A DNA stretch of 64,000 nt, taken from Lachnospiraceae bacterium (GTDB lineage: Bacteria > Bacillota > Clostridia > Lachnospirales > Lachnospiraceae). The stretch spans positions 97,787 to 161,786 of the forward strand of contig JAFZRY010000010.1 of the NCBI GenBank assembly GCA_017619615.1, in the 5' to 3' direction. The notes under the pieces are model-generated. The model was not told the DNA's origin and made no database searches. It worked only from the letters and a program-made list of their open reading frames with translations. Position 1 is the first letter of the stretch. Every line of letters begins with the position of its first letter. Position numbers and translations under genes: made by a program. Below, one piece after another: positions 1 through 64,000 of this stretch.

Positions 1-101
1 TCGACCCGCGCTTCCTCCATCCAGCGGATATAGTTCGAATGGTGCGTGACGCCCATCCGGTCCGTTTCATAGTATTGCACGATGTGTTTGTACAGTTCCA
101 T
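1..101 (-). CDS. Acyl-CoA thioesterase, hotdog fold (partial, 3' end outside window)
   Basis: Reading the minus strand from an ATG at 101 gives a protein opening MELYKHIVQYYETDRMGVTH, followed by HSNYIRWMEEARVD. This is the start of the YbgC/4-hydroxybenzoyl-CoA thioesterase family, which hydrolyses acyl-CoA thioesters in the cytoplasm. The Asp of the YYETDRMG segment sits where the family has its catalytic acid. An AGAAGGA ribosome site lies just upstream of the ATG. Only 33 residues are visible out of an expected 130 to 140, so substrate preference cannot be judged. Confidence 0.8.
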   Translation of the reverse strand, partial: MELYKHIVQYYETDRMGVTHHSNYIRWMEEARV

Positions 102-145
102 TTTTCAGTCCTTCTTCCGGCAGACATTCTTTTTGATACAGACCA

Positions 146-174
146 ATTATACCCCGACTGTCCGCCGGCCGCAA
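146..174 (-). promoter_or_regulatory. Promoter for the thioesterase gene
   Basis: On the minus strand a TTGCGG -35 box (174-169) is followed after 17 bases by a perfect TATAAT -10 box (151-146). It points at the ATG at 101. Confidence 0.5.
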
Positions 175-218
175 GAGGAGGCAGCGAAAAGGCCGCAGCC
201 GCCGAGGATTTCAAGGCT

Positions 219-246
219 TTGTTTCTTCCGCTGAATGTGGTATAAA
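219..246 (+). promoter_or_regulatory. Probable promoter for the M48 protease gene
   Basis: A TATAAA -10 box at 241-246 lies 16 bases after TTGTTT (219-224), and about 40 bases before the protease start codon. The -35 match is weak. Confidence 0.4.
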
Positions 247-286
247 ATAAAAGCATCCGCCTGTAAGGCGGGAAGGAGGAACCTCT

Positions 287-1537
287 ATGATCATCAAAAT
301 CGCCGTGATCGCCGCTGTGACCCTGGTCTTTCTGTACGGCCTGCTGCTGAATCGCCTGAAGCAGACGTCCGCCCGGAACCCGATCCCGGCCTGCGTCGCG
401 GACGTGTACGACGCGGAGACTTACGCCAGGCAGCAGGAGTACAACGCGGAGAAGTGCCGGCTGAACTACTGGAATCAGGCGGCCGGTTTCGTGATCGACC
501 TGGTCCTCCTGATCTTCAACCTCTACGCCGCCTTCGCGGGCCTCTTCAAGCCGGACGACTGGACGCAGATGTTCGCCGTGATCCTGCTGAATACCGCGGC
601 TTCCCTGCTCACGCTGCCGTTTTCTTACTATGACACGATGGTCATCGAGGGAAAATACGGCTTCAACCGGACGACGAAGAAAACTTTCGCGGCCGATACG
701 GTCAAGCAGCTGGTGCTCGGGCTGGGTCTGATGATCGGCATCGGGAGCGCGCTCATGGGCCTGCACAGAAAATTCGGAGACTGGCTCATCCTGGTCTTTG
801 CTGGCGTGATGACCGTGTTCGTGCTCTTTTTCTCCTTCCTTTATCCGCTGTTCAGCCGCCTGTTTAACAAGTTCACGCCGCTCCCGGAAGGGGAACTGCG
901 CGACCGGCTGACGGCGCTGCTGGAGAAGAACGGCTACAAAGTCCGCGCGATCAAGGTCATGGACGCTTCCCGCCGCTCCAGCAAGTCCAACGCGTATTTT
1001 GCGGGCTTCGGGAAGATGAAGACGATCGTGCTCTACGATACCCTGTTGGAGCAGATGACAGACGACGAGATCTGCGCCGTCTTCGCCCACGAACTGGGCC
1101 ATGGCCTGCACAAGGACACGCTGCGGAGCCAGATCCTGACGTTCGTCCAGATGCTGATCATCAGCCTGCTGGCCTGGCTCACGCTCCGCTCGCCGGCCCT
1201 GTTCGAGGCGTTCGGCTTTTCGAAGATCAATTACGGCTTCGCCCTGATCCTGATCATGAGCGTGGAATTCGCCCTGTTCATGCCGTTTTTCGGCCTCCTG
1301 ACGAGCCATTTCTCCCGCCGCGCCGAATACCGCGCGGACGCGCACGCCGCGCAGGAGGGCTACGCCGGCGCCCTCATCTCGGGCCTGAAAAAACTGACGC
1401 GGGAGAACTTCTCCGACGTTGCCCCCTCCCCGCTCCTGGTCACCCTGACCTATTCGCACCCGACGACGGCGCAGCGGATCGAAGCGCTGCAGAAACTCGG
1501 AGGAGAAGAGGAGCCCGCAGCTGAGGAGGCGGAATGA
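287..1537 (+). CDS. Membrane-embedded M48 family zinc metallopeptidase (Ste24-like)
   Basis: Integral membrane protease of 416 residues related to CAAX prenyl protease 1/Ste24 and HtpX. Such enzymes cleave membrane-associated proteins and serve envelope quality control; bacteria lack prenylated CAAX substrates, so the true target is unknown. The N-terminal half has several hydrophobic segments (about residues 5-20, 70-110, 145-190). The zinc motif HELGH is at residues 268-272, and a downstream EYRADAHAA segment supplies the third ligand. Two more membrane spans lie between them. The ATG follows GGAAGGAGG. The end overlaps the phosphoesterase gene by 4 bases (ATGA), so the two are probably translated together. 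Confidence 0.9.
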   Translation: MIIKIAVIAAVTLVFLYGLLLNRLKQTSARNPIPACVADVYDAETYARQQEYNAEKCRLNYWNQAAGFVIDLVLLIFNLYAAFAGLFKPDDWTQMFAVILLNTAASLLTLPFSYYDTMVIEGKYGFNRTTKKTFAADTVKQLVLGLGLMIGIGSALMGLHRKFGDWLILVFAGVMTVFVLFFSFLYPLFSRLFNKFTPLPEGELRDRLTALLEKNGYKVRAIKVMDASRRSSKSNAYFAGFGKMKTIVLYDTLLEQMTDDEICAVFAHELGHGLHKDTLRSQILTFVQMLIISLLAWLTLRSPALFEAFGFSKINYGFALILIMSVEFALFMPFFGLLTSHFSRRAEYRADAHAAQEGYAGALISGLKKLTRENFSDVAPSPLLVTLTYSHPTTAQRIEALQKLGGEEEPAAEEAE

Positions 1538-2370
1538 AGAAAAAGCGGAAGCGGATCATCCTGTGCGCCGTGCTGCTGATCCTTGTGATCTGGACGGTCT
1601 GGGGCAACGTGACCGTCGGGGTCACGCGTTTTACCGTTTCGTCCGGCCGAATCCCTGCGTCTTTTGACGGCTTCCGGATCGCTCTCATTTCGGATGTGCA
1701 CGATGCAAGATTCGGGGAAAACAACCGCCGGCTCATCGAACTGATCGAAAAAGAAAAGCCGGACGTGATCGCCATTACCGGGGACCTGGTCGACTCCAAC
1801 CGCACGGATATCGATGCCGCGGAGGACCTGGTCCGGCGCTTAAATGCGATCGCTCCGTGCTATTACGTGACGGGAAATCACGAAGCATATATTAAAGAAC
1901 ACCCTGTGCTGGAACAGAAACTGCTCAGCGCAGGGGTTATTGTATTGCATAATGAGTCTGCGGAGATCACACGGAACGGCGAAACGGTCCGCGTGGCTGG
2001 CCTGGAAGATCCGGCTTTTTCGGATATCAGCCTGTCCGCGGAATCCATCCTGGGAGCCCGCCTGAAATCGATGGATTTAACGGATGACTACTGCATCCTG
2101 CTTTCGCACCGGCCGGAAGCTTTTCCTGCATATGTATCAGAGAATGTCGATCTGGTCCTGAGCGGCCACGCCCACGGCGGCCAGTTCCGTCTGCCTTTCA
2201 TCGGCGGACTTGTTGCCCCCGGCCAGGGGCTGTTTCCGAAATATGACGCGGGACAATACGAGGAAGGCCGCACGGTCATGATCGTCAGCCGGGGCATCGG
2301 CAACAGCATTATCCCGGTGCGCTTCAACAACCGGCCGGAGATCGTTATGGTCGAACTGCGTTGTCCTTAA
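1534..2370 (+). CDS. Membrane-anchored calcineurin-like metallophosphoesterase
   Basis: A 278-residue phosphoesterase of the YkuE/YaeI type. An N-terminal hydrophobic anchor (about residues 6-25) would hold the catalytic domain outside the membrane. All metal-binding blocks are visible: SDVHD (Asp54, His56), GDLVD, GNHE, and the C-terminal GHAHGGQ. Known YkuE-like proteins have been linked to cell-wall or lipid phosphoester hydrolysis; the substrate here is unknown. The start overlaps the M48 stop (ATGA). The last 26 bases overlap the end of the convergent GNAT gene, so no separate terminator fits between them. Confidence 0.88.
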   Translation: MKKKRKRIILCAVLLILVIWTVWGNVTVGVTRFTVSSGRIPASFDGFRIALISDVHDARFGENNRRLIELIEKEKPDVIAITGDLVDSNRTDIDAAEDLVRRLNAIAPCYYVTGNHEAYIKEHPVLEQKLLSAGVIVLHNESAEITRNGETVRVAGLEDPAFSDISLSAESILGARLKSMDLTDDYCILLSHRPEAFPAYVSENVDLVLSGHAHGGQFRLPFIGGLVAPGQGLFPKYDAGQYEEGRTVMIVSRGIGNSIIPVRFNNRPEIVMVELRCP

Positions 2371-2860
2371 GCGGATCCCCGCTGAATACCTCCATGAATA
2401 CGTGCTTCTCCGAACGGTCATATTCCCGGAAACCGCACTTTTCATACACGCGGATGGCCCGGGCGTTGTCAGGGTTGGTTCGCAGGAAGACCCGCTTCAG
2501 TCCCCACCGGTCCATTACGTAGGCGACGAAGGCTTTCACGGCTTCCGTTCCGTATCCCTTGTCCTGCATTTCTGCCGTGACCGCGATCCCGAGTTCTCCC
2601 TCCGTTTCAGACAGATCCATCAGCTCAATGTTCCCGATGAACCGCCCGCTTTCCTTTTCAATCATGGAAAAGACGGGGGCGTTTTCCTTCCGCTTTCCCC
2701 GCACCCACGCGATTTCCTGCTCCTCCGTAAACGTTTTCCGCAGGCCGCCGATGAACCGGTTCACGTGCTCGTAATCGTTGACCATGATGAGGTAATCCGG
2801 TACCAGCCGTTCGGACACTTCCACAAAACTGATGCTGTCCGACTCAAATATCTGCTTCAT
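2345..2860 (-). CDS. GNAT family N-acetyltransferase (RimJ/RimL type)
   Basis: A 171-residue acetyltransferase that would move an acetyl group from acetyl-CoA to an amine, on a protein N-terminus or a small molecule. The segment GYGTEAVKAFVAY is the acetyl-CoA loop (R/Q-x-x-G-x-G/A type), and NPDNARAIRVYEKCGF is the characteristic C-terminal block of the RimJ/RimL subgroup. The start overlaps the end of the small zinc-ribbon gene by 17 bases, and the stop lies inside the opposite phosphoesterase gene. Acceptor unknown. Confidence 0.85.
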   Translation of the reverse strand: MKQIFESDSISFVEVSERLVPDYLIMVNDYEHVNRFIGGLRKTFTEEQEIAWVRGKRKENAPVFSMIEKESGRFIGNIELMDLSETEGELGIAVTAEMQDKGYGTEAVKAFVAYVMDRWGLKRVFLRTNPDNARAIRVYEKCGFREYDRSEKHVFMEVFSGDPLKDNAVRP

Positions 2861-3077
2861 TTCTGTCTTTCCGCTTCAACAGTTTTTCGGGCTCTTTTAC
2901 GTAACTCCTGACCACGCTTCCGCATCTTCTGCAGATCGAGTGATACAGCGGCTTTCCGCCCAGCTTGTTGCCGGTCGCCGACACCACGGCGTATCCGTTC
3001 TGACAGGCTTCGATCATTTCCGTGCCGCCGCAGTAAGGGCAGAGGGAGACGAATTCGTCCCGATATGATTCCATCAT
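2844..3077 (-). CDS. Small zinc-ribbon protein
   Basis: A 77-residue protein with two cysteine pairs, CPYCGG near residue 13 and CRRCG near residue 50, arranged as a zinc ribbon that should bind one Zn(II). A lysine-rich tail follows. I do not recognise a named family; such proteins may bind nucleic acid or act as small adaptors. It begins 3 bases after the GNAT-HD gene stops and overlaps the next GNAT gene by 17 bases, so all three appear co-transcribed. Confidence 0.65.
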   Translation of the reverse strand: MMESYRDEFVSLCPYCGGTEMIEACQNGYAVVSATGNKLGGKPLYHSICRRCGSVVRSYVKEPEKLLKRKDRNEADI

Positions 3078-3080
3078 GAT

Positions 3081-4517
3081 TTATCCTCCGTAGATTTTCG
3101 TGCTCTGTTCCAGCTGGGCAGCCAGCTTCTCGAAAAACGTGATGTAGAAGCCGAGCCGCTCTTTCCACAGTTCTTCCGCGGCGTTGGTCCCCATCGGCAT
3201 GTCCTTCAGCTCGCGCAGCCGGGCGAGCCTTTTTTCCACAAACGCGCACTTTTCGTCAAAAGGTTTATCCAGAAATCCTTCGTATACAAGGCTTTCGTGG
3301 ATGCGGTAGACGTCGAAACGGTCGATGTTGTCCGCGTCGCCGACCGAAAGCGCGAAGGGTGTCCGCTCGCCGGGGAAATCCGCTTTGTCGTCCACGTGGA
3401 TAGCGATCCCGTAGCAGATGTCCTGAATACGGTCCTCTGCCAGCCCCAGTTCTTCCAGGAACGGGCGGGCGATCTGCGCGGCGCGCCGGCCGTGCCCGAC
3501 CCAGCCGTCTTCGCCGAATTCCTCGCAGTAGGAAATGTCGTGGAGAAGGCAGGCGACGACCATCTCGGTCTCATCAAAACCTTCGCGGGCAGCGATCTCC
3601 CGGCCGATGTTCGCCACGCGGTAGGTGTGCTCGATGCGGTAAGCTTTTGCGTCCGGGTGCGCGTTCAGATAAATAGCTTCGTCAAATTTCTGTTTTAAAA
3701 ACGCCTCCGTTTTGCGGATCAGTTCTTCGTTCAGCATTTTTTCTCCTCCCGTCGCGGCAGCCTCCTCGCTGTCCCCGCTCACATAATAAGTAACGTATTC
3801 ATGGCTGAATTCGTAGCCCAGTTTCTCCGCCAGATGCACGGAATCCATGTTGGCAGCGTCCCAGCTCGGGTAAAGGCCGTCGTCGAGGCAGGAGAGGATC
3901 AGGCGGGCGCCGGCTGCAGAAGCGAGGCCTTTGCGGCGTTCTTCTTCTACGGTGTCGATTTCGATCTCAATGCCCCCGCGGTACACGGTAAAGGACGAAG
4001 CGGCGGAAACAAGCTGCCCGTCCTTCAGCACCGCAAAGCCGCGGCCGTGCTCAAGATATTGCTCCTTCGAACCGAAATGGCATACGCAGTCAATGAAAAG
4101 ACCGCTTGCCATGCACATGTCATAGATTTCCGCGTCGATCCGGCGGATCTCATACCCGGCGGGCAGGGCGGCGGCGATGCGTTCCAGCCTGGCCCGGTCG
4201 AATTTCGTGTCTTTCCGGATCGCGTATCGGAGCTCCCTCTCAGCCTGCGGAAAGCATTCTTCGATCAATTTCGCCCACGTTTCGTTCTGCGGCACCATGA
4301 TGACGAAGCCTTCCGGTTTTTCCGCCACGAGCGTCCGGTCCGGCACGCCTGCGAAAAACGCGAATCGTCCGAGAAACGTCATTGCGGACCGGGGCTCCTC
4401 CGGGTCGGTCACGAAGACCCGGCCCATCACTTTCTGCAGGCAGGAGAGGATCAGCGTGTCGTCCATGCCCGCGAAAAGGGGTGCCGCTTTTGCTGTATCA
4501 GTCAATTCATAAATCAT
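3081..4517 (-). CDS. GNAT acetyltransferase-HD phosphohydrolase fusion
   Basis: A 478-residue two-part protein. Residues 1 to about 250 resemble the GNAT_acetyltran family (PF12746 type): EIDTVEEERRKGLASAAG is the acetyl-CoA loop and WDAANMDSVHLAEKLGY the C-terminal block. Residues 261-478 form an HD-domain metal phosphohydrolase with His297, the His326-Asp327 pair in CLLHDISY, a following IHVDDKAD and a SVGDADNID segment. At the junction (Met261, base 3737) there is an intact GGGAGGAG ribosome site before an ATG, so the HD part may also be made alone. I prefer the ATG at 4517 over one at 4535, which has no ribosome site. The gene lies in a tight minus-strand run with small enzymes; the substrate is unknown. 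Confidence 0.75.
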   Translation of the reverse strand: MIYELTDTAKAAPLFAGMDDTLILSCLQKVMGRVFVTDPEEPRSAMTFLGRFAFFAGVPDRTLVAEKPEGFVIMVPQNETWAKLIEECFPQAERELRYAIRKDTKFDRARLERIAAALPAGYEIRRIDAEIYDMCMASGLFIDCVCHFGSKEQYLEHGRGFAVLKDGQLVSAASSFTVYRGGIEIEIDTVEEERRKGLASAAGARLILSCLDDGLYPSWDAANMDSVHLAEKLGYEFSHEYVTYYVSGDSEEAAATGGEKMLNEELIRKTEAFLKQKFDEAIYLNAHPDAKAYRIEHTYRVANIGREIAAREGFDETEMVVACLLHDISYCEEFGEDGWVGHGRRAAQIARPFLEELGLAEDRIQDICYGIAIHVDDKADFPGERTPFALSVGDADNIDRFDVYRIHESLVYEGFLDKPFDEKCAFVEKRLARLRELKDMPMGTNAAEELWKERLGFYITFFEKLAAQLEQSTKIYGG

Positions 4518-4854
4518 AGTCGATCCATTCTCCATCTTTCAGGATTTCAAACTTCCCCCACTCCGGCTTTCCCGCATCGCGGCCTTTGGCCCGGATCGGG
4601 AGGAAGGCGTCGTGCTGGCAGTCCGGGAGAGGGTCGTCGAGGTCGGTCCAGCCGCGGTCGTCGATCCGGCCGTTCCACTCGTCGTACAGTTCCGCCAGGG
4701 AATCGTAGCAGAGGTCAGCGGAGCAGAAGACCGCATCCGGACTTGTATATTCGAAAAGGTAGTGCCCTTCTTCCGCCTCATAAAGCATGATTTTGACGAC
4801 AGGGGCCCCTTCGTCGCGCGGCAGAGGTTCGCGCAGATATGCAAACTTTCTCAC
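4507..4854 (-). CDS. Conserved hypothetical protein, acidic, 115 residues
   Basis: A small acidic protein rich in Asp, Glu, Trp and Tyr, with no signal peptide or membrane segment. I do not recognise a family; composition and length recall uncharacterised cytosolic proteins found beside kinases. The start is GTG at 4854, overlapping the stop of the upstream kinase gene as GTGA, with GGAAGGA about 10 bases before. This points to translational coupling with the APH-fold kinase. Its 3' end runs a few bases into the GNAT-HD gene, so the three form one operon. Confidence 0.65.
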   Translation of the reverse strand: MRKFAYLREPLPRDEGAPVVKIMLYEAEEGHYLFEYTSPDAVFCSADLCYDSLAELYDEWNGRIDDRGWTDLDDPLPDCQHDAFLPIRAKGRDAGKPEWGKFEILKDGEWIDYDL

Positions 4855-6002
4855 GGTTCGCTCATCCTTCCTTCCATATAGGCGCGGAAATCGATGTCCA
4901 TCGTCTGCGCCAGTTCCGCATCGTCCAGCGCGGCCCGGATCCCGGCCTCCCCGGTTGCCTCTTTCAGCTGCTCCACGCTGGTGAACCAGAGCGGGAAGAG
5001 GCAGCGGAAGAGGGGGAGCGCCAGGTCTTTTTCCGCTTCGCAGAACGGGTAGTCTTCGCGGACCACGGTGATTGCGTGAAGGATGCACTGCAGGATCTCG
5101 CGGGTCAGGGAAGACGGTTTGTCCGGATCGGGGGCGGAGGTGCTGTCCTCTTTTCCGAAGACGAACGGCACTTCCCGGAACAGGTAGTTCAGGTACGTTT
5201 CCCGGCCCGCCAGATTGAAATCCATGAGGCCCGCGAAGCGGCCTACGTCGTCCAGCAGGACGTTGGTACTGTTCAGGTCCGCCTGGAATACGGAAGTAGG
5301 AAGCGCGGAATAACGCGCCTTCAGGTACTCGCGGTTGGCCAGCCAACGGGTCCAGATCCGGGACACCTGCTCCTGAAACTGCTCCGGCAGTTTTTCCGCG
5401 CAGGCAAGCCATTCCTGCGCGTTCTCCGTCACTTCGTCAACGGCGTCGGCCGGGTCAAAGATTTCGAACAGGCACCAGGCGGACGGAAGATCGGTGAAGT
5501 CCAGGCGGGCGGCGGCGATGCGTGCGTTGAGGCGCAGCAGCTCGTTCAGATAGGTGAATTTCCCGTACGGGGAGACGACCGCCGCGTCAAAACTGTCCGC
5601 GGAGCGGAAGCGGGCAAATTCTTCGCCGTAGACGACGCAGCGGTGTCCCTTATACTCAACCCGGGGGAATCGGCCGTCCTTCGTCCGCAGGAAACGAGGG
5701 CAGTAGCAGCCCTGCTTTCGGTATTCTTCCGCCAGGCGTTCCCACATGGCGATGCGCTCCGGGTCGGTAAAACCGTTGTCCGCCAGTTTGAGGACCATCC
5801 GGTCGTCCGGGGCCGGCGTCGGAGCACCGTCGTCTGAATCCGGCGCCGCACCACCGTCGTCCGGATCCGGTGCTGCACCACCGTCGTCCCACCGGACGAT
5901 GACCGCCTCGCGGAAATCGCTTTCCCCGTGGCTGGTATTGACGACCTTTATATCGGCCGGTTCTCTTTCATCAAAAAGGGCAATGATATCCTTCAGTTCC
6001 AT
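4851..6002 (-). CDS. Aminoglycoside phosphotransferase-fold kinase with acidic low-complexity insert
   Basis: A 383-residue protein of the APH/choline-kinase fold, which phosphorylates hydroxyl groups of small molecules with ATP. The catalytic loop reads VFQADLNSTNVLL: Asp and Asn are kept, but the usual first His of the Brenner motif is Gln. The metal-binding Asp is in GLMDFNLAG. Around residues 39-67 an Asp/Gly/Ala/Pro-rich repeat (units like DDGGAAPD) interrupts the N-terminal lobe beside the VLKLADNG strand. A second gene of this type lies at 58288-59376 with the same His-to-Gln change. Real antibiotic resistance is unlikely; a metabolic substrate is more probable, but unknown. Confidence 0.75.
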   Translation of the reverse strand: MELKDIIALFDEREPADIKVVNTSHGESDFREAVIVRWDDGGAAPDPDDGGAAPDSDDGAPTPAPDDRMVLKLADNGFTDPERIAMWERLAEEYRKQGCYCPRFLRTKDGRFPRVEYKGHRCVVYGEEFARFRSADSFDAAVVSPYGKFTYLNELLRLNARIAAARLDFTDLPSAWCLFEIFDPADAVDEVTENAQEWLACAEKLPEQFQEQVSRIWTRWLANREYLKARYSALPTSVFQADLNSTNVLLDDVGRFAGLMDFNLAGRETYLNYLFREVPFVFGKEDSTSAPDPDKPSSLTREILQCILHAITVVREDYPFCEAEKDLALPLFRCLFPLWFTSVEQLKEATGEAGIRAALDDAELAQTMDIDFRAYMEGRMSEP

Positions 6003-6019
6003 ATCAAATCTACTGGTAT

Positions 6020-6493
6020 TTACAGGATCTTTTCCATCCCGATTTTATACGGTTCAAGCCCGAGCGCTTCGTAAAACTTCATCGCCCCGGGGTTGCAGCA
6101 CCACACGTTCAGCGTGACGTTGTAGCAGCCGCACGCCCGTGCAAAGGAGAGGATGTGCTCATAGACCGCACGGCCGGCCTGCTGCCTGCGCGCCGCCTCG
6201 TCCACGCAGATGTCGTCGATATACAGGGTCAGGTGATCGTGCAGCAGCCTCGTGTTTTCGGGCCGCTGCAGGATGCAGAAGCCATGGCCGAGGATGCGGC
6301 CGGCCTCGTCTTCACAGACGAACACCGGCGTCCGATCGTTCTCCAGGATTCGGGCCAGCTCGTCCTCCGTATATTTAGTGGCCAGTCGGAACAGGTCGGG
6401 ACGCCCCTCGGCGTGCACGCGGTTGACCTGCCTGAGCAGGTCCATGATGGCGGGGATGTCGCGTTTTTCCGCGCGGCGGACGGTGTAAGACAT
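6020..6493 (-). CDS. GNAT family N-acetyltransferase
   Basis: A 157-residue single-domain acetyltransferase. The acetyl-CoA loop is EAARRQQAGRAVYEH and the C-terminal block is NPGAMKFYEALGL, both standard GNAT signatures. It sits 10 bases from the dipeptidase gene upstream and 17 bases from the kinase gene downstream, in one minus-strand operon. The ATG at 6493 follows AAGGAGG. The acceptor cannot be told from sequence. Confidence 0.85.
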   Translation of the reverse strand: MSYTVRRAEKRDIPAIMDLLRQVNRVHAEGRPDLFRLATKYTEDELARILENDRTPVFVCEDEAGRILGHGFCILQRPENTRLLHDHLTLYIDDICVDEAARRQQAGRAVYEHILSFARACGCYNVTLNVWCCNPGAMKFYEALGLEPYKIGMEKIL

Positions 6494-6502
6494 GACGCCT
6501 CC

Positions 6503-7486
6503 TTATAAAATGTCCTTCAGCACCCGCTCCGCGTTGCGGTACGCGATGTGCTCCAGCTCGTCCGCGGTGAACCCCCGCCGGGCGAGTTCCTCAAACAGGC
6601 GCGGCATATGGGAGGCGTCCGGGATCTCCAGATCTCCGTCGATGCCGTCGAAATCCGTCCCGACGGCGGCACATTCCAGACCGCCGACGTTGATGCGGTG
6701 GCGCAGCTGCGCGGCGATGCCGTCGATCGTGGAATCGGGGCGGGAGAGGTCTTCGTACAGGAACGCGGGATAGAAATTGACCCCCATCACGCCGCCCTTA
6801 TCGGCCAGCGCGCGGATCATCTCATCTGTCATGCTGCGCGGATGCGGGTTCAGCGCGCGGCAGTTGGAGTGGGTCGCGAAGAACGGCTTTTTCGTGAGCC
6901 GTACGACGTCCCAGAAGCCGCCGTCGGAGAGGTGGGAGACGTCGATCCCCATCCCGAGATGCTCCATGTACTCCACCGCTTCCTTGCCGAAATCCGTGAG
7001 TCCGGTGCCCATGACGGCCGGATCCGGCGAATTCGGTGCCCCGAAGCAGTTCGCGTGGTTCCAGAGCAGCGCCAGGATGCGGACGCCCATGTCGTAGAAC
7101 CGCCGGAGGTTCTCCAGCCGCCCGAGCACCGCGCGGCCGTCCTCCATCGTGAGGATGCCGCCGAGCTTGCCGGAGGCGGGGAGTGCCGCCAGGTCGTCCG
7201 CGGTTTCGACGCGGGTAAAGATATCGCTGTGTTCCTGACCAGTCTGAATGAAGATCCGGTAGAGCGCTTCGATGTAGGCTTCATCGCCGGGGTAGTCGGG
7301 CGAGTTGGAAATGCGGTCGATCGACGGCATGAAGATCGCGAAGCACTGTGCAAGGCAGCGGCCGGTGCGGAGCTTCCGCAGGTCAGTCATGGTATCGGTC
7401 AGTTCCAGCAGCGTGGAGCGGCCCTGGCGCCAGGCGCAGGGGAGGGTGTCGCAGTGGAGGTCGATGTAGGGGTAGATGGCGGTCAT
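6503..7486 (-). CDS. Membrane dipeptidase (renal dipeptidase, M19 family)
   Basis: A 327-residue zinc dipeptidase that splits dipeptides, including D-amino-acid-containing ones, in the cytoplasm. The metal ligands of the family are all visible: His-x-Asp in DLHCDTL near the N-terminus, the Glu in LTMEDGR, His in DVSHLSDGGFWDV, His in ATHSNCRALNPHPR, and Asp in VGTDFDGI. WNHANCFG is a typical M19 block. I start at the ATG at 7486, which has a GAGGGA site; the longer open frame upstream lacks family similarity. It leads the run of GNAT, kinase and GNAT-HD genes, which may therefore concern peptide or amino-compound turnover. Confidence 0.9.
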   Translation of the reverse strand: MTAIYPYIDLHCDTLPCAWRQGRSTLLELTDTMTDLRKLRTGRCLAQCFAIFMPSIDRISNSPDYPGDEAYIEALYRIFIQTGQEHSDIFTRVETADDLAALPASGKLGGILTMEDGRAVLGRLENLRRFYDMGVRILALLWNHANCFGAPNSPDPAVMGTGLTDFGKEAVEYMEHLGMGIDVSHLSDGGFWDVVRLTKKPFFATHSNCRALNPHPRSMTDEMIRALADKGGVMGVNFYPAFLYEDLSRPDSTIDGIAAQLRHRINVGGLECAAVGTDFDGIDGDLEIPDASHMPRLFEELARRGFTADELEHIAYRNAERVLKDIL

Positions 7487-7538
7487 ACTGTCGTTCCCTC
7501 TTTTGTCTATTTCATGATACGGCCGTGCTTTTTCAGCC

Positions 7539-8273
7539 TCAAACCGGGTAACCGTACATGACAAACTCATATTTTCCGATGTATTTTTCAAAGAGCGCAA
7601 TGGCCCGCTGCAGGTCGTTTTCCATTTCCTCACCGGAAACCTGCTGGTACCACGGCGTATCGATGATCAGCTCGACGGGGATCACGCCGGAAAACACATC
7701 GTATGATCCGATCTCCGGACGGTATTTTTCCAGGAGAAGTTTTTCTTCTTCGTTGGGATCGGCTTTTGCCTTTAAGGCGGCCAAGGCCTCCTTCATCTGC
7801 TTTTCTGCGGCTTCCCCGGCTTCCCGGGAACCGGACCATTTTTCCAGTTGATAGTCGGACTGGATGCCGACGGCTTCCAGTTCCCGCAGCAGTTGCGGGT
7901 CTTCAATGTCATCCAGTCTGATGACTACGTCGTCCCATGAATTGACCAGCCATATGCCGGAGAAGTGCGCATACAGTTTTCCGTCCGGGTGAGCGGAGAG
8001 ATACGCCTCCATTTTTTCTGAGATCTCAACGTATTTTTCGTACTGTTCACTGGCTTTCTTCATGCCTTCCGGTGTCATGTATTCTCCGCCGTACTGATCG
8101 GTTTCCCACCATTCGGCGGGATAGGTTTTGGCTTCCGTCTGGCCGGTGGTTTGGATCTGGTTCGGGTCGGATGAGGGATCGTTCTGCGTGGCCGGTTTCG
8201 ATTGACAGGCGGAGAGTAAAAGAGCGATCAATAACGTCATCAGAAGTATTATATATTTTTTGTGGTGAGGCAT
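7539..8273 (-). CDS. Lipoprotein of unknown function
   Basis: A 244-residue predicted lipoprotein. Residues 1-22 form a signal peptide ending in the lipobox LLSAC, so the mature protein would be lipid-anchored at Cys22 on the outer face of the membrane. A Ser/Thr/Gln/Asn linker follows, then a charged, helix-prone domain rich in Glu and Lys. I do not recognise a family. It has its own promoter and is probably separate from the dipeptidase operon downstream. Confidence 0.7.
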   Translation of the reverse strand: MPHHKKYIILLMTLLIALLLSACQSKPATQNDPSSDPNQIQTTGQTEAKTYPAEWWETDQYGGEYMTPEGMKKASEQYEKYVEISEKMEAYLSAHPDGKLYAHFSGIWLVNSWDDVVIRLDDIEDPQLLRELEAVGIQSDYQLEKWSGSREAGEAAEKQMKEALAALKAKADPNEEEKLLLEKYRPEIGSYDVFSGVIPVELIIDTPWYQQVSGEEMENDLQRAIALFEKYIGKYEFVMYGYPV

Positions 8274-8307
8274 TTTTTGAGCTCCTTTCTGTAATCAGGT
8301 CATTCAG

Positions 8308-8337
8308 ATCATAACGATGTAACGCATTATTAATCAA
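8308..8337 (-). promoter_or_regulatory. Promoter for the lipoprotein gene
   Basis: On the minus strand TTGATT (8337-8332), an 18-base spacer and TATGAT (8313-8308) stand about 35 bases before the start codon, in a locally AT-rich stretch. Confidence 0.45.
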
Positions 8338-8392
8338 TATATCATAAAAACGACGATATAGAAACAACTATCATGAAAATGATCTAAAACAC

Positions 8393-8418
8393 AAAAAACC
8401 GCGCATCTGCGCGGTTTT
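8393..8418 (-). terminator. Intrinsic terminator after tRNA-Ala
   Basis: A perfect hairpin with arms ACCGCGC/GCGCGGT and a 4-base loop, followed on the minus strand by a T-run, directly after the tRNA. Confidence 0.85.
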
Positions 8419-8420
8419 CG

Positions 8421-8493
8421 TGGAGCATAGGGGGATCGAACCCCTGACCTCCAGATTGCGAACCTGGCGCTCTCCCAGCTGAGCTAATACCCC
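8421..8493 (-). tRNA. tRNA-Ala (anticodon CGC)
   Basis: A complete 73-base cloverleaf on the minus strand: acceptor GGGGTAT/ATGCTCC, D arm GCTC/GAGC, anticodon stem CCAGG/TCTGG with loop TTCGCAA, five-base variable loop, T arm AGGGG/CCCCT with TTCGATC loop, discriminator A. The anticodon CGC reads GCG (alanine), a codon used often in this GC-rich window. The 3' CCA is not encoded, so it must be added by the CCA enzyme. Confidence 0.95.
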
Positions 8494-8605
8494 GGGGCGC
8501 TTCTTTTTGCGGAAGCAAAATGCATTATAGCATGTTTGCGGAAAAGTGCAAGAGGAAATTTCAACTTTTTGCGGACAGGATGGGGGACGCTTTTTTGCAT
8601 TTGTC

Positions 8606-8634
8606 TTGACAAATGCGGCATTTTGCTGTATTTT
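8606..8634 (+). promoter_or_regulatory. Promoter for the small membrane protein at 8675
   Basis: A consensus TTGACA (8606-8611), 17-base spacer, then TATTTT (8629-8634), 40 bases before the start codon. Confidence 0.6.
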
Positions 8635-8674
8635 CGCAACAGAAACCAGCAATGGGTCGGAAGGAGATAGAAAA

Positions 8675-9121
8675 ATGAAAGCGAAACTTGGTATTCACAT
8701 CGGATTCTTTGCCTGCATCATCTTCCTGGTAGCGCAGTTCGGGGGGCTGATCCCCGCGACGCTGCTGGTCGGCTACGTGCTGATCTGCGAAGAGAACGAC
8801 TTCCTCAGAATGTCTGCCATCAAGGCGTTCCTGATCGTGCTCGCGGCGAGCGTGCTCAATTTCCTGATCGGGGTGATCCCGGACATTCTGTTTGAACTGT
8901 TTGACAAACTGTCCCGGATCTTCGGGGCGGATACCCCGTTCAGCAGTCTGCGGGCGGTCGCGAAGATCGAGCAGATCTTCAATTTCTTCAGCTGGCTCGT
9001 GTCCACCGGCAAAGCGATCCTGCTTCTGCTGCTGGCGTTCCTGGCATGCCAGATCAAGACGGTCAAGCTTCCGGTCATCGAGAACCTGATCGGGAAATAC
9101 GCTGAGAAAGAGAAAGAATGA
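8675..9121 (+). CDS. Small integral membrane protein of unknown function
   Basis: A 148-residue hydrophobic protein with about three membrane segments (residues 7-38, 48-72, 108-130) and a charged C-terminus. I do not recognise the family. The start at 8675 has a clear GGAAGGAG site 7 bases before it; the longer frame upstream runs through the promoter. It is a single-gene unit, with its own promoter and a strong terminator directly after. Confidence 0.65.
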   Translation: MKAKLGIHIGFFACIIFLVAQFGGLIPATLLVGYVLICEENDFLRMSAIKAFLIVLAASVLNFLIGVIPDILFELFDKLSRIFGADTPFSSLRAVAKIEQIFNFFSWLVSTGKAILLLLLAFLACQIKTVKLPVIENLIGKYAEKEKE

Positions 9122-9149
9122 TCCGTTTCCGGCAGAAGGCCGGACGCCG

Positions 9150-9187
9150 GAGCCCGGGTGCTTTTCAGTACCCGGGCCTCTTTTTTT
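9150..9187 (+). terminator. Intrinsic terminator
   Basis: Arms GCCCGGGT (9152-9159) and ACCCGGGC (9170-9177), then a run of seven T. It ends the transcript of the small membrane protein. Confidence 0.88.
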
Positions 9188-9282
9188 GTCCCGGGCGGAG
9201 CGGGAAGAAAAAAGATTTGCAAAACGCGGGCGCAGGCGGTATATTCGAAGCAGAAAACATCAATGAATCAGGCAGGTGTGTT

Positions 9283-10245
9283 ATGAATTATCTGGCGATC
9301 GATATAGGCGGGACCGCGGTGAAAGTCGGGCTGGTCTCGGAGGAAGGAAAGGTTCTGGGCAAGGCGTCGTATCCGGCGGATTTTGACGGGTACAGGACGC
9401 CGCTGCTGGAGACGGCGCTGAAAGGGGCGGCGGATTTTGTGCTGCGGCTCGCGCCGGGCGACGGGGAAGGACTGAGCGCCGTGCAGGCGGCGAAGGCGCT
9501 GGAACTCGGCGGGATCGGGATCTCGGCGACCTGCCTGATCGATACGGTGCGGGGCCGGGTGGCCGGCGCGCATTTCCCGAATTATCAGGGGGCGGAACTG
9601 AAGAAGAGTTTTGAGGAACGCTTTGGCCTGGAGACGCACGTGGTGAACGACGCCAACAGCGCGGCGCTGGCGGAGCTGTGGACCGGGAACATGAAGGGAT
9701 GCCGGGACGCGATTCTGATCACGCTGGGGACCGGGATCGGCGGCGGGATCATCGTGAACGGGGAATTGCTGAACGGCGCGCACGGGTTTGCGGGCGAGGT
9801 CGGGCACGTTTCAATCAAGAAGGACGGGCCGCTGGCGGCGTACGGGAACCGGGGCGGCTATGAGGAGTACGCGTCCACCAAGGCGCTCGTAAAGCGCGTG
9901 GAAGCGCGGCTGATCGAGGAGAACCGGGAACTGCCGGTCGAGGGGCTGAGCGGCCGCTCGGTGTTCGCACTGGTGGCGCAGGGCGACCCGCTGGTGACGC
10001 AGGTGCTGTCGGAGTGGATGGACGATATCCTGGTCGGGATCGAGAACCTGATCTATATTTTCGACCCGGAGCGGATCGTGATCGGCGGCGGCATCAGCGC
10101 GGAAGAGAAGATGCTGATCCAGCCGCTGGAGAAGAGGCTGAAGGAGCATCTGATGCCGACGTACCGGGCGGATATTCAGGTGGTGCCGGCGGTGCATCAC
10201 AATGACGCGGGGCTGATCGGCGCGGTGTATTCGTTCGTGAACTGA
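9283..10245 (+). CDS. ROK family sugar kinase (glucokinase-like), zinc cysteines missing
   Basis: A 320-residue ROK kinase that would phosphorylate glucose or a related hexose or N-acetyl sugar with ATP. The phosphate loop AIDIGGTAVKVG is at residues 5-16, the catalytic Asp is in VVNDANSAALAE, and the ROK signature LGTGIGGGIIVNGELL and EVGHVSI follow. In most ROK proteins a Cys-x-Cys-Gly-x-x-Gly-Cys zinc site comes next; here it reads AYGNRGGYEEYAS, with no cysteine. The ATG at 9283 follows AGGTG. It is a single gene, followed by the zinc-regulated region, which makes loss of the zinc site notable. Confidence 0.85.
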   Translation: MNYLAIDIGGTAVKVGLVSEEGKVLGKASYPADFDGYRTPLLETALKGAADFVLRLAPGDGEGLSAVQAAKALELGGIGISATCLIDTVRGRVAGAHFPNYQGAELKKSFEERFGLETHVVNDANSAALAELWTGNMKGCRDAILITLGTGIGGGIIVNGELLNGAHGFAGEVGHVSIKKDGPLAAYGNRGGYEEYASTKALVKRVEARLIEENRELPVEGLSGRSVFALVAQGDPLVTQVLSEWMDDILVGIENLIYIFDPERIVIGGGISAEEKMLIQPLEKRLKEHLMPTYRADIQVVPAVHHNDAGLIGAVYSFVN

Positions 10246-10292
10246 GCGGAGGACAGGCCGCAGGGCCGCTGACCATCATCATAATTATAAAA

Positions 10293-10309
10293 TTGCGAAT
10301 AATTTGCAA
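10293..10309. promoter_or_regulatory. Operator 1, candidate Zur site
   Basis: Inverted repeat TTGCGAATAATTTGCAA ending just before the -35 box of the regulator promoter. Fur-family Zur proteins bind AT-rich palindromes of this layout in front of zinc genes. Binding is inferred. Confidence 0.6.
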
Positions 10310-10314
10310 ATTTC

Positions 10315-10343
10315 TTGACAGACGCTGCAAGGCGTGATACATT
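10315..10343 (+). promoter_or_regulatory. Promoter of the Zur-like/znuACB operon
   Basis: TTGACA (10315-10320), 17-base spacer, TACATT (10338-10343). It lies between two palindromic operators, which suits repression when zinc is plentiful. Confidence 0.7.
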
Positions 10344-10347
10344 GATT

Positions 10348-10362
10348 TGCGAATTGTTCGCA
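10348..10362. promoter_or_regulatory. Operator 2, candidate Zur site
   Basis: Perfect inverted repeat TGCGAATTGTTCGCA immediately after the -10 box, over the likely transcription start. It shares TTGCGAAT with operator 1; the two copies of that core are 54 bases apart, close to five helical turns. A third lone copy of the core is at 10475-10482. Confidence 0.6.
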
Positions 10363-10382
10363 TTTTTTGATTACAATGCCAA

Positions 10383-10428
10383 AAGTACGTTTTCCGAAAC
10401 GTGCTGGCACGGGAAGGAAAACGTACTT
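10383..10428 (+). other. Leader hairpin with 13-bp perfect stem
   Basis: Arms AAGTACGTTTTCC (10383-10395) and GGAAAACGTACTT (10416-10428) pair perfectly. The hairpin lies in the untranslated leader of the zinc operon and is not followed by a T-run, so it is not a simple terminator. Function unknown. Confidence 0.6.
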
Positions 10429-10478
10429 GGGGCATGCCCTTCATGAGCAAGTAGTGGGGCAGGGGCCCCATGGATTGC

Positions 10479-10600
10479 GAATGAAGGACAGGATCGTGAG
10501 AGCTCGAAGAGCGAAACGATCCGTAATCAAAAACTGACAGCATTTCGATGAAGAGCAGGATCGTGAGAACCCGAAGAGCGGAACGATCCGTAATCAAAAG
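10479..10600 (+). repeat. Two direct 55-bp hairpin repeats in the zinc-operon leader
   Basis: Copies at 10479-10533 and about 10546-10600 are roughly 85 percent alike. Each carries GGATCGT and ACGATCC arms that pair perfectly and ends GTAATCAAAA. The reverse complement of that end, TTTTGATTAC, stands at 10365-10374, so the leader is also framed by an inverted repeat, like a small inserted element. The repeats are not protein-coding. The ribosome site AAGGAG follows at about 10615. Confidence 0.65.
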
Positions 10601-10627
10601 AAGACACATAGAAGGAAAGGAGACCCC

Positions 10628-11056
10628 ATGGCGGCTTATCTGACAAAACAGCGGCGGATCCTGCTGGCGTTTCTGGCGGACCACCCGGACGAAAGCCTGT
10701 CGGCGGCTGACATCGCCCAGGCGCTGAGCAATCAGTCCATCAGCGTCAGCGCGGTATACCGGAACCTGGCCGCGCTGGAGGATGAGGGGAAGGTCCGGCG
10801 CGTCACGCGCAGCGGCAGCCGGGAGACCCTGTATCAGTATACGGACACGGAGGACTGCCGCGAGCACCTGCACCTGCTGTGCCGGAGCTGCGGCGCCACC
10901 TATCACATGAATAAAGCGGATGCGGACGCGCTCATCGAGATGCTTGCGAAGCGGGAGCAGTTCGCGGTCGACACGGCGGAGACGGTCCTGTACGGGACCT
11001 GCGAGGCCTGCCAGATCCGGGAAAGGATGAAAGCCAGATATGAAAAGAGATCATAA
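10628..11056 (+). CDS. zur: Fur family metal regulator, probable Zur
   Basis: A 142-residue Fur-family repressor. The N-terminal winged helix includes SISVSAVYRNLAALEDEGKV (the DNA-reading region), followed by the dimer domain with HLHLLCRSCG and a later GTCEAC, giving two CxxC pairs for the structural zinc. Such proteins bind DNA when loaded with metal. Because the next three genes encode a zinc importer and the promoter carries paired palindromes, Zur is the most likely member; PerR or Fur are less likely. The next gene starts 17 bases before this one stops, so all are one operon and autoregulated. Confidence 0.85.
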   Translation: MAAYLTKQRRILLAFLADHPDESLSAADIAQALSNQSISVSAVYRNLAALEDEGKVRRVTRSGSRETLYQYTDTEDCREHLHLLCRSCGATYHMNKADADALIEMLAKREQFAVDTAETVLYGTCEACQIRERMKARYEKRS

Positions 11057-12011
11057 AAAAGGCGCGCTGCTCCCGGCGCTGGCGGTCCTGCTGCTCGCGG
11101 TATCGGCGTTCGCGCTGACGGGCTGCGGCGGCAAGAGCGGCGGGAAACTCAAGGTGGTCGCCACCATTTTCCCGCTGTACGACTGGACGGCGCAGGTGTT
11201 GGGCGACGCGGACGCGGACCTGATCCTGCTGCAGGATACGGGCGTGGACCTGCACAGTTACCAGCCCACGGCTGCGGACATGGGGCACATCGCCTCGTGC
11301 GACGTGTTCATCTACGTGGGCGGCGCATCGGACGTCTGGGTGCAGGACGCGCTGAAGAATCAGACCAATTCCGGACGCATCGCCATCGATCTGATGGACG
11401 TACTGGGCGAAGCGGCCCTGCAGGAAGAGCATAAAGAAGGCATGCAGGAAGATCACGGACACGAGGACGATGACGAGGCGGACGAGCACATCTGGCTGTC
11501 TCTGAAAAATGCCCGGCTGTGCACGGAAGCGATTCGCGACGCCCTGAAGAAGGCTGCGCCGGAGAAGGCGGATACTTTTGAGACGAACTGCGCGGCTTAT
11601 ACCGCAAAACTGGACGCCCTGCGCGCGGAATATGAAGCGGCGGCCGCATCGGCCAACACCCGGACCCTGCTGTTCGGGGACCGCTTCCCCTTCCTCTATT
11701 TGACGGAGGAACTGGGCCTTGACTATTACGCGGCCTTTTCGGGCTGTTCCGCGGACACGGAAGCCAGCTTCGACACGGTCATCTTCCTGGCCGGCAAGCT
11801 GGACGAACTGGGCCTGAAAGTCGTGCTGCAGACCGAAAACGGGGACCCCAAGCTGGCGCGCACGATCATCGAATCGTCCCAAAGCAAAAACCAGACGATC
11901 CTGACAATGGACTCCCTGCAGTCCGTGACGAAGCAGCGGGTGCAGGAGGGGGCCAGCTATCTGAAGATCATGGAAGAAAACCTCGCGGTGCTGAAGGAGG
12001 CGCTGAAATAA
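11040..12011 (+). CDS. znuA: Zinc ABC transporter, substrate-binding lipoprotein
   Basis: A 323-residue cluster A-I metal-binding protein. The signal peptide ends in the lipobox ALTGC, anchoring it outside the membrane. Metal-site blocks are DLHSYQPTAAD, DEHIWLSLKNARL and the GDRFPF segment, where the usual third His is Asp. A His/Asp/Glu-rich loop (about residues 123-150, including EDHGHEDDDEADEH) is the zinc-gathering loop seen in ZnuA and AdcA. The gene overlaps the regulator by 17 bases and the ATPase by 1 base (TAATG). Confidence 0.9.
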   Translation: MKRDHKKGALLPALAVLLLAVSAFALTGCGGKSGGKLKVVATIFPLYDWTAQVLGDADADLILLQDTGVDLHSYQPTAADMGHIASCDVFIYVGGASDVWVQDALKNQTNSGRIAIDLMDVLGEAALQEEHKEGMQEDHGHEDDDEADEHIWLSLKNARLCTEAIRDALKKAAPEKADTFETNCAAYTAKLDALRAEYEAAAASANTRTLLFGDRFPFLYLTEELGLDYYAAFSGCSADTEASFDTVIFLAGKLDELGLKVVLQTENGDPKLARTIIESSQSKNQTILTMDSLQSVTKQRVQEGASYLKIMEENLAVLKEALK

Positions 12012-12715
12012 TGGCATTGCTTGTTTGCGAAAACGCTTCCCTGGGCTACGAGGGGACGCCGATCGTCCGGGACCTGAACTTCACCGTGGAGGCCGGCGAT
12101 TACCTCTGCGTGGTGGGAGAGAACGGCTCCGGCAAATCCACGCTGATGAAGACGATCCTGGGCCTGATCCCGCCGCTCTCCGGAGCCATCCGGACCGGCG
12201 ACGGCCTGCAGCAGACGGAGATCGGCTACCTGCCCCAACAGACGCCGGTGCAGCGGGATTTCCCCGCGTCGGTGCGGGAGATCGTCCGCTCCGGCTGCCA
12301 GGGCCGCATGGGAAGGAAGCCGTTCTACGGGAAAGAAGAAAAAGAACTGGCCGAGCGGAACATCGCCCGCATGGGCCTGGAAGCGCTGGCGGACCGCTGC
12401 TACCGGGAGCTCTCCGGCGGACAGCAGCAGCGCGTGCTGCTGGCGCGGGCGCTCTGCGCGACCCGGCGGATGCTCCTGCTGGACGAGCCGGTGGCGGGCC
12501 TGGATCCGAAGGTGACAGCGGAGATGTACCGCCTGATCGAGGAACTGAATAAAAAAGACGGGATCACGGTCATCATGATCTCGCATGACCTGGACGCGGC
12601 GCTGAAGTACGCGGACAAGGTGCTGCACATCGGAAGCACCGTGTTTTTCGGGACGAAAGAGGATTATCTGAAGAGCAAGGCGCTGAGCGGACTGACGCAG
12701 GAGGTGGCGGAATGA
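12011..12715 (+). CDS. znuC: Zinc ABC transporter, ATP-binding protein
   Basis: A 234-residue ABC ATPase powering zinc import. Walker A is GENGSGKST (about residue 36), the Q-loop is in YLPQQTP, the ABC signature ELSGGQQQR, Walker B LLLDEPVAGLD, and the switch His in MISHDLDAAL. The start overlaps the last base of the binding-protein stop, and its stop overlaps the permease start (ATGA), so the subunits are translated in step. Confidence 0.93.
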   Translation: MALLVCENASLGYEGTPIVRDLNFTVEAGDYLCVVGENGSGKSTLMKTILGLIPPLSGAIRTGDGLQQTEIGYLPQQTPVQRDFPASVREIVRSGCQGRMGRKPFYGKEEKELAERNIARMGLEALADRCYRELSGGQQQRVLLARALCATRRMLLLDEPVAGLDPKVTAEMYRLIEELNKKDGITVIMISHDLDAALKYADKVLHIGSTVFFGTKEDYLKSKALSGLTQEVAE

Positions 12716-13554
12716 GCGCGCTGTGGGAAAAACTGATCGCGTCGCTGGAGTTCCCGTTCGTGCAGTACGCGCTGATCGTGGGAACGCTGGTCGCGCTGTG
12801 CTCTTCGCTGTTCGGGGTGACGCTGGTGCTGAAGCGGTTCTCGTTCATCGGGGACGGGCTCTCGCACGTGGCGTTCGGCGCTATGGCCATCGCGACGGTG
12901 CTGAAGCTGACCAATGAAATGCCGCTGGTGCTGCTGCTGACAGTGCTGTGCGCCGTGCTGCTGCTCCGCACCGGCCAGAACGCAAAGATCCGCGGCGACG
13001 CGGCCGTGGCGATGATCTCAGTCGGCGCGCTGGCGCTGGGCTATTTGCTGATGAACATCTTCCCGACGTCCGGCAACCTGTCCGGCGACGTCTGCTCCAC
13101 GCTGTTCGGCGCGTTCTCCATCCTGACGCTGTCGCCGACAGAAGTGTGGCTCAGCGTGGGCCTGTCGCTGCTGGTGGTGGGGCTGTTCGTGTTCTTTTAC
13201 CACAAGATCTTCGCGGTCACGTTCGACGAAAGTTTTGCACGCGCGACCGGGGTGAACGCGGCCGGGTACAACCTGCTGATCGCGGTGATCATCGCGGTGA
13301 TCATCGTGCTGGCAATGAACCTGGTGGGCTCACTGCTGATCTCCGCGCTGGTGATCTTCCCGGCGCTGTCCGCGATGCGCGTGTACAAGAGTTTTCTGTC
13401 CGTGACCGTGTGCGCGGCCATCGTGTCGGTGGTGTGCGCGGTGCTGGGCATGCTGGTCGCGATCGTGGCGGATACGCCGGTGGGGTCGACGATCGTGGCG
13501 GTGGATATCGCGGCGTTCCTGATTTTCGCGCTGGCAGGCAAACTGAAGAGATAG
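12712..13554 (+). CDS. znuB: Zinc ABC transporter, permease
   Basis: A 280-residue ABC-3 family permease with about eight membrane segments. The early block LFGVTLVLKRFSFIGDGLSH and the late LVGSLLISALVIFPALSAM, with its conserved Pro, are typical of ZnuB, TroC and MntB. It completes the ZnuACB importer. The gene overlaps znuC by 4 bases and is followed after 9 bases by an LD-carboxypeptidase gene that probably shares its transcript. Confidence 0.92.
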   Translation: MSALWEKLIASLEFPFVQYALIVGTLVALCSSLFGVTLVLKRFSFIGDGLSHVAFGAMAIATVLKLTNEMPLVLLLTVLCAVLLLRTGQNAKIRGDAAVAMISVGALALGYLLMNIFPTSGNLSGDVCSTLFGAFSILTLSPTEVWLSVGLSLLVVGLFVFFYHKIFAVTFDESFARATGVNAAGYNLLIAVIIAVIIVLAMNLVGSLLISALVIFPALSAMRVYKSFLSVTVCAAIVSVVCAVLGMLVAIVADTPVGSTIVAVDIAAFLIFALAGKLKR

Positions 13555-13563
13555 GCGAGGGTC

Positions 13564-14952
13564 ATGAAGAAAATGATCGTTGTGATTTGTCTGTGTCTGG
13601 GCTTGTTGCTGAGCGCGTGCAGCGGAAATTCCGGTGCGGCGACGGCGGAGATCTCTGAAGCCACGAGCGCGGATACCGCCGGGATGACGACCACGGATAC
13701 CTCTGCGGTAACCACGGCGGAGCCGGCGATCACCGCGGTAACGCTTCCCGCTGCGACAGAAACGCTCCCGGCGGATACGACGCCTGCGGCAAGCACAACT
13801 GAAACGACTCCTGCTGACGCCCCGGAAGAGACGACATTACCGACGACTACAGCAGAGCCGACAGAGATAACTGAAGAACCATCCGAAGAAACCACGGAGG
13901 CGCCTGCGGAAACGTCCGCCGCAGAAAGCACTGCGGAGACGTATACGCGGACACCGGACGGTGAGAAAGAGACCTTCAGCGAAGGCGAGGACACGCCCAT
14001 CCGCGTCACCGCCTTCACGCCCTATCGGGGCGTCCGCGCCGCCTGCTTCCCGCAAGAGGGCGACCGGGTCGCGGTCATTTCGCCCTCCACCCTGCCCACC
14101 CGGGCGGAGACGGACGCGCTCATCCGCGGCCTGCAGAGCTGGGGCTACGCCCCGATAGAAGGGCAGTACGTCTGCGCGGCAATGCGGACGTTCGAGGACT
14201 GCCGGGCCGATCTGGTCTGGGCATTGACAGATCCCTCCATCAAAGCCATTTTCTGCGTGCGCGGCGGGTACGGCGCCACGGAGGTGATGGATTCCATTCC
14301 GTTGGACATGATCCGGAACGCCGGGAAACTGATCCTCGGCTACAGCGACGTTTCCTGCTTTCACGCGGCCTGGACCGCAGCCGGCCTGCCTTCGGTCCAC
14401 GCTTCCATGAGCCGGATCTTTACGGGACTGCCCGGCGAATGCGCCTGGCTCACGCGTCAGATGCTGCACGGGCAGACGCCGGTCTATGAGTGCAGCGGCA
14501 GCGGTTATGACGTGCCGGGCACCGCCGAAGGCATCCTGATCGGCGGCAATCTGGCCACGCTGAGCGCGACGCTGGAGACGGAGTATGACTGCACGGCGCT
14601 GCAGCAGCCGTACGTCCTGTTCATCGAGGAAGTGGAAGAGGATCTGGAACATATCCACCGGTTCCTGACCATGCTGAAGCACCGGGGCGTACTGGATAAT
14701 GCGGCGGGGATCATCTTCGGCGAGTGGATCGATATCCCGCTGGAGAGCGAAACGACCGACGGTTCATCCCGCGGCGGCGCATATCAGGGCGTGGCGGACA
14801 TGATCCGCCGGGCATTCTTTCCGGATTCCGATATCCCGATTGCGTTCGGCTTCCCGGCCGGGCACGGCGACGTGAATTACCCGCTGCTGATGGGAGAGAA
14901 GGTCAGACTGCAGATAGGAGAGGACGGGTTCACGCTGGAGTGGACAGACTGA
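13564..14952 (+). CDS. Lipoprotein LD-carboxypeptidase (S66 family) with Thr-rich spacer
   Basis: A 462-residue serine peptidase of the LdcA/MccF family, which removes D-Ala from tetrapeptides in recycled peptidoglycan or cleaves related amide bonds. The lipobox LLSAC places it on the outer membrane face. Residues 25-130 are a Thr/Ala/Glu/Pro linker; the catalytic domain follows. The RGGYGA block precedes the nucleophile Ser261 in GYSDVS; the Glu is in FIEEVEEDLEH and the His is His434 in AGHGDVNYP, so the Ser-Glu-His triad is intact. LdcA is normally cytosolic; this anchored form would act outside. It lies 9 bases after znuB, suggesting a shared transcript. Confidence 0.88.
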   Translation: MKKMIVVICLCLGLLLSACSGNSGAATAEISEATSADTAGMTTTDTSAVTTAEPAITAVTLPAATETLPADTTPAASTTETTPADAPEETTLPTTTAEPTEITEEPSEETTEAPAETSAAESTAETYTRTPDGEKETFSEGEDTPIRVTAFTPYRGVRAACFPQEGDRVAVISPSTLPTRAETDALIRGLQSWGYAPIEGQYVCAAMRTFEDCRADLVWALTDPSIKAIFCVRGGYGATEVMDSIPLDMIRNAGKLILGYSDVSCFHAAWTAAGLPSVHASMSRIFTGLPGECAWLTRQMLHGQTPVYECSGSGYDVPGTAEGILIGGNLATLSATLETEYDCTALQQPYVLFIEEVEEDLEHIHRFLTMLKHRGVLDNAAGIIFGEWIDIPLESETTDGSSRGGAYQGVADMIRRAFFPDSDIPIAFGFPAGHGDVNYPLLMGEKVRLQIGEDGFTLEWTD

Positions 14953-14992
14953 AAAGCGGAAAGATGACAAAAGAACCGTCCCTCTGTCATCA

Positions 14993-15025
14993 AAAAAGGA
15001 CGAACCGGTGCGGTCCGTCCTTTTT
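14993..15025. terminator. Bidirectional terminator
   Basis: Arms AAAAAGGACG (14993-15002) and CGTCCTTTTT (15016-15025) give a stem flanked by A and T runs. It serves both the S66 peptidase gene and the converging folA. Confidence 0.8.
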
Positions 15026-15049
15026 GATTGCTGTTTTCTGCGGGGTTGT

Positions 15050-15538
15050 TTACGGCTCCCACTCCGTGAACCGGTACGTCAGCCCGTTTTCCTCCTGCAC
15101 CTCGGAACTGCTTGTTTCATGCCAGCCGGCAGCTTCCAGGTCCGGGAAGTAGACGGAGGGGACGATCTCCGGCTCCTGGTCCACGCGGGTCAGCAGGCAG
15201 CTGTCGCAGTAGGGGAGCAGGAGGCGGTAGATCTCGCCGCCGCCGATGACGAAGGGGTCGGTCTCGCCCAGTGCGGCCAGCAGCTCCAGCAGTTCGCGGA
15301 CGCTGTGGCACACGTAGACGCCGCGCTTCTGATAGCGCCGGTCCCGGGTCAGGACGATGTTCCGCCGCTTCGGCAGCGGCTTCCCGCCGGGCAGGGATTC
15401 CAGCGTTTTGCGCCCCATGATGACCGCGTGGCCGGCGGTCTGCTTCCGGAAATATTTCAAATCGCCGGGGAGATGGTACAGCATCCCGCTGCCGTCCCCG
15501 ATGCCCCAGTCCGGGGCAACTGCCGCGATCGCTTTCAT
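15050..15538 (-). CDS. folA: Dihydrofolate reductase
   Basis: A 162-residue DHFR that reduces dihydrofolate with NADPH. It opens MKAIAAVAPDWGIGDGSGML, followed by HLPGDLKYFRKQT (substrate-binding helix), VIMGRKTLESLPG, and FVIGGGEIYRLLLPYCDSC, all standard. It follows the thymidylate synthase gene by 13 bases in one operon, the usual pairing since thyA makes dihydrofolate. Confidence 0.95.
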   Translation of the reverse strand: MKAIAAVAPDWGIGDGSGMLYHLPGDLKYFRKQTAGHAVIMGRKTLESLPGGKPLPKRRNIVLTRDRRYQKRGVYVCHSVRELLELLAALGETDPFVIGGGEIYRLLLPYCDSCLLTRVDQEPEIVPSVYFPDLEAAGWHETSSSEVQEENGLTYRFTEWEP

Positions 15539-15551
15539 GAAAGGCCTCCGC

Positions 15552-16382
15552 TCAGATCGCCACCGGGATCGGGAACGGGAACTTGTGGAACTGGTAATCC
15601 TCCACGTGCACGCTGTCCACGGTGAAGTCGTAGAAGTTCTTCACGTCCGGATCCAGCCAGACCTTCGGGGCCGGGAAGGGTTCCTGCTCCAGCAGGTATT
15701 TCACGCCTTCCACGTGGCGGTCGTAGATGTGCGCGTCCGCGATGACGTGCATCAGCGTGCCGGGCTTGAAGCCGGAGACCTGCGCCATCATCATGAGCAG
15801 CATGCTGTACTGGCAGACATTCCAGCTGTTGGCGGTGAGCATGTCGTTGGAGCGCTGGTTCAGGATGGCGTTCAGGGTGTCTCCGGACACATTGAAGGTC
15901 ATGGAGTAGGCGCAGGGGTACAGCGCCATTTCCGACAGGTCGTGGTGGTTGTACAGGTTGGTGATGATGCGGCGGCTGGCCGGGTTGTGCTTGAGGTCGT
16001 ACAGCACGCGGTCCACCTGGTCGAACAGGCCTTCTTTGTATTTGTGCTTCACGCTCAGCTGGTAGCCGTAGGCCTTGCCGATGGTGCCGTTTTCGTCGGC
16101 CCAGGCGTCCCAGACGTGGGATTTCAGTTCGTGCACGTCGTTGGATTTCTTCTGCCAGATCCACAGCAGTTCGTCCGTCGCGTTTTTGATGGCGGTGCGG
16201 CGGATGGTCTGCAGCGGGAATTCCTTCTGCAGGTCGTAGCGGTTCACGATGCCGAAGCATTTTACGGTGTGGGCGGGCGTCCCGTCTTCCCAGCGGGGCC
16301 GGACTTCCTGGTCCGTGTCCCACACGCCTTCGGTTAAGATCTGACGGCAATTTGCCTTGAATACTTCATCTGCGTAGCTCAT
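15552..16382 (-). CDS. thyA: Thymidylate synthase
   Basis: A 276-residue ThyA that methylates dUMP using methylene-tetrahydrofolate. Visible blocks are SRRIITNLYNHHDLSEMALY, the active-site Cys in LYPCAYSMTF (Ala where many enzymes have His after Cys), and the dUMP-binding NQRSNDMLTANSWNV. The ATG at 16382 has a GGGAGG site. Its promoter faces that of the AEC transporter. It is co-transcribed with folA. Confidence 0.93.
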   Translation of the reverse strand: MSYADEVFKANCRQILTEGVWDTDQEVRPRWEDGTPAHTVKCFGIVNRYDLQKEFPLQTIRRTAIKNATDELLWIWQKKSNDVHELKSHVWDAWADENGTIGKAYGYQLSVKHKYKEGLFDQVDRVLYDLKHNPASRRIITNLYNHHDLSEMALYPCAYSMTFNVSGDTLNAILNQRSNDMLTANSWNVCQYSMLLMMMAQVSGFKPGTLMHVIADAHIYDRHVEGVKYLLEQEPFPAPKVWLDPDVKNFYDFTVDSVHVEDYQFHKFPFPIPVAI

Positions 16383-16409
16383 AAGTGCCTCCCGGTTCTT
16401 ACTGGCTCT

Positions 16410-16439
16410 ACTATACCACAGGCGGGCAGCGGCGGGCAA
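16410..16439 (-). promoter_or_regulatory. thyA-folA promoter
   Basis: Minus strand TTGCCC (16439-16434), 18-base spacer, TATAGT (16415-16410), about 28 bases before the start codon. Confidence 0.55.
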
Positions 16440-16447
16440 TGTTTTTC

Positions 16448-16476
16448 TTGCATACGGCCCGGAAAAGCGCTAAAAT
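16448..16476 (+). promoter_or_regulatory. Promoter of the AEC transporter/NRPS operon
   Basis: TTGCAT (16448-16453), 17-base spacer, TAAAAT (16471-16476). Only 13 bases separate the transporter from the NRPS gene, so this is the likely promoter for both. Confidence 0.6.
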
Positions 16477-16501
16477 ACCACCGAAAGGCAAATAGCGCTC
16501 C

Positions 16502-17476
16502 ATGCTGGAAAATCTCAGAGTTACTTTTTCGATCGTCTTCCCGTTCCTGGCCTACATGACGATAGGCTCCTTTTTGAAACGCATCGGGGCCATTACGGAC
16601 GATTTCGCTGCGCAGGCCAACCGTCTCCTGGCCAACGTCCTGCTGCCCGTCAATATCTTCAACAGCCTGTACAATAAGGACCTCAGCACAGCCCTGCAGA
16701 CCCCCGCCGCCCTGTACAGCGCGGCGGGCATACTGGTGCTCACAGCCGTCCTGGTATGGCTGGTGCCCCGCTGGGAAAAGGATCCCGCCAAGCAGGGCGC
16801 CATGGTGCACTGCGGCTTCCGCAGCAACAGCATGCTGTTCGCCCTGCCCATCGCCAACGGGATCTTCGGCTATGAAGTGCCGGAGATCGTGATCGTGCTG
16901 GCGGCGGTCGTGCTGGTGAACAACGTGGAGACGGTCCCGCTGATGGAATACTATCGGGGCAAAACGCCCGCGTACGCCGGGCGGCAGGAGAAAAGCAGCT
17001 TTTCACTAAAAGGCATGGTGCTGGGATGGCTCAGGACGCCGCTGCTGATCGGGATGCTGATCGGTGCGGCCTGGGGCCTGCTGCGGATCCCGCTGCCGGA
17101 GCCCTGCGCCAAAGTGGTGAGCGGGCTGAGCGGCGTGGTGGTTCCGCTGGCTTTCGTCGTGCTGGGCGCGCGCCTGGATTTCGGCCACCTGAAGGCCAAC
17201 CGCCGGAACGTGATGCGCATGGTGGTCTTCAAACTGGTGATCGCCCCGGCGCTGTTCCTGATCTGGCCCATTGCGGCGCACTGGTCCCAGGAAAATATCG
17301 TGGCAGTGCTGGCGGCGTTCGGCGCGCCGGCGGCGATCATCGCCTACGCGATGACGGAATATTATGAATGCGACGCGGACATGGCGGGGGAGATCATTTC
17401 CCTGTCGTCCGCTTTATCGATGATCACCATCTTTTTGTGGATCTTCGGGATGAAACAATTCGGACTGATTTCGTGA
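16502..17476 (+). CDS. AEC family transporter (auxin efflux carrier type)
   Basis: A 324-residue membrane transporter with about ten membrane segments. The NVLLPVNIFNSLYNK segment, the mid-protein GVVVPLAFVVLGARLDFGHL block and the closing FGAPAAIIAYAMTEYY are typical of the AEC family, which moves small organic anions and hydrophobic acids. It ends 13 bases before the NRPS gene and shares its transcript, so export or import of the NRPS product or a building block is a reasonable inference. Confidence 0.85.
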   Translation: MLENLRVTFSIVFPFLAYMTIGSFLKRIGAITDDFAAQANRLLANVLLPVNIFNSLYNKDLSTALQTPAALYSAAGILVLTAVLVWLVPRWEKDPAKQGAMVHCGFRSNSMLFALPIANGIFGYEVPEIVIVLAAVVLVNNVETVPLMEYYRGKTPAYAGRQEKSSFSLKGMVLGWLRTPLLIGMLIGAAWGLLRIPLPEPCAKVVSGLSGVVVPLAFVVLGARLDFGHLKANRRNVMRMVVFKLVIAPALFLIWPIAAHWSQENIVAVLAAFGAPAAIIAYAMTEYYECDADMAGEIISLSSALSMITIFLWIFGMKQFGLIS

Positions 17477-17489
17477 AGGGAGCATCAGT

Positions 17490-20400
17490 ATGAAAGAGCA
17501 ACAGACGTATCCTTTGAGCCAGACCGAGCTGGGGATCTTCCTGGCCTGTCAGCAGCCTACCACGGCGTATAACCTCCCGCACCTGATCCCGCTGCCGGAA
17601 GAACTGGAGCCGGACTGCTTCCGCGCCGCTGTGGAAGCGTTTTTTGCGCGCCATCCCGGGCTTTTCAGCCGGATCACGACGGGAGAGGACGGCAGCCCCG
17701 TACGGGTCATCGTCCCGGAGCCGCTCGTGATCGAAGAGAAGGAACTTGATTCGTTGGACGACGTGCCGCTGTCTCATTTTGAGATCCAGAACGCCCCGCT
17801 GTACCGTCTGGCGTTTTACCGGGTGGGAGAGCAGCGGTATTTCTTCTTCGACTTCCACCATATCATCTTTGACGGCCATACCCTGGGCCTGCTGCTGAAA
17901 GAACTGCCGCTCCTGTACGAGGGCCGGACCGACCTGCCCCCGGAGGCCGTGTCTGCCGGCGAATATGCTCTGCAGGAGGCCGTGCGGCGGGAGAGCGCCG
18001 AATACGAGGCGGCGAAGGCCTGGTACACGGAGACCTTCTCCGGCATCGAAAACGACCCGGCGCTGCCCTTCGATAAGCAGGAGGGGACACCGCGCTATGT
18101 CATGAAAAAGCAGCGCCTCACGGCCCCGGCTTCGGAGCTGACGCCTTTCATCAAAAACCTGGGCATCCGCAGCTCCGCCTTCTTCCTGGGGGCCTTCAGC
18201 TGGCTCCTCGCGAAAATGAACGGCGAAAAAGAAGCCTTCCTCGCCACGGTGCACAACGGCCGCACGCCGGAGACCGCCTTCAGCAGCGGCATGTTCGTGA
18301 AGACGCTCCCCTTCTACGTAAAGTTCGCTGACGAAGATACGGTCGCGGATTACCTGCGGAAAGCCAGCGAGGAAATGACGATGGTCGTGCGGAACGACCT
18401 CTATTCCTTCGCCGACGCCGCGAAAGACCTGGGCGCGAGCGGCGAGATTCTGTTCGCCTACCAGGGGGATTACATGTTTGATGCGCACTTCTGCGGCGGA
18501 ACGCAGCGCCTGATCAAGCCGGACGTCCCGGACGGCAAAGGCCTGATGTCCCTGGAACTGCACAAGGACGGCGATGCTTACGAACTCTGGACCGAGTACC
18601 GCGCGGACCTCTACAAGCCCGAAATGATGGCGCAGCTGGCGGCTCTTTACGACCGGACCCTGCTCGAGTTCACACGCCGGGAGACACTCGGCGGAATCGA
18701 ACTGCTGGATGAAGCGCAGCTGGCCCTCCTGGAAGAAAACAACGCCACGGACGTGTCCGCCCTGGACTTCGACCATACCGTCGTGGATTACTTCTACCGG
18801 AATCTGGAGAAGGATCCGGACCACCCACTGGTCGTTTTCAAGGACCGCTCCTATACCTACGCGCAGGCGGAGGACATCACGAACCGCCTGGCTGCCCGCC
18901 TCATCGAACTGGGCGCCGGCCGCGAAAAAGTGGTCTCCGTCCTGATCCCGAAATGCGAATACACGATGCTCGCCAGCCTGGGCGTGCTGAAATCCGGCGC
19001 GGCCTACCAGCCACTGGATCCCACGTACCCGCGCGAGCGCCTGAATTTCATGATCAAAGATGCGGACGCCTGCGCCCTGATCCTGGACCGCGCGTTGGAG
19101 GGCCTGCTGAACGAATACGACGGCCCGCGCGTCTATCTGGACGAGATCCCCGGCCTGCCGGCGGCGGAGCGCCCCGCGGAACGGCCGCGCCCGGAGGACC
19201 TCTTCATCATGCTCTACACCTCCGGCACCACCGGCGTCCCGAAGGGCGTCATGCTGGAGCATCACAACATCCTGGCCTTCTGCCTGCTGAACAATAAGCG
19301 CTATGACGAGACCAGCGCCTCCCGCATGTCGGCCTACGCCTCCTACGGCTTCGACGCCGACATGATGGACCTCTACCCCGCCGTCACCTGCGGCGGCACC
19401 GTCTACATGATCCCGGAGGAGATGCGGCTGGACCTGCTCGGCCTGGGCGATTATTTCAACGAAGTGGGTATCACCCACTCCTTCATCACCACCCAGGTCG
19501 GCCGCCAGTTCGTGGAGGCCGTGGACTTGAAAACCGTGCAGCACTTCTTCGTGGGCGGCGAACGGCTGGTCCCGCTGGATCCGCCGGCGAACTACGTATT
19601 CCATAACGTGTACGGCCCGACCGAAGGCACCATTTTCTGCTGCGAGCAGCCGCTGCTGGAACGCTATTACAGCGTCCCCATCGGGAAGCACCTGGAAGAT
19701 TACAAGTTTTACGTACTCGATGAGAAAGGACGCCGGGTGCCCTGGGGCGTGAAGGGAGAACTGTACATCTCCGGACCGCAGGTGGGCCGCGGCTATCTGA
19801 ACCGGCCGGAAGAGAATAAGGAGGCGTTCCTGAACAATCCGTTCGAAACGGATCCGCTGTTCGCCAGACTGTACAAGACCGGCGACGTCGTGCGGTTCCT
19901 GCAGGACGGCACGGTGGACTTCATCGGCCGCTCCGACGGGCAGGTGAAGATCCGCGGCTTCCGCGTGGAGATGGCCGAGGTGGAGGAGATCATCCGCCGC
20001 TTCCCGGGCATCAAAGACGCGACGGTCAAGGATTTCACGGACCCGTCCGGCGTCAAATTCATCGCGGCTTACGTGGTGTCCGACGATCCGGTGGACATTG
20101 AGGCCCTCTGCGCCTTCATCGGCCGGAACAAGCCGCCGTACATGATCCCGGCCTGCGTGATGCAGATCGAAAAGATCCCGCTCAACCAGAACCAGAAGGT
20201 CAATAAGCGCGCCCTGCCCGCGCCGCAGCCGCGCGAGGTGGAGATTGTGCGGCCCGCGACGGAGGCCGAGAGCCGCATCTTCGACATCCTGTCCGGCATC
20301 CTGGGCCATTCCTCCTTCGGCGTCACCACGGATTTCAGCGAAGCGGGCCTGACCTCCGTTTCCTCCATCCGTTACTGCGTGCAGCTTTCCAAAGCCTTCG

Positions 20401-23400
20401 GCCGGCCTTTCAAAAACAGCGAACTGGCTGCGTACCCGACGGTGCGCGCGCTGGCGGCCCACGCGGGAGAAGACGCGCCGAAGCGCGATTACGCGGTCCG
20501 TGAGACCTACCCGCTGACCAAGACCCAGGAAGGCATCCTGGTCGACTGCCTGGCTAATCCGGGCGGCACGGCCTACAACATCCCGTACCTCTTCGAAATG
20601 GCGCCCACGGTGGATCCGGAGGCCCTGGCGGAGGCGGTGGAGAAAGCCATCGCCGCCCACCCGTACATGATGAGCCGCCTGGAAATGGACGAGACCGGCA
20701 GCGTGGTGGCCCGCCGCGAGGACAACGAGCCCGAGGTGGACGTCATCATGGGCCGCGTCCCGGCGGACGACAAGCTGGTGCGCCCCTTCAGCCTGCTGGG
20801 CGACAAGCTCTACCGCGCGGAGATCTATTACAGCGCGGACGGCGTCACCCTGTTCCTGGACGTCCATCACATCCTGTGCGACGGCACCAGCGAAGTGATC
20901 CTGCTGCGGGATATCTCGGCCGCGTTCTCCGGCGGGGAGCCGGAACCGGAGACCTATTCCGGGTACGAGATCGCGCTGGATGAGACCGAAGACCGCAAGG
21001 GCCCGCGCATGGAAGAAGCCAAAGCCTGGTACGACGCGCTGCTGCAGGGCAAGGAAACGGATTTCCGCATGAAGAAGGCCCTGAAGCCTTCCGGCGTGCC
21101 CGTGGAGTGCCTGGAGAAGGTGATCAGCGTGTCCCGCTCGTCGCTGGAAGCGTTCGCGGAACGCGGCGGCTTCAGCATGAACGCCCTCTTCAATTTCGTC
21201 TTCGGCCTGGTGCTGGGCAAATACCTGTATAAGGACGAGTCCCTGTTCACGACCATTTACAACGGCCGCAGCGATTCCCGTACGCTGAATACGGTTTCCA
21301 TGCTGGTCAAGACCCTGCCGGTCACGGTGCAGATCCGCGACGACGCGGAACTGATTTCCGTCCTGCGGGAGATGAAGGCCCAGCTGGAAGGCTCGCAGAA
21401 CCACGACATCTTTTCCTTCGCGGAGATCGCTTCCGCTTACGGCGTTGCCGCGGACAACCTTTTCGTCTACCACGGCGCGGACTTCAGCTTCGACCATATC
21501 GGGCCGGAGCCGGTGAAGTCCCGCACGCTGGAAATCGGCCAGGCGAAGGCGCCGTTCCACTTCGTGGTGTTCCCGAAGGACGACGGCTTCCTGTGCCGCC
21601 TGGAAGCGGACGGCTCGCTCTACGATCAGGACGCGATGGCCTCGTTCCTGCGCTGCTTCACGCACGTGCTGGAGCAGGTGGAACGCGTGCGCCTGGTCGG
21701 CGAGATCGAATACGTGACCGATGAGGATCTGGCGCAGTACGAGCGCTTCAACGACACGATGCAGCCCGTCCCGCCGGTGTCCTACAATAAACTGATGGAG
21801 GCGCAGGCCGCGCGCGTGCCGGACCGCATGGCGGTCATCGCGCAGGACGGCCGGTATACGTACCGCGAACTGAACGAAGCCGCGAACAGGATCGCGCACG
21901 CGCTGCGGGAATCGGGGGCAGCCGCCTCCGGCCGGGTCGTGGCGCTGATGCCGCGCGTGAAGGACGCCTACGCGGTCCGGCTCGGCATTTTAAAGAGCGG
22001 CGCGGCGTTCGTACCCGTGGATCCGAAATATCCGGACGACAGCATCGAATACATCATCACCGAATCCGGCGCCGGCGCCGTGATCACGACGGCCGCCGTC
22101 GCGCAGGAGCGAGCGGACATGCTGGCCCGCGCTGGGGCTCCGGTCTGCGACGTCGCGGAGCTGCTCGCGCACGAAAGCACCGCCGATCCGGACTGGGAGA
22201 TCGATCCGGACGGCCTGGCCTATCTGATCTTCACCTCCGGCTCCACCGGCAAGCCCAAGGGCGTGATGATCGCGCAGCACAACCTGGTCAACCTCTGCCT
22301 GGACGGCAAGAACTGCATCAAAGATGTGTTCGGTGCCGCCGGGGACGACGAAGTGGTCTGCGGCGCATTTGCCTCCCTGTCGTTCGATGTGTCCGTGCAG
22401 GAACAGTTCTTCCCGCTCAGCCACGGCTTCACGGTCGTGATCGCTTCGGAGGCGGACATCGCCAATCCGTTCCAGCTGGCGGAGCTCTTTGAACGGGAGC
22501 ACGTGGACATCTGCTTCATGACGCCTTCCTACGTATCCAACGCGGCGGACATGCCGCCCTTCATCGAAGCCCTCAAGCGGATGAAGGTGCTCTACATGGG
22601 CGGCGAGGCGCTGCCGGCGGAACTGTATGTCAAACTGCGCCAGTCCGGCGTGGAAACGGTCATCTACAACGGCTACGGCCCGACGGAGACCACGGTGTTC
22701 TCCACGTTCGGCCTGATGACGGATGAATACATCACGATCGGCAAGCCCGTGGGCAACACCAAGCTGTATCTGCTGGATCCGCACGGTCATATCCTGCCGA
22801 TCGGCGCCATCGGCGACCTGACGATCGCCGGCGACGGCGTGGGCCGCGGCTACCTGCATCTTCCGGATAAGACGGCGGAGCGATACATCACGGTGGACGG
22901 CCTGCCGGCCTTCCGCTCCGGCGACATGGCCCGCTACAACACGGAGGGCAACATCGAGTTCTTCGGCCGCCTGGACAACCAGGTGAAGCTGCGCGGCCTG
23001 CGTGTGGAACTGGATGAGATCATCAAGGCCATTTCCTCGTACGGCCCGATCACCTCCGCCATCGTCGTGGTGAAAAACAACGCCGCGGAGGGCGATTATC
23101 TGGCGGCGTACTACACGGCCTCGGAAGAGGTGGACAAGGACGAGCTCCGCGCCTTCATCGGCAGGACGCTGACGCCGTATATGATCCCGCATGCGATGAT
23201 GCAGCTGGAAAAGCTGCCGCTGACCCCCAACGGCAAGGTGGATAAGAAAGCGCTGCCCGAGCCGGCGGCGGAAGAGAGCAGCAGCCAGCCGGTGCGGAAG
23301 CCGAAGGGCGAGCTGGAAAAGCAGATCGCCGGCCTCTTCTCGAAGGCGCTGGGCCGCAGAGGGATCGGCCGCGACGAAGACTTCTTCGACCTGGGCGGCA

Positions 23401-24749
23401 CTTCGCTGTCCGCTTCCAAGGTGGCCATGCTGGCCGTGGGCGCAGGCATGCCGATCGCCTACGGTGACGTTTTCGAATTCCCGACGGTCGCGGACATGGC
23501 CGCCCACATCAAGCAGGTCCGGAGCGGCGCGCAGCTGGCTGCGGCGGAAGAAGCCCTGGCCTCCGGCCTTCCCACCGGCGAAGACGTGCTGGCGCACAAC
23601 ACGCTGCGCTTCCTGGACGGGATCAGACCGGTCCGCCCGCTGGGCCGCGTGCTGCTGACCGGTGCGACCGGCTTCCTGGGCATCCACATCCTGCGCGAAC
23701 TGCTGCGCCAGGAGGTTCCGGTGCTGGCCCTGTGCCGCGGCACGAAAGACCTGGACGCGGAGCTTCGCCTGAAGGCGATGCTGATGTACTACTTCGACTC
23801 GCCGCTGGATGAGGAAGTGGACCGGCTGGTGACGGTCGCAGACGGCGACGTGACCAACGCGGACCTGGCAGAGAAACTGAAGGACGAAGCGTTCGACACG
23901 ATCATCAACTGCGCCGCACTGGTGAAGCACTTCGCGGCGGACGACATCATCGAACGGGTGAACGTGGGCGGCGTGGAGAACATGATCGAACTGGCGCTGG
24001 AGCGGAACGCGCGGCTGGTCCAGATATCCACGGTCTCCGTGGCCGGCGAGAACGTCGGCGAAAAATTCCCGGAGACCTTCAGGCTGTTCGAGAACCAGCT
24101 GGCCGTGGGACAGGACATCTCCAACAAGTACATCCACTCCAAGTACATGGGCGAAAAGGTCCTGTACGAAGCGGTGCAGGAGAAGGGCCTGGACGGCAAG
24201 GTCGTCCGCGTCGGCAACCTGATGGGCCGCCAGAGCGACGGCGAGTTCCAGATCAATTCCGTGACGAACGGCTTCATCCGGAACCTGAAGGGCTACAAGG
24301 CGCTGGGCTGCTTCCCGGTGACGGCCTGCGATTCCCGCGTGGACTTCTCGCCGATCGACGAGACGGCGAAGGCGATCCTCCTGCTGGCGCAGACGCCAAA
24401 GGAGTTCACCACCTTCCACGCGGCCAACTCGCATCCGGTGGAGATGGGCGACATCATCGCGGCCATGAACGCGGCGGGCTTCGCCATCGAGACGGTGCCG
24501 GAAGAGGAGTTCAACGAACGCCTCGGGGCCATGCTGGCGGACGAGACCGCCAACATGCTGGTCTCCAGTCTCATCAACTACGCCTCCAGCGACCAGAAGG
24601 TCCACCAGTTCATCCAGACGGACAACCGCTTCAGCATCAAGGCCCTCTACCGCCTGGGCTTCAAGTGGCCCATCACGGACGAGACGTACCTGACGCACAT
24701 GCTGGAAGCGCTGCAGTCGCTGGATTACTTCGAGCGGACGGATATTTAA
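17490..24749 (+). CDS. Two-module nonribosomal peptide synthetase with terminal reductase (C-A-T-C-A-T-R)
   Basis: A 2419-residue NRPS predicted to join two amino acids and release them as an aldehyde. C1: residues 5-420, HHIIFDG at 123-129. A1: about 430-910, with YTSGTTGVPKG and YKTGD. T1: Ser956 in AGLTSVSS. C2: 990-1420, HHILCDG at 1126-1132. A2: 1430-1890, with FTSGSTGKPKG and NGKVDKKALP. T2: Ser1972 in DLGGTSLS. R: 2050-2419, a thioester reductase with GATGFLG (2058-2064) and catalytic Tyr2219/Lys2223 in YMGEK. There is no thioesterase or epimerase domain. A C domain in the first module suggests N-acylation of the first residue. This architecture matches the gut clostridial NRPSs known to make protease-inhibiting dipeptide aldehydes and pyrazinones. 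Hand-read pocket residues (235/236/239/278/299/301/322/330/331) are D-A-M-F-F-G-V-I-F for A1, suggesting an aliphatic residue, and D-V-Q-F-Y-G-G-V-F for A2, unassigned. The ribosome site AAGGGAG precedes the ATG. Confidence 0.93.
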   Translation: MKEQQTYPLSQTELGIFLACQQPTTAYNLPHLIPLPEELEPDCFRAAVEAFFARHPGLFSRITTGEDGSPVRVIVPEPLVIEEKELDSLDDVPLSHFEIQNAPLYRLAFYRVGEQRYFFFDFHHIIFDGHTLGLLLKELPLLYEGRTDLPPEAVSAGEYALQEAVRRESAEYEAAKAWYTETFSGIENDPALPFDKQEGTPRYVMKKQRLTAPASELTPFIKNLGIRSSAFFLGAFSWLLAKMNGEKEAFLATVHNGRTPETAFSSGMFVKTLPFYVKFADEDTVADYLRKASEEMTMVVRNDLYSFADAAKDLGASGEILFAYQGDYMFDAHFCGGTQRLIKPDVPDGKGLMSLELHKDGDAYELWTEYRADLYKPEMMAQLAALYDRTLLEFTRRETLGGIELLDEAQLALLEENNATDVSALDFDHTVVDYFYRNLEKDPDHPLVVFKDRSYTYAQAEDITNRLAARLIELGAGREKVVSVLIPKCEYTMLASLGVLKSGAAYQPLDPTYPRERLNFMIKDADACALILDRALEGLLNEYDGPRVYLDEIPGLPAAERPAERPRPEDLFIMLYTSGTTGVPKGVMLEHHNILAFCLLNNKRYDETSASRMSAYASYGFDADMMDLYPAVTCGGTVYMIPEEMRLDLLGLGDYFNEVGITHSFITTQVGRQFVEAVDLKTVQHFFVGGERLVPLDPPANYVFHNVYGPTEGTIFCCEQPLLERYYSVPIGKHLEDYKFYVLDEKGRRVPWGVKGELYISGPQVGRGYLNRPEENKEAFLNNPFETDPLFARLYKTGDVVRFLQDGTVDFIGRSDGQVKIRGFRVEMAEVEEIIRRFPGIKDATVKDFTDPSGVKFIAAYVVSDDPVDIEALCAFIGRNKPPYMIPACVMQIEKIPLNQNQKVNKRALPAPQPREVEIVRPATEAESRIFDILSGILGHSSFGVTTDFSEAGLTSVSSIRYCVQLSKAFGRPFKNSELAAYPTVRALAAHAGEDAPKRDYAVRETYPLTKTQEGILVDCLANPGGTAYNIPYLFEMAPTVDPEALAEAVEKAIAAHPYMMSRLEMDETGSVVARREDNEPEVDVIMGRVPADDKLVRPFSLLGDKLYRAEIYYSADGVTLFLDVHHILCDGTSEVILLRDISAAFSGGEPEPETYSGYEIALDETEDRKGPRMEEAKAWYDALLQGKETDFRMKKALKPSGVPVECLEKVISVSRSSLEAFAERGGFSMNALFNFVFGLVLGKYLYKDESLFTTIYNGRSDSRTLNTVSMLVKTLPVTVQIRDDAELISVLREMKAQLEGSQNHDIFSFAEIASAYGVAADNLFVYHGADFSFDHIGPEPVKSRTLEIGQAKAPFHFVVFPKDDGFLCRLEADGSLYDQDAMASFLRCFTHVLEQVERVRLVGEIEYVTDEDLAQYERFNDTMQPVPPVSYNKLMEAQAARVPDRMAVIAQDGRYTYRELNEAANRIAHALRESGAAASGRVVALMPRVKDAYAVRLGILKSGAAFVPVDPKYPDDSIEYIITESGAGAVITTAAVAQERADMLARAGAPVCDVAELLAHESTADPDWEIDPDGLAYLIFTSGSTGKPKGVMIAQHNLVNLCLDGKNCIKDVFGAAGDDEVVCGAFASLSFDVSVQEQFFPLSHGFTVVIASEADIANPFQLAELFEREHVDICFMTPSYVSNAADMPPFIEALKRMKVLYMGGEALPAELYVKLRQSGVETVIYNGYGPTETTVFSTFGLMTDEYITIGKPVGNTKLYLLDPHGHILPIGAIGDLTIAGDGVGRGYLHLPDKTAERYITVDGLPAFRSGDMARYNTEGNIEFFGRLDNQVKLRGLRVELDEIIKAISSYGPITSAIVVVKNNAAEGDYLAAYYTASEEVDKDELRAFIGRTLTPYMIPHAMMQLEKLPLTPNGKVDKKALPEPAAEESSSQPVRKPKGELEKQIAGLFSKALGRRGIGRDEDFFDLGGTSLSASKVAMLAVGAGMPIAYGDVFEFPTVADMAAHIKQVRSGAQLAAAEEALASGLPTGEDVLAHNTLRFLDGIRPVRPLGRVLLTGATGFLGIHILRELLRQEVPVLALCRGTKDLDAELRLKAMLMYYFDSPLDEEVDRLVTVADGDVTNADLAEKLKDEAFDTIINCAALVKHFAADDIIERVNVGGVENMIELALERNARLVQISTVSVAGENVGEKFPETFRLFENQLAVGQDISNKYIHSKYMGEKVLYEAVQEKGLDGKVVRVGNLMGRQSDGEFQINSVTNGFIRNLKGYKALGCFPVTACDSRVDFSPIDETAKAILLLAQTPKEFTTFHAANSHPVEMGDIIAAMNAAGFAIETVPEEEFNERLGAMLADETANMLVSSLINYASSDQKVHQFIQTDNRFSIKALYRLGFKWPITDETYLTHMLEALQSLDYFERTDI

Positions 24750-24780
24750 AAAAGGGGGCGGACCCGGCGGCCCGCCCCGA
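24750..24780 (-). terminator. Terminator of the PPTase gene
   Basis: On the minus strand a GC-rich hairpin (GGGGCGGGCC paired with TCCGCCCC, imperfect) is followed by TTTTTT. It lies between the convergent NRPS and PPTase genes. Confidence 0.65.
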
Positions 24781-24794
24781 AGAGGCTCCTTCCA

Positions 24795-25388
24795 TTATAT
24801 CTGACAGCACACAGAGATCCGGTGGCCCCGGATCTCTTTTTCCGTGAACCGGCAGCCCTGTTCCGTCTCCCGCCCGGGATGCAGCGTCAGCTCCCGCAGA
24901 GGATAGGAGAGGCCCGTGCCCAGGCATTTCAGATAGCTTTCCTTGCGCACCCACAGACGGGTGAATGCGGGGGAAGCGTCCGCCTCCGCCTGCTCCGCCA
25001 GCCAGCGGCGCTCTTCCCCGGAAAAGGCGAAGGCGGCAATGTCCGGATCCGGGAACAGAAGAGGCTCCGCGTCCGTGCCGACGGGCCTGTCCGAAACGGC
25101 GCAGACGGCGAGTTCTCCGCCGTGGGAGAGATTGAAATGCAGATTCGTGTAATACCGCAGATACGGTTTTCCGGCCTGTGTATGGTCCAGCTGCAGGTCC
25201 CGCACGCCTTCCGCACGCAGCATCTCCGCAGCCAGGGTCCACGCGGCGAGACCTCGAATGCGGTCGTCTTCCTGCCGGTAGCGGACGATGCGCTCCCGCT
25301 TTTCGGGCCAGGGCAGACGGAAAAGCGCCTCGCGGAAATAGGCGGGGTCGCGGTACGGTTCGAGGCCGGAAGTGCTGAAACGGAGCAT
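24795..25388 (-). CDS. Sfp-type 4'-phosphopantetheinyl transferase
   Basis: A 197-residue enzyme that moves phosphopantetheine from CoA to the serine of carrier domains. Signatures are FNLSHG (85-90), VGTDAEP with the magnesium-binding Asp106 and Glu108, and WVRKESYLK (146-154). It is the natural activator of Ser956 and Ser1972 in the convergent NRPS next door, 46 bases away. The ATG at 25388 follows GGAAAGGA; the open frame continues upstream but without family similarity. The sequence is somewhat short for the Sfp group (about 220), lacking part of the N-terminal half. Confidence 0.9.
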   Translation of the reverse strand: MLRFSTSGLEPYRDPAYFREALFRLPWPEKRERIVRYRQEDDRIRGLAAWTLAAEMLRAEGVRDLQLDHTQAGKPYLRYYTNLHFNLSHGGELAVCAVSDRPVGTDAEPLLFPDPDIAAFAFSGEERRWLAEQAEADASPAFTRLWVRKESYLKCLGTGLSYPLRELTLHPGRETEQGCRFTEKEIRGHRISVCCQI

Positions 25389-25406
25389 GGCGGCGGTCCT
25401 TTCCGT

Positions 25407-25438
25407 GAAAAAAACGAGGGGCGGCCGACGGCCGCCCC
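25407..25438 (-). terminator. Terminator after the membrane-anchored protein gene
   Basis: Perfect arms GGGGCGGCC (25418-25426) and GGCCGCCCC (25430-25438) with a 3-base loop, then TCG and a T-run on the minus strand. Confidence 0.85.
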
Positions 25439-25492
25439 TGCGGGTATCGATCCGGCCAGCGGCCGCATTGCGGATATCACTGTCCGGCGATC

Positions 25493-25966
25493 TTATCTGT
25501 TCCGGCTGAAGATCCGCTTGAGGAGGCTCTTCTTGGGAGCCGGTTCCGGGATCTTGCCGCCGCGGACGGATTTCAGTTCCACGATGTAAATGCCGCTCAG
25601 GGCGACTTTGCATTCCTTCTTCACGGGGATGATGTCGAAGACCTTCTGATCCGCCATGAGGGACATGATCTGCGGGCCGATCTTAGCCTTGACGATGGGC
25701 ATCTTGGTGCGCTTCGCATACCAGGGCAGCTGGGCCAGCGCCGCATCCGGCAGACCGGATTCCGAGGGCCTAAGCCGCTTTTTGTCAATGACCAGGATGG
25801 AGACCGTCTGCTTCATGCTCTGGATCTGTTCTTCGGCGTCGGCCTGCTTTTTCTGCATCTTGCGGCCCCAGAAGTACAGGCCGGCCAGGACGGCGGCCAG
25901 GATGGCGAAGATGATGCCGAAGACGGCCCACACACTGATCAGGGGAATATAATAGATCGGCTGCAT
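25493..25966 (-). CDS. Single-pass membrane protein of unknown function
   Basis: A 157-residue protein. An N-terminal membrane span (about residues 7-33) is followed by a short Lys/Gln/Glu-rich coiled segment, then a small domain with positively charged patches and a basic C-terminal tail. I do not recognise a family. The ATG at 25966 has a GGAGGA site. It is a lone gene between its own terminator and the end of the organic-acid operon. It could be a cytoplasmic-facing membrane scaffold, but nothing in the sequence proves a role. Confidence 0.6.
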   Translation of the reverse strand: MQPIYYIPLISVWAVFGIIFAILAAVLAGLYFWGRKMQKKQADAEEQIQSMKQTVSILVIDKKRLRPSESGLPDAALAQLPWYAKRTKMPIVKAKIGPQIMSLMADQKVFDIIPVKKECKVALSGIYIVELKSVRGGKIPEPAPKKSLLKRIFSRNR

Positions 25967-26072
25967 ACGCGGTTCCTCCGTTTTCCGGACGGACAAGGCC
26001 GTCCGGGGAAGAGTATAGCATCATTTCGGGACGGACGCAAGGGAAAACTTCCGGCCCCGGCCTCCGGCCCGT

Positions 26073-26113
26073 AAAAAAGATCTCCCGCCGCCGGAACACG
26101 GCGACGGGAGACC
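26073..26113 (-). terminator. Terminator of the organic-acid operon
   Basis: On the minus strand GTCTCCCGTCGCCG pairs with CGGCGGCGGGAGAT (one mismatch region), then CTTTTTT. It closes the five-gene operon that starts at 31016. Confidence 0.8.
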
Positions 26114-26127
26114 CGGAAGAGAGAAAA

Positions 26128-27156
26128 TCAGTATTCAAACATGCCGGCCGGCTTGCGGTCAGGCTTTTTTGTGTCCGTGTAGGTGGGCGCCGTGGCGTAG
26201 TCCACGTCGTGGATGGGCCAGGTCGGCTCTTTGCCTTCGTACACTTCCTGCACGCCCATGGCGGAGAAGTAGGAGGCGCGGTGCGCCGCTTCGGTGGTGT
26301 TGCCGCCGATGTGCGGGTAGATGATGACATTGTCCAGGGTCAGCAGCGGGTTCGCGGGATCCACGGGCTCCTGGCGGATCGCATCCAGGCCGGCGCCGGC
26401 GATGATGCCGGTGCTGCAGGCGGTGTACAGGTCATCTTCCTTGACCAGGCCGCCGCGGGCGGTGTTGATCAGGAACGCGGTGGGCTTCATCATCTTCAGA
26501 CGGTCCAGATCCACCATGTCGTGGGTCACAGGCGTATTCGGCGCATGCAGGGACACGTAGTCGCTTTCCTTGAAGATGCGGTCCAGGTCACGCACGACTT
26601 CGACGCCGTCCGGGAAATCCTTCGCGGGCTTATAGGGGTCGTAGCACAGGACATTCATTTCGAACGCCAGCGCGCGAACGGCCACGCGGGAACCGATGTT
26701 GCCGCATCCCACGATGCCCAGGGTCTTGCCGCTCAGGGTGTTCTTGCGGACTTTCAGTTTGGCCTTGTAGTAATCGTCGACCCAGGTCTTGTGCAGCACG
26801 GTCACGTTGCGGCTCATTTCCAGGATCAGCATGAACGCGGTCTCGGCCACGGAGGTGGAGTTGGCGACGGGGGCATACAGCGCCTGCACGCCGTTGTCAT
26901 GGCAGGCTTTCACGTCCAGGGCGTCGAAGCCTGCGCCGTGGCGGACGATGACCTTCAGGTTCGGGTTGCTCTCGATGACTTCCCGGGTGATGGGGGTGAT
27001 GCGGACGATCATGGCATCGGGCTGATGCTCTTTGAAATCGGCCAGTACGTCTTCGGTCTCAAAGCCGCGGCCGTCGATGATGGTGTGGCCGGCGTCTTCC
27101 AGCAGTTTGCGTCCTTCGGACATGATCTCCTGCGGTAATAATACTTTCCAGGGCAT
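26128..27156 (-). CDS. D-2-hydroxyacid dehydrogenase (3-phosphoglycerate dehydrogenase family)
   Basis: A 342-residue NAD-dependent dehydrogenase that oxidises a D-2-hydroxyacid or reduces the 2-oxo acid. The dinucleotide site is GIVGCGNIGSRVA, the catalytic Arg is in NTARGGLV, Glu in RQEPVDPANP and His in PHIGGNTTEAAHR. It has no C-terminal ACT domain, so it is unlikely to be a serine-pathway SerA under feedback control. It is the last gene of the LysR-flanked operon, 31 bases after the DUF6282 gene. The ATG at 27156 follows AAAGGAGA. Confidence 0.88.
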   Translation of the reverse strand: MPWKVLLPQEIMSEGRKLLEDAGHTIIDGRGFETEDVLADFKEHQPDAMIVRITPITREVIESNPNLKVIVRHGAGFDALDVKACHDNGVQALYAPVANSTSVAETAFMLILEMSRNVTVLHKTWVDDYYKAKLKVRKNTLSGKTLGIVGCGNIGSRVAVRALAFEMNVLCYDPYKPAKDFPDGVEVVRDLDRIFKESDYVSLHAPNTPVTHDMVDLDRLKMMKPTAFLINTARGGLVKEDDLYTACSTGIIAGAGLDAIRQEPVDPANPLLTLDNVIIYPHIGGNTTEAAHRASYFSAMGVQEVYEGKEPTWPIHDVDYATAPTYTDTKKPDRKPAGMFEY

Positions 27157-27187
27157 GGTGGCGGTTCTCCTTTTCGTGCGGTATTGA

Positions 27188-28030
27188 TCAGTTGGCGGCA
27201 AGCAGTCTTGCCGGTGTGGTCTTCATCATCTGTTCGAGCTCGGCTTCGGTGATCCCCCGTTCCAGCAGAAGGCGAGCATAATCCTCCAGGCCTTCGTCGA
27301 AATACGGATTCTTCGCCTGTCCGAGATCGGTGGACAGATATACGTTTTCGCATCCGGTGGCGCGGATCATTTCGATCAGCGCTTCCCAGGTGACGCGGTT
27401 GGTAAAGGGCGTGATGTAACTGTGTTCGACCACCGCGCCAAGCCGGACGGCTTCCGCCTGCTGCTCGGGAGAGTAGAGGTTGGAGGGGAGTTCGGCGTGA
27501 GTCAGGACGGTCTGGATGCCGCGGCGCTGGGCTTCTCTCACCAGGGTCATCCCTTCGTGCGCGCTGAGATGGCCGGTCCCGACGATCAGTTTGTACTGTG
27601 CCGCAACGTCCAGAATATCAAGCACTTCCGGCAGTAGGCGGTCGTTTTCATCCAGGATTGTGATAAAGCTGCTCAGATCCGGCATGACGGGATCGTTCCG
27701 GTGATGGAAGGCCTGATACAGACGGGCCTCCAGCGTGGCGAACCAGGCAAAGCGGCCGCCGGCCTGCGCACTGCGCTCCACGGCCCAGGGGTTGTTGCCG
27801 CCCACGGACCGGTTCAGCGTGATGCCGCCCACGATGTTCAGGTCCGGGTACAGTTCGCGCAGCACCCCGGCCCGGCCGGCGGTATCCAGATAGTGACTTT
27901 TAATGGCGCCGCCCGCCATCCCGGTCGCCCGCATGCGGGCCGCGGTCTCGACATCCGAGCATTTCCGCGGCACCACATCCGGAGCGGTATGGACGTGCAG
28001 GTCATAAGCGCCTTTCAGCAGGTCGCTCAT
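27188..28030 (-). CDS. DUF6282 family metal-dependent hydrolase
   Basis: A 280-residue protein of the amidohydrolase-like superfamily. DLHVHTAPD (His-x-His metal pair, near residue 11), IKSHYLDTAGR, GITLNRSVGG, GTGHLSAHE, LTHAE and STDLGQ supply the expected metal and acid residues of a TIM-barrel hydrolase. DUF6282 proteins have no settled reaction that I know of; a lactone or amide hydrolase fits. The gene lies 15 bases after the SLC13-type carrier gene within an organic-acid operon. Confidence 0.75.
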   Translation of the reverse strand: MSDLLKGAYDLHVHTAPDVVPRKCSDVETAARMRATGMAGGAIKSHYLDTAGRAGVLRELYPDLNIVGGITLNRSVGGNNPWAVERSAQAGGRFAWFATLEARLYQAFHHRNDPVMPDLSSFITILDENDRLLPEVLDILDVAAQYKLIVGTGHLSAHEGMTLVREAQRRGIQTVLTHAELPSNLYSPEQQAEAVRLGAVVEHSYITPFTNRVTWEALIEMIRATGCENVYLSTDLGQAKNPYFDEGLEDYARLLLERGITEAELEQMMKTTPARLLAAN

Positions 28031-28045
28031 ATAGACTCCTTTACA

Positions 28046-29305
28046 TTAGTAAGGCAGGAAGATCGGGATCAGGCCGACCACGGCGATGTAGGTGATGATG
28101 ACCATCGGAATGCCGATCTTGATGAAGTCCAGGAATTTGTACTTGGTCCAGCCGACGGTGATCATGTTCTGAGGAGCCGCAAACGGAGTGCCGTAGGAAG
28201 CAGCGCCGGCCAGCACGATGGTCATGCAGATCGGGTAAGGGTTCACGCCGATCTTGCCCGCGATCTCGATGGCGATGGGCATGAACAGCATGATCGTCGG
28301 GATGTTGGACATGACCTGGGTCAGGATGGCGGCCGCAAAGAAGATGACGGTGGTCAGCAGGAAGGGGCTGGGGGTATCGCCCAGGATCTGCAGGATCTTG
28401 TCAGCAACGATCGAGCCGAGGCCGCTGTTCTTGACGCCCAGCGAGATGGCGGACAGGGAACCGACCAGCAGCATGCAGTTCCAGTCGATGGCCTTGATGG
28501 CATCCTTCAGGGTCATGACCTTGGTGGCGATGATGATCAGAGCGCCGATAATGGCAGCGACCCACATGGGAATGGCCTTCGGCAGCGGGTTCCAGGCGAT
28601 GATGACCAGGACGGTGAACAGGGTGGCGACGGAGATGATGGCTTTTCTCTTATCCAGCGGTTTTCTGTCGGTCTGCGCGAATTCCGGAACGTAGCCGGTA
28701 TCCGGGATCAGCTTGCGGCCGATCAGGACGAAATACAGAGTGCCGAGGATGCAGACGCCGATACCGAAGGGGGTGATGCTGAAGAAGCCGAAGCCTTCCA
28801 GACCGTTCTGGATCATGACTTCGTTGCCGGTCGCGTTGGAGCCGACGCCGACGAGAGTCACGAAGCCGCCGAACTGGGAACCGAACAGCAGAGCCATCAG
28901 GGAGCGGGACGGGCCGAAGCCGGCCGCCAGGCACATCGCGGTGACCAGGGGAGCCATGGCGGTCATGACGCCGATGTTGCTGCAGATGGAACTGAGCAGG
29001 CAGGAGACGATCAGCGTGACCAGGATAATGTTCCGTTCGTTCTTGCCGGTGATCTTGACCATCTTTTCACCAATCCGTTCGGTGATGCCGGCGTGGAACA
29101 GGGAGGCACCGACGACCATCATGCCGCAGAGCAGGGCGATCGTGGTACTGTTGTAGCCTGCGAGGACGTCGTTGAGGCTGATCAGGCCGGTCCAGCAGAA
29201 AGCGATGGAGGCGGCGATGCCGGTGACCACGATGGGCCAGGGTTCCCAGATGAACAGGGCGATCATCACGGCGATGATGATCAGGGCGATCAATGCGGGT
29301 GACAT
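28046..29305 (-). CDS. SLC13/DASS-type anion (dicarboxylate or citrate) transporter
   Basis: A 419-residue carrier with about eleven membrane segments, of the ion transporter group that includes DASS, CitM and ArsB-like proteins. The repeated hairpin regions are visible as SNIGVMTAMAP and MSNIPTIMLFMPIAIEIAGK, the two inverted repeats that form the substrate site. It likely imports a di- or tricarboxylate with Na+ or H+. The ATG at 29305 has an AAGGAG site. Neighbouring catabolic genes suggest it brings in the operon's substrate. Confidence 0.85.
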   Translation of the reverse strand: MSPALIALIIIAVMIALFIWEPWPIVVTGIAASIAFCWTGLISLNDVLAGYNSTTIALLCGMMVVGASLFHAGITERIGEKMVKITGKNERNIILVTLIVSCLLSSICSNIGVMTAMAPLVTAMCLAAGFGPSRSLMALLFGSQFGGFVTLVGVGSNATGNEVMIQNGLEGFGFFSITPFGIGVCILGTLYFVLIGRKLIPDTGYVPEFAQTDRKPLDKRKAIISVATLFTVLVIIAWNPLPKAIPMWVAAIIGALIIIATKVMTLKDAIKAIDWNCMLLVGSLSAISLGVKNSGLGSIVADKILQILGDTPSPFLLTTVIFFAAAILTQVMSNIPTIMLFMPIAIEIAGKIGVNPYPICMTIVLAGAASYGTPFAAPQNMITVGWTKYKFLDFIKIGIPMVIITYIAVVGLIPIFLPY

Positions 29306-29375
29306 AAGTTTTTTCTCCTTATCTTTTTTTTTCGGCTGTTTCAGCCGTAAAGTACTGAGTGACGGCCAAGGTCTT

Positions 29376-30266
29376 TCAGACCAGGGCCCAGGCACGGTTC
29401 AAAGCCCGCTTGCAGCCTGCGAGGACGGCGTCGGGGTCTTCGTCCCCGAAGGGGGTAACCTCGAAAGAAAGGATCAGCGGATCGTCTTCGCGGAAGAATC
29501 CTTCGTCCTTCAGCAGGCGGAGGAACGCGGTCAGCGTTTCCACGCTGTTTTCGCTGTTCGGAAAACCGAAGCGCGGGTGCCGGTCGCCGTACGCGGGACA
29601 GCCTTCCTTCATCACGGCGTTGCCGATATGCAGGTGCGTGATGTACGGCGCGAGCGTGCGGACGGTGAAGTCCGGCGTTTCATGGCAGATCGGAATGTGG
29701 CTGAGGTCGACGAGCAGGCCGAAATTCCGGTGCGTCTTCCGGACGTCCGCCGCAAAGCGGGCGGCCAGGGGCGCAGGGCCGATCAGGACGGCTTTGTCCA
29801 CGTCGTAATCGAAGACTTCGAGTTCGACGGACAGGCCTTTTTCCGCCGCGTAGCCGCAGAGGTTCCGTGTGGTCTTCAGCAGCTGCGCATACGCTTCCTC
29901 CAGATGCTCCGGCTCCCATTTGCCGGCCAGAAAGGCGATCCCTTCCGCTCCCAGTTCGGCCGCTTCGTCCACGGCTTCCAGCAGGGCGGTCTCGGCAGCG
30001 AGCCGGGCCGTTTCCTCCAGGGCATTCGGATTCAGCTTCCGGCCGAGGATCGTGGGATGGGCGCCGTAACCGACGCGCATCAGGCCCTGTTCCATCATGG
30101 CCGCGGCCTGCTTCCGGACGGCAGGGTCTTCGAAGCGGGAGAGCTCGACCGCGTCAAAGAACTCGTCGCAGACGATCTTTTTCAGCGAAGCCAAGGGGTC
30201 CCGGCCGGGATAACTCATCCACAGCAGCGTGCCGATACTGAAGTATTGGTGGATCGATCCGTTCAT
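29376..30266 (-). CDS. Sugar phosphate isomerase/epimerase-like TIM-barrel protein
   Basis: A 296-residue xylose-isomerase-like protein. Expected metal residues are seen as VELEVFDYDVDKAV (Glu), LLVDLSHIPICHE (Asp, His), THLHIGNAV and LSFEVTP (Glu). Members include IolE/IolI and Hyi types, which isomerise or epimerise sugars, inositols and hydroxypyruvate. The substrate is unknown. The gene lies between the RraA-like and carrier genes in the operon. Confidence 0.8.
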   Translation of the reverse strand: MNGSIHQYFSIGTLLWMSYPGRDPLASLKKIVCDEFFDAVELSRFEDPAVRKQAAAMMEQGLMRVGYGAHPTILGRKLNPNALEETARLAAETALLEAVDEAAELGAEGIAFLAGKWEPEHLEEAYAQLLKTTRNLCGYAAEKGLSVELEVFDYDVDKAVLIGPAPLAARFAADVRKTHRNFGLLVDLSHIPICHETPDFTVRTLAPYITHLHIGNAVMKEGCPAYGDRHPRFGFPNSENSVETLTAFLRLLKDEGFFREDDPLILSFEVTPFGDEDPDAVLAGCKRALNRAWALV

Positions 30267-30302
30267 GTTCTTCCGTCCTGTCCTGCGGGGCTGTAAAAAG
30301 GA

Positions 30303-31016
30303 TTACTTCCAGGTCTCTTCGAAGAAGAGGCCGCTGGCGTTGAGGGCATTCTGCTTCCAGGTGGCGGCGTGCTTCTCGCGGTCCGGGAAGATGCCGTTGG
30401 CGTAATTGGTCAGCGTGCGGGTCTCGGCGGCAAACTTATCCGCGACGGCATCCAGCACTTCTTCCGCCATCTCGGGACGGATGACGACGATGCCGTCCGG
30501 GTCGCCGACGATGATGTCGCCGGGAAAGACGACCTGGCCGCAGCAGGCGATGGGAACGTTGATCTCGCCGGGGCCGTATTTCCAGGGACCCTGCGGGGTG
30601 ACGCCCTTGGCGTAGACCGGGAGGCCGATGCCGTCGATCGCGTCCGCGTCACGGATGCAGCCGTCGAGGACCAGGCCGGCAATGCCCTTGCTCTTCATGT
30701 AGTTGAACATGATCTCGCCGCAGAGCGCGCGGCTCATGCTGCCGCCGCCGTCCAGGACGATGACGTCGCCGGGCTGGGCCAGGTCCATGGCCAGCTGGAG
30801 GAGCAGGTTGTCGCCCTCCGGCGCGTGGATGGTGAAGGCGGTGCCCACCATCGAGCAGTTCTTCAGATAGCAGCGAAGATCACCGTACATGTTGAACATG
30901 CGGTTCATCATGTCGTTGAGGTTGCTGGCGGGGATGCCGCGGAACTTTTCGACAAGTTCACGGTCGGGACGGTCGATCTCGGTGAAGATCCTTCTGCCGT
31001 ACTTGGTGACTCCCAT
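30303..31016 (-). CDS. RraA family aldolase/decarboxylase-like protein
   Basis: A 237-residue RraA-fold protein. Family members include 4-hydroxy-4-methyl-2-oxoglutarate aldolase and oxaloacetate decarboxylase. The active-site blocks LDGGGSMSRALCGEIM, VLDGCIRDADAI and CGQVVFPGDIIVGDPDGIVV are intact, including the Arg-Asp pair and the metal-binding Asp. In a catabolic operon an aldolase giving pyruvate is more likely than RNase E regulation (the original RraA name). It is the first gene of the operon and is transcribed away from the LysR gene. Confidence 0.82.
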   Translation of the reverse strand: MGVTKYGRRIFTEIDRPDRELVEKFRGIPASNLNDMMNRMFNMYGDLRCYLKNCSMVGTAFTIHAPEGDNLLLQLAMDLAQPGDVIVLDGGGSMSRALCGEIMFNYMKSKGIAGLVLDGCIRDADAIDGIGLPVYAKGVTPQGPWKYGPGEINVPIACCGQVVFPGDIIVGDPDGIVVIRPEMAEEVLDAVADKFAAETRTLTNYANGIFPDREKHAATWKQNALNASGLFFEETWK

Positions 31017-31082
31017 TGTTTTGTCCTCCGATTTTTAATTTTTGTTGATACGAACAAACAGCGTAACTGTTCTTTGATTATG

Positions 31083-31112
31083 ATTATAAAACGGCTGCGG
31101 CGGCAATTCCAA
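31083..31112 (-). promoter_or_regulatory. Promoter of the organic-acid operon
   Basis: Minus strand TTGGAA (31112-31107), 18-base spacer, TATAAT (31088-31083). The weak -35 box is in keeping with a LysR-activated promoter. Confidence 0.6.
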
Positions 31113-31165
31113 CAGATTGTATTGTCATCTTCGGCGGCTCGCACAAGAAAAAGTTGTTTATCCGC

Positions 31166-31194
31166 TTGACGGGGCGCGGCCGGCCTGCTAACAT
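31166..31194 (+). promoter_or_regulatory. Promoter of the LysR regulator
   Basis: TTGACG (31166-31171), 17-base spacer, TAACAT (31189-31194). It diverges from the operon promoter with about 55 bases between the two -35 boxes, leaving room for a LysR binding region. Confidence 0.6.
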
Positions 31195-31234
31195 AAATAA
31201 AGAAAGAAACGAAAACGGAACACGGGGGCCCCTG

Positions 31235-32191
31235 ATGAATCTGAAAAGCCTGGAATACTTTGTCGAAGTCGCCAGGGATCTGAACATGACGACGGCGGCG
31301 CAGCGCCTGTACATCTCGCAGCAGGCGCTCAGCTCGCAGATCCAGAAACTGGAAGAATATTACGGCGTCACGCTGTTCGAACGCCGTCCGAAACTGCAGC
31401 TCACCTATGCGGGAAAGCGGCTGCTGGAAGGGGCGGAGACCGTTCTGCGGGACAGCATCGATCTCACCAACAGTCTCTCCGAGATCAGCAAAAACCGCTC
31501 CGGCATACTGCGGCTCGGGATCCCGACCTACCGGGCGGCGGAAAGCCTCCCGCTCATTCTCCCGGCGTATACGAAGAAATGGCCGAACGTGACGATCACG
31601 CTGGAGGATACGAATACGACCGAGATGCTGGAAAAGCTGCTGGCCGGGGCGCTGGACGCCTGCGTCGTCTCGCCTTCCCCTTCGGAAGTGCAGGGGCTGG
31701 GCGACCGTCTGGAATTCGTCCGTCTCCTGGATGACCGGACGTACGTCATCTGTTCGGATGAGATGCTGAGCCGGTATTTCGGCAGCCGCAGCGAGGCGGT
31801 CAGAAAACGTTCGCGGCAGGGGATCGACCTGCAGGAGTTCCGCGACGTGCCGTTCCTGCTCCACAAGCCGCCCATGAGGCTGCGCCAGGTGGAGGACGAG
31901 TGCTTCAACAACGCGGGCTTCCGGCCCAACGTGTTTCTCGAAGCCGGCAATACGGAACTGATGCTCGCTTTGTATCCCTGCCACGTGGGGTGCTTTTTCT
32001 GCCGGGAGGCGCGGATCCATTCGATCGCCAGGATATTCGGCGATCACAATGCCTTCCCCGTCAATTATGACGAAGGGCCTCACCGGCAGATCGTCTATTT
32101 TGTCCGCCGGAAGACCGCCCAGCCGCGCGCGCACGTCCTGGATTTCGAACGGCTGATGCAGAAAGCCTGGAAGGAGATCGCGCTGCATTGA
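31235..32191 (+). CDS. LysR family transcriptional regulator
   Basis: A 318-residue LysR protein. The helix-turn-helix is at residues 3-60 (SLEYFVEVARDLNMTTAAQR and ISQQALSSQIQKLEEYYG), followed by a two-lobed effector-binding domain of usual length. Such proteins typically activate a divergent operon on binding a small metabolite, often a substrate or intermediate of the pathway. Here the divergent genes are the organic-acid operon. The ATG at 31235 has only a weak GGGGG site. Confidence 0.88.
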   Translation: MNLKSLEYFVEVARDLNMTTAAQRLYISQQALSSQIQKLEEYYGVTLFERRPKLQLTYAGKRLLEGAETVLRDSIDLTNSLSEISKNRSGILRLGIPTYRAAESLPLILPAYTKKWPNVTITLEDTNTTEMLEKLLAGALDACVVSPSPSEVQGLGDRLEFVRLLDDRTYVICSDEMLSRYFGSRSEAVRKRSRQGIDLQEFRDVPFLLHKPPMRLRQVEDECFNNAGFRPNVFLEAGNTELMLALYPCHVGCFFCREARIHSIARIFGDHNAFPVNYDEGPHRQIVYFVRRKTAQPRAHVLDFERLMQKAWKEIALH

Positions 32192-32276
32192 ATCCTCCGG
32201 AACGGACGGAAAGAGGACCGAAGGACCCCATACAAGATTTAGTTGTGGAAAACCATTATATCTGCTCGCGTTTTTG

Positions 32277-32306
32277 TTGGATTGTCCGGGATCCGCGCGC
32301 TACAAT
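32277..32306 (+). promoter_or_regulatory. Promoter of the second hydroxyacid dehydrogenase
   Basis: TTGGAT (32277-32282), 18-base spacer, TACAAT (32301-32306), 49 bases before the start codon. A separate promoter means this gene need not follow the LysR gene on the same transcript. Confidence 0.5.
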
Positions 32307-32354
32307 AAAACCGGAAGAAAACGGGTTCGCAGCCATGCGGAAAGGAGACTGTTT

Positions 32355-33320
32355 ATGAAGATCGTAGTACTGGACGGCTATACGGAAAACCCCGGCGACC
32401 TGAGCTGGGCGGGACTGGAAGAACTGGGCGAGGTCACGGTCTATGACCGCACCTCTTATGAAGAATCCCCGCTGATCGCGGAACGCATCGGCGGCGCAGA
32501 GATCGTCGTGGTGAACAAGACGCCCGTTTCCCGGGAAACTCTCGACAAGTGCCCGAACGTTAAGCTGATCGCGGTCCTTGCTACCGGCTACAACGTGGTA
32601 GATTACGCGTACGCCAAAGAAAAAGGCATCCCGGTCGTGAACGTGCCCACGTACGGCACGGCTTCCGTGAGCCAGTTCTCCATCGCGCTGCTGCTGGAGA
32701 TCTGCCATCATATCGGCCACCACAGCGAATCGGTGTACGCGGGCAACTGGGCGAGCAACGTCGACTGGTGCTACTGGGATTACCCGCTGATGGAGCTGGA
32801 AGGCAAGACCATCGGCATCATCGGCTTCGGCCGCATCGGCCAGCAGGAAGGCCGCATCGCGAAAGCCCTGGGCATGAATGTCATCGCGTATGACCTGCAT
32901 CCGAACGATTTCGGCCGGGAGATCGCCACGTACGTCGATCTGGATACCCTCTATGCGACGGCCGACGTCATCACGCTGCACTGCAATCTGACCCCGGAAA
33001 ACACCGGGATGATCAATAAGGACAGCATCGCGAAGATGAAGGACGGCGTCATCCTGATCAACAACGCGCGCGGCCAGCTGATCGACGAGCAGGACGTCGC
33101 GGACGCCCTGAACGCGGGCAAGATCGCCGCCGCCGGCCTGGACGTCGTCTATACCGAGCCGATCCGCGCGGACAATCCGCTGCTGGGCGCGAAGAACTGC
33201 CTCATCACGCCGCACATCTCCTGGGCGCCGAAGGAGAGCCGCCAGCGGATCATGGACACCACGGTGGAAAACGTGCGGGCGTTCCTGGCGGGCGAGCCGG
33301 TCAATGTGGTAAACCGCTGA
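32355..33320 (+). CDS. D-2-hydroxyacid dehydrogenase (glycerate dehydrogenase-like)
   Basis: A 321-residue NAD(P)-dependent dehydrogenase. Signatures are IIGFGRIGQQEGRIAKALG (nucleotide binding), INNARGQLIDEQDVADAL (Arg), DVVYTEPIRADNP (Glu) and ITPHISWAPKESRQR (His). The closest group by eye is hydroxypyruvate reductase/glycerate dehydrogenase. It is a distant paralogue of the enzyme at 26128-27156; both flank the LysR gene and may handle successive steps or opposite directions. The ATG at 32355 follows AAAGGAG. Confidence 0.87.
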   Translation: MKIVVLDGYTENPGDLSWAGLEELGEVTVYDRTSYEESPLIAERIGGAEIVVVNKTPVSRETLDKCPNVKLIAVLATGYNVVDYAYAKEKGIPVVNVPTYGTASVSQFSIALLLEICHHIGHHSESVYAGNWASNVDWCYWDYPLMELEGKTIGIIGFGRIGQQEGRIAKALGMNVIAYDLHPNDFGREIATYVDLDTLYATADVITLHCNLTPENTGMINKDSIAKMKDGVILINNARGQLIDEQDVADALNAGKIAAAGLDVVYTEPIRADNPLLGAKNCLITPHISWAPKESRQRIMDTTVENVRAFLAGEPVNVVNR

Positions 33321-33347
33321 ACGGAGCGGATCAGGATACCGGGAACA

Positions 33348-33377
33348 GAGCGGGCCTGCGGGTCCGCCCTCTTTTTA
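33348..33377 (+). terminator. Terminator of the glycerate dehydrogenase-like gene
   Basis: Arms GAGCGGGCC and GGTCCGCCCTC with a short loop, followed by TTTTT. Confidence 0.75.
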
Positions 33378-33437
33378 TTGCCCCGTCCGGAAGGCAAGGA
33401 GAAGAAAGCCCCGGAAGATGAGAAGCGGAATAAGCGA

Positions 33438-33466
33438 TTGTTTTTTGCGGCCGGAGATGGTATCAT
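33438..33466 (+). promoter_or_regulatory. Promoter of the dipeptidase/TGS-kinase genes
   Basis: TTGTTT (33438-33443), 17-base spacer, TATCAT (33461-33466), 44 bases before the dipeptidase ATG. Confidence 0.5.
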
Positions 33467-33509
33467 CAAAAAGAAGACTTCATTTTCCCGTGAAAGGACA
33501 GGATAAATC

Positions 33510-34892
33510 ATGGACGAGACTCTCAGCAGACAGATCGATGCCTTTATTGAAGAAAACAAAGACCGCATTTTATGGGACATGACCCGGCTCGTGGGCGTGC
33601 CCAGCGTGGAAGGCCCCGCGGAGGAAGACGCGCCGTTCGGCCCCGGCCCGCGGAAGGCGCTGGACATGGCGCTGACCATCGCCCGGGAACTGGAACTGGG
33701 GACGGAGGATCTGGACCATAAGATCGGGTATGCGTACGTCGGCGGGAAGGGAGAGAAGTACCTGGCCACCATCTGCCATGTGGACGTGGTGCCGATCGGC
33801 AACGGCTGGAATACGGACCCCTGGACGCTGACGGAGCGCGAAGGCTACCTGATCGGCCGCGGCATCGTGGACGACAAGGGCCCGGCAGTCATCACGCTCT
33901 ACGCCCTGAAATTCCTGCAGGAGCACGGCGGCGCGCTGCGCTACCCGGTCCGGGCCATCCTGGGCGCCAATGAGGAGACCGGCATGCAGGACGTGAAGCG
34001 TTACAATGAAACGGAGCCCGCCCCGCTGTTCTGCTTCAGCCCGGACGCGGAATTCCCGCTGATCAACGGCGAGAAGGGTATCGTGCACGGCCGCATCCGC
34101 TCGCTGTGCAAAATGGAGAAGATCGTGGACATCAAAGGCGGCGCGGCCTATAATGCGGTGCCGGACAAAGCCGAGGTCTGGATCCAGGCCGGGGCGGTCC
34201 CCGCGCAGGAGGGGCTGGACATTGAGGAGGCCCGGTTCGGCGTGTGGCACATCACAGCGCATGGCATCGGCGGCCACGCGGCGAGCCCGCAGGGCACGGT
34301 CAGCGCCATCGGCGTGCTGGAGGATTACCTGATAGAGAACCATCTGCTCTCCGAAGCGGAAGAGGAGTTCCTGCGCTTTGCGGTCAAAGTCCCGCACGCT
34401 TCCGACGGCAGCCTGCTGGGCGTGGACGCGGACGACGGCCTGTTCAGCCCCCTGACCGTGGTCAGCGGCATGATCTGGGGCGAGGACGACCGCCTGGTCC
34501 AGACGCTTGACTTCCGCTTCCCCACCAATACCAGCGCGGCCTGCATTCAGGAGATCCTGCAGCGGCAGGCGGAGGGCATCGCCGTGATCGAAATGGACGA
34601 GGGGAAGGCGCCGTTCTATAAAGACCCGAACGAGAAAGAACTGAAGGCCTGCATGGACGCGTTCCGCGAAGTGACCGGCTCCGAGAAAAAGCCCTTCACC
34701 ATCGGCGGAGGCACCTACGCCCGTTCGTTCCCCAACGCGGTCGGATTCGGCCCGGAGCACATGGACCGCGTGCGGCCGGCGTTCGTCGGACCCATCCACG
34801 GCGCGAACGAGGCGGGACATTTCGGCGAACTGCTGGAAGCACTCAAGGTCTATATCGCCGCGCTGATCAACCTGGAAGAACTGGATTTTTAA
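33510..34892 (+). CDS. PepV-like M20 metallo-dipeptidase (Sapep family)
   Basis: A 460-residue cytosolic dipeptidase of the M20 family. Metal and catalytic residues lie in ICHVDVVPIGNGW (His, Asp), GRGIVDDKGP (bridging Asp), GANEETGMQD (Glu-Glu), SPDAEFP (Asp), and a C-terminal His in FVGPIHGANEAGH. A lid domain sits between about residues 200 and 330. It cleaves dipeptides taken up or made from oligopeptides, together with the peptidases elsewhere in the window. It ends 16 bases before the TGS-kinase gene. Confidence 0.9.
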   Translation: MDETLSRQIDAFIEENKDRILWDMTRLVGVPSVEGPAEEDAPFGPGPRKALDMALTIARELELGTEDLDHKIGYAYVGGKGEKYLATICHVDVVPIGNGWNTDPWTLTEREGYLIGRGIVDDKGPAVITLYALKFLQEHGGALRYPVRAILGANEETGMQDVKRYNETEPAPLFCFSPDAEFPLINGEKGIVHGRIRSLCKMEKIVDIKGGAAYNAVPDKAEVWIQAGAVPAQEGLDIEEARFGVWHITAHGIGGHAASPQGTVSAIGVLEDYLIENHLLSEAEEEFLRFAVKVPHASDGSLLGVDADDGLFSPLTVVSGMIWGEDDRLVQTLDFRFPTNTSAACIQEILQRQAEGIAVIEMDEGKAPFYKDPNEKELKACMDAFREVTGSEKKPFTIGGGTYARSFPNAVGFGPEHMDRVRPAFVGPIHGANEAGHFGELLEALKVYIAALINLEELDF

Positions 34893-34908
34893 GATTTAGG
34901 AGCACAAA

Positions 34909-36564
34909 ATGGTAACGATCACCTACGGGAAAAAGAAAAGCATCCAGGTACCGCTGGGGACCACGTATGAGGAGGCCGCACGGCTGGTGCAGCCGGAATT
35001 CGAACATAATATCGTGCTGGTGCAGACGGACAACAAACTGAAGGAACTGCACAAACAGATCAAAGGCAGCGAGACCGTGCGCTTCATCACGACCGCGGAG
35101 CGCGCCGGCATGCTGACCTATGAGCGCAGCGCCCTGATGCTGCTCGCCAAGGCCCTGCACATGGTGGGCGGGGACGCGCTGGACATGGTCTGGGTGGAAT
35201 TCTCCGTCATCAACGGCTACTATGTGGAACTGCGGGGCGATGTGGAGATCACGAAGGAATTCCTCTCGAAAGTCAAGGCCTGCATGAAGAAACTGGTGAA
35301 GCAGGACATCGTCATCGAAAAGAAAAAAGTCTCCACGGACGTGGCCCGGCTCTACTTCAGGGAACACGGGATGGGAAACCGCGACAAACTGTTCCGCTTC
35401 CGCCGCAATTCCAGCGTGAACGTCTACAGCATGGACGGCTACGTGGATTATTTCTACGGTTTTATGGCCCCCTCCGCCGGGTATATCCGCTGGTTCGACT
35501 TAAAACCGTATGAGAACGGCATGGCGCTGCTCCTGCCCACGCAGAACGAGCCGGAAAAGGTGCCGAAGTTCGTGCCTCAGAAAAAGGTGTTCGACGCGCT
35601 CAAGGCCTTTGCCAGCTGGAGCGAATCCATGGGCATCGGCACGGTCGGCGAGATCAACGAGAAGATCGCGCGCGGCGAGGCGCTGGACATGATCCTGACC
35701 GCGGAGGCGCGGCAGGAGGCGGACATCGCCCGTATCGCGGGCCAGATCGCGGAGCGGCCGGACATCAAATGCGTGATGATCGCCGGCCCGTCCTCCTCCG
35801 GCAAGACCAGCTTTTCGCACCGCCTGTCCGTGCAGCTGCGGGGCCTGGGGCTGAGGCCGCATCCCATCGAGGTGGACAACTACTTTGTGGACCGGAAGAA
35901 CACGCCGCGGGACGAAAACGGCGAGTATGACTTCGAATCCATCGAAGGCGTGGACATCGAAGGCTTCAACCGCGACATGGTGGACCTGCTGAACGGCAAG
36001 GTGGTGAAAATGCCCACCTATAACTTCAAGACCGGCCGCCGCGAGTACCGCGGGAACACGCTGAAACTGGGCCCGGAGGACATTCTGGTCATTGAGGGCA
36101 TCCACTGCCTGAACGACCGGCTGTCCGCGAAGATCCCGAAGAAGAACAAGTTCCGTATTTATATCAGTGCGCTGACGAATACGAACATCGACGAGCACAA
36201 CCGGATCCCGACCTCGGACGGCCGTCTGATCCGCCGTATGGTGCGCGACGCCCGGACCCGCGGCTATTCCGCGCAGGAGACCATCGCCCGCTGGGATTCC
36301 GTCCGCCGCGGCGAGCGCAAGAACATCATCCCGTTCCAGGAGAGCGCGGACGTCGTGTTCAATTCCTCGCTCGTGTACGAATTTTCGGTCATCAAGAACT
36401 ATGCGGAGCAGCTCCTTTTCGGCATCCCGGAGGACGCCCCGGAATACGTGGAGGCCAACCGCCTGCTCAAATTCCTGGATTACTTCCTCGCGATCGATTC
36501 CACGCTCGTGCCGCAGAATTCCCTGCTGCGCGAGTTCATCGGGGGCAGCGTGTTCAAGGTGTGA
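34909..36564 (+). CDS. Nucleoside kinase with N-terminal TGS domain (uridine kinase-like)
   Basis: A 551-residue protein. Residues 1-60 form a TGS domain, 60-270 resemble threonyl-tRNA synthetase editing-type sequence (with the YVDYFYGFMAPSAGYIRWFD region), and 275-551 a P-loop kinase with Walker A AGPSSSGKTSFSHRL and a uridine kinase/phosphoribulokinase fold, including VIEGIHCLND. Such fusions are common in Clostridia and are annotated as nucleoside kinases; the true substrate is not certain. The gene follows the dipeptidase by 16 bases and has an AGGAG site. Confidence 0.85.
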   Translation: MVTITYGKKKSIQVPLGTTYEEAARLVQPEFEHNIVLVQTDNKLKELHKQIKGSETVRFITTAERAGMLTYERSALMLLAKALHMVGGDALDMVWVEFSVINGYYVELRGDVEITKEFLSKVKACMKKLVKQDIVIEKKKVSTDVARLYFREHGMGNRDKLFRFRRNSSVNVYSMDGYVDYFYGFMAPSAGYIRWFDLKPYENGMALLLPTQNEPEKVPKFVPQKKVFDALKAFASWSESMGIGTVGEINEKIARGEALDMILTAEARQEADIARIAGQIAERPDIKCVMIAGPSSSGKTSFSHRLSVQLRGLGLRPHPIEVDNYFVDRKNTPRDENGEYDFESIEGVDIEGFNRDMVDLLNGKVVKMPTYNFKTGRREYRGNTLKLGPEDILVIEGIHCLNDRLSAKIPKKNKFRIYISALTNTNIDEHNRIPTSDGRLIRRMVRDARTRGYSAQETIARWDSVRRGERKNIIPFQESADVVFNSSLVYEFSVIKNYAEQLLFGIPEDAPEYVEANRLLKFLDYFLAIDSTLVPQNSLLREFIGGSVFKV

Positions 36565-36580
36565 CGCCGCTTGCGCAATC

Positions 36581-36622
36581 AAAAAGAAGCCGGATGGGTC
36601 AGTTCCCGTCCGGCTTCTTTTC
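36581..36622. terminator. Bidirectional terminator
   Basis: AAAGAAGCCGGATGGG pairs with CCCGTCCGGCTTCTTT; A and T runs flank the stem. It separates the TGS-kinase gene from the converging symporter gene. Confidence 0.88.
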
Positions 36623-36633
36623 TGTTGTGCCGC

Positions 36634-38109
36634 TTACTGCTGCGCGGCTTTTCTTTCTTCCAGTTCCCGGCAGATCCGGTCGTATTCCGGCTCATCCAGT
36701 TTGTAATGCTTCATGTACAGCACGTAGGTGGCGAACATGAAGAGGAAGGAGAGGACGACCATGATCAGCAGCAGGCCGATGCCCTGGCCGCTGTGGGCGC
36801 CGCCCAGGATCTCCTTGATCTGCGTGAGCTTGGCCGCTTCGGTGATCAGGCCCTGCTCCTTCTGCATCTCCAGGTCGGAGATCTGGTTGGTGATGCCGGT
36901 CACGTTGAGGATCAGGTAGCTGACCGTGGTGATCACGACGATCAGCGCGCTGCCCAGCTTCGTCACGAACGGCCGCACGGAGGCGATGATCGCGTCGTCG
37001 CGGGTGCCGGTCGTGTACTCGTTGTATTCCACCGTGTTCAGGATGGAGATCATCATGATCAGGTAGAAGCCGTACTGGCCCAGGTTGGCGATCATGTAGC
37101 CAACGGTGATGACCCAGAAGCCGATGGTGCCGGAAAGCGCCAGGCCCGCGACCAGCATGATCACGTAGCCGGCCATGGCGGCGATCAGCATCTTCTTCAT
37201 CATGTCCTTGCGCGGCATCTTGCGGGAGAGCGCGGGATAGATGACCATCAGCACGGCGGTCGCCATCATGCCGACCGTGGTGAAGAGGCCGTATAGGCCG
37301 CCCTCATAGCCGTACTTGAAGTAGATGAAGATCTGGCCCAGGCCGCCGATGATGATGCCGTTGCCGATCTGCTGCAGCAGGAAGATCGGGATGATCCAGC
37401 GCAGCTGGTCGTTGCCGGTGATGGTCCGGATGATCTTTTTGAAGCTGATCTTGGGCGCCGGCTCTTTTTCGTAGTCGCGGTTCTCGCGCACGCCGAAGAT
37501 CGTAAAGCACAGGAACAGCGGGGCCAGGATCGCGATGATGAGCGCAATCACGCCGTACGCGGTCACTGTGCTGCCGCCGATGGTCATGGCGCCGACCGTC
37601 AGCATGGGGATCAGCACGTTGGCGACTGTGCCGCCGAAGCCCGCGAACAGGTTCGTGCGCGACGTGAGCTTGTTGCGTTCGTCCGCGTCGGTGCTCAGGG
37701 ACGGGATCATGCCCCAGTAGGAGATATCATGCATCGTGTAGGTGATGCTGTACAGGAAGTAGATGACGCCGAAGAAAACGACGAACGGCCAGCCCTGCAG
37801 CTTGGTGTTGAACGCGGCGTAAATGACCAGTGAGGTGCTCAGGATGCCGATGACCAGCCAGGGCTTGAATTTGCCCCATTTGCTGCGCGTGCGGTCTATG
37901 ATGTTGCCCATCAGCGGGTCGTTCAGCGCGTCGAAGATCCGGGCGGCCACCATGATCGCGGCGATGGCGGAGAGCTGGCCGGCGGTCAGCTTCTTGGTGA
38001 GCAGGACAAAGGTGTAGAGGTAGTTGGTGAACATCTGGTACATCATGTCGCGGCCTACCGTGCCGAGCGGGAACATGATGCGGTTGCGTCTGACGGTTTT
38101 CTGATCCAT
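36634..38109 (-). CDS. GPH family sugar:cation symporter (MelB type)
   Basis: A 491-residue carrier of the glycoside-pentoside-hexuronide group, with about twelve membrane segments. The DALNDPLMGNIIDRTRSKWG block near residue 60 is the family's cation-site signature, and YTMHDISYWGMIPSLS follows. It probably imports a sugar or glycoside with Na+ or H+; the substrate is unknown. The ATG at 38109 follows CAGGAGA. It is 19 bases after the oligoendopeptidase gene and may share its transcript. Confidence 0.88.
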   Translation of the reverse strand: MDQKTVRRNRIMFPLGTVGRDMMYQMFTNYLYTFVLLTKKLTAGQLSAIAAIMVAARIFDALNDPLMGNIIDRTRSKWGKFKPWLVIGILSTSLVIYAAFNTKLQGWPFVVFFGVIYFLYSITYTMHDISYWGMIPSLSTDADERNKLTSRTNLFAGFGGTVANVLIPMLTVGAMTIGGSTVTAYGVIALIIAILAPLFLCFTIFGVRENRDYEKEPAPKISFKKIIRTITGNDQLRWIIPIFLLQQIGNGIIIGGLGQIFIYFKYGYEGGLYGLFTTVGMMATAVLMVIYPALSRKMPRKDMMKKMLIAAMAGYVIMLVAGLALSGTIGFWVITVGYMIANLGQYGFYLIMMISILNTVEYNEYTTGTRDDAIIASVRPFVTKLGSALIVVITTVSYLILNVTGITNQISDLEMQKEQGLITEAAKLTQIKEILGGAHSGQGIGLLLIMVVLSFLFMFATYVLYMKHYKLDEPEYDRICRELEERKAAQQ

Positions 38110-38128
38110 GGTTTTCTCCTGTATTTTC

Positions 38129-39919
38129 TTATACCAGCGATTCGATCTCGTCCAGCAGTTCTCCGAAATACGCGAGCGCGTCATTTACGGGCTGCGGCGT
38201 GCTCATGTCCACGCCGGCGATCTTCAGCAGGCTGATCGGATCCCGGCTGCCGCCGCCGGACAGGAACTTCTTGTAATCCGCGACGGCCGGCGCGCCTTCC
38301 TTCAGGATGCGGCGGGCGATGGCCACGGCGGCCGAGAAGCCGGTGGAATACTGGAAGACGTAGTAATTGTAGAAGAAGTGCGGGATGCGGGCCCACTCCA
38401 TCGCGATGCCTTCGTCGGAGATCATGTCCGGGCCGAAGTACAGCTCGTTCAGGGCTTTGTATTTCGCGCACAGGGCGTCCGCGGTCAGGGTCTCGCCGCG
38501 CTCCGCCATCTGTCCCATCATCAGCTCGAATTCCGCGAACATAGTCTGGCGGTAGACGCTGCCCTTGAACTGGTCCAGGAAGTGGTTGATCAGGGCGGCT
38601 TTTTCCTTCTTGTCAGACGTATGCTCCAGCAGGTAGTGCATCAGCAGCACTTCGTTGCAGGTGGAGGCGACTTCGGCCACGAAGATCACGTAATCCGCCT
38701 GGGAGACGGGCTGATTCTCCTTGCTGTACCAGCTGTGCATGGAGTGGCCGAGTTCGTGCACGAGGGTGAACTGGCTGTCCAGGTTGTCGTGGTGGTTCAG
38801 CAGGATGTAGGGATGGGGCCGGGCGCCGCCGGAAGAGTAGGCGCCGCCGCGCTTGCCTTCGTTTTCGTAGATGTCGATCCAGCGTTCATTGAAGGCGCGG
38901 TTCAGCAGGGCCACGTAGTCGTCGCCCAGGACCTGCATCGCGGTGAGGACGGTCTGCCTGGCTTCCTCGAACGGGATCTTCCGGTCGCTGCCGGCGATGA
39001 TGGGACGGTACACGTCGTACATGTGCAGCTCATCCACGCCCAGCAGGCGCTTGCGCAGCGCGACGTAGCGGTACATCTTGTCCAGGTTGCCGTGCACGGC
39101 TTCGATCAGGTTGTGATAGACCTCGACCGGTACTTCGGTGTGGTCCAGCGACGCTTCCAGCGTGCTGCCGTAATGCCGCGCGTTCGCGTTGAAGAGCAGG
39201 GACTTGAACTGGCCCTCCAGCGTGGCGGCGACGGTGTTTTTGAATTCGCCCAGGCGGGTGTAGAACTTTTCGAACGCGTCCTTCCGCAGTTCCCGGTCCT
39301 CGCTTTCCAGCAGCGGGACCAGCGTGCCGCCGGTCAGCGTGTGGGCTTCGCCTTTGCTGTCCACCGCGTCCGGGTATTTCATTTCCGTGTTGCGGAGCGT
39401 GGAGCCGATGCGGTCCGGGGCGGCGCTGATCTCGCGGGAGGCGGCCAGCAGGGCTTCCTCGGCGGGACTTAAGATGTGCGCGGCGCGGCGGCGGATCTGG
39501 TAGATGCTGCGCTTATATTCGTCCAGCGCGGGCTCTTCCGCGTAAAAGCGGTCCAGCGTTTCCTGCGGGATCGCCATGATCTCCGGCGACTGGAACGCGG
39601 CGGCGCGGGACAGGCCGATCAGGGCGCTGCGGGCCTTGCCGACCATGCTCTGGTAATGGCTGTTCGACAGGTCCACGTCACTGTTCAAGCTGGCGTAACT
39701 GTATACTTTGCCGGCCAGGAGCTCGATCTCATCGCCCAGCCGGAAGAAGGCGAGCAGTTTTTCGGCGCTGTCGCCCAGATGACCCCGGAAAGCGGCCAGC
39801 TGCTCGGCATAGGCAGGGATCTTCGCCAGCGCCTCCTCCCAGGCGGCCTCCGATTCAAAAACGGCACTCACGTCCCAGGTGAATTCCACCGGGACTTCGG
39901 AACGTTTGGGAATAGACAT
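38129..39919 (-). CDS. pepF: Oligoendopeptidase F (M3 family)
   Basis: A 596-residue cytosolic zinc oligopeptidase that degrades peptides of about 7 to 20 residues. The zinc site is in LVHELGHSMHSW (HExxH), with the third ligand in VAEVASTCNEVLLMHYLL. The N-terminal oligopeptidase F domain and the closing SGGSRDPISLLKIAGVDM are typical. The ATG at 39919 follows CGGAGG; the longer frame upstream is not conserved. With the PepV-like enzyme it points to an amino-acid-using lifestyle. Confidence 0.92.
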   Translation of the reverse strand: MSIPKRSEVPVEFTWDVSAVFESEAAWEEALAKIPAYAEQLAAFRGHLGDSAEKLLAFFRLGDEIELLAGKVYSYASLNSDVDLSNSHYQSMVGKARSALIGLSRAAAFQSPEIMAIPQETLDRFYAEEPALDEYKRSIYQIRRRAAHILSPAEEALLAASREISAAPDRIGSTLRNTEMKYPDAVDSKGEAHTLTGGTLVPLLESEDRELRKDAFEKFYTRLGEFKNTVAATLEGQFKSLLFNANARHYGSTLEASLDHTEVPVEVYHNLIEAVHGNLDKMYRYVALRKRLLGVDELHMYDVYRPIIAGSDRKIPFEEARQTVLTAMQVLGDDYVALLNRAFNERWIDIYENEGKRGGAYSSGGARPHPYILLNHHDNLDSQFTLVHELGHSMHSWYSKENQPVSQADYVIFVAEVASTCNEVLLMHYLLEHTSDKKEKAALINHFLDQFKGSVYRQTMFAEFELMMGQMAERGETLTADALCAKYKALNELYFGPDMISDEGIAMEWARIPHFFYNYYVFQYSTGFSAAVAIARRILKEGAPAVADYKKFLSGGGSRDPISLLKIAGVDMSTPQPVNDALAYFGELLDEIESLV

Positions 39920-40106
39920 AGAATACCTCCGATCTTGCGGGTCAGGCCCGACTTTGTCTATTATAACAGATTCCGGCGGATTTGCAGTAGTTTTTTCAAA
40001 AAGATAGGAAAAGAAAAAAGCGGCCCGCCCGCGCGGCGCGGAGACTTGAAAAAAGCGCGGAATAATGGTACATTTGACCGAGACCCGGATAAAAAGGAGG
40101 ATCGTC

Positions 40107-40649
40107 ATGCCTGTCCGAGCGGAATTTAAACTGAACCTGAGAGATTACCGGACGGCGGCCTACTACGGAATGGCGCAGCGCAACCGGACCGGTCTGCGCC
40201 TGATGCTGGTGGTGCTCGGCGCGTTTATCATTTACGTGATCACTACCATGATCCTGAACGTACAGCTGATCCCTGTCGCCTTTTTTGTCGTCGGCGGCTA
40301 CGCGGTCTGGGTGATCATCCTGTGCGCGGGCACGGAGACGAGGATCCGCCGCTACATCAAGGATCCGGAAACGCTGCTGGGCAAGGATACGGTCATCACG
40401 ATCGACCGCACCCACGTGGAAGTGGAGATCCCGGAAAAGGATATCCACTGCAAAGTGCCCGTCAAAGACCTGGCATTCGTGTTTGAACTGACCGATCTGT
40501 ATATGCTGTATATCAACGGTCAGGAGACGTATCTCCTGCCCAAGCGCGCCGTAACGGAAGCAGAGATCCTGCAGCTGCGGCAGTTTTTCCAGAAGATGCT
40601 TTCGGCCAAGTTTTTCTCCCGCTTCCTCAAAAGCAAAAAGAAGCGCTGA
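40107..40649 (+). CDS. YcxB-like membrane protein
   Basis: A 180-residue protein with two membrane segments (about residues 30-72) followed by a soluble domain. The C-terminal pattern CKVPVKDLAFVFELTDLYML and QETYLLPKR resembles the YcxB-like C-terminal domain, a PH-like fold found in many Firmicute membrane proteins of unknown role. The ATG at 40107 has an AAGGAGG site. It is a single gene just before the RNase P RNA. Confidence 0.75.
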   Translation: MPVRAEFKLNLRDYRTAAYYGMAQRNRTGLRLMLVVLGAFIIYVITTMILNVQLIPVAFFVVGGYAVWVIILCAGTETRIRRYIKDPETLLGKDTVITIDRTHVEVEIPEKDIHCKVPVKDLAFVFELTDLYMLYINGQETYLLPKRAVTEAEILQLRQFFQKMLSAKFFSRFLKSKKKR

Positions 40650-40666
40650 CAGGGCGGCTCCGGCTC

Positions 40667-40695
40667 TTGCCTTTTCAGCGGAACCGTGCTATCTT
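40667..40695 (+). promoter_or_regulatory. Promoter of RNase P RNA
   Basis: TTGCCT (40667-40672), 17-base spacer, TATCTT (40690-40695). The RNA 5' end begins 8 to 9 bases later. Confidence 0.65.
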
Positions 40696-40703
40696 GTCTT
40701 TCG

Positions 40704-41045
40704 CGGAGAAGGGTGAATGATCGCGGGTCCTAACGGGACACGAGGAAAGTCCGGGCTTCACAGGGCAGGATGCCGGATAACGTCCGGCGGAGGCGACTCC
40801 CGGGAAAGTGCAACAGAAAGATACCGCCGGAGCAATCCGGTAAGGGTGAAAAGGCGGTGCAAGAGACCACCGGCCGGCCGGTAACGGGCGGCGCTCTGCA
40901 AACCCCATCCGAAGCAAGCACAAACAGAAGGCATAAGGCGGCCCGTCTGCTTTCGGGTAGTGCGCTAGAGCCTGCCGGCAACGGCAGGTCCAGACAGATG
41001 ATCATTCACGACAGAACCCGGCTTACAGCCCTTCTCCGTTTTTTT
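40704..41045 (+). ncRNA. rnpB: RNase P RNA (bacterial class A)
   Basis: The catalytic RNA that trims the 5' leaders of tRNA precursors. The universally conserved core is present: GAGGAAAGTCCGGGC near 40742 and ACAGAACCCGGCTTACAG near 41011. The ends pair as helix P1, CGGAGAAGGG (40704-40713) with CCCTTCTCCG (41029-41038), and the adjacent TGAATGATC pairs with GATCATTCA. The length of about 335 bases and the layout suit the ancestral A type seen in Clostridia. A run of seven T follows P1 and serves as its terminator. Confidence 0.95.
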
Positions 41046-41102
41046 ATTTGACTGTACAGGGGCCGTTGTGCAGACGGCCCGATATAAGAGGATTTTCATA
41101 TC

Positions 41103-41375
41103 ATGGGACGACGCGTCCAGCAGCTGGACACCCTGGAAAACATCATCTACGTCCTGGTCTGCCTTCTGATGACGGCAGCCGCCCTGCTGTGCCTGATCAA
41201 AGGCACGCTGCATTACGTCTGGCTGATCGCGGGCGGCGCCGGCGTCTACTTCCTGACGGGCGCCGTATCCGAATTCGTCCGCGCCGAAAAAGGCTTCTGG
41301 AAGCGCGGGCTCTGGAAGACCGCGCTGACCCTGCTGCTGGCCCTGTTCACCTGGGTCGCGAAGGTCTGTCTGTGA
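41103..41375 (+). CDS. Small membrane protein of unknown function
   Basis: A 90-residue protein with two to three hydrophobic segments (about residues 14-32, 38-55, 71-87) and a charged segment between. I do not recognise a family. A GAGGA site lies about 10 bases before the ATG. It sits alone between the RNase P RNA and the rpsF operon and may be read through from the rnpB promoter. Confidence 0.55.
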   Translation: MGRRVQQLDTLENIIYVLVCLLMTAAALLCLIKGTLHYVWLIAGGAGVYFLTGAVSEFVRAEKGFWKRGLWKTALTLLLALFTWVAKVCL

Positions 41376-41432
41376 ACCGTTTTTTTCTTTGCCCCGCCCC
41401 GTAAATTTTGTTGGGAAAACTGAAAAAACCGC

Positions 41433-41461
41433 TTGCATTTCCGCTATTTCAGTGGTAATAT
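41433..41461 (+). promoter_or_regulatory. Promoter of the rpsF-ssb-rpsR operon
   Basis: TTGCAT (41433-41438), 17-base spacer, TAATAT (41456-41461), about 73 bases before rpsF. Confidence 0.65.
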
Positions 41462-41484
41462 ACTTGCCTGTGACATATCACGAT

Positions 41485-41512
41485 CCTTGCTTTCCCGTAC
41501 CGGGAAGGCCAA
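41485..41512 (+). promoter_or_regulatory. Leader hairpin of rpsF, candidate S6:S18 binding element
   Basis: A short stem CTTTCCCG/CGGGAAGG (41490-41508) with a TAC loop in the rpsF 5' leader. Many bacteria carry an S6:S18-binding structure at this point, by which the two proteins repress their own operon. The match is by position and a CCG-containing stem only. Confidence 0.4.
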
Positions 41513-41533
41513 TAGTCCAAGAGGAGGTTAAGC

Positions 41534-41821
41534 ATGAACAAGTACGAATTAGCCGTTGTTCTGAGCAGTGCCATCACCGACGAGGAAAGAGCTTCCGCCC
41601 TGGAAAGAGTGCAGGAGTTCATCACCCGTGACGGCGGCACGATCACCAATGTGGACGACTGGGGGAAGAAGAAGCTCGCTTATGAGATCCAGAAGATGAC
41701 CGAGGGCTTCTACACCTTCATTCGTTTCGAATCAGAACCGTCTGTGCCTGCCCGGGTGGAAGAAAACGTCCGCCTGATGGAGCAGGTGATCCGTTTCCTG
41801 TGCATCAGCATAGAAGAGTAA
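41534..41821 (+). CDS. rpsF: Small ribosomal subunit protein bS6
   Basis: A 95-residue protein of the 30S platform that pairs with S18. It opens MNKYELAVVLSSAI, and has the typical DDWGKKKLAYEIQKMTEGFY and a C-terminal VIRFLCISIEE. The start follows AGAGGAGG. It heads the conserved rpsF-ssb-rpsR order. Confidence 0.97.
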   Translation: MNKYELAVVLSSAITDEERASALERVQEFITRDGGTITNVDDWGKKKLAYEIQKMTEGFYTFIRFESEPSVPARVEENVRLMEQVIRFLCISIEE

Positions 41822-41832
41822 GAGAGGAACGC

Positions 41833-42276
41833 ATGAACAAGGTTATTTTAATGGGACGTCTGACCCGGGATCCGGAAGTCCGGTATTCCACCGGGGAGAA
41901 TTCCCTGGCGATCGCCCGTTTCAGCATCGCGGTGGACCGTCGTTTCCGCCGCGGCCAGGACGGCGCGGAAGCTGATTTCTTCAACTGCACCGCTTTCGGC
42001 AAGCAGGGAGAATTTGTTGAGAAGTACTTAAAGAAGGGCACCAAAGTGCTGCTTTCCGGCCGGATCCAGAACGATAATTACACCAATCGCGACGGCCAGA
42101 AGGTCAGTTCGGTGCAGATCATTGCGGAAGAGATCGAATTTGCGGAAAGCAAGAACTCGTCCGGCCGCAATGAAGGGAACTCCGAGTTCCAGGGAAGACC
42201 TTCCGCCCCGGTCAGCGAGGGATTCATGAACCTGCCTGACAGCGGTGACGACGAAGGCATCCCGTTCACTTTCTAA
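41833..42276 (+). CDS. ssb: Single-stranded DNA-binding protein
   Basis: A 147-residue SSB that coats single-stranded DNA during replication and repair. The OB fold spans residues 1-107 (MNKVILMGRLTRDPEVRYS, DFFNCTAFGKQGEFVEKYLK, GRIQNDNYTNRDGQKV). A short disordered linker leads to the acidic tail DSGDDEGIPFTF, the docking site for partner proteins. It sits 11 bases after rpsF with a GAGAGGA site. Confidence 0.96.
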   Translation: MNKVILMGRLTRDPEVRYSTGENSLAIARFSIAVDRRFRRGQDGAEADFFNCTAFGKQGEFVEKYLKKGTKVLLSGRIQNDNYTNRDGQKVSSVQIIAEEIEFAESKNSSGRNEGNSEFQGRPSAPVSEGFMNLPDSGDDEGIPFTF

Positions 42277-42294
42277 AATCAGGAGGGTATTACC

Positions 42295-42555
42295 ATGGCA
42301 TTTGCTAAGAACGATAAAGGCGCTGCGCCCAGAAAGCACAACATGATGCGCCGCAAGAAAAAAGTCTGCGCCTTCTGCGGAGCCGAGGGCGAAGTGGATT
42401 ACAAGGACGTCAACCGTCTGTCCAAGTACATCTCCGAGCGCGGTAAGATCCTGCCCCGCCGGGTGACCGGTACCTGCGCGAAGCACCAGCGCATGGTCAC
42501 CACCGCGATCAAGCGCGCCAGAAACCTGGCCCTGCTGCCTTACACGGTGGACTGA
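42295..42555 (+). CDS. rpsR: Small ribosomal subunit protein bS18
   Basis: An 86-residue protein of the 30S subunit, partner of S6. [11 protein letters not shown] carries the CxxC pair of the zinc-binding form of S18, and [20 protein letters not shown] and [20 protein letters not shown] are standard. As the operon also depends on zinc supply elsewhere, note that a zinc-free S18 copy is not seen in this window. A terminator follows. Confidence 0.97.
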
Positions 42556-42571
42556 GATTCCGGAAAAGCGA

Positions 42572-42598
42572 AGGGCGCCCGCAGGGGCGCCCTTTTTC
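42572..42598 (+). terminator. Terminator of the rpsF operon
   Basis: AGGGCGCCC (42572-42580) and GGGCGCCCT (42585-42593), then TTTTT. Confidence 0.88.
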
Positions 42599-42623
42599 GT
42601 GCTTATAAAGTGACCGGCCGGCT

Positions 42624-43640
42624 TTATTCCGGCACATGGACCGGCAGAACGAACTGATAGCCCTGCTGCTGCGCGTATTCGATGAAGTCGGCCGTCGCCT
42701 TCACCGTGCTTTCGGTGATGCGCAGCTGGATGATGCAGCCGGGGCTCAGGGCCTCCTTCAGTTTCGGCAGCACCATGTAGACCGGAGCCTCGTTCTCCGC
42801 ATCCGACAGCAGGCAGGAATAACTCAGGAACCGGAACCCCGTCAGGTCACAGAGATAGACGTCGCGCTCGCAGACCGCCGCGTAAGGCGCGCTGAAAACG
42901 GACACCGGGTAGTGGTAGCGCAGCAGGTTGTCCAGCTCGGCCTGATACAGTACCAGCTCGTTCAGGAAACGGCGGTTGGTAGCCAGCGAGGTATGGGTGA
43001 ACGTGTATCCGTGGGCGCTGACCAGATGGCCCTCGCGCACGATGCGGCGCACGGTCTCGGCGGCGTCGGCGGGGCTGCTGTTCAGATAATTTCGCAGCGT
43101 GATCAGGAAGGTGGCCGGGACCTGCTTTTCCTGCAGGATGTCCAGCAGCTGTCCGGTGAGGCCGTTTTCTCCGACCAGGACGAAACTGAGCGCGACGGTC
43201 TTATCGCCGCCGGCGCGGCTGATCCCGCCGTGGGTGTAGAGATAGCTCAGGCTCGCGTCCCCGCGGCTCACGTCCTCCGGCACGGGCAGATAGGGACTGT
43301 AATCGAAGCCGGGGAGTTCGGCGTCCAGGTCCGTAACGCTGCCGGGATCGGTCTGCCAGACGGGCGGGCCGGCCGGTTCGGTCGGCGCGGGCGTCTCCGT
43401 GGCGGGCGGGTCGGTCGGCGCGTCGGTCGCCGGTTCGGTCGTCGGCGCGTCGGTGTCCGGGACCATCACTTCCGAGGTTCCGTCCGGGAAAATGCCGGCG
43501 GGCAGCGTGGCGGCGTCCGAGGGTTCCGCTTTTTTGGCGGAGGAGCAGGCGCAGAGCAGCCAGAGAAGGGAGAGCAGCGCGAAACAGAGGGCAAGCCTCC
43601 TGCCCGCGCGGATAAAGCCTGGATGGCGGGAACCGTTCAT
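42624..43640 (-). CDS. Polysaccharide deacetylase-like lipoprotein with altered catalytic motif
   Basis: A 338-residue predicted lipoprotein: signal peptide with lipobox LLCAC near residue 32, a Thr/Pro/Ala-rich linker (about residues 50-95), then a NodB-like fold (130-338). Where active enzymes have TFDDGP, this protein reads SFVLVGE, so the catalytic and metal-binding Asp are missing. The second motif, VSAHGYTFTHTSL, keeps histidines. It therefore looks like a non-enzymatic or changed relative, perhaps a carbohydrate-binding surface protein. It is a lone minus-strand gene ending next to the rpsR terminator. Confidence 0.7.
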   Translation of the reverse strand: MNGSRHPGFIRAGRRLALCFALLSLLWLLCACSSAKKAEPSDAATLPAGIFPDGTSEVMVPDTDAPTTEPATDAPTDPPATETPAPTEPAGPPVWQTDPGSVTDLDAELPGFDYSPYLPVPEDVSRGDASLSYLYTHGGISRAGGDKTVALSFVLVGENGLTGQLLDILQEKQVPATFLITLRNYLNSSPADAAETVRRIVREGHLVSAHGYTFTHTSLATNRRFLNELVLYQAELDNLLRYHYPVSVFSAPYAAVCERDVYLCDLTGFRFLSYSCLLSDAENEAPVYMVLPKLKEALSPGCIIQLRITESTVKATADFIEYAQQQGYQFVLPVHVPE

Positions 43641-43708
43641 TCTGTTTCCCCTTTTCGTTTTCTGATGAAATAATTATAAACCGTGCGCGGGGCCGCTTCA
43701 AGTATTTC

Positions 43709-43737
43709 TTGTTTTTTGAGGTGATCTTTGCTATAGT
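43709..43737 (+). promoter_or_regulatory. Promoter of the DUF6145-dus operon
   Basis: TTGTTT (43709-43714), 17-base spacer, TATAGT (43732-43737), 26 bases before the ATG. Confidence 0.55.
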
Positions 43738-43763
43738 TTGCCTGTTATCGGGAGGAAAACGCC

Positions 43764-44087
43764 ATGAACGAGGACATGATCCTGTGCGGAGCCGGCGGGA
43801 AAACGCAGAAATTTTACATGAACCCGCGCTACGGGATGCTGCCGGAAACGGTGCAGCAGGAACTTAAAGCCGCGCTGGCGGTCTTTGCGGAGCAGGTCGG
43901 CGGGACCGTCCTGCTGGTCTTTGCGGAGACCGGGGACCTGTCCGTGCAGCTGGTCCCGGACGAGGGGGACATTTATTTTGACGAGATCGAGGCCGGTCTG
44001 GCCGTCTCGCGCATGCAGAAGGAAAAAGAGATGCTGTTCCTGCAGCTGAAGGCGTTCTACCTGGCCTTTTTCGGGGCGAAAGCATGA
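43764..44087 (+). CDS. DUF6145 family protein
   Basis: A 107-residue soluble protein. The pattern MILCGAGGKTQKFYMNPRY, then LPETVQQELK and VLLVFAETGDLSVQ, resembles the DUF6145 family of clostridial proteins, which I recall as being often encoded just before a dihydrouridine synthase. Function unknown. The stop overlaps the dus start (ATGA), so the two are coupled. A GGGAGGA site precedes the ATG. Confidence 0.7.
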   Translation: MNEDMILCGAGGKTQKFYMNPRYGMLPETVQQELKAALAVFAEQVGGTVLLVFAETGDLSVQLVPDEGDIYFDEIEAGLAVSRMQKEKEMLFLQLKAFYLAFFGAKA

Positions 44088-45058
44088 AGATCGGAACGTG
44101 CGAAATTGACCTGCCGGTGTTCCTGGCGCCGATGGCGGGCGTGACGGACGCCCCGTTCCGCCGCCTGTGCGCGGACCAGGGGGCCGGCGCCGCCGTGACC
44201 GAGATGGTCAGCGCCAAGGCCCTGTATTATCATAACCGCGGGACCGAAAAACTGCTCCGCCGCCCGATGGACCGGGGCATCCTGGGCCTGCAGCTGTTCG
44301 GCTCCGACCCGGAGATCCTGGCCGGCATGGCGGTGCGGCAGCAGGAGGATTACGACTTCATCGACCTGAACATGGGCTGCCCGATGCCCAAGATCGTCGG
44401 CAACCGCGAAGGCTCCGCGCTGCTGGAGCAGCCGGACCTGGTCCGGTCCATCGTCCGCACCATGAGCCGCGCGCTGGAGAAGCCCCTGACCGTGAAGATC
44501 CGCATCGGCGTGACGCCGGACCGCCTCTGCGGCCGGGAGATCGCCCTGATCGCGGAGGAAGCCGGCGCCGCCGCGGTGTTCGTGCACGGCCGCACGCGCT
44601 CGCAGATGTACGGCGGCCGCGCGGACTGGGAGGAGATCGCCCGCATCCGCGAAGCGCTCAGCATCCCGGTGATCGGCAACGGCGACATCACGTCCGCGGA
44701 AGACGCGCTGCGCCTGAAAGAGGAGAGCGGCGTCGCCGGGATCATGGCCGGCCGGGCTGCGCGCGGCAACCCCTGGCTGTTCCGGGAGATCCGGGCCGCC
44801 TGGGAGGGGAAACCCGTCCCGCTCCGCCCGCCGCGGGAGGAGATGGAGCAGGTCATCCGCGAACACATCGCCCTGGAACTGGAGGAAAAAGGCGAGCGCA
44901 TCGGCTGCCGCGAGCTCCGCAAGCACCTGGCCTGGTACACCGCGGGCATGACCGGCGGCGCGGCGCTCCGCAAGCAGGCAGCCGCCGTCAGCACGGCGGA
45001 GGACGCGGAGGCTTTCGTCCGCGCTTTTTCGGAAAAAGGAGCGGTTGACAAGTCCTGA
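44084..45058 (+). CDS. dusB: tRNA-dihydrouridine synthase (DusB type)
   Basis: A 324-residue FMN enzyme that reduces uridine to dihydrouridine in tRNA D loops. The opening LPVFLAPMAGVTDAPFRRLC, DFIDLNMGCPMPKIVGNREG with the catalytic Cys, VFVHGRTRSQMYGG and VIGNGDITSAEDAL are family signatures. The C-terminal helical RNA-binding domain is present. The gene overlaps its DUF6145 neighbour by 4 bases. The perfect greA promoter lies in its last codons. Confidence 0.92.
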   Translation: MKIGTCEIDLPVFLAPMAGVTDAPFRRLCADQGAGAAVTEMVSAKALYYHNRGTEKLLRRPMDRGILGLQLFGSDPEILAGMAVRQQEDYDFIDLNMGCPMPKIVGNREGSALLEQPDLVRSIVRTMSRALEKPLTVKIRIGVTPDRLCGREIALIAEEAGAAAVFVHGRTRSQMYGGRADWEEIARIREALSIPVIGNGDITSAEDALRLKEESGVAGIMAGRAARGNPWLFREIRAAWEGKPVPLRPPREEMEQVIREHIALELEEKGERIGCRELRKHLAWYTAGMTGGAALRKQAAAVSTAEDAEAFVRAFSEKGAVDKS

Positions 45059-45073
45059 GACGGGAAGTATAAT
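45045..45073 (+). promoter_or_regulatory. Consensus promoter of greA
   Basis: Perfect TTGACA (45045-45050), 17-base spacer and perfect TATAAT (45068-45073). The -35 box lies inside the 3' end of the dus gene. Confidence 0.85.
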
Positions 45074-45122
45074 AGGCGGACGATGCAACATCGCCGTGAT
45101 ACAGAAAGGGAACTATAGCAGT

Positions 45123-45590
45123 ATGGAAAAGAAAATCGTGACCCGGGCAGGTCTGGAAGCCCTCAAGGCGGAACTGTCCGAACTGACCTTACAGAGCCGC
45201 AAGGAGATCGCCAAGAAGATCAAGGAAGCCAGAGAGCAGGGCGACCTCTCCGAAAACGCCGAATACGACGTGGCCCGTGACGAGCAGCGCGCCATCGAAG
45301 CCCGCATCGCCGAGCTGGAAGCCATCGTCAAGAACGCGGAAGTCATCGACACCGAGACCATCACGGAGGACGCCGTCAACGTCGGCCACACCGTGCGCGT
45401 CCGGAACGAGGAGATGAAGCGGGAGATCGAATACCACATCGTGGGCTCCTCCGAAGCCAACGCCGCGCAGGGCCGCATCTCCAACGAATCCCCCATCGGC
45501 CGCAGCCTGCTGGGCCGCAAGGTCGGGGATCAGGTGACCGTGGAAGTGCCCGTCGGCGAGATCCATCTGACGGTCCTGGAGATCCAGTAA
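45123..45590 (+). CDS. greA: Transcription elongation factor GreA
   Basis: A 155-residue factor that rescues backtracked RNA polymerase by stimulating transcript cleavage. The N-terminal coiled coil carries EAREQGDLSENAEYDVARDE with the acidic tip, and the C-terminal domain shows ISNESPIGRSLLGRKVGD. The ATG at 45123 is preceded by AAAGGGA. It is a single gene with its own consensus promoter and terminator. Confidence 0.96.
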   Translation: MEKKIVTRAGLEALKAELSELTLQSRKEIAKKIKEAREQGDLSENAEYDVARDEQRAIEARIAELEAIVKNAEVIDTETITEDAVNVGHTVRVRNEEMKREIEYHIVGSSEANAAQGRISNESPIGRSLLGRKVGDQVTVEVPVGEIHLTVLEIQ

Positions 45591-45605
45591 GGTCCCGTTC
45601 ATAAA

Positions 45606-45647
45606 AGGTCCTTAATTTCTGCTGAAATTAGGGACCTTTTTTTCTTT
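45606..45647 (+). terminator. Terminator of greA
   Basis: AGGTCCTTAATTT pairs with AAATTAGGGACCT, one mismatch, then a T-run. Confidence 0.88.
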
Positions 45648-45713
45648 TTTTTTGCTCCGGAATGTGCTATGATGATATACGCCTATATCCAGGCGCACAG
45701 CCGGGAGGGGTTT

Positions 45714-46154
45714 ATGTTGCAGAAAGACAAAGTGATCATCATGACGAAACTGGCCCTGGAGGAGAAAAAAGACCCCCGGCTGAGTTTTATTACCAGAAAC
45801 TACTGGTTCGATGATTACCTGGGCCTGGAGCTGTGGAAAGCCTTCTTTGCGGTGACCATTACCTATGTCCTGGCCGTCCTGCTCGGCCTCGTGGCCTATG
45901 GCGACGACTGGACCGTCCGCTTCAAGATCGCGGACCTGCTCGCGCTGGGGATGACCCTGCTGCGCGTCTACCTGCTGGTCCTGACGGCCTGTCTGCTGGT
46001 GACGGCCCTGTCCCACGTCTGGCTGTACAAAAAAGCGTACCGGAAGCAGGAGAGCGAAAAGAGCAGCCTCCGCAAGCTGAACCGGATCTACGCACTGGAA
46101 GAAGCTCTGGACAATCTCGGAAAAAGAGAGAAACGGAGCCGGGGAAAAGAATGA
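45714..46154 (+). CDS. Membrane protein of unknown function
   Basis: A 146-residue protein with two membrane segments (about residues 42-63 and 75-103) and a basic, charged C-terminal tail. I do not recognise a family. The ATG at 45714 has a GGGAGG site. Its stop overlaps the next membrane protein (ATGA), and both lie directly before cdaA, so they may belong to the envelope or cyclic-di-AMP system. Confidence 0.6.
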   Translation: MLQKDKVIIMTKLALEEKKDPRLSFITRNYWFDDYLGLELWKAFFAVTITYVLAVLLGLVAYGDDWTVRFKIADLLALGMTLLRVYLLVLTACLLVTALSHVWLYKKAYRKQESEKSSLRKLNRIYALEEALDNLGKREKRSRGKE

Positions 46155-47143
46155 ATGCCTTTTTTGATAAACTGGTCCTGATCTGGCGTGCCGTCAAGCG
46201 CTTTTACGCCTCCTGGTGCATCTACCTCACCATGGCGGCGAAATGCGCCGTGGCTTTCTGCGCCTTCACCCTCATCAATCAGTATTTTCCCGGACGGGCT
46301 TTCCTGCTCCGGCTGATCGTCGTGGCGGCCATCTCCCTGCTGGCCTCCGTGCTGCCCTGGAAGTACCTGAGCTTCCTCGCGGCGGTGTGGCTGCTGGCGC
46401 AGCTGAGCGCCCTGTCCCTGGAGGCGGCGGCGTTCACCTTCGTGGTGCTGCTGATCCTGGCCCTGGCGCGCTATCTGCTGCTGCCCGGATCGGGCCTGGT
46501 CCTGGTGGTGCTGCCCATCCTGTTTTTATGGAAGATTCCCTTCCTGATCCCGCTGGTCGTCGGCGTGACGGGCGTGCTGAGCGGCTTCGTTTCCGTGGGG
46601 AGCGGCGTGATCATTTTCTACCTGCTGCAGTTCCTTTCCCGGAATCTGGAATACCTGACCGCGCCGGAAGGCGATACGCTGGTGCAGCGCCTGTTCTTCC
46701 TGCTGAAGGGCATGGCCGAACACCCGCAGATGATAACCGTGATGCTCTGCTTCTGCCTGACCACGCTGGTCGTGTATCTGATCAGCCGCCTCAAGGTGGA
46801 TTACGCGCCGCAGATCGCCGTGGGCTTCGGCGCCCTGCTGGACCCGCTGCTGCTGGCCGGCATCTTCGATTTCCTGCGCCGCCCGGCCGGTCCGGAGAGC
46901 CTCATCTGGGGAAGCCTGATCTCGCTGCCGGTCGCCCTGATCATTTCCCTCCTGCACCGTTTCCTGAACTACGCCAAGACGGAAAACGTGCAGTTCGAGG
47001 ATGACGAATACTACTATTACGTAAAGGCGGTGCCGAAGGTCGTCCTGTCCGTCCGGGACCGGAAGCCGGAAGCCGCCGCGGCGGAAACGCCGGAAGAGAA
47101 TACGGAAAAGGAGGAACCGGTGAATGCTGAACGGGATACGTGA
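46151..47143 (+). CDS. Polytopic membrane protein upstream of cdaA
   Basis: A 330-residue protein with about eight membrane segments and a charged cytosolic tail ending in a Glu-rich stretch. I do not recognise a named family. It overlaps its small neighbour (ATGA) and runs 20 bases into the cdaA gene. Co-transcription with cdaA and ybbR suggests a role in cell-wall or osmotic homeostasis, which is inference only. Confidence 0.6.
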   Translation: MNAFFDKLVLIWRAVKRFYASWCIYLTMAAKCAVAFCAFTLINQYFPGRAFLLRLIVVAAISLLASVLPWKYLSFLAAVWLLAQLSALSLEAAAFTFVVLLILALARYLLLPGSGLVLVVLPILFLWKIPFLIPLVVGVTGVLSGFVSVGSGVIIFYLLQFLSRNLEYLTAPEGDTLVQRLFFLLKGMAEHPQMITVMLCFCLTTLVVYLISRLKVDYAPQIAVGFGALLDPLLLAGIFDFLRRPAGPESLIWGSLISLPVALIISLLHRFLNYAKTENVQFEDDEYYYYVKAVPKVVLSVRDRKPEAAAAETPEENTEKEEPVNAERDT

Positions 47144-48083
47144 GTTCTTAAGATCCGTCTGGCACCAGATCCAGGCGATCCGGATCGCCCCGAAGAATAT
47201 CATCGAGATCCTGGTCCTGGCGGTCCTGATTTATTACCTGATCATCTGGATCAAGCGCTCCCGCGCCTGGGTGCTGCTGCGCGGCGTCGTCGTCCTGCTG
47301 GTCTTCGTGCTGCTGGCCAATGTGTTTGAATTAAACGTGATCTCCTTCATCGCGGACAGGACGCTGAGCATTTTGGTGATCGCCCTGTTGGTCCTGTTCC
47401 AGCCGGAACTGCGCGCGGCGCTGGAGCAGATCGGCCAGGGCAAATTCGTCCGGTATTTCATGCGGTCCAACCGCTCGCAGACGGAAAAAATGTATCCGCC
47501 CGAGGCCGTGGAAGAGATCGTGGAAGCCAGTTACATCATGGGCCGGAACAAGACCGGCGCGCTGATCTGCCTGGAACGGGAGATCGAGCTGGGCCAGTAC
47601 ATCAATACCGGTATCCGCATCGACGGCGTGCTGACCAGCGCGCTGCTGATCAATATTTTCGAGAAGAATACGCCGCTGCATGACGGCGCTGTGATCCTGC
47701 AGGGGGCCAAGGTGACGGCGGCCACGTGCTATCTGCCGCTGTCGGCCAATAATGAGATCAACAAGGACCTGGGAACGCGCCACCGGGCGGCCATCGGCCT
47801 CACCGAAGAAACGGACAGCTGGGTCGTGGTGGTCTCCGAGGAGACCGGCAGCGTGTCGCTGGCCCGCGGCGGGCAGCTGCTGCATGACCTGAGCCCGGAC
47901 GAACTGCGGGAAGAACTGCAGAAGATCGAGAACGATTTTTCCTCGGACCTGCTGCTGCAGGAGGTGGAAAAACGCCGGAGCCGGAGCCGCCGGCGCAAGC
48001 CCCGGGGCACGGTCCCGGAACCGCAGGCCGTGACGGAAAACAGCGGGAAAGGAGAGCAGGATGCTGAAGAGATTACTGAATAA
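47124..48083 (+). CDS. cdaA: Diadenylate cyclase CdaA
   Basis: A 319-residue membrane enzyme that makes the second messenger c-di-AMP from two ATP. Three N-terminal membrane segments (about residues 18-80) are followed by the DAC domain with the two catalytic motifs, LHDGAVILQGAKV (DGA) and LGTRHRAAIGLTEETDSWVV (RHR). A basic, Arg/Lys-rich C-terminal extension of about 45 residues follows. The ybbR gene starts 23 bases before this one ends, the usual pairing. The ribosome site AAGGAGG precedes the ATG. Confidence 0.94.
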   Translation: MLNGIREFLRSVWHQIQAIRIAPKNIIEILVLAVLIYYLIIWIKRSRAWVLLRGVVVLLVFVLLANVFELNVISFIADRTLSILVIALLVLFQPELRAALEQIGQGKFVRYFMRSNRSQTEKMYPPEAVEEIVEASYIMGRNKTGALICLEREIELGQYINTGIRIDGVLTSALLINIFEKNTPLHDGAVILQGAKVTAATCYLPLSANNEINKDLGTRHRAAIGLTEETDSWVVVVSEETGSVSLARGGQLLHDLSPDELREELQKIENDFSSDLLLQEVEKRRSRSRRRKPRGTVPEPQAVTENSGKGEQDAEEITE

Positions 48084-49428
48084 CTGGCCGCTGAAACTGC
48101 TGTCCGTCGTACTGGCCGCCGTCGCCTGGCTCGTGATCATCAGCCTGGCGGACCCGTCGGATACCCGCACCATCAACAATATCCCGGTCAAGATCCTGCA
48201 TGAGGAACTGCTGAGCCAGTCCGGCAAGAGCTATTCCATCGAGGGCGGCGACGAGCCCACGGCGAGCATCGACGTGACCGGCCCCCGCTCGGTGATGCAG
48301 GAACTGAAGGCCTCCGACTTTACCGCGACGGCGGACATCGAGGAGATGATCGACATCAACGGGGCGGTCCCCATCCGGGTGACCAGCAACCATCCGCGCG
48401 TCAGCTCCAGCCAGATCTCCCTGAACAACAACTCGGTGATCATCCGCTACGAGAGCATCGTTTCCAAGAACTTCATCATATCCATCCAGTCCGAGGAAGA
48501 ACCGCCGGAAGGCTATTTCGTCGGCAGTCTGTCAGCCGCGCCGCGCACCGTGCGCGTGACGGCGCCCAGCTCCGTGCTGGACCGCATCGGCCGGGTGGCG
48601 GCGGAAGTGGACGTGTCGCAGATGACAGAAAGCACGCAGGTCGAATCGGTCCTGCGGTACTTCACCAATACCGGGGAAGAACTCCATCTGGATACTTTTA
48701 AGGATACCAAGACGGGCACCAGCAGCGTCATCGTCAGCGTGGAGATCCAGACCATGAAGACGGTGCCGGTGGTGATCAGCCAGGAGGCGGTGGACGAACT
48801 GAAGTCCCAGGTGCCGGAAGGCTACCGCTACACGGGACACAGCGCGCTGCCCACGGTCCAGGTGAAAGGTCTGAAGACCCGGCTGGCCGATCTGGCGGCC
48901 GTGACCATCCCGCCGCGCTCCCTGAACCTGACCGGCGTCACGGAGGATAAGGATTTCGAACTGGATCTGGATTACTTCCTGCCGGAAGGCATCGAACTGA
49001 TGGACGGCCAGGAGGAACTGTTCACCGTGACCCTGTATGTGGACGAACTGGTGGTCCGCGAATTTGCGGTGCGCACCGTGCGTCTGATCGGGGACGAGGA
49101 CGGGTACCGTTATGAATTCGACCTGCCCATCACGGTCAGCATCCGCGGTCTGGAAGACGATTTCCAGTCGTTCGATACCAGCATGATCAGCCTGTCCATG
49201 GACGTGACGGATTACGCGAACAACCCCGGCAAGTACATCCTGCCGGTGGAAGTCCACTGCGAGGACGAGGAGATCTTCATCCCGCTGCCCGGCCCGCGCG
49301 TCGAAGTGACCATCAAGGCCGAGGCGCCGCCGACCCGCGGCAAGGAAACCACCGTCCCGCCGACCACCGCCCCGACGGAAGCGGCGGAGACCACGGCCGC
49401 GGACTCCACGCTCCCTTCCGTGCCGTAA
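48061..49428 (+). CDS. cdaR: YbbR domain protein, CdaA regulator
   Basis: A 455-residue protein with a single N-terminal membrane anchor (about residues 8-28) and several extracytoplasmic YbbR repeats up to about residue 430. A Thr/Ala/Pro-rich tail closes it. In Firmicutes the YbbR protein binds CdaA and tunes c-di-AMP synthesis; this gene directly overlaps cdaA. In Bacilli glmM usually follows, but here dtd comes next, so glmM must lie elsewhere. Confidence 0.88.
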   Translation: MLKRLLNNWPLKLLSVVLAAVAWLVIISLADPSDTRTINNIPVKILHEELLSQSGKSYSIEGGDEPTASIDVTGPRSVMQELKASDFTATADIEEMIDINGAVPIRVTSNHPRVSSSQISLNNNSVIIRYESIVSKNFIISIQSEEEPPEGYFVGSLSAAPRTVRVTAPSSVLDRIGRVAAEVDVSQMTESTQVESVLRYFTNTGEELHLDTFKDTKTGTSSVIVSVEIQTMKTVPVVISQEAVDELKSQVPEGYRYTGHSALPTVQVKGLKTRLADLAAVTIPPRSLNLTGVTEDKDFELDLDYFLPEGIELMDGQEELFTVTLYVDELVVREFAVRTVRLIGDEDGYRYEFDLPITVSIRGLEDDFQSFDTSMISLSMDVTDYANNPGKYILPVEVHCEDEEIFIPLPGPRVEVTIKAEAPPTRGKETTVPPTTAPTEAAETTAADSTLPSVP

Positions 49429-49456
49429 GCACGGACCTGACCGCAAGGAGGCGCGT

Positions 49457-49900
49457 ATGAAAATCGTAGTGCAGCGGGTCAAAGAAGCCGCTGTGACAGC
49501 AGACGGCAAAACTGTGGGCCGCATCGGAAAGGGCTTTCTAGTCCTTCTGGGCGTGTCCCAGTCCGATACCGAAGCGCAGGCGGACCGCCTGGCGAAAAAA
49601 ATGCTGGGCCTCCGCATCTTCCCGGATGCGGAAGGCAAGACCAACCTGTCCCTGGCGGACGTCGGCGGACAGCTCCTGGTGGTCTCGCAGTTCACGCTGT
49701 ACGCGGACTGCCGCAAGGGATACCGTCCCAGCTTTACCAACGCGGCGGGCGGCGAAAAAGCCGAGCGGCTGTATGAATACTTTGTCGATATCTGCCGGCA
49801 GACCGATCCGTCGGTGCAGACCGGCGTGTTCGGGGCGCACATGGAGATCAGCCTGATCAACGACGGCCCCTTCACCATCGTCTGGGAGGAAAACGGATGA
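49457..49900 (+). CDS. dtd: D-aminoacyl-tRNA deacylase
   Basis: A 147-residue enzyme that removes D-amino acids (and glycine mischarged on tRNA-Ala) from tRNA. Signatures are MKIVVQRVKEAAVTADGKTV, SQFTLYADCRKGYRPSFTNA and the cross-subunit NDGPFTIVWE. The ATG follows AAGGAGG, and the stop overlaps ruvA as ATGA. Confidence 0.95.
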   Translation: MKIVVQRVKEAAVTADGKTVGRIGKGFLVLLGVSQSDTEAQADRLAKKMLGLRIFPDAEGKTNLSLADVGGQLLVVSQFTLYADCRKGYRPSFTNAAGGEKAERLYEYFVDICRQTDPSVQTGVFGAHMEISLINDGPFTIVWEENG

Positions 49901-50505
49901 TCTATTACGTCAAGGGCATCCTGACCGAATATACGGAAGAAGGCGCGGTGCTGGAAGCCGGCGGCGTCGGCTACCACCTGATCATTCCCGCCTCGCTCCG
50001 CGCGGAACTGCCCGCTCCCGGCGAGGAAGTGAAACTGTACACCTACTACCAGGTGGGCGAGGATTCCCAGAAGCTGTACGGCTTTTCGGACCGCGAAGCC
50101 CGCAACCTGTTCATGCAGCTCATCAAAGTGAGCGGCATCGGCCCCAAGCTGGCGGTCTCCGTGATGGGGACGCTGAGCGTGGACGAACTGAGGCTGGCGG
50201 TCATCGCCGGCGACGTGAAAGCCATTGCGCAGGCGCCGGGCATGGGCAAAAAAACAGCGGAAAAACTGATCCTGGAAATGAAGGACAAGATCGACGCCGC
50301 AGCGCTGGTCGCCGCCCCCGGCAAAACGCCGGCAGGCGCGCCCGTGGTCGTCACCGACGCCTTCTCCGAAGCCGTGGCTGCCCTGCAGGCCCTGGGCTAC
50401 AGCTCCTCGGAAGCCCTGAAGACCGTGCGCAGCCTGGAAGCGGGCGATGACTGGACCGTGGATCAGATCCTGGAAGCGGCTTTCCGGAAACTGGCGATGT
50501 TTTAA
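49897..50505 (+). CDS. ruvA: Holliday junction branch migration protein RuvA
   Basis: A 202-residue protein that binds Holliday junctions and loads RuvB. The N-terminal OB domain opens MIYYVKGILTEYTEEGAVLE, the middle carries the helix-hairpin-helix LIKVSGIGPKLAVSVMG and APGMGKKTAEKLILEMKDK, and the C-terminal RuvB-binding domain has AVAALQALGYSSSEA. It is translated after dtd by an ATGA overlap and is 12 bases from ruvB. Confidence 0.96.
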   Translation: MIYYVKGILTEYTEEGAVLEAGGVGYHLIIPASLRAELPAPGEEVKLYTYYQVGEDSQKLYGFSDREARNLFMQLIKVSGIGPKLAVSVMGTLSVDELRLAVIAGDVKAIAQAPGMGKKTAEKLILEMKDKIDAAALVAAPGKTPAGAPVVVTDAFSEAVAALQALGYSSSEALKTVRSLEAGDDWTVDQILEAAFRKLAMF

Positions 50506-50517
50506 GGAGGCAGGAAC

Positions 50518-51537
<1,020 letters not shown>

Positions 51538-51625
51538 CGGGAAGATACAGGAAGACATACCCGGGCCGCCGGCCCGTGTAAGATAAAAAAAGCCCGGCCC
51601 CTGAAGCCGAGGAAGGAGCAAAAAC

Positions 51626-53296
<1,671 letters not shown>

Positions 53297-53302
53297 AACC
53301 CC

Positions 53303-53329
53303 AAAGGGCGGCTCCGTGCCGCCCTTTTC
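53303..53329 (+). terminator. Terminator of glnS
   Basis: AAAGGGCGGC (53303-53312) pairs with GCCGCCCTTT (53318-53327), loop TCCGT, then T. Confidence 0.85.
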
Positions 53330-53337
53330 CATAGGAC

Positions 53338-54003
53338 ATGCCGATGAATTACAAATGCCTGATCCTGGACCATGACGACACCGTGGTGGATTCCACCGCG
53401 ACGGTGCATTATCCGGCCTTCCTGGCGTTCATGGAACAGTACCGCGGCGGCACGGACATCACGCTGGAACAGTACTTCACCTACAATTTCTCCCCCGGCG
53501 TCCTCCCCTTCTTCCAGGAGATCGTCGGACTGAACGAAGAGGAGATGAAGCTCGAGGAGGCGTTCTGGCGCGAATACGTCCGCCATCACGTCCCGCACGC
53601 GTACCCGGCCATGAAAGCCCTGCTGTGGGAAGTCCGCCGCGCCGGCGGCCTGCTCTGCGTCGTCTCTCATTCGTTCAGCGACTACATCCGCCGGGATTAC
53701 GAGGCGAACGGCCTGCCGGAACCGGACATGCTGTTCGGCTGGGAAGTGCCTAAACCGATCCGCAAACCGGAGCCTCACAGTGTCCATGCAATCCTGGAAC
53801 GCTTTGATCTGCGGCCGAAGGAAGTCCTGGTCGTAGACGACCTCAAGCCCGGCTACGACATGGCGCGGGCCGCGGGCGTGCCCTTCGCCGCCGCCGGCTG
53901 GGCGGGAGAGTACCCGGCCGTGGAATCGTTCATGCGCGCGAACTGCGAGCATTACTGCAAGACCATCGAAGACCTGGCCGTTCTGATCGGCCTGAATTGC
54001 TAA
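53338..54003 (+). CDS. HAD superfamily hydrolase
   Basis: A 221-residue cytosolic phosphatase-like protein. Motif I is LILDHDDTVVDS, where the nucleophile Asp and general acid Asp appear as DHDDT; motif II is in CVVSHSFSDY; the Lys is in PIRKPEPHS; motif IV is VVDDLKPGYDMARAAG. Substrate unknown. An in-frame ATG at 53344 is an alternative start. The gene is followed 27 bases later by the large secreted-protein gene, which has its own GGAGGAAAG site. Confidence 0.85.
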   Translation: MPMNYKCLILDHDDTVVDSTATVHYPAFLAFMEQYRGGTDITLEQYFTYNFSPGVLPFFQEIVGLNEEEMKLEEAFWREYVRHHVPHAYPAMKALLWEVRRAGGLLCVVSHSFSDYIRRDYEANGLPEPDMLFGWEVPKPIRKPEPHSVHAILERFDLRPKEVLVVDDLKPGYDMARAAGVPFAAAGWAGEYPAVESFMRANCEHYCKTIEDLAVLIGLNC

Positions 54004-54030
54004 AAAGCACAAGAACAGGAGGAAAGATCC

Positions 54031-56736
54031 ATGAAAAAGCTTCGTATCTGGATACTGGCGGCGATCTGCCTCGCAACGCTCGCGGGATGCCTCATCACAT
54101 CCCGTGCGGCGAACACGGACGACATCGTCAACGGGGACGTGGTGAAGATCGGGTCGTATCCGCAGACGCGGGTGACGAATTCGTCCCTGATCAACACGCT
54201 GAACGGCGTCTCCAAAACCTGGAATAATTATCCGTATTATTCCAAAAACACGAGCGGCGGCAACTATCCCACCAAACTGGACAAGACCATGATGGATTAC
54301 GCGGATTTCACCTACAACGGCGTGAAATACCGCGCGGTCCGCATCAATAAATACCGGCCCAATGATGTGACTAAGGTCCCGGACAGCGAATATACGCAGC
54401 AGCAGAATGGCTACATCAAAGGCACGATCTACTATTTCATCTGGGAGCCGGTTGAATGGGTCGTCCTGGATAAGGGCAACGGTATCGTCATTTCCAAAAA
54501 GGTCCTGGACGCCCAGCCGTTCAACGACTTTTTCCAGGAAGCAAATTCCCGGTATATGAGCGCGGTGGACGACAGTGCCTCGGCTTCCGCTTGGCATTAT
54601 GCCACTGTCCGCTACTGGCTGAACGGGGAAGACTCTTATTATGACCAGTACGCAAATTTCAATTTCTATTATTCCGCCTTTTCCTCATCGGAAAGAAGCG
54701 CGATCCGGTCGCAGATGCATGAATACACCTGCGAACTGCAGGGGTTTATCAGTTATGATTCCGTATTCCTGCCCCTGGAAACTGAAGTGACCAAATACAA
54801 ATCTTTTATCACTTCGGCGGAAAACACGGACTATGCGGAATCGCAGGGCAAGAGCAAACCGGGCAGCAGCGGCGGAAACTACTGGTACACCTCAAAAGCT
54901 GCGAATGATAAAAAGATGTACTACTGCGTTGATCAGACGACCTCTTTTTCCGATGAAAGATACAGCAAAATCACCAGCACCATCACCGGCATCCGGCCCA
55001 TGCTGAAGCTGGACCTGTCTTCGGATGCAGTCATCGGCCCGTTCACGATCAACGAGTCGAGTATTCTTTACCGCTGCCCGCACATACTCTGGGATGAGCA
55101 GACAGATGCGCAGTCCTATGACGTTTACCGCTGCCCCGGGAACGTGGACCCGGCCACGACGACCGCCTGGACGAAACTGACGACGACCGCGCTGGAAGGG
55201 ACTGCCACCTCCTATACGGACAATTCGGCAGTCACGGAAAACTCTTATTATTACTACGTCACGAAATATACCTCCTCCGGCTCGGAGAAATCCAAACCCG
55301 TAAAAGGCTACTGCAAACTGTACTCCCCTACGGTATCGGTGAGCAATAACGCGGACGGGAAGCCGGTGCTGAGCTGGACTTCCGTAGACAAAGCGGACGG
55401 CTATCTGATCTACCGAAAGACGGTCAACGAATCGACCGGTTCCTGGACCAGCTGGACTCAACTGGTCCAGGAACCGGTCACGAACCGGACTTTTACGGAT
55501 ACGACCGCACAGCCCGGAAAAGAATACGGCTACTGGGTGCGTTCCTATTCCAACCTGGGAAGCAGTTATTATTCCATGTATAAATGGGGGAACGGAAACC
55601 GTGCTTCCTGCAAACTCGGCACGCCTCATCCGACCGTCACGACCTGGCCGAACGGGAAGCCGCGCATCAGCTGGGATCCTGTAGCAGGGGACGAGGGAAC
55701 GGAGGACGTCTACTACCGGGTATACTACCGCTGCGGCAGCGAGACGGGGTGGACTTCCGTCGCTTATACGTACGGGAGCGGATTCACCCACGGCGGCTCT
55801 TCGAATACGGAGACCTGCTATTACTACGTCAAGGCGCACAACAAAAACTGGGACGAGGCCTATGACTCGGAGGATTCCGCTATCATCTCCTGGGAGCATT
55901 ATCTGCAGATCTTCCATTATCCGGAATCCGTCAGCGTCAAGGCCGGGCAGACCGCCACGTTTACGGTGAGCGCGGGCGGCGTCGGACTCCAGTACCAGTG
56001 GCAGTACCGCACCTCTTCCTCGGGGGAATGGAAAGACTGCACCAGCGCGACCGAAGGCTACAACACGGCCACGCTGAAGGTCGTGGGCAAGACCTACCGC
56101 CACGGGTACCAGTACCGCTGCTGTGTGACCAATAATAAGGGCCTGACGTCGGAATCCGGGGCGGCGACCCTGAGCGTGCTGGGCATCAAGAAACAGGCCG
56201 CTTCCGTCAGCACGACGGCCGGCAAGACCGCCTCCTTTACGATCGTGGCGACCGGAACGGGCAAGACGTATCAGTGGCAGTGGCGGAAGAATTCCTCCGG
56301 GACCTGGACCGACTGCACCAGCGCCACCACCGGATACCATTCGGCCACGCTGAAAGTCTCGGCCACAACCGGCCGGCACGGCTACCAGTACCGCTGCAAG
56401 GTGTCGGATTCCGCGGGCAATACGGTGACTTCAAAAGCCGTTACCCTGAACGTGCTGGGAATCAAGAAGCATCCGGCTTCCGTAACGACGGCAGCGGGCA
56501 ATACGGCGACCTTTACGGTGACCGCGACCGGGAAAGGGAAGACCTATCAGTGGCAGTGGCGGAAGAATTCCTCCGCGACCTGGACCGACTGCACCAGTGC
56601 CACCGCCGGCTATAACACGGCGACCCTGAAAGTCTCGGCAACGGCTGCCCGGAACGGTTACCAGTACCGCTGCAGGGTGAAGGATTCCGCCGGGAACACG
56701 GTGTATTCGAAAGCCGCCACGCTGACGGTCAAATAA
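54031..56736 (+). CDS. Large secreted protein: DUF6273, fibronectin-like and Ig-like repeats
   Basis: A 901-residue exported protein. A signal peptide of about 22 residues contains LAGC, so it may be a lipoprotein. Residues 35-330 match the DUF6273 type (opening GDVVKIGSYPQTRV). Residues 345-620 hold three fibronectin III-like units, with repeats of the form SWTSVDKADGYLIYRKTV. Residues 628-901 are three Ig-like repeats of about 90 residues, each with TYQWQWRKNSS or a variant, a central Cys and YQYRC. Repeats two and three (56190-56460 and 56460-56733) are nearly identical in DNA too. It is most likely a surface adhesin or binding protein. There is no sortase motif or dockerin. Confidence 0.8.
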   Translation: MKKLRIWILAAICLATLAGCLITSRAANTDDIVNGDVVKIGSYPQTRVTNSSLINTLNGVSKTWNNYPYYSKNTSGGNYPTKLDKTMMDYADFTYNGVKYRAVRINKYRPNDVTKVPDSEYTQQQNGYIKGTIYYFIWEPVEWVVLDKGNGIVISKKVLDAQPFNDFFQEANSRYMSAVDDSASASAWHYATVRYWLNGEDSYYDQYANFNFYYSAFSSSERSAIRSQMHEYTCELQGFISYDSVFLPLETEVTKYKSFITSAENTDYAESQGKSKPGSSGGNYWYTSKAANDKKMYYCVDQTTSFSDERYSKITSTITGIRPMLKLDLSSDAVIGPFTINESSILYRCPHILWDEQTDAQSYDVYRCPGNVDPATTTAWTKLTTTALEGTATSYTDNSAVTENSYYYYVTKYTSSGSEKSKPVKGYCKLYSPTVSVSNNADGKPVLSWTSVDKADGYLIYRKTVNESTGSWTSWTQLVQEPVTNRTFTDTTAQPGKEYGYWVRSYSNLGSSYYSMYKWGNGNRASCKLGTPHPTVTTWPNGKPRISWDPVAGDEGTEDVYYRVYYRCGSETGWTSVAYTYGSGFTHGGSSNTETCYYYVKAHNKNWDEAYDSEDSAIISWEHYLQIFHYPESVSVKAGQTATFTVSAGGVGLQYQWQYRTSSSGEWKDCTSATEGYNTATLKVVGKTYRHGYQYRCCVTNNKGLTSESGAATLSVLGIKKQAASVSTTAGKTASFTIVATGTGKTYQWQWRKNSSGTWTDCTSATTGYHSATLKVSATTGRHGYQYRCKVSDSAGNTVTSKAVTLNVLGIKKHPASVTTAAGNTATFTVTATGKGKTYQWQWRKNSSATWTDCTSATAGYNTATLKVSATAARNGYQYRCRVKDSAGNTVYSKAATLTVK
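55917..56733 (+). repeat. Three tandem Ig-like coding repeats
   Basis: Units of about 270-290 bases start near 55917, 56190 and 56463. The second and third share long stretches with only scattered differences, a sign of recent duplication inside the surface-protein gene. Confidence 0.75.
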
Positions 56737-56760
56737 TCGGGCCTGCCTGTTTTTCCATCA

Positions 56761-56791
56761 AAAAGACCACCCGCGGAACGGGTGGTCTTTT
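56761..56791. terminator. Bidirectional terminator
   Basis: AAAGACCACCCG pairs with CGGGTGGTCTTT with a 5-base loop and A/T runs on both sides. It separates the surface-protein gene from the converging coiled-coil gene. Confidence 0.9.
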
Positions 56792-56813
56792 GCTGTTCGG
56801 GCAGACGGCCGCG

Positions 56814-57317
56814 TTATTCGTTCAGGGAATCTTTGACTTCCTCCACGGTCTCCCGGACGTCTTCCTTGATGTCTTCGACGGCTTCCTTGAATTCCTCGAA
56901 TGCCGCGTCGACGGGGCTTTCTTCTTCGCCGTTCTCCGCGGCGGCCTTGCGCTCGGCGGCGGCTTTCTTGGCGCCTTCGACGGCTTCCTTCACGTCAGCC
57001 AGGGCTTTCTTCAGGCCGGTCAGGATGTCTTCGGAAGCGACTTTGGCGTCCTCGCGGAAGCGCTCCATGGCCTTGGCGGCTTCTTCCTTGAAGCGGGCCT
57101 TGATCTCTTCGGAGTCCAGTTCCTCCCCGTCGATGGTATAGGTGGCGCGCCAGGAGTGATCCTCCTCCTCGGGGGCCGCGTTCTTCAGGCCGTCCAGTTC
57201 GGCATCCAGTGGATCGGCCGTGGGCTGCTGCTTTTCAGCGAGTTTTTTCAGGTAGATAAGGCCGCCGGCCATCGCGGCGCCGGCGATCATGGCTGCTAAA
57301 GTATTGGATTTGCCCAT
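56814..57317 (-). CDS. Membrane-anchored coiled-coil protein of unknown function
   Basis: A 167-residue acidic protein with an N-terminal glycine/alanine-rich membrane segment (about residues 6-25) followed by a long charged helix with heptad-like spacing of Glu, Lys and Ala. Composition resembles YtxH-like envelope proteins, but I cannot assign a family. A GGAGGT site precedes the ATG, and it diverges from the 57483 gene. Confidence 0.6.
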   Translation of the reverse strand: MGKSNTLAAMIAGAAMAGGLIYLKKLAEKQQPTADPLDAELDGLKNAAPEEEDHSWRATYTIDGEELDSEEIKARFKEEAAKAMERFREDAKVASEDILTGLKKALADVKEAVEGAKKAAAERKAAAENGEEESPVDAAFEEFKEAVEDIKEDVRETVEEVKDSLNE

Positions 57318-57374
57318 GGGTGTACCTCCTTTGGTTTATGGCTTGTGCAGGCATCGCACTTAAGTTCCGGAAAT

Positions 57375-57403
57375 ATTGTATAGGAAACGGATAAAAAAGT
57401 AAA
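57375..57403 (-). promoter_or_regulatory. Promoter of the coiled-coil protein gene
   Basis: Minus strand TTTACT (57403-57398), 17-base spacer, TACAAT (57380-57375). Confidence 0.45.
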
Positions 57404-57409
57404 GAGATA

Positions 57410-57438
57410 TTGAGAAAAATGAGATTTAGTCTTATAAT
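57410..57438 (+). promoter_or_regulatory. Promoter of the 57483 gene
   Basis: TTGAGA (57410-57415), 17-base spacer, perfect TATAAT (57433-57438). It is back to back with the coiled-coil gene promoter, 6 bases between their -35 boxes. Confidence 0.65.
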
Positions 57439-57482
57439 GATGAAAGAATCGATCATCCGAACAGCAGACAGGAGGAAGCCCC

Positions 57483-57983
57483 ATGCTGATGACGTCCGCC
57501 GAAGCGGCCAAATATCTGAGAAAACTGAATGAGGAACTGAATTCCCTGCAGAACCGGGAGAGCCTGAGCCGGCAGTTCACGGTCTCCGCGGGAGAAAACG
57601 AAGAAGAACTGCGCCCGGAATACGATTACGCGGAGACGCAGGCGGCCATCCGGGAACTGGAAGCGGAGATCCGCCGCGTCAAGCACGCGGTGAACCGGTT
57701 CAACTGCAGCACGCAGATCCCCGGTTTCGACATGACGGTCGACCAGATGCTGATCTACCTGCCGCAGTTGACCGCGAAAAAGCAGAAACTCGCCGTCATG
57801 AAGGACGTCCTGCCCCGCACCCGCGTGACCCGCTACAACAGCAACCTGGTGGAATACACCCTGGTCAACTACGACCTGGCGCAGGTGTCCGCGGACTATG
57901 AAGCCGTCTCCGACGAGCTCGGCCGCGCCCAGAACGCCCTGGACCTCGTCAACACCACGGTCCAGTTCGAAGTGGAAGAGTAA
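57483..57983 (+). CDS. Small coiled-coil protein of unknown function
   Basis: A 166-residue soluble protein, mostly helical with two charged helix runs (residues 4-30 and 50-75) and a conserved-looking IPGFDMTVDQMLIYLPQLTA. It recalls small DIP1984-like proteins, but the match is not firm. The AGGAGG site before the ATG and a clear promoter support that it is a real gene. A short terminator-like GGGG/CCCC hairpin with T-run follows at 57984. Confidence 0.6.
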   Translation: MLMTSAEAAKYLRKLNEELNSLQNRESLSRQFTVSAGENEEELRPEYDYAETQAAIRELEAEIRRVKHAVNRFNCSTQIPGFDMTVDQMLIYLPQLTAKKQKLAVMKDVLPRTRVTRYNSNLVEYTLVNYDLAQVSADYEAVSDELGRAQNALDLVNTTVQFEVEE

Positions 57984-58287
57984 GGGGAGAGCCCCTTTTC
58001 CGCTGCTTCCTTTTTGGTTCTCACTGAGAACATTGCGCTATAAAGGATCCGGTCCAAAGTCCGTGTTATCCGTTATTCTTTTGATTTATCCTTTATCCTG
58101 CATGGTTTTGAGTCAGGCCGGAAGATCACGGTCCGTTCTGCGGATTTTTTAAGGAAGTAGGAAAACTTCCGGGCGGGTGAAGTTCGGTTTCAGCCCGTCC
58201 ATTTTTCGTACGAAAAAAGGCGGCCCGCAGCCGCCCTTTGCCATTTGAAAGGGCTGTTGTTTCAACGGCCCGCGGTTTTTTGTGTTT
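57984..58287. other. Intergenic region with two terminator-like hairpins
   Basis: About 300 bases with no gene. It holds a small GGGGAGAGCCCC hairpin right after the stop codon at 57983, a hairpin near 58174-58201 (GGGCGGG arm) followed by ATTTTT, and a minus-strand terminator at 58213-58239. The AT-rich stretch at 58050-58150 shows no clear open frame or promoter. Confidence 0.5.
58213..58239 (-). terminator. Terminator of the second APH-fold kinase gene
   Basis: Minus strand AAAGGGCGGC pairs with GCCGCCTTTT, followed by T-run. Confidence 0.7.
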
Positions 58288-59376
58288 TTACAGAATTAAT
58301 GCTTCTTCCGGCAGATCTGCCAGCATCCCCAGCAATTCGAGGACCTCATCCTTCAGCTTTTCATTCTTCAGCCCGTCCAGGAAAAAACATACCTGCGGCC
58401 AGCCGGCGGCCAGCGCGATCCAGGTGTACCCGCCGAGAGCTGTCTTTTCGGTCTCCGTAGCGTGGTAGAGCGTCATCATGCGGCCCTGGTACCGGCGGTA
58501 ATCCGCCAGGGCGTGCTCCAGCCGCACGGCTGCGCCGACGGGTTCTTCGACTTCTTCCAGGAATCCGCCGCCCAGGTTGGCGAACTGGTTCACGATCACT
58601 TCCGTGCCGGACAGGTTGAAGTCGATGAAGCCGGCCAGGTGGCCGTCCGGCCTCACCAGTACGTTGCTGGAGTTCTCATCGCCCTGGAAGACGCAGCGGG
58701 GGAGGGATTTGTAGACGGCACGGAGGGCGGCGCGGACGGCGTCATGTTTTTGCGTCAGGCGGGCTGCCAGGGAAGTTTCCCCAATATCGTTCAGCGCGCG
58801 GATCAGGCGGTCGAAATTCTGCTGCTTCTCGTCGATCCCTTCCTCCTTGTCAAAGGGGCTCAGATCGAACAGGCTGTACATGCCCATCGTGCCGGAAAGA
58901 TCCACGTTCCGGTAGCGCTCCGCGAAGAGGGCGACGCTGTCCAGGACTTCCTGCCAGAGGGCCGCGCTGTCGATGCGCGGCGGTTTTTCCTGCATCAGAT
59001 CATACATCAGAGGGAAGTCCGCGTATTCTGCCAGATAAACGGAAAGCGGGCCGCGGGCGTGGAAAAAGCGGCCTTTCGGGTCTGGCAGGAAAGCCGGGCA
59101 GAAGAGGCCGAAATCCCGGTAGCGGCCGATCAGGCGGTTCAGGTCCGCGAGGCGCTGCTCGGTCATGTCCGGCGCTTTCACCAGGCGCAGGACAAAACGG
59201 CGGCCGATGATGTAGTTCAGGCGGATGTCGTCCGCGTCGTGTGACGTATCGATCAGGCGGACATCGCCCGCTCCGGCGTATCCGTATTGCGCCAGCAGGG
59301 AAAGGACCTCCCCGCGGGAGGGCGGCGTCAGGTCCGCCGGGAAGTGTTTGCCGGGGGTCAGGGAAGGATCGGACAT
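58288..59376 (-). CDS. APH-fold kinase, second copy
   Basis: A 362-residue relative of the kinase at 4851-6002. The catalytic loop is VFQGDENSSNVLV, again with Gln in place of the usual His, and the metal Asp is in GFIDFNLSG. It lacks the acidic insert of the first copy. The ATG at 59376 follows AGGAG inside the end of the serine dehydratase gene, so it is co-transcribed with it. Substrate unknown; sugar or amino-alcohol phosphorylation is possible. Confidence 0.75.
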   Translation of the reverse strand: MSDPSLTPGKHFPADLTPPSRGEVLSLLAQYGYAGAGDVRLIDTSHDADDIRLNYIIGRRFVLRLVKAPDMTEQRLADLNRLIGRYRDFGLFCPAFLPDPKGRFFHARGPLSVYLAEYADFPLMYDLMQEKPPRIDSAALWQEVLDSVALFAERYRNVDLSGTMGMYSLFDLSPFDKEEGIDEKQQNFDRLIRALNDIGETSLAARLTQKHDAVRAALRAVYKSLPRCVFQGDENSSNVLVRPDGHLAGFIDFNLSGTEVIVNQFANLGGGFLEEVEEPVGAAVRLEHALADYRRYQGRMMTLYHATETEKTALGGYTWIALAAGWPQVCFFLDGLKNEKLKDEVLELLGMLADLPEEALIL

Positions 59377-59377
59377 C

Positions 59378-60583
59378 TCAGGACTCCTGTTCGTAATGAT
59401 ACAGCGCCGCCAGGCCGCCGTGGGAGGTCTCGCGGTACTTTTTATCCATGTCTTTGCCGGTCCGGTACATCGTCTGCACGACTTCGTCGAAGGAGATCTT
59501 CCGGGTGCCGGTCAGGAACTGGGCGAGGTTTACGGAACTGACGGCACGCATCGCGGCCACCGCGTTCCGCTCGATGCAGGGGATCTGCACGAGGCCGTTC
59601 ACCGGGTCGCAGGTGAGGCCCAGCGAGTGCTCCATCGCGATCTCCGCCGCGTATTCGATCTGGTTGTCGTCCAGTCTGTAGAGGCTGGCCAGCGCCGCGG
59701 CCGCCATGGAGCAGGCAGAGCCGATCTCGGCCTGGCAGCCGCATTCCGCGCCGGAAACGGAGGCGTTGGTGCGGATCACGTTGCCGATCAGGCCGGCCAC
59801 CGCCAGCGCGTCCAGGATCTCTTCCTCCGGGAAGCCCCGGTCGTGCTCCATGTAATACAGCACGGCGGGCAGCACCCCGCAGGCGCCGCAGGTGGGGGCG
59901 GTCACCACCACGCCCTCCGCCGCGTTTTCCTCGCTTACGGCGTAGGCGTAGGCGGCAATGGTGCGGTTCATGGTCAGGTCCGAACTCTCGTTGTAGCAGC
60001 GGGTGTTGTACAGATCGGCGGCGCGGCGGTTCAGATTGAGGCCTCCGGGGAGGACGCCCTCCGCCTGCAGGCCGCGTTCGACGGCGTCCTTCATCGCATC
60101 CCAGACCGTGGCCAGATAAGGCGTCAGGCCGGGGCCTTCCGTCTGTTTGATGAAATCCAGCAGGCGGATACCGCCCTGATAGCAGTAGTAGCGCATTTCC
60201 CCGAAACTCGTCTGCGGGTAGATCTCGCGCTCCTCCCCGGTCCGGCCCCGGGGCCAGCGGATGGAGCCGCCGCCGATGCTCATGATCTGCTTTTCGGCCA
60301 GCAGCTGGCCGTCGCGGAAGGCCCGGAACAGCATCGTGTTGGGATGGGGCAGGTCGGCCGTTTCCTTGTCGAAGATCAGTTTCGCTTCGGGCAGGATGCG
60401 GCGGATGGCCTTTCCGGTCCCGTGTCCTTCGCCGGTATAGGCGAGGGAGCCGTAAAGGGTCACTTCGAAGGCGCCCGCCTCCGGGTTGTGGTCCCTGAAC
60501 CATTGAGCGGCGCGGAAGGGGCCGACGGTATGGGAACTGGAGGGACCCTGGCCGATTTTGAAGACGGTTTTAATGGTACGCAT
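59378..60583 (-). CDS. sdaA: L-serine ammonia-lyase, iron-sulfur type
   Basis: A 401-residue single-chain enzyme that splits L-serine into pyruvate and ammonia, using a [4Fe-4S] cluster. The beta part opens with FKIGQGPSSSHTVGPFRAA; the alpha part carries APTCGACGVLP and GAECGCQAEIGSACSM, which supply the cluster cysteines. The ATG at 60583 has a GGAAAGGA site. It shares a transcript with the kinase that follows and fits amino-acid fermentation, with the peptidases feeding it. Confidence 0.92.
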   Translation of the reverse strand: MRTIKTVFKIGQGPSSSHTVGPFRAAQWFRDHNPEAGAFEVTLYGSLAYTGEGHGTGKAIRRILPEAKLIFDKETADLPHPNTMLFRAFRDGQLLAEKQIMSIGGGSIRWPRGRTGEEREIYPQTSFGEMRYYCYQGGIRLLDFIKQTEGPGLTPYLATVWDAMKDAVERGLQAEGVLPGGLNLNRRAADLYNTRCYNESSDLTMNRTIAAYAYAVSEENAAEGVVVTAPTCGACGVLPAVLYYMEHDRGFPEEEILDALAVAGLIGNVIRTNASVSGAECGCQAEIGSACSMAAAALASLYRLDDNQIEYAAEIAMEHSLGLTCDPVNGLVQIPCIERNAVAAMRAVSSVNLAQFLTGTRKISFDEVVQTMYRTGKDMDKKYRETSHGGLAALYHYEQES

Positions 60584-60621
60584 GGGATGGTCCTTTCCTG
60601 GCGCCCGGCGGGCAGTGACAA

Positions 60622-60646
60622 TAAAGGGGCGGCGCGAAGCCGCCCC
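60622..60646 (-). terminator. Terminator of the B12-riboswitch operon
   Basis: GGGGCGGC (60626-60633) pairs with GCCGCCCC (60639-60646); the minus strand then reads TTTAT. It separates the ECF gene from the serine dehydratase gene. Confidence 0.75.
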
Positions 60647-60654
60647 GGTCGGGA

Positions 60655-61182
60655 TCAGTTCATACGCCTGTTCCACAGTTTCCGGAACAGCGTTTCCACC
60701 TGCTCGTGGAGCAGCAGCGTGGGCAGGAAGGCGCTGACCGCCAGCATCAGCTCCCAGGGGATGTCCGCGATGATGTAGGCTTTCAGATTCCGGATCTGAT
60801 TGGTCAGCACGAGGGCGGTGGGCACGATCATGGTCCAGCTGTACAGAAACGCGAATCCCATGTTGGCAAACGCCAGCGGGATGCTGCTTTCCGTTTTCTT
60901 GAGCAGCGTGCACGTGATCAGCGGGCCCCACATCCAGCCGATCCACTGGGCCGTGGTGAAGATCGGGTTGAGTGAACCCCACAGGGTGGAGTCCAGCAGC
61001 AGATAGACAGTCACGATGGCGGCGGTCCGCCCCAGTCCCAGCACCTTCGAGTACAGGAGGATGAGAAAGAAATTCAGCGTCACGTTCGGCAGGAAGGTGA
61101 GCAGCTGCTTCTGCAGGAGCAGGATCGCCGTCAGGGCCGCCATTACAACGATCTCATAAACGGGTAAGGGCGGTTTTTTCAT
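60655..61182 (-). CDS. ECF transporter S component, probable cobalamin type
   Basis: A 175-residue membrane protein with about six membrane segments, of the substrate-capturing S component kind. Together with a shared A and T module (not in this window) it would import its ligand. The cobalamin riboswitch upstream and the DUF4430 partner make a cobalamin or precursor substrate likely. It starts 3 bases after the DUF4430 gene stops. Confidence 0.75.
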   Translation of the reverse strand: MKKPPLPVYEIVVMAALTAILLLQKQLLTFLPNVTLNFFLILLYSKVLGLGRTAAIVTVYLLLDSTLWGSLNPIFTTAQWIGWMWGPLITCTLLKKTESSIPLAFANMGFAFLYSWTMIVPTALVLTNQIRNLKAYIIADIPWELMLAVSAFLPTLLLHEQVETLFRKLWNRRMN

Positions 61183-61185
61183 AAC

Positions 61186-62046
61186 TTACGGGGCGATGTA
61201 TACCGTGTCGATGAAGTCGATCTTGTCGCCGTCCGCAAAAGGCTGGGTCATGACGCCCTCCATCGCGTATTCGCCGTTGATGTAGAAGGCAATGTACGTA
61301 TGGAAATCGGCGGGCGTGGTCAGATTTTCGATGGTCATGAGCATGCCGTTGTCGATCGTAACGTTCGCGAAGTTTTCGGGCAGCAGGTCCGCCAGGGACT
61401 GGCCGGCCTTGAAGCCCACGGTTTTCTCCGCCAGGACGTTGTTGTTCTGGTCCTGCACGGTGATGGTGATGTGGCCGTCGAATTCTTCCGCTTCCGCGGT
61501 GGTCTCCATCGGGATATAGACGGTGTCGACGAAGTCGATCTTGTCGCCGTCCGCGAAAGGCAGGGTCATGATGCCTTCCATCGCATACTCGCCGTTGATG
61601 AAGAGGGCGATGTAGCTGCTCCAGTCAGCGGGGGTGGTCAGGGACTCGATGGTCATGAGCATGCCGTTGTCGATCGTAACGTTCGCGAAGTTTTCGGGCA
61701 GCAGGTCTGCCAGCGTCTGGCCGGCTTTGAAGCCTACGTTTTTCTCCACGAGGACTTTCTGATCCTTGTCCTGCACGGTGATGGTGATGTGGCCGTCCTC
61801 CGCGCCGGGCTCCGTCGCGGGGGCTGCTTCAGTCGTGCCCGCAGGGACAGGGGCTTCCGTGCCGGGCGCTTCGGTCAGAGGCGCTTCCGTGCCGGGCGCT
61901 TCGGTCAGAGGCGCTTCCGTGGCCGCCGTGGTGGTCGGATCCTTCCGGGCCTGGCCGCCCTTGTTGCCGAACATCAGCCAGCAGGCGACGCCGCACACCA
62001 GCAGTGCGGCCACTGCCAGTACGATCTTCAGGGTTTTCTTATTCAT
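61186..62046 (-). CDS. Tandem DUF4430 (transcobalamin-like) surface protein
   Basis: A 286-residue protein: N-terminal membrane anchor (about residues 4-23), a Thr/Ala/Pro/Glu-rich spacer with repeats of the form TEAPGTEAPL (25-75), then two nearly identical DUF4430 domains (about 80-180 and 190-286). Each has ITITVQD, MLMTIE, FINGEYAMEG (or YINGEYAMEG) and FADGDKIDF. DUF4430 is the transcobalamin-like C-terminal domain, so cobalamin binding outside the cell is the likely role, feeding the ECF S component. The ATG at 62046 has a weak ribosome site; a TTG at 62058 is an alternative. Confidence 0.85.
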   Translation of the reverse strand: MNKKTLKIVLAVAALLVCGVACWLMFGNKGGQARKDPTTTAATEAPLTEAPGTEAPLTEAPGTEAPVPAGTTEAAPATEPGAEDGHITITVQDKDQKVLVEKNVGFKAGQTLADLLPENFANVTIDNGMLMTIESLTTPADWSSYIALFINGEYAMEGIMTLPFADGDKIDFVDTVYIPMETTAEAEEFDGHITITVQDQNNNVLAEKTVGFKAGQSLADLLPENFANVTIDNGMLMTIENLTTPADFHTYIAFYINGEYAMEGVMTQPFADGDKIDFIDTVYIAP

Positions 62047-62119
62047 TTTTTTTCGCAAGTGATCTTCAGTCCTCAGCCGTAGACCGGCGGCGGAAGCCTC
62101 AAGGCTTACGATCCTCCTT

Positions 62120-62292
62120 AAAATGTGCTCTCGGGTAAGTCTCCTGGCTCCGCTTCCCCCTCGGACCGCCTTCTCACGGGTCGCCCCGCAATGGCTGAGT
62201 TTCCTCCCGGTCCTCGTCCGCGATACAGTTGCCGGTACAGCTGAGGCCTCGCACCTCATTCCTCGTTACGGCCTCGCGGCCACCCGATGCGG
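62120..62292 (-). promoter_or_regulatory. Cobalamin (B12) riboswitch
   Basis: On the minus strand the leader has the AGCCAGGAGACTTACC segment (the 3' core of the B12 riboswitch) and a B12-box-like CAGCCATTG, with a long paired region beginning near 62292. It lies about 75 bases before the DUF4430 gene. When cobalamin binds it would normally reduce expression of the two genes. Confidence 0.88.
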
Positions 62293-62296
62293 AAAC

Positions 62297-62325
62297 ATTA
62301 TAGCAGTATGCGCCTGATAAAACAA
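62297..62325 (-). promoter_or_regulatory. Promoter of the DUF4430-ECF operon
   Basis: Minus strand TTGTTT (62325-62320), 17-base spacer, perfect TATAAT (62302-62297), just before the riboswitch. Confidence 0.75.
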
Positions 62326-62366
62326 GGCCTGTTGTAAGAACAGAGTGTAAACAATAACGTAAGGAC

Positions 62367-62395
62367 TTGACAAGTGACCTCCCGTTCACTATAGT
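62367..62395 (+). promoter_or_regulatory. Promoter of the TetR operon
   Basis: Consensus TTGACA (62367-62372), 17-base spacer, TATAGT (62390-62395). The spacer is one arm of the operator. Confidence 0.8.
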
Positions 62396-62414
62396 AGGTG
62401 AACGAAAGGTCACT
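62373..62414. promoter_or_regulatory. TetR operator, 17-bp inverted repeat
   Basis: Arms AGTGACCTCCCGTTCAC (62373-62389) and GTGAACGAAAGGTCACT (62398-62414) match at 15 of 17 positions, with 8 bases between, where the -10 box sits. Such a site strongly suggests repression of the gene's own promoter. Confidence 0.8.
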
Positions 62415-62435
62415 ATTCTGCGTGCGGAGGTTATT

Positions 62436-63029
62436 ATGGCGAACGGCACAAAAGAGAGAATACTTGCTGCTGCCCTGGAGATGTTTTCACAAAACGGCTA
62501 TGCAGGGACAAACATCCGTGAATTGAGTGCATCACTTGGACTTGTCAAGTCCGGGGTCTACAAACACTATGAGAGCAAGGAAGCAATCTGGAACGCATTG
62601 CTGGATCAGATGACTGCTTATTACGGAGAACATTTCGGTTCACCTGAGCACTTGCCGCCTGTACCGGATTCGCTGGAGGCGTTGACCCGGCTGACCATGC
62701 AGATGGTTAACATCACCGTTCATGATGAGAAGATCATCATGACACGCAAGGTCCTGACACTTGAACAGTACCGGGACGTACGCGCGCGGGAATTGGCGAC
62801 GAAGCACTTCCTGACAGGGCTGACGGAGATATTCACGCGCATCTTTGCCGGGATGATGGACAAGGGATTGATCCGCCGTGATGACCCCGCCATGCTGGCC
62901 TTTGCCTATACCATGCCGATTTCGGCGCTGATACACCTGTGCGATCGTGAGCCAGAGAAAACGGAAGATGCTATAGGACAAATCGAAGCGTTCAGCAGGC
63001 ACTTTATTGCGACCTATGGGGTGAAGTAA
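62436..63029 (+). CDS. TetR family transcriptional regulator
   Basis: A 197-residue repressor. The helix-turn-helix occupies residues 10-50 (ILAAALEMFSQNGYAGTNIR and KSGVYKHYESKEAIWNALL); the C-terminal ligand domain is of normal length, with no recognisable ligand motif. A GGAGG site precedes the ATG. The operator spanning its promoter points to autorepression, lifted by an unknown ligand. The nucleotidyltransferase gene follows after 2 bases. Confidence 0.9.
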   Translation: MANGTKERILAAALEMFSQNGYAGTNIRELSASLGLVKSGVYKHYESKEAIWNALLDQMTAYYGEHFGSPEHLPPVPDSLEALTRLTMQMVNITVHDEKIIMTRKVLTLEQYRDVRARELATKHFLTGLTEIFTRIFAGMMDKGLIRRDDPAMLAFAYTMPISALIHLCDREPEKTEDAIGQIEAFSRHFIATYGVK

Positions 63030-63031
63030 CA

Positions 63032-63706
63032 ATGATTGATCTGAAAAAGTATCTGGATGATCTGATCCTGAACTGTCAGTCAGCCTTCGGAGAAAGATTG
63101 CTGTACATGGGGCTGCAAGGAAGCTATCTGCGTGGTGAAGCCCGTGAAAACAGCGATATCGACATCATGGTGATCCTTGACCGGTTTTCCGTGAGGGATA
63201 TGGATACATACCGCGGAATTCTGAAGGAAATCGGTTTTTACGAGAGATCCTGCGGCTTCATCTGCGGAAAAGACGAAATGAAGCGCTGGAATCCTCTGGA
63301 GGTATGCCAGCTGCGTCATACGACGAAAGACCTGGTCGGTGATTTGGCAGATTATCTTCCGACTGCAGCAAGGGAGGATGAGATTAATTATGTCAAACTG
63401 AGCCTGGGAAATCTGTATCACGAACTCTGTCATCGCTATATTCATGCAGACAGGGACAAGAACGCCGCCAGGTTTCGCAGCACTTGCAAGAGTGCGTTTT
63501 ACCTGATACAGAATCTGCACTTTCTGGAAAGAGGGTGCTTTATCCTTCGCAAGACGGAACTGAAGGAAGCGGCTGTGGAAGAAGACCGGATTATTCTGGA
63601 ATTGGCTGACCTTCCGGACGGTTACGATTTTGATCAGGCTTTCTCTTCCCTGTTTGCCTGGTGTCAAAGAGCTTTTGCCCGCATCGAACGCCTTGGAGGA
63701 AAATGA
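63032..63706 (+). CDS. Nucleotidyltransferase-fold protein
   Basis: A 224-residue protein with the polymerase-beta type nucleotidyltransferase core, LQGSYLRGEARENSDIDIMV near residue 30, where GS and the two acidic residues (SDID) bind metal and nucleotide. The remainder is helical, resembling an antibiotic-type or HEPN-like partner domain. It could transfer AMP to a drug or protein. It is co-transcribed with the TetR gene, and the next start (63708) overlaps within 2 bases. Confidence 0.75.
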   Translation: MIDLKKYLDDLILNCQSAFGERLLYMGLQGSYLRGEARENSDIDIMVILDRFSVRDMDTYRGILKEIGFYERSCGFICGKDEMKRWNPLEVCQLRHTTKDLVGDLADYLPTAAREDEINYVKLSLGNLYHELCHRYIHADRDKNAARFRSTCKSAFYLIQNLHFLERGCFILRKTELKEAAVEEDRIILELADLPDGYDFDQAFSSLFAWCQRAFARIERLGGK

Positions 63707-63707
63707 C

Positions 63708-64000
63708 ATGAACCATACAGCCCTTGTTGTCATCGATATACAGAATGATATCACCAAGCACTACAGGGACATCATCGACAATATCAATTCCGCTATTGAC
63801 TGGGCAATGGGGCAGGCAATGACAGTCATCTATATAAAACACAATAACCTGTCCGCCGGTACGCGCACCTTCAAGCCGGGCACAAAAGGAGAGACAATAT
63901 GGAGTGTCTCTACGGTCCTCCTCCGGATATGTAAAACAGAAGAAGGGAGAACCTCCTGGGCGTCATCAATACAGGAGAGTACGACGTTTATGGGAATTAC
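63708..64000 (+). CDS. Isochorismatase-like cysteine hydrolase (partial, end outside window)
   Basis: The first 50 residues, opening MNHTALVVIDIQNDI and containing TVIYIKHNNLS, are typical of the isochorismatase-like family (catalytic Asp in DIQND). After about residue 60 the likeness fades, and other frames contain better-looking stretches, so a frameshift or a divergent sequence is possible. The frame stays open to the window edge. It is third in the TetR operon. Confidence 0.6.
   Translation, partial: MNHTALVVIDIQNDITKHYRDIIDNINSAIDWAMGQAMTVIYIKHNNLSAGTRTFKPGTKGETIWSVSTVLLRICKTEEGRTSWASSIQESTTFMGI

Follow-up and report, generated by a model that had tools for sequence, protein, structure and literature searches.

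A Dimodular Nonribosomal Peptide Synthetase Locus of a Lachnospiraceae Bacterium: Predicted N-Acyl Dipeptide Aldehyde Product, an Adjacent AEC Carrier and a Lineage Link to Partner-Switching Genes

Introduction

Among the reported products of nonribosomal peptide synthetases (NRPSs) of gut bacteria are N-octanoyl-Met-Phe-H and ruminopeptin, a Leu-Glu aldehyde with an N-acyl group; inhibition of host proteasomes and of cathepsins B, L, C and S is reported for the gut peptide aldehydes (PMC8518294). In one survey, 5,346 NRPS clusters were counted in 8,160 rumen genomes (PMC8241843); therefore, the setting is a common one. For AusA, it is reported that the reductase (R) domain releases an aldehyde, which cyclises spontaneously (PMC8210680).

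The window analysed here, a stretch of 64,000 nucleotides from a Lachnospiraceae bacterium, carries an NRPS gene flanked by genes of an AEC-family carrier and of a 4'-phosphopantetheinyl transferase (PPTase). The predicted pathway is similar to those of BGC0001686 (N-octanoyl-Met-Phe-H) and of ruminopeptin from Ruminococcus bromii in aldehyde release, in the use of two amino acids, in its gut Firmicutes origin and, probably, in an N-acyl start, a likeness drawn from product descriptions; on the other hand, the AEC carrier and the convergent PPTase set the window apart from both clusters. AusA and AusB were the top NCBIfam matches of the two window enzymes, and this pair likewise combines two modules ending in R with a partner PPTase. 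However, the window NRPS has an extra N-terminal condensation (C) domain and neither score reaches its equivalog cut-off (969 of 2500 bits for the NRPS and 54 of 225 for the PPTase). The identification of the NRPS as aureusimine synthetase (NF047350, 969.1 bits) was thus rejected. The solved structure nearest to the T2-R part was the T-R didomain 6vtj/6vtz (295.5 bits, aligned over residues 7-485 of 489), which we take to come from an NRPS of a rumen methanogen.

Results

The NRPS gene (17490-24749, + strand) encodes 2,419 aa with no internal stops. Pfam matches to it were two Condensation, two AMP-binding and two PP-binding stretches and one NAD_binding_4 reductase, with no match to a thioesterase family. 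Two amino-acid modules with a reductase at the end and no thioesterase make up the layout of the gut dipeptide-aldehyde NRPSs. Residues 123 and 1126 are the first of the two HHxxxDG motifs, while the carrier serines are Ser956 in GLTS, a variant core (T1, 20274..20462, +, PF00550), and Ser1972 in GGTS (T2, 23298..23519, +, delineated by motif reading and alignment with the solved T-R structure). We found all active-site motifs of the C, T and R domains intact. The order C-A-T-C-A-T-R, both serines, both HHxxxDG motifs, the reductase Tyr/Lys pair and the lack of a thioesterase, all described in the first-pass annotation, were thus recovered by the motif re-check and by Pfam. Since this protein is found at full length in three relatives (96%, 96% and 75% identity), a frameshift introduced by assembly was ruled out. 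The nearest relatives of the source bacterium come from ruminant stomachs.

The two C domains (both PF00668) were placed differently in the C-domain tree. C1 (17499..18671, +, motif HHIIFDG, mean pLDDT of the model 90.8) fell into a clade made up of N-terminal C domains only, which holds 39 of the 48 N-terminal rows (SH-aLRT 95), and is probably of the initiating type; C2 (20499..21680, +, HHILCDG) grouped with internal C domains and is of the elongating type. Residues H124, D128 and G129 were invariant across the 18 aligned C1 domains. Comparison with solved structures and a fold search did not separate the starter and elongating classes for C1: its nearest solved structures by both sequence and fold were elongating domains (TycC, 83.9 bits; LgrA, ~71), compared to ~27 bits for starter domains. 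Because the best solved relatives are elongating, we can only infer the acyl donor of C1. No stand-alone acyl ligase or ACP was found among the ten window ORFs scanned with Pfam.

Relatives offer a further view of chain initiation. Asp235, the residue that binds the amino acid, was absent in 13 of the 17 chain-starting adenylation (A) domains of relatives compared to one of 127 other A domains, and this lone exception (L031) also came from a first module. In relatives that start with A-T, the first A domain would thus mostly load an acid. The codes DMK..G..SK of relatives were at one point read as specifying the Glu of ruminopeptin; this was a guess and was set aside as evidence. Given the probable initiating class of C1 and the mostly acid-loading first A domains of the A-T-starting relatives, the amine of the product is probably blocked, and therefore a pyrazinone is not expected. 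The first-pass annotation had placed the locus with gut NRPSs making dipeptide aldehydes and pyrazinones formed from them; the reductively released, dimodular peptide-aldehyde kind stands, while the pyrazinone part does not follow.

The pocket codes of A1 (18768..20228, +) and A2 (21780..23270, +), in what we take to be GrsA numbering, were reproduced by alignment as noted before, with the final Lys added: DAMFFGVIFK and DVQFYGGVFK, respectively. The A2 code is peculiar to the window lineage.

The terminal R domain (23655..24746, +, PF07993 and solved-structure matches) has GATGFLG from residue 2058, and its Tyr2214 and Lys2218 align with the YxxSK of 6vtj and AusA. Behind 6vtj, its top solved relative, came the R domains of AusA (173.5 bits) and MxaA (83.7 bits).

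The AEC gene (16502..17476, +; 324 aa; PF03547, 80 bits) encodes a membrane carrier and candidate exporter. It ends 13 bp upstream of the NRPS on the same strand, and the consensus scan gave no terminator-like site between the two genes. The shared transcript proposed earlier is probable. Promoter-like sites in the region were not above chance (two found, 1.4 expected). Among 43 relatives, an AEC gene accompanies the NRPS in just three (L021-L023), in addition to the window. The idea that AEC is a mere ancestral neighbour of thyA found no support in four more distant AEC homologues (L124-L127), where no thyA was present in the flanks compared (up to 1.5 kb per side).

The PPTase gene (24795-25388, - strand; 197 aa from ATG; PF01648, 56.7 bits) carries the motifs GxDxE and WxxKES, which match the GxDxE and WxxKE(S/A) that we take as signatures of the Sfp type. 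An Sfp-type gene had been described 46 bases from the NRPS; the neighbouring gene is indeed of this type, but it lies 45 bp away in convergent orientation, so the PPTase is not in the NRPS operon. Terminator-like stems were seen 3' of the PPTase (24755..24778, -) and 3' of the NRPS (24813..24837, +), both from the consensus scan only, which found 12 such sites in the region compared to 7.1 expected. Across the genus, a second PF01648 match follows the NRPS: seven of eight NRPS carriers had two matches and seven of eight non-carriers had one, where the second match in G010 is below the curated cut-off and the own genome has the window PPTase only. These counts are in line with the earlier claim that the NRPS has a PPTase of its own, and the window PPTase is a second, dedicated-looking enzyme. 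They also argue against its being a housekeeping enzyme, which would be suggested by its being the only one in the genome. AcpS was missing from this genome, a result that may stem from incompleteness.

Beyond the operon, genes for a STAS protein and an RsbU-like phosphatase were found near the NRPS in over half of the 43 relatives, often along with a MATE transporter that carries an RsbW-like domain as a fusion. Within the genus, a full-length RsbU-type protein was present in all eight NRPS carriers, the own genome included, compared to one of eight non-carriers (one-sided p 0.0007, uncorrected for kinship). In the own genome, the pair is on another contig than the NRPS: a STAS gene with an SSAG motif (L097:8809-9105) adjoins a gene for an RsbU-like SpoIIE phosphatase plus HATPase (L097:9118-11238). 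The phosphatase is a PP2C domain plus HATPase, with 3ke6 as the best structural match. It shares this build with Rv1364c, an RsbU-RsbW protein, and with the SpoIIE/RsbU phosphatases, and is distinguished from them by its tie to the NRPS and by its own N-terminal membrane-type part. Matches at E 1e-70 or better occurred in 6 of 120 family genomes, namely the own genome and five others in which the alignment starts only at about residue 200. Rumen Bacilli have a close full-length form at 26-30% identity, and more distant phosphatases occur elsewhere. The close full-length form was thus seen in the own genus and in rumen Bacilli. In titles and abstract openings, we found no paper linking an NRPS to partner switching, although Guo et al. 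2017 may picture these genes.

Discussion

We propose, with a probability of about 0.6, that the product of the locus is an N-acyl dipeptide aldehyde which is exported by the AEC carrier and inhibits proteases, and that the lineage of the enzyme is tied to a partner-switching pair. The PPTase would arm Ser956 and Ser1972. An acyl-CoA or acyl-ACP acting in trans would provide the acyl group that C1 couples to the T1-bound first residue, and C2 would add the second residue. A two-electron reduction with NAD(P)H by R would free the chain as an aldehyde, in which the acyl cap would block pyrazinone formation. The aldehyde would probably leave through the AEC carrier and may reversibly inhibit cysteine or serine proteases. 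The enzyme lineage appears tied to STAS and to a phosphatase-kinase of the RsbU-RsbW kind that has a membrane part.

Two other products can be considered. If C1 were vestigial or an inactive initiator, a free-amine dipeptide aldehyde would cyclise and oxidise to an aureusimine-like pyrazinone. We regard this as unlikely: AusA, with its spontaneously cyclising aldehyde, outscores all other NCBIfam matches, but it stays far under the cut-off, AusA has to our knowledge no N-terminal C domain and C1 keeps its HHIIFDG with the three invariant residues. R domains are also able to reduce twice, giving an alcohol, and a four-electron reduction would here yield an N-acyl dipeptide alcohol; or else the aldehyde could be altered later by other chemistry. 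The myxochelin NRPS MxcG, presumably an alcohol or amine producer, was among the matches, as was the R domain of MxaA. Still, the nearest R domain with a product known to us is the aldehyde-releasing one of AusA, to which MxaA scored well below, and we consider this outcome quite improbable.

The role of the AEC protein is much less settled, and the chance that the protein transports metabolites or amino acids outside the pathway, merely sharing the transcript or the site, is only a little short of even. AEC proteins usually transport small acids. In G015 (a genome 67% complete), an intact AEC gene adjoins the 3' part of a PPTase gene with no NRPS between them, and homologues of 46-52% identity in G007, G009, G010 and G012 had no NRPS within the flanks seen. 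On the other hand, among 16 genus genomes the orthologues of at least 67% identity were located only at the NRPS site (the window, G001, G004 and G011) or at its NRPS-free version in G015. We retain export of the acylated aldehyde by AEC as part of the favoured reading.

The STAS/RsbU link goes beyond the first-pass annotation, and the window lineage has the AEC gene beside the NRPS and an A2 pocket of its own. That related bacteria tend to keep the NRPS together with a transporter and a signalling switch hints that production or export may answer to a sensed signal. A wider and rather tentative extension is that peptide-aldehyde NRPSs of rumen Firmicutes are signal-gated, with RsbU-RsbW, STAS and the MATE-RsbW-like fusion controlling production or export, possibly by sensing the product; in the window lineage, AEC may have replaced the MATE-HATPase as the A2 pocket changed from DAQFDGG[IV]TK to DVQFYGGVFK, with STAS/RsbU kept elsewhere in the genome. 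Regulation could fall on export itself, as the MATE-HATPase fusion suggests. The link of the synthetase to a phosphatase switch that includes a membrane part would offer a testable answer to the question of when peptide aldehydes are made.

Organization of the cluster

Judging from its sequence, the window NRPS is a new and intact member of the gut peptide-aldehyde type of synthetase, and most likely an N-acylating one. The gene is complete (17490-24749, + strand), and open reading frame, Pfam and motif analyses gave the domain order C-A-T-C-A-T-R. All the catalytic residues listed in the first-pass annotation were found, its pocket codes for A1 and A2 were reproduced by extraction, and its statement that a thioesterase is absent agreed with the lack of any thioesterase family match in Pfam. 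The gene of the AEC carrier (16502-17476, + strand) ends 13 bp ahead of the NRPS gene on the same strand. The Sfp-type PPTase gene (24795-25388, - strand) is convergent with the NRPS gene, at 45 bp from stop to stop, and a consensus scan found terminator-like stems in or near this gap in both directions.

Elsewhere in the window, we observed an S66 LD-carboxypeptidase-type peptidase gene (13564-14952) upstream of DHFR and thyA, a position conserved in the related loci L021-L023, as well as a Clostridiales-1 RNA (10368-10529), an RNase P class A RNA (40705-41041) and a cobalamin riboswitch (62117-62302).

Chain initiation and predicted product

Among the relatives, chains start either with a C domain, as in the window NRPS, or with an A-T pair. 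In A domains that take amino acids, the amino group of the substrate is bound by an Asp of the pocket. This Asp was kept in 126 of 127 A domains at other positions, the one exception (L031) lying in a first module split by the domain search, while Val or Ile replaced it in 13 of the 17 A domains leading the extracted chains. Of the four Asp-bearing first domains, two (L051, L074) are cut by a contig end and two (L013, L014) come from loci shortened at fetching, as does one of the 13 without Asp (L011). Since the first A domains mostly have no Asp, chains with an A-T start seem to be primed with an acid that has no amino group.

The C1 domain and 38 further C domains that head their chains formed a clade (SH-aLRT 95) to which no internal C domain belonged; in the same tree C2 fell among internal C domains. 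Nine of the 48 N-terminal rows were placed outside the C1 clade, including L036, a contig-end cut that is truly internal, and L012, L015, L047, L080 and L102, which have long branches and were flagged by the program as unsure. The best solved matches of C1, both by sequence and by fold, were elongating C domains, with starter domains scoring lower, and the structures do not decide its class. The simplest reading is that C1 would take an acyl group in trans, and the product would therefore be N-acylated.

The R domain would release the chain reductively as an aldehyde; its alignment ranked the solved T-R didomain 6vtj best and the R domain of the aureusimine synthetase AusA second. The same logic of N-acyl start and aldehyde release is shared by two published gut products (PMC8518294): ruminopeptin, a Leu-Glu aldehyde with an N-acyl group, and N-octanoyl-Met-Phe-H, which was obtained by expressing a Clostridium cluster in E. 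coli. Peptide aldehydes of such type may be stabilised by the N-acyl tail, according to a review (PMC8210680). A pyrazinone, which the first-pass annotation had proposed as a second product, is not expected, because its formation requires a free amine and the product is read as N-acylated.

Distribution of the NRPS

The nearest named relatives, L022 and L023 (Lachnospiraceae bacterium, goat omasum), were each 96% identical, and the next, L021 of the RUG series, was 75% identical. A single scan of named genomes yielded 60 loci, with rumen or omasum in the title of 12, a RUG isolate name (rumen uncultured genome) in 21 more, and neither in 27. Within the genus, 8 of 16 genomes had a long NRPS match (E < 1e-297), and the best E-value in the other eight was 2.4e-16. 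In a family survey of 120 genomes, one per genus, the C2-to-R half was matched in 16 at E 1e-90 or better. The match extended into the reductase in 10 of these (the source genome, G022, G027, G095, G096, G115, G118, G119, G153 and G093, the last at 25% identity).

In L022 and L023 the NRPS was 96% identical to that of the window, the AEC 81% and 89%, and the PPTase 98% and 75%, respectively; this unevenness from gene to gene gives the cluster a mosaic appearance.

Carrier and second pocket

The lineage of the window NRPS has its own carrier and its own second pocket. The source genome and its congeners G004, G011 and G001 have an AEC gene upstream of the NRPS and the A2 code DVQFYGGVFK. The NRPS of G010, 65% identical in the second half, has the code DAQFDGGVTK and is directly followed by a MATE-HATPase gene (46% identity to its counterpart in a rumen Bacilli relative); an AEC homologue (46%) is on a different contig. 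The code DAQFDGGITK was observed in 26 of the 39 C-first chains tallied. The carrier and the second pocket may thus have changed on the same branch. The ancestral state within the genus is not certain, because G005 and G008 (NRPS 48% identical, A2 code DVHFLGGIFK) have neither AEC nor MATE-HATPase beside the NRPS. As a single event, this swap is no proof by itself, but it would agree with the carrier being matched to the product.

An NRPS-free version of the window site was found in G015 (L153, G015:C267:1-3172), where AEC stands beside the 3' part of the PPTase gene; the two stops are about 50 bp apart, and the contig start cuts off the remainder of the PPTase gene. This genome is 67% complete and carries no NRPS, but has an RsbU-type match and a second PF01648 gene. 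The site may represent a recent loss, a site never filled, an assembly fault (collapse), or genes able to do without the NRPS.

PPTase and partner-switching genes

Two PF01648 matches were found in seven of the eight NRPS carriers of the genus (the second in G010 below the cut-off) and one in the eighth, the source genome; seven of the eight non-carriers had one, and G015 two. Because of these counts, the PPTase adjoining the NRPS is probably an extra, dedicated copy. In the source genome (1.98 Mb, 90.8% complete) the single PF01648 gene is the one beside the NRPS, and no AcpS match was found. The PPTase adjoins the NRPS in the source genome, G004, G011, G005 and G010, and is separate from it in G001, G003 and G008. 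In G003, a PPTase domain and a STAS domain share one open frame of 304 codons (L103:10666-11577, - strand), followed by an RsbU-type phosphatase. On the same contig, about 115 kb separate this joint frame from the NRPS.

Neighbours within 6 kb were counted by tblastn in the 43 loci whose NRPS frame has 2,200 codons or more; many of these are close relatives (fewer than 43 independent cases), and contig ends often cut the flanks. We found MATE in 34, HATPase in 35, STAS in 26, SpoIIE in 24, PPTase in 23 and AEC in 3; SpoIIE would rarely be such a neighbour by chance, at a few per cent as roughly estimated for a 2 Mb genome with four of these genes. In representative loci, the MATE transporter bears a C-terminal HATPase_c_2 domain, the STAS protein has about 98 aa, and the SpoIIE/PP2C phosphatase has a C-terminal HATPase in L058. 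The PPTase, NRPS and MATE/HATPase genes overlap by 4 bp in many loci. Gene order varies by lineage: MATE is upstream in three-module relatives (L045, L065, L070), and STAS and the phosphatase are directly downstream of the NRPS in L104 and L105. For the eight family loci from other genera with a match entering the reductase (source genome and G093 excluded), we found STAS near the NRPS in 4, SpoIIE in 2, MATE in 6 and HATPase with MATE in 3; in one, L115, all four were absent.

Other neighbours were a protein that combines a STAS domain with an APH-type phosphotransferase domain (L042:6775-7947), a 384-aa STAS-like protein (L075) and, between MATE-HATPase and STAS/RsbU in G010 (L106:5800-8501), a radical SAM/SPASM protein together with a frame of 443 aa that no Pfam family matched.

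At the window cluster itself, no partner-switching genes or MATE-HATPase were found. On contig C7 of the source genome, a STAS gene (L097:8809-9105) is followed by the gene of a 707-aa RsbU-type protein (L097:9118-11238) with HAMP, SpoIIE and HATPase_c_2 domains. In its predicted model (mean pLDDT 83.2, pTM 0.49), the likeness was greatest to the RsbU-RsbW domains of Rv1364c, and the N-terminal part is a mixed alpha/beta region flanked by two long helices, which we infer to cross the membrane. Full-length matches of at least 44% identity were found in G000, G003, G004, G005, G008, G010, G011 and G015, and in G001 such a match runs up to the contig end. Hence all eight NRPS carriers had an RsbU-type match, compared to only one of the eight non-carriers (G015), with a chance value of 0.0007 if kinship is ignored. 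Our literature search, covering its sources in part, found no published account linking NRPS and partner switching. The surprising point is this link of the wider NRPS family to a partner-switching module.
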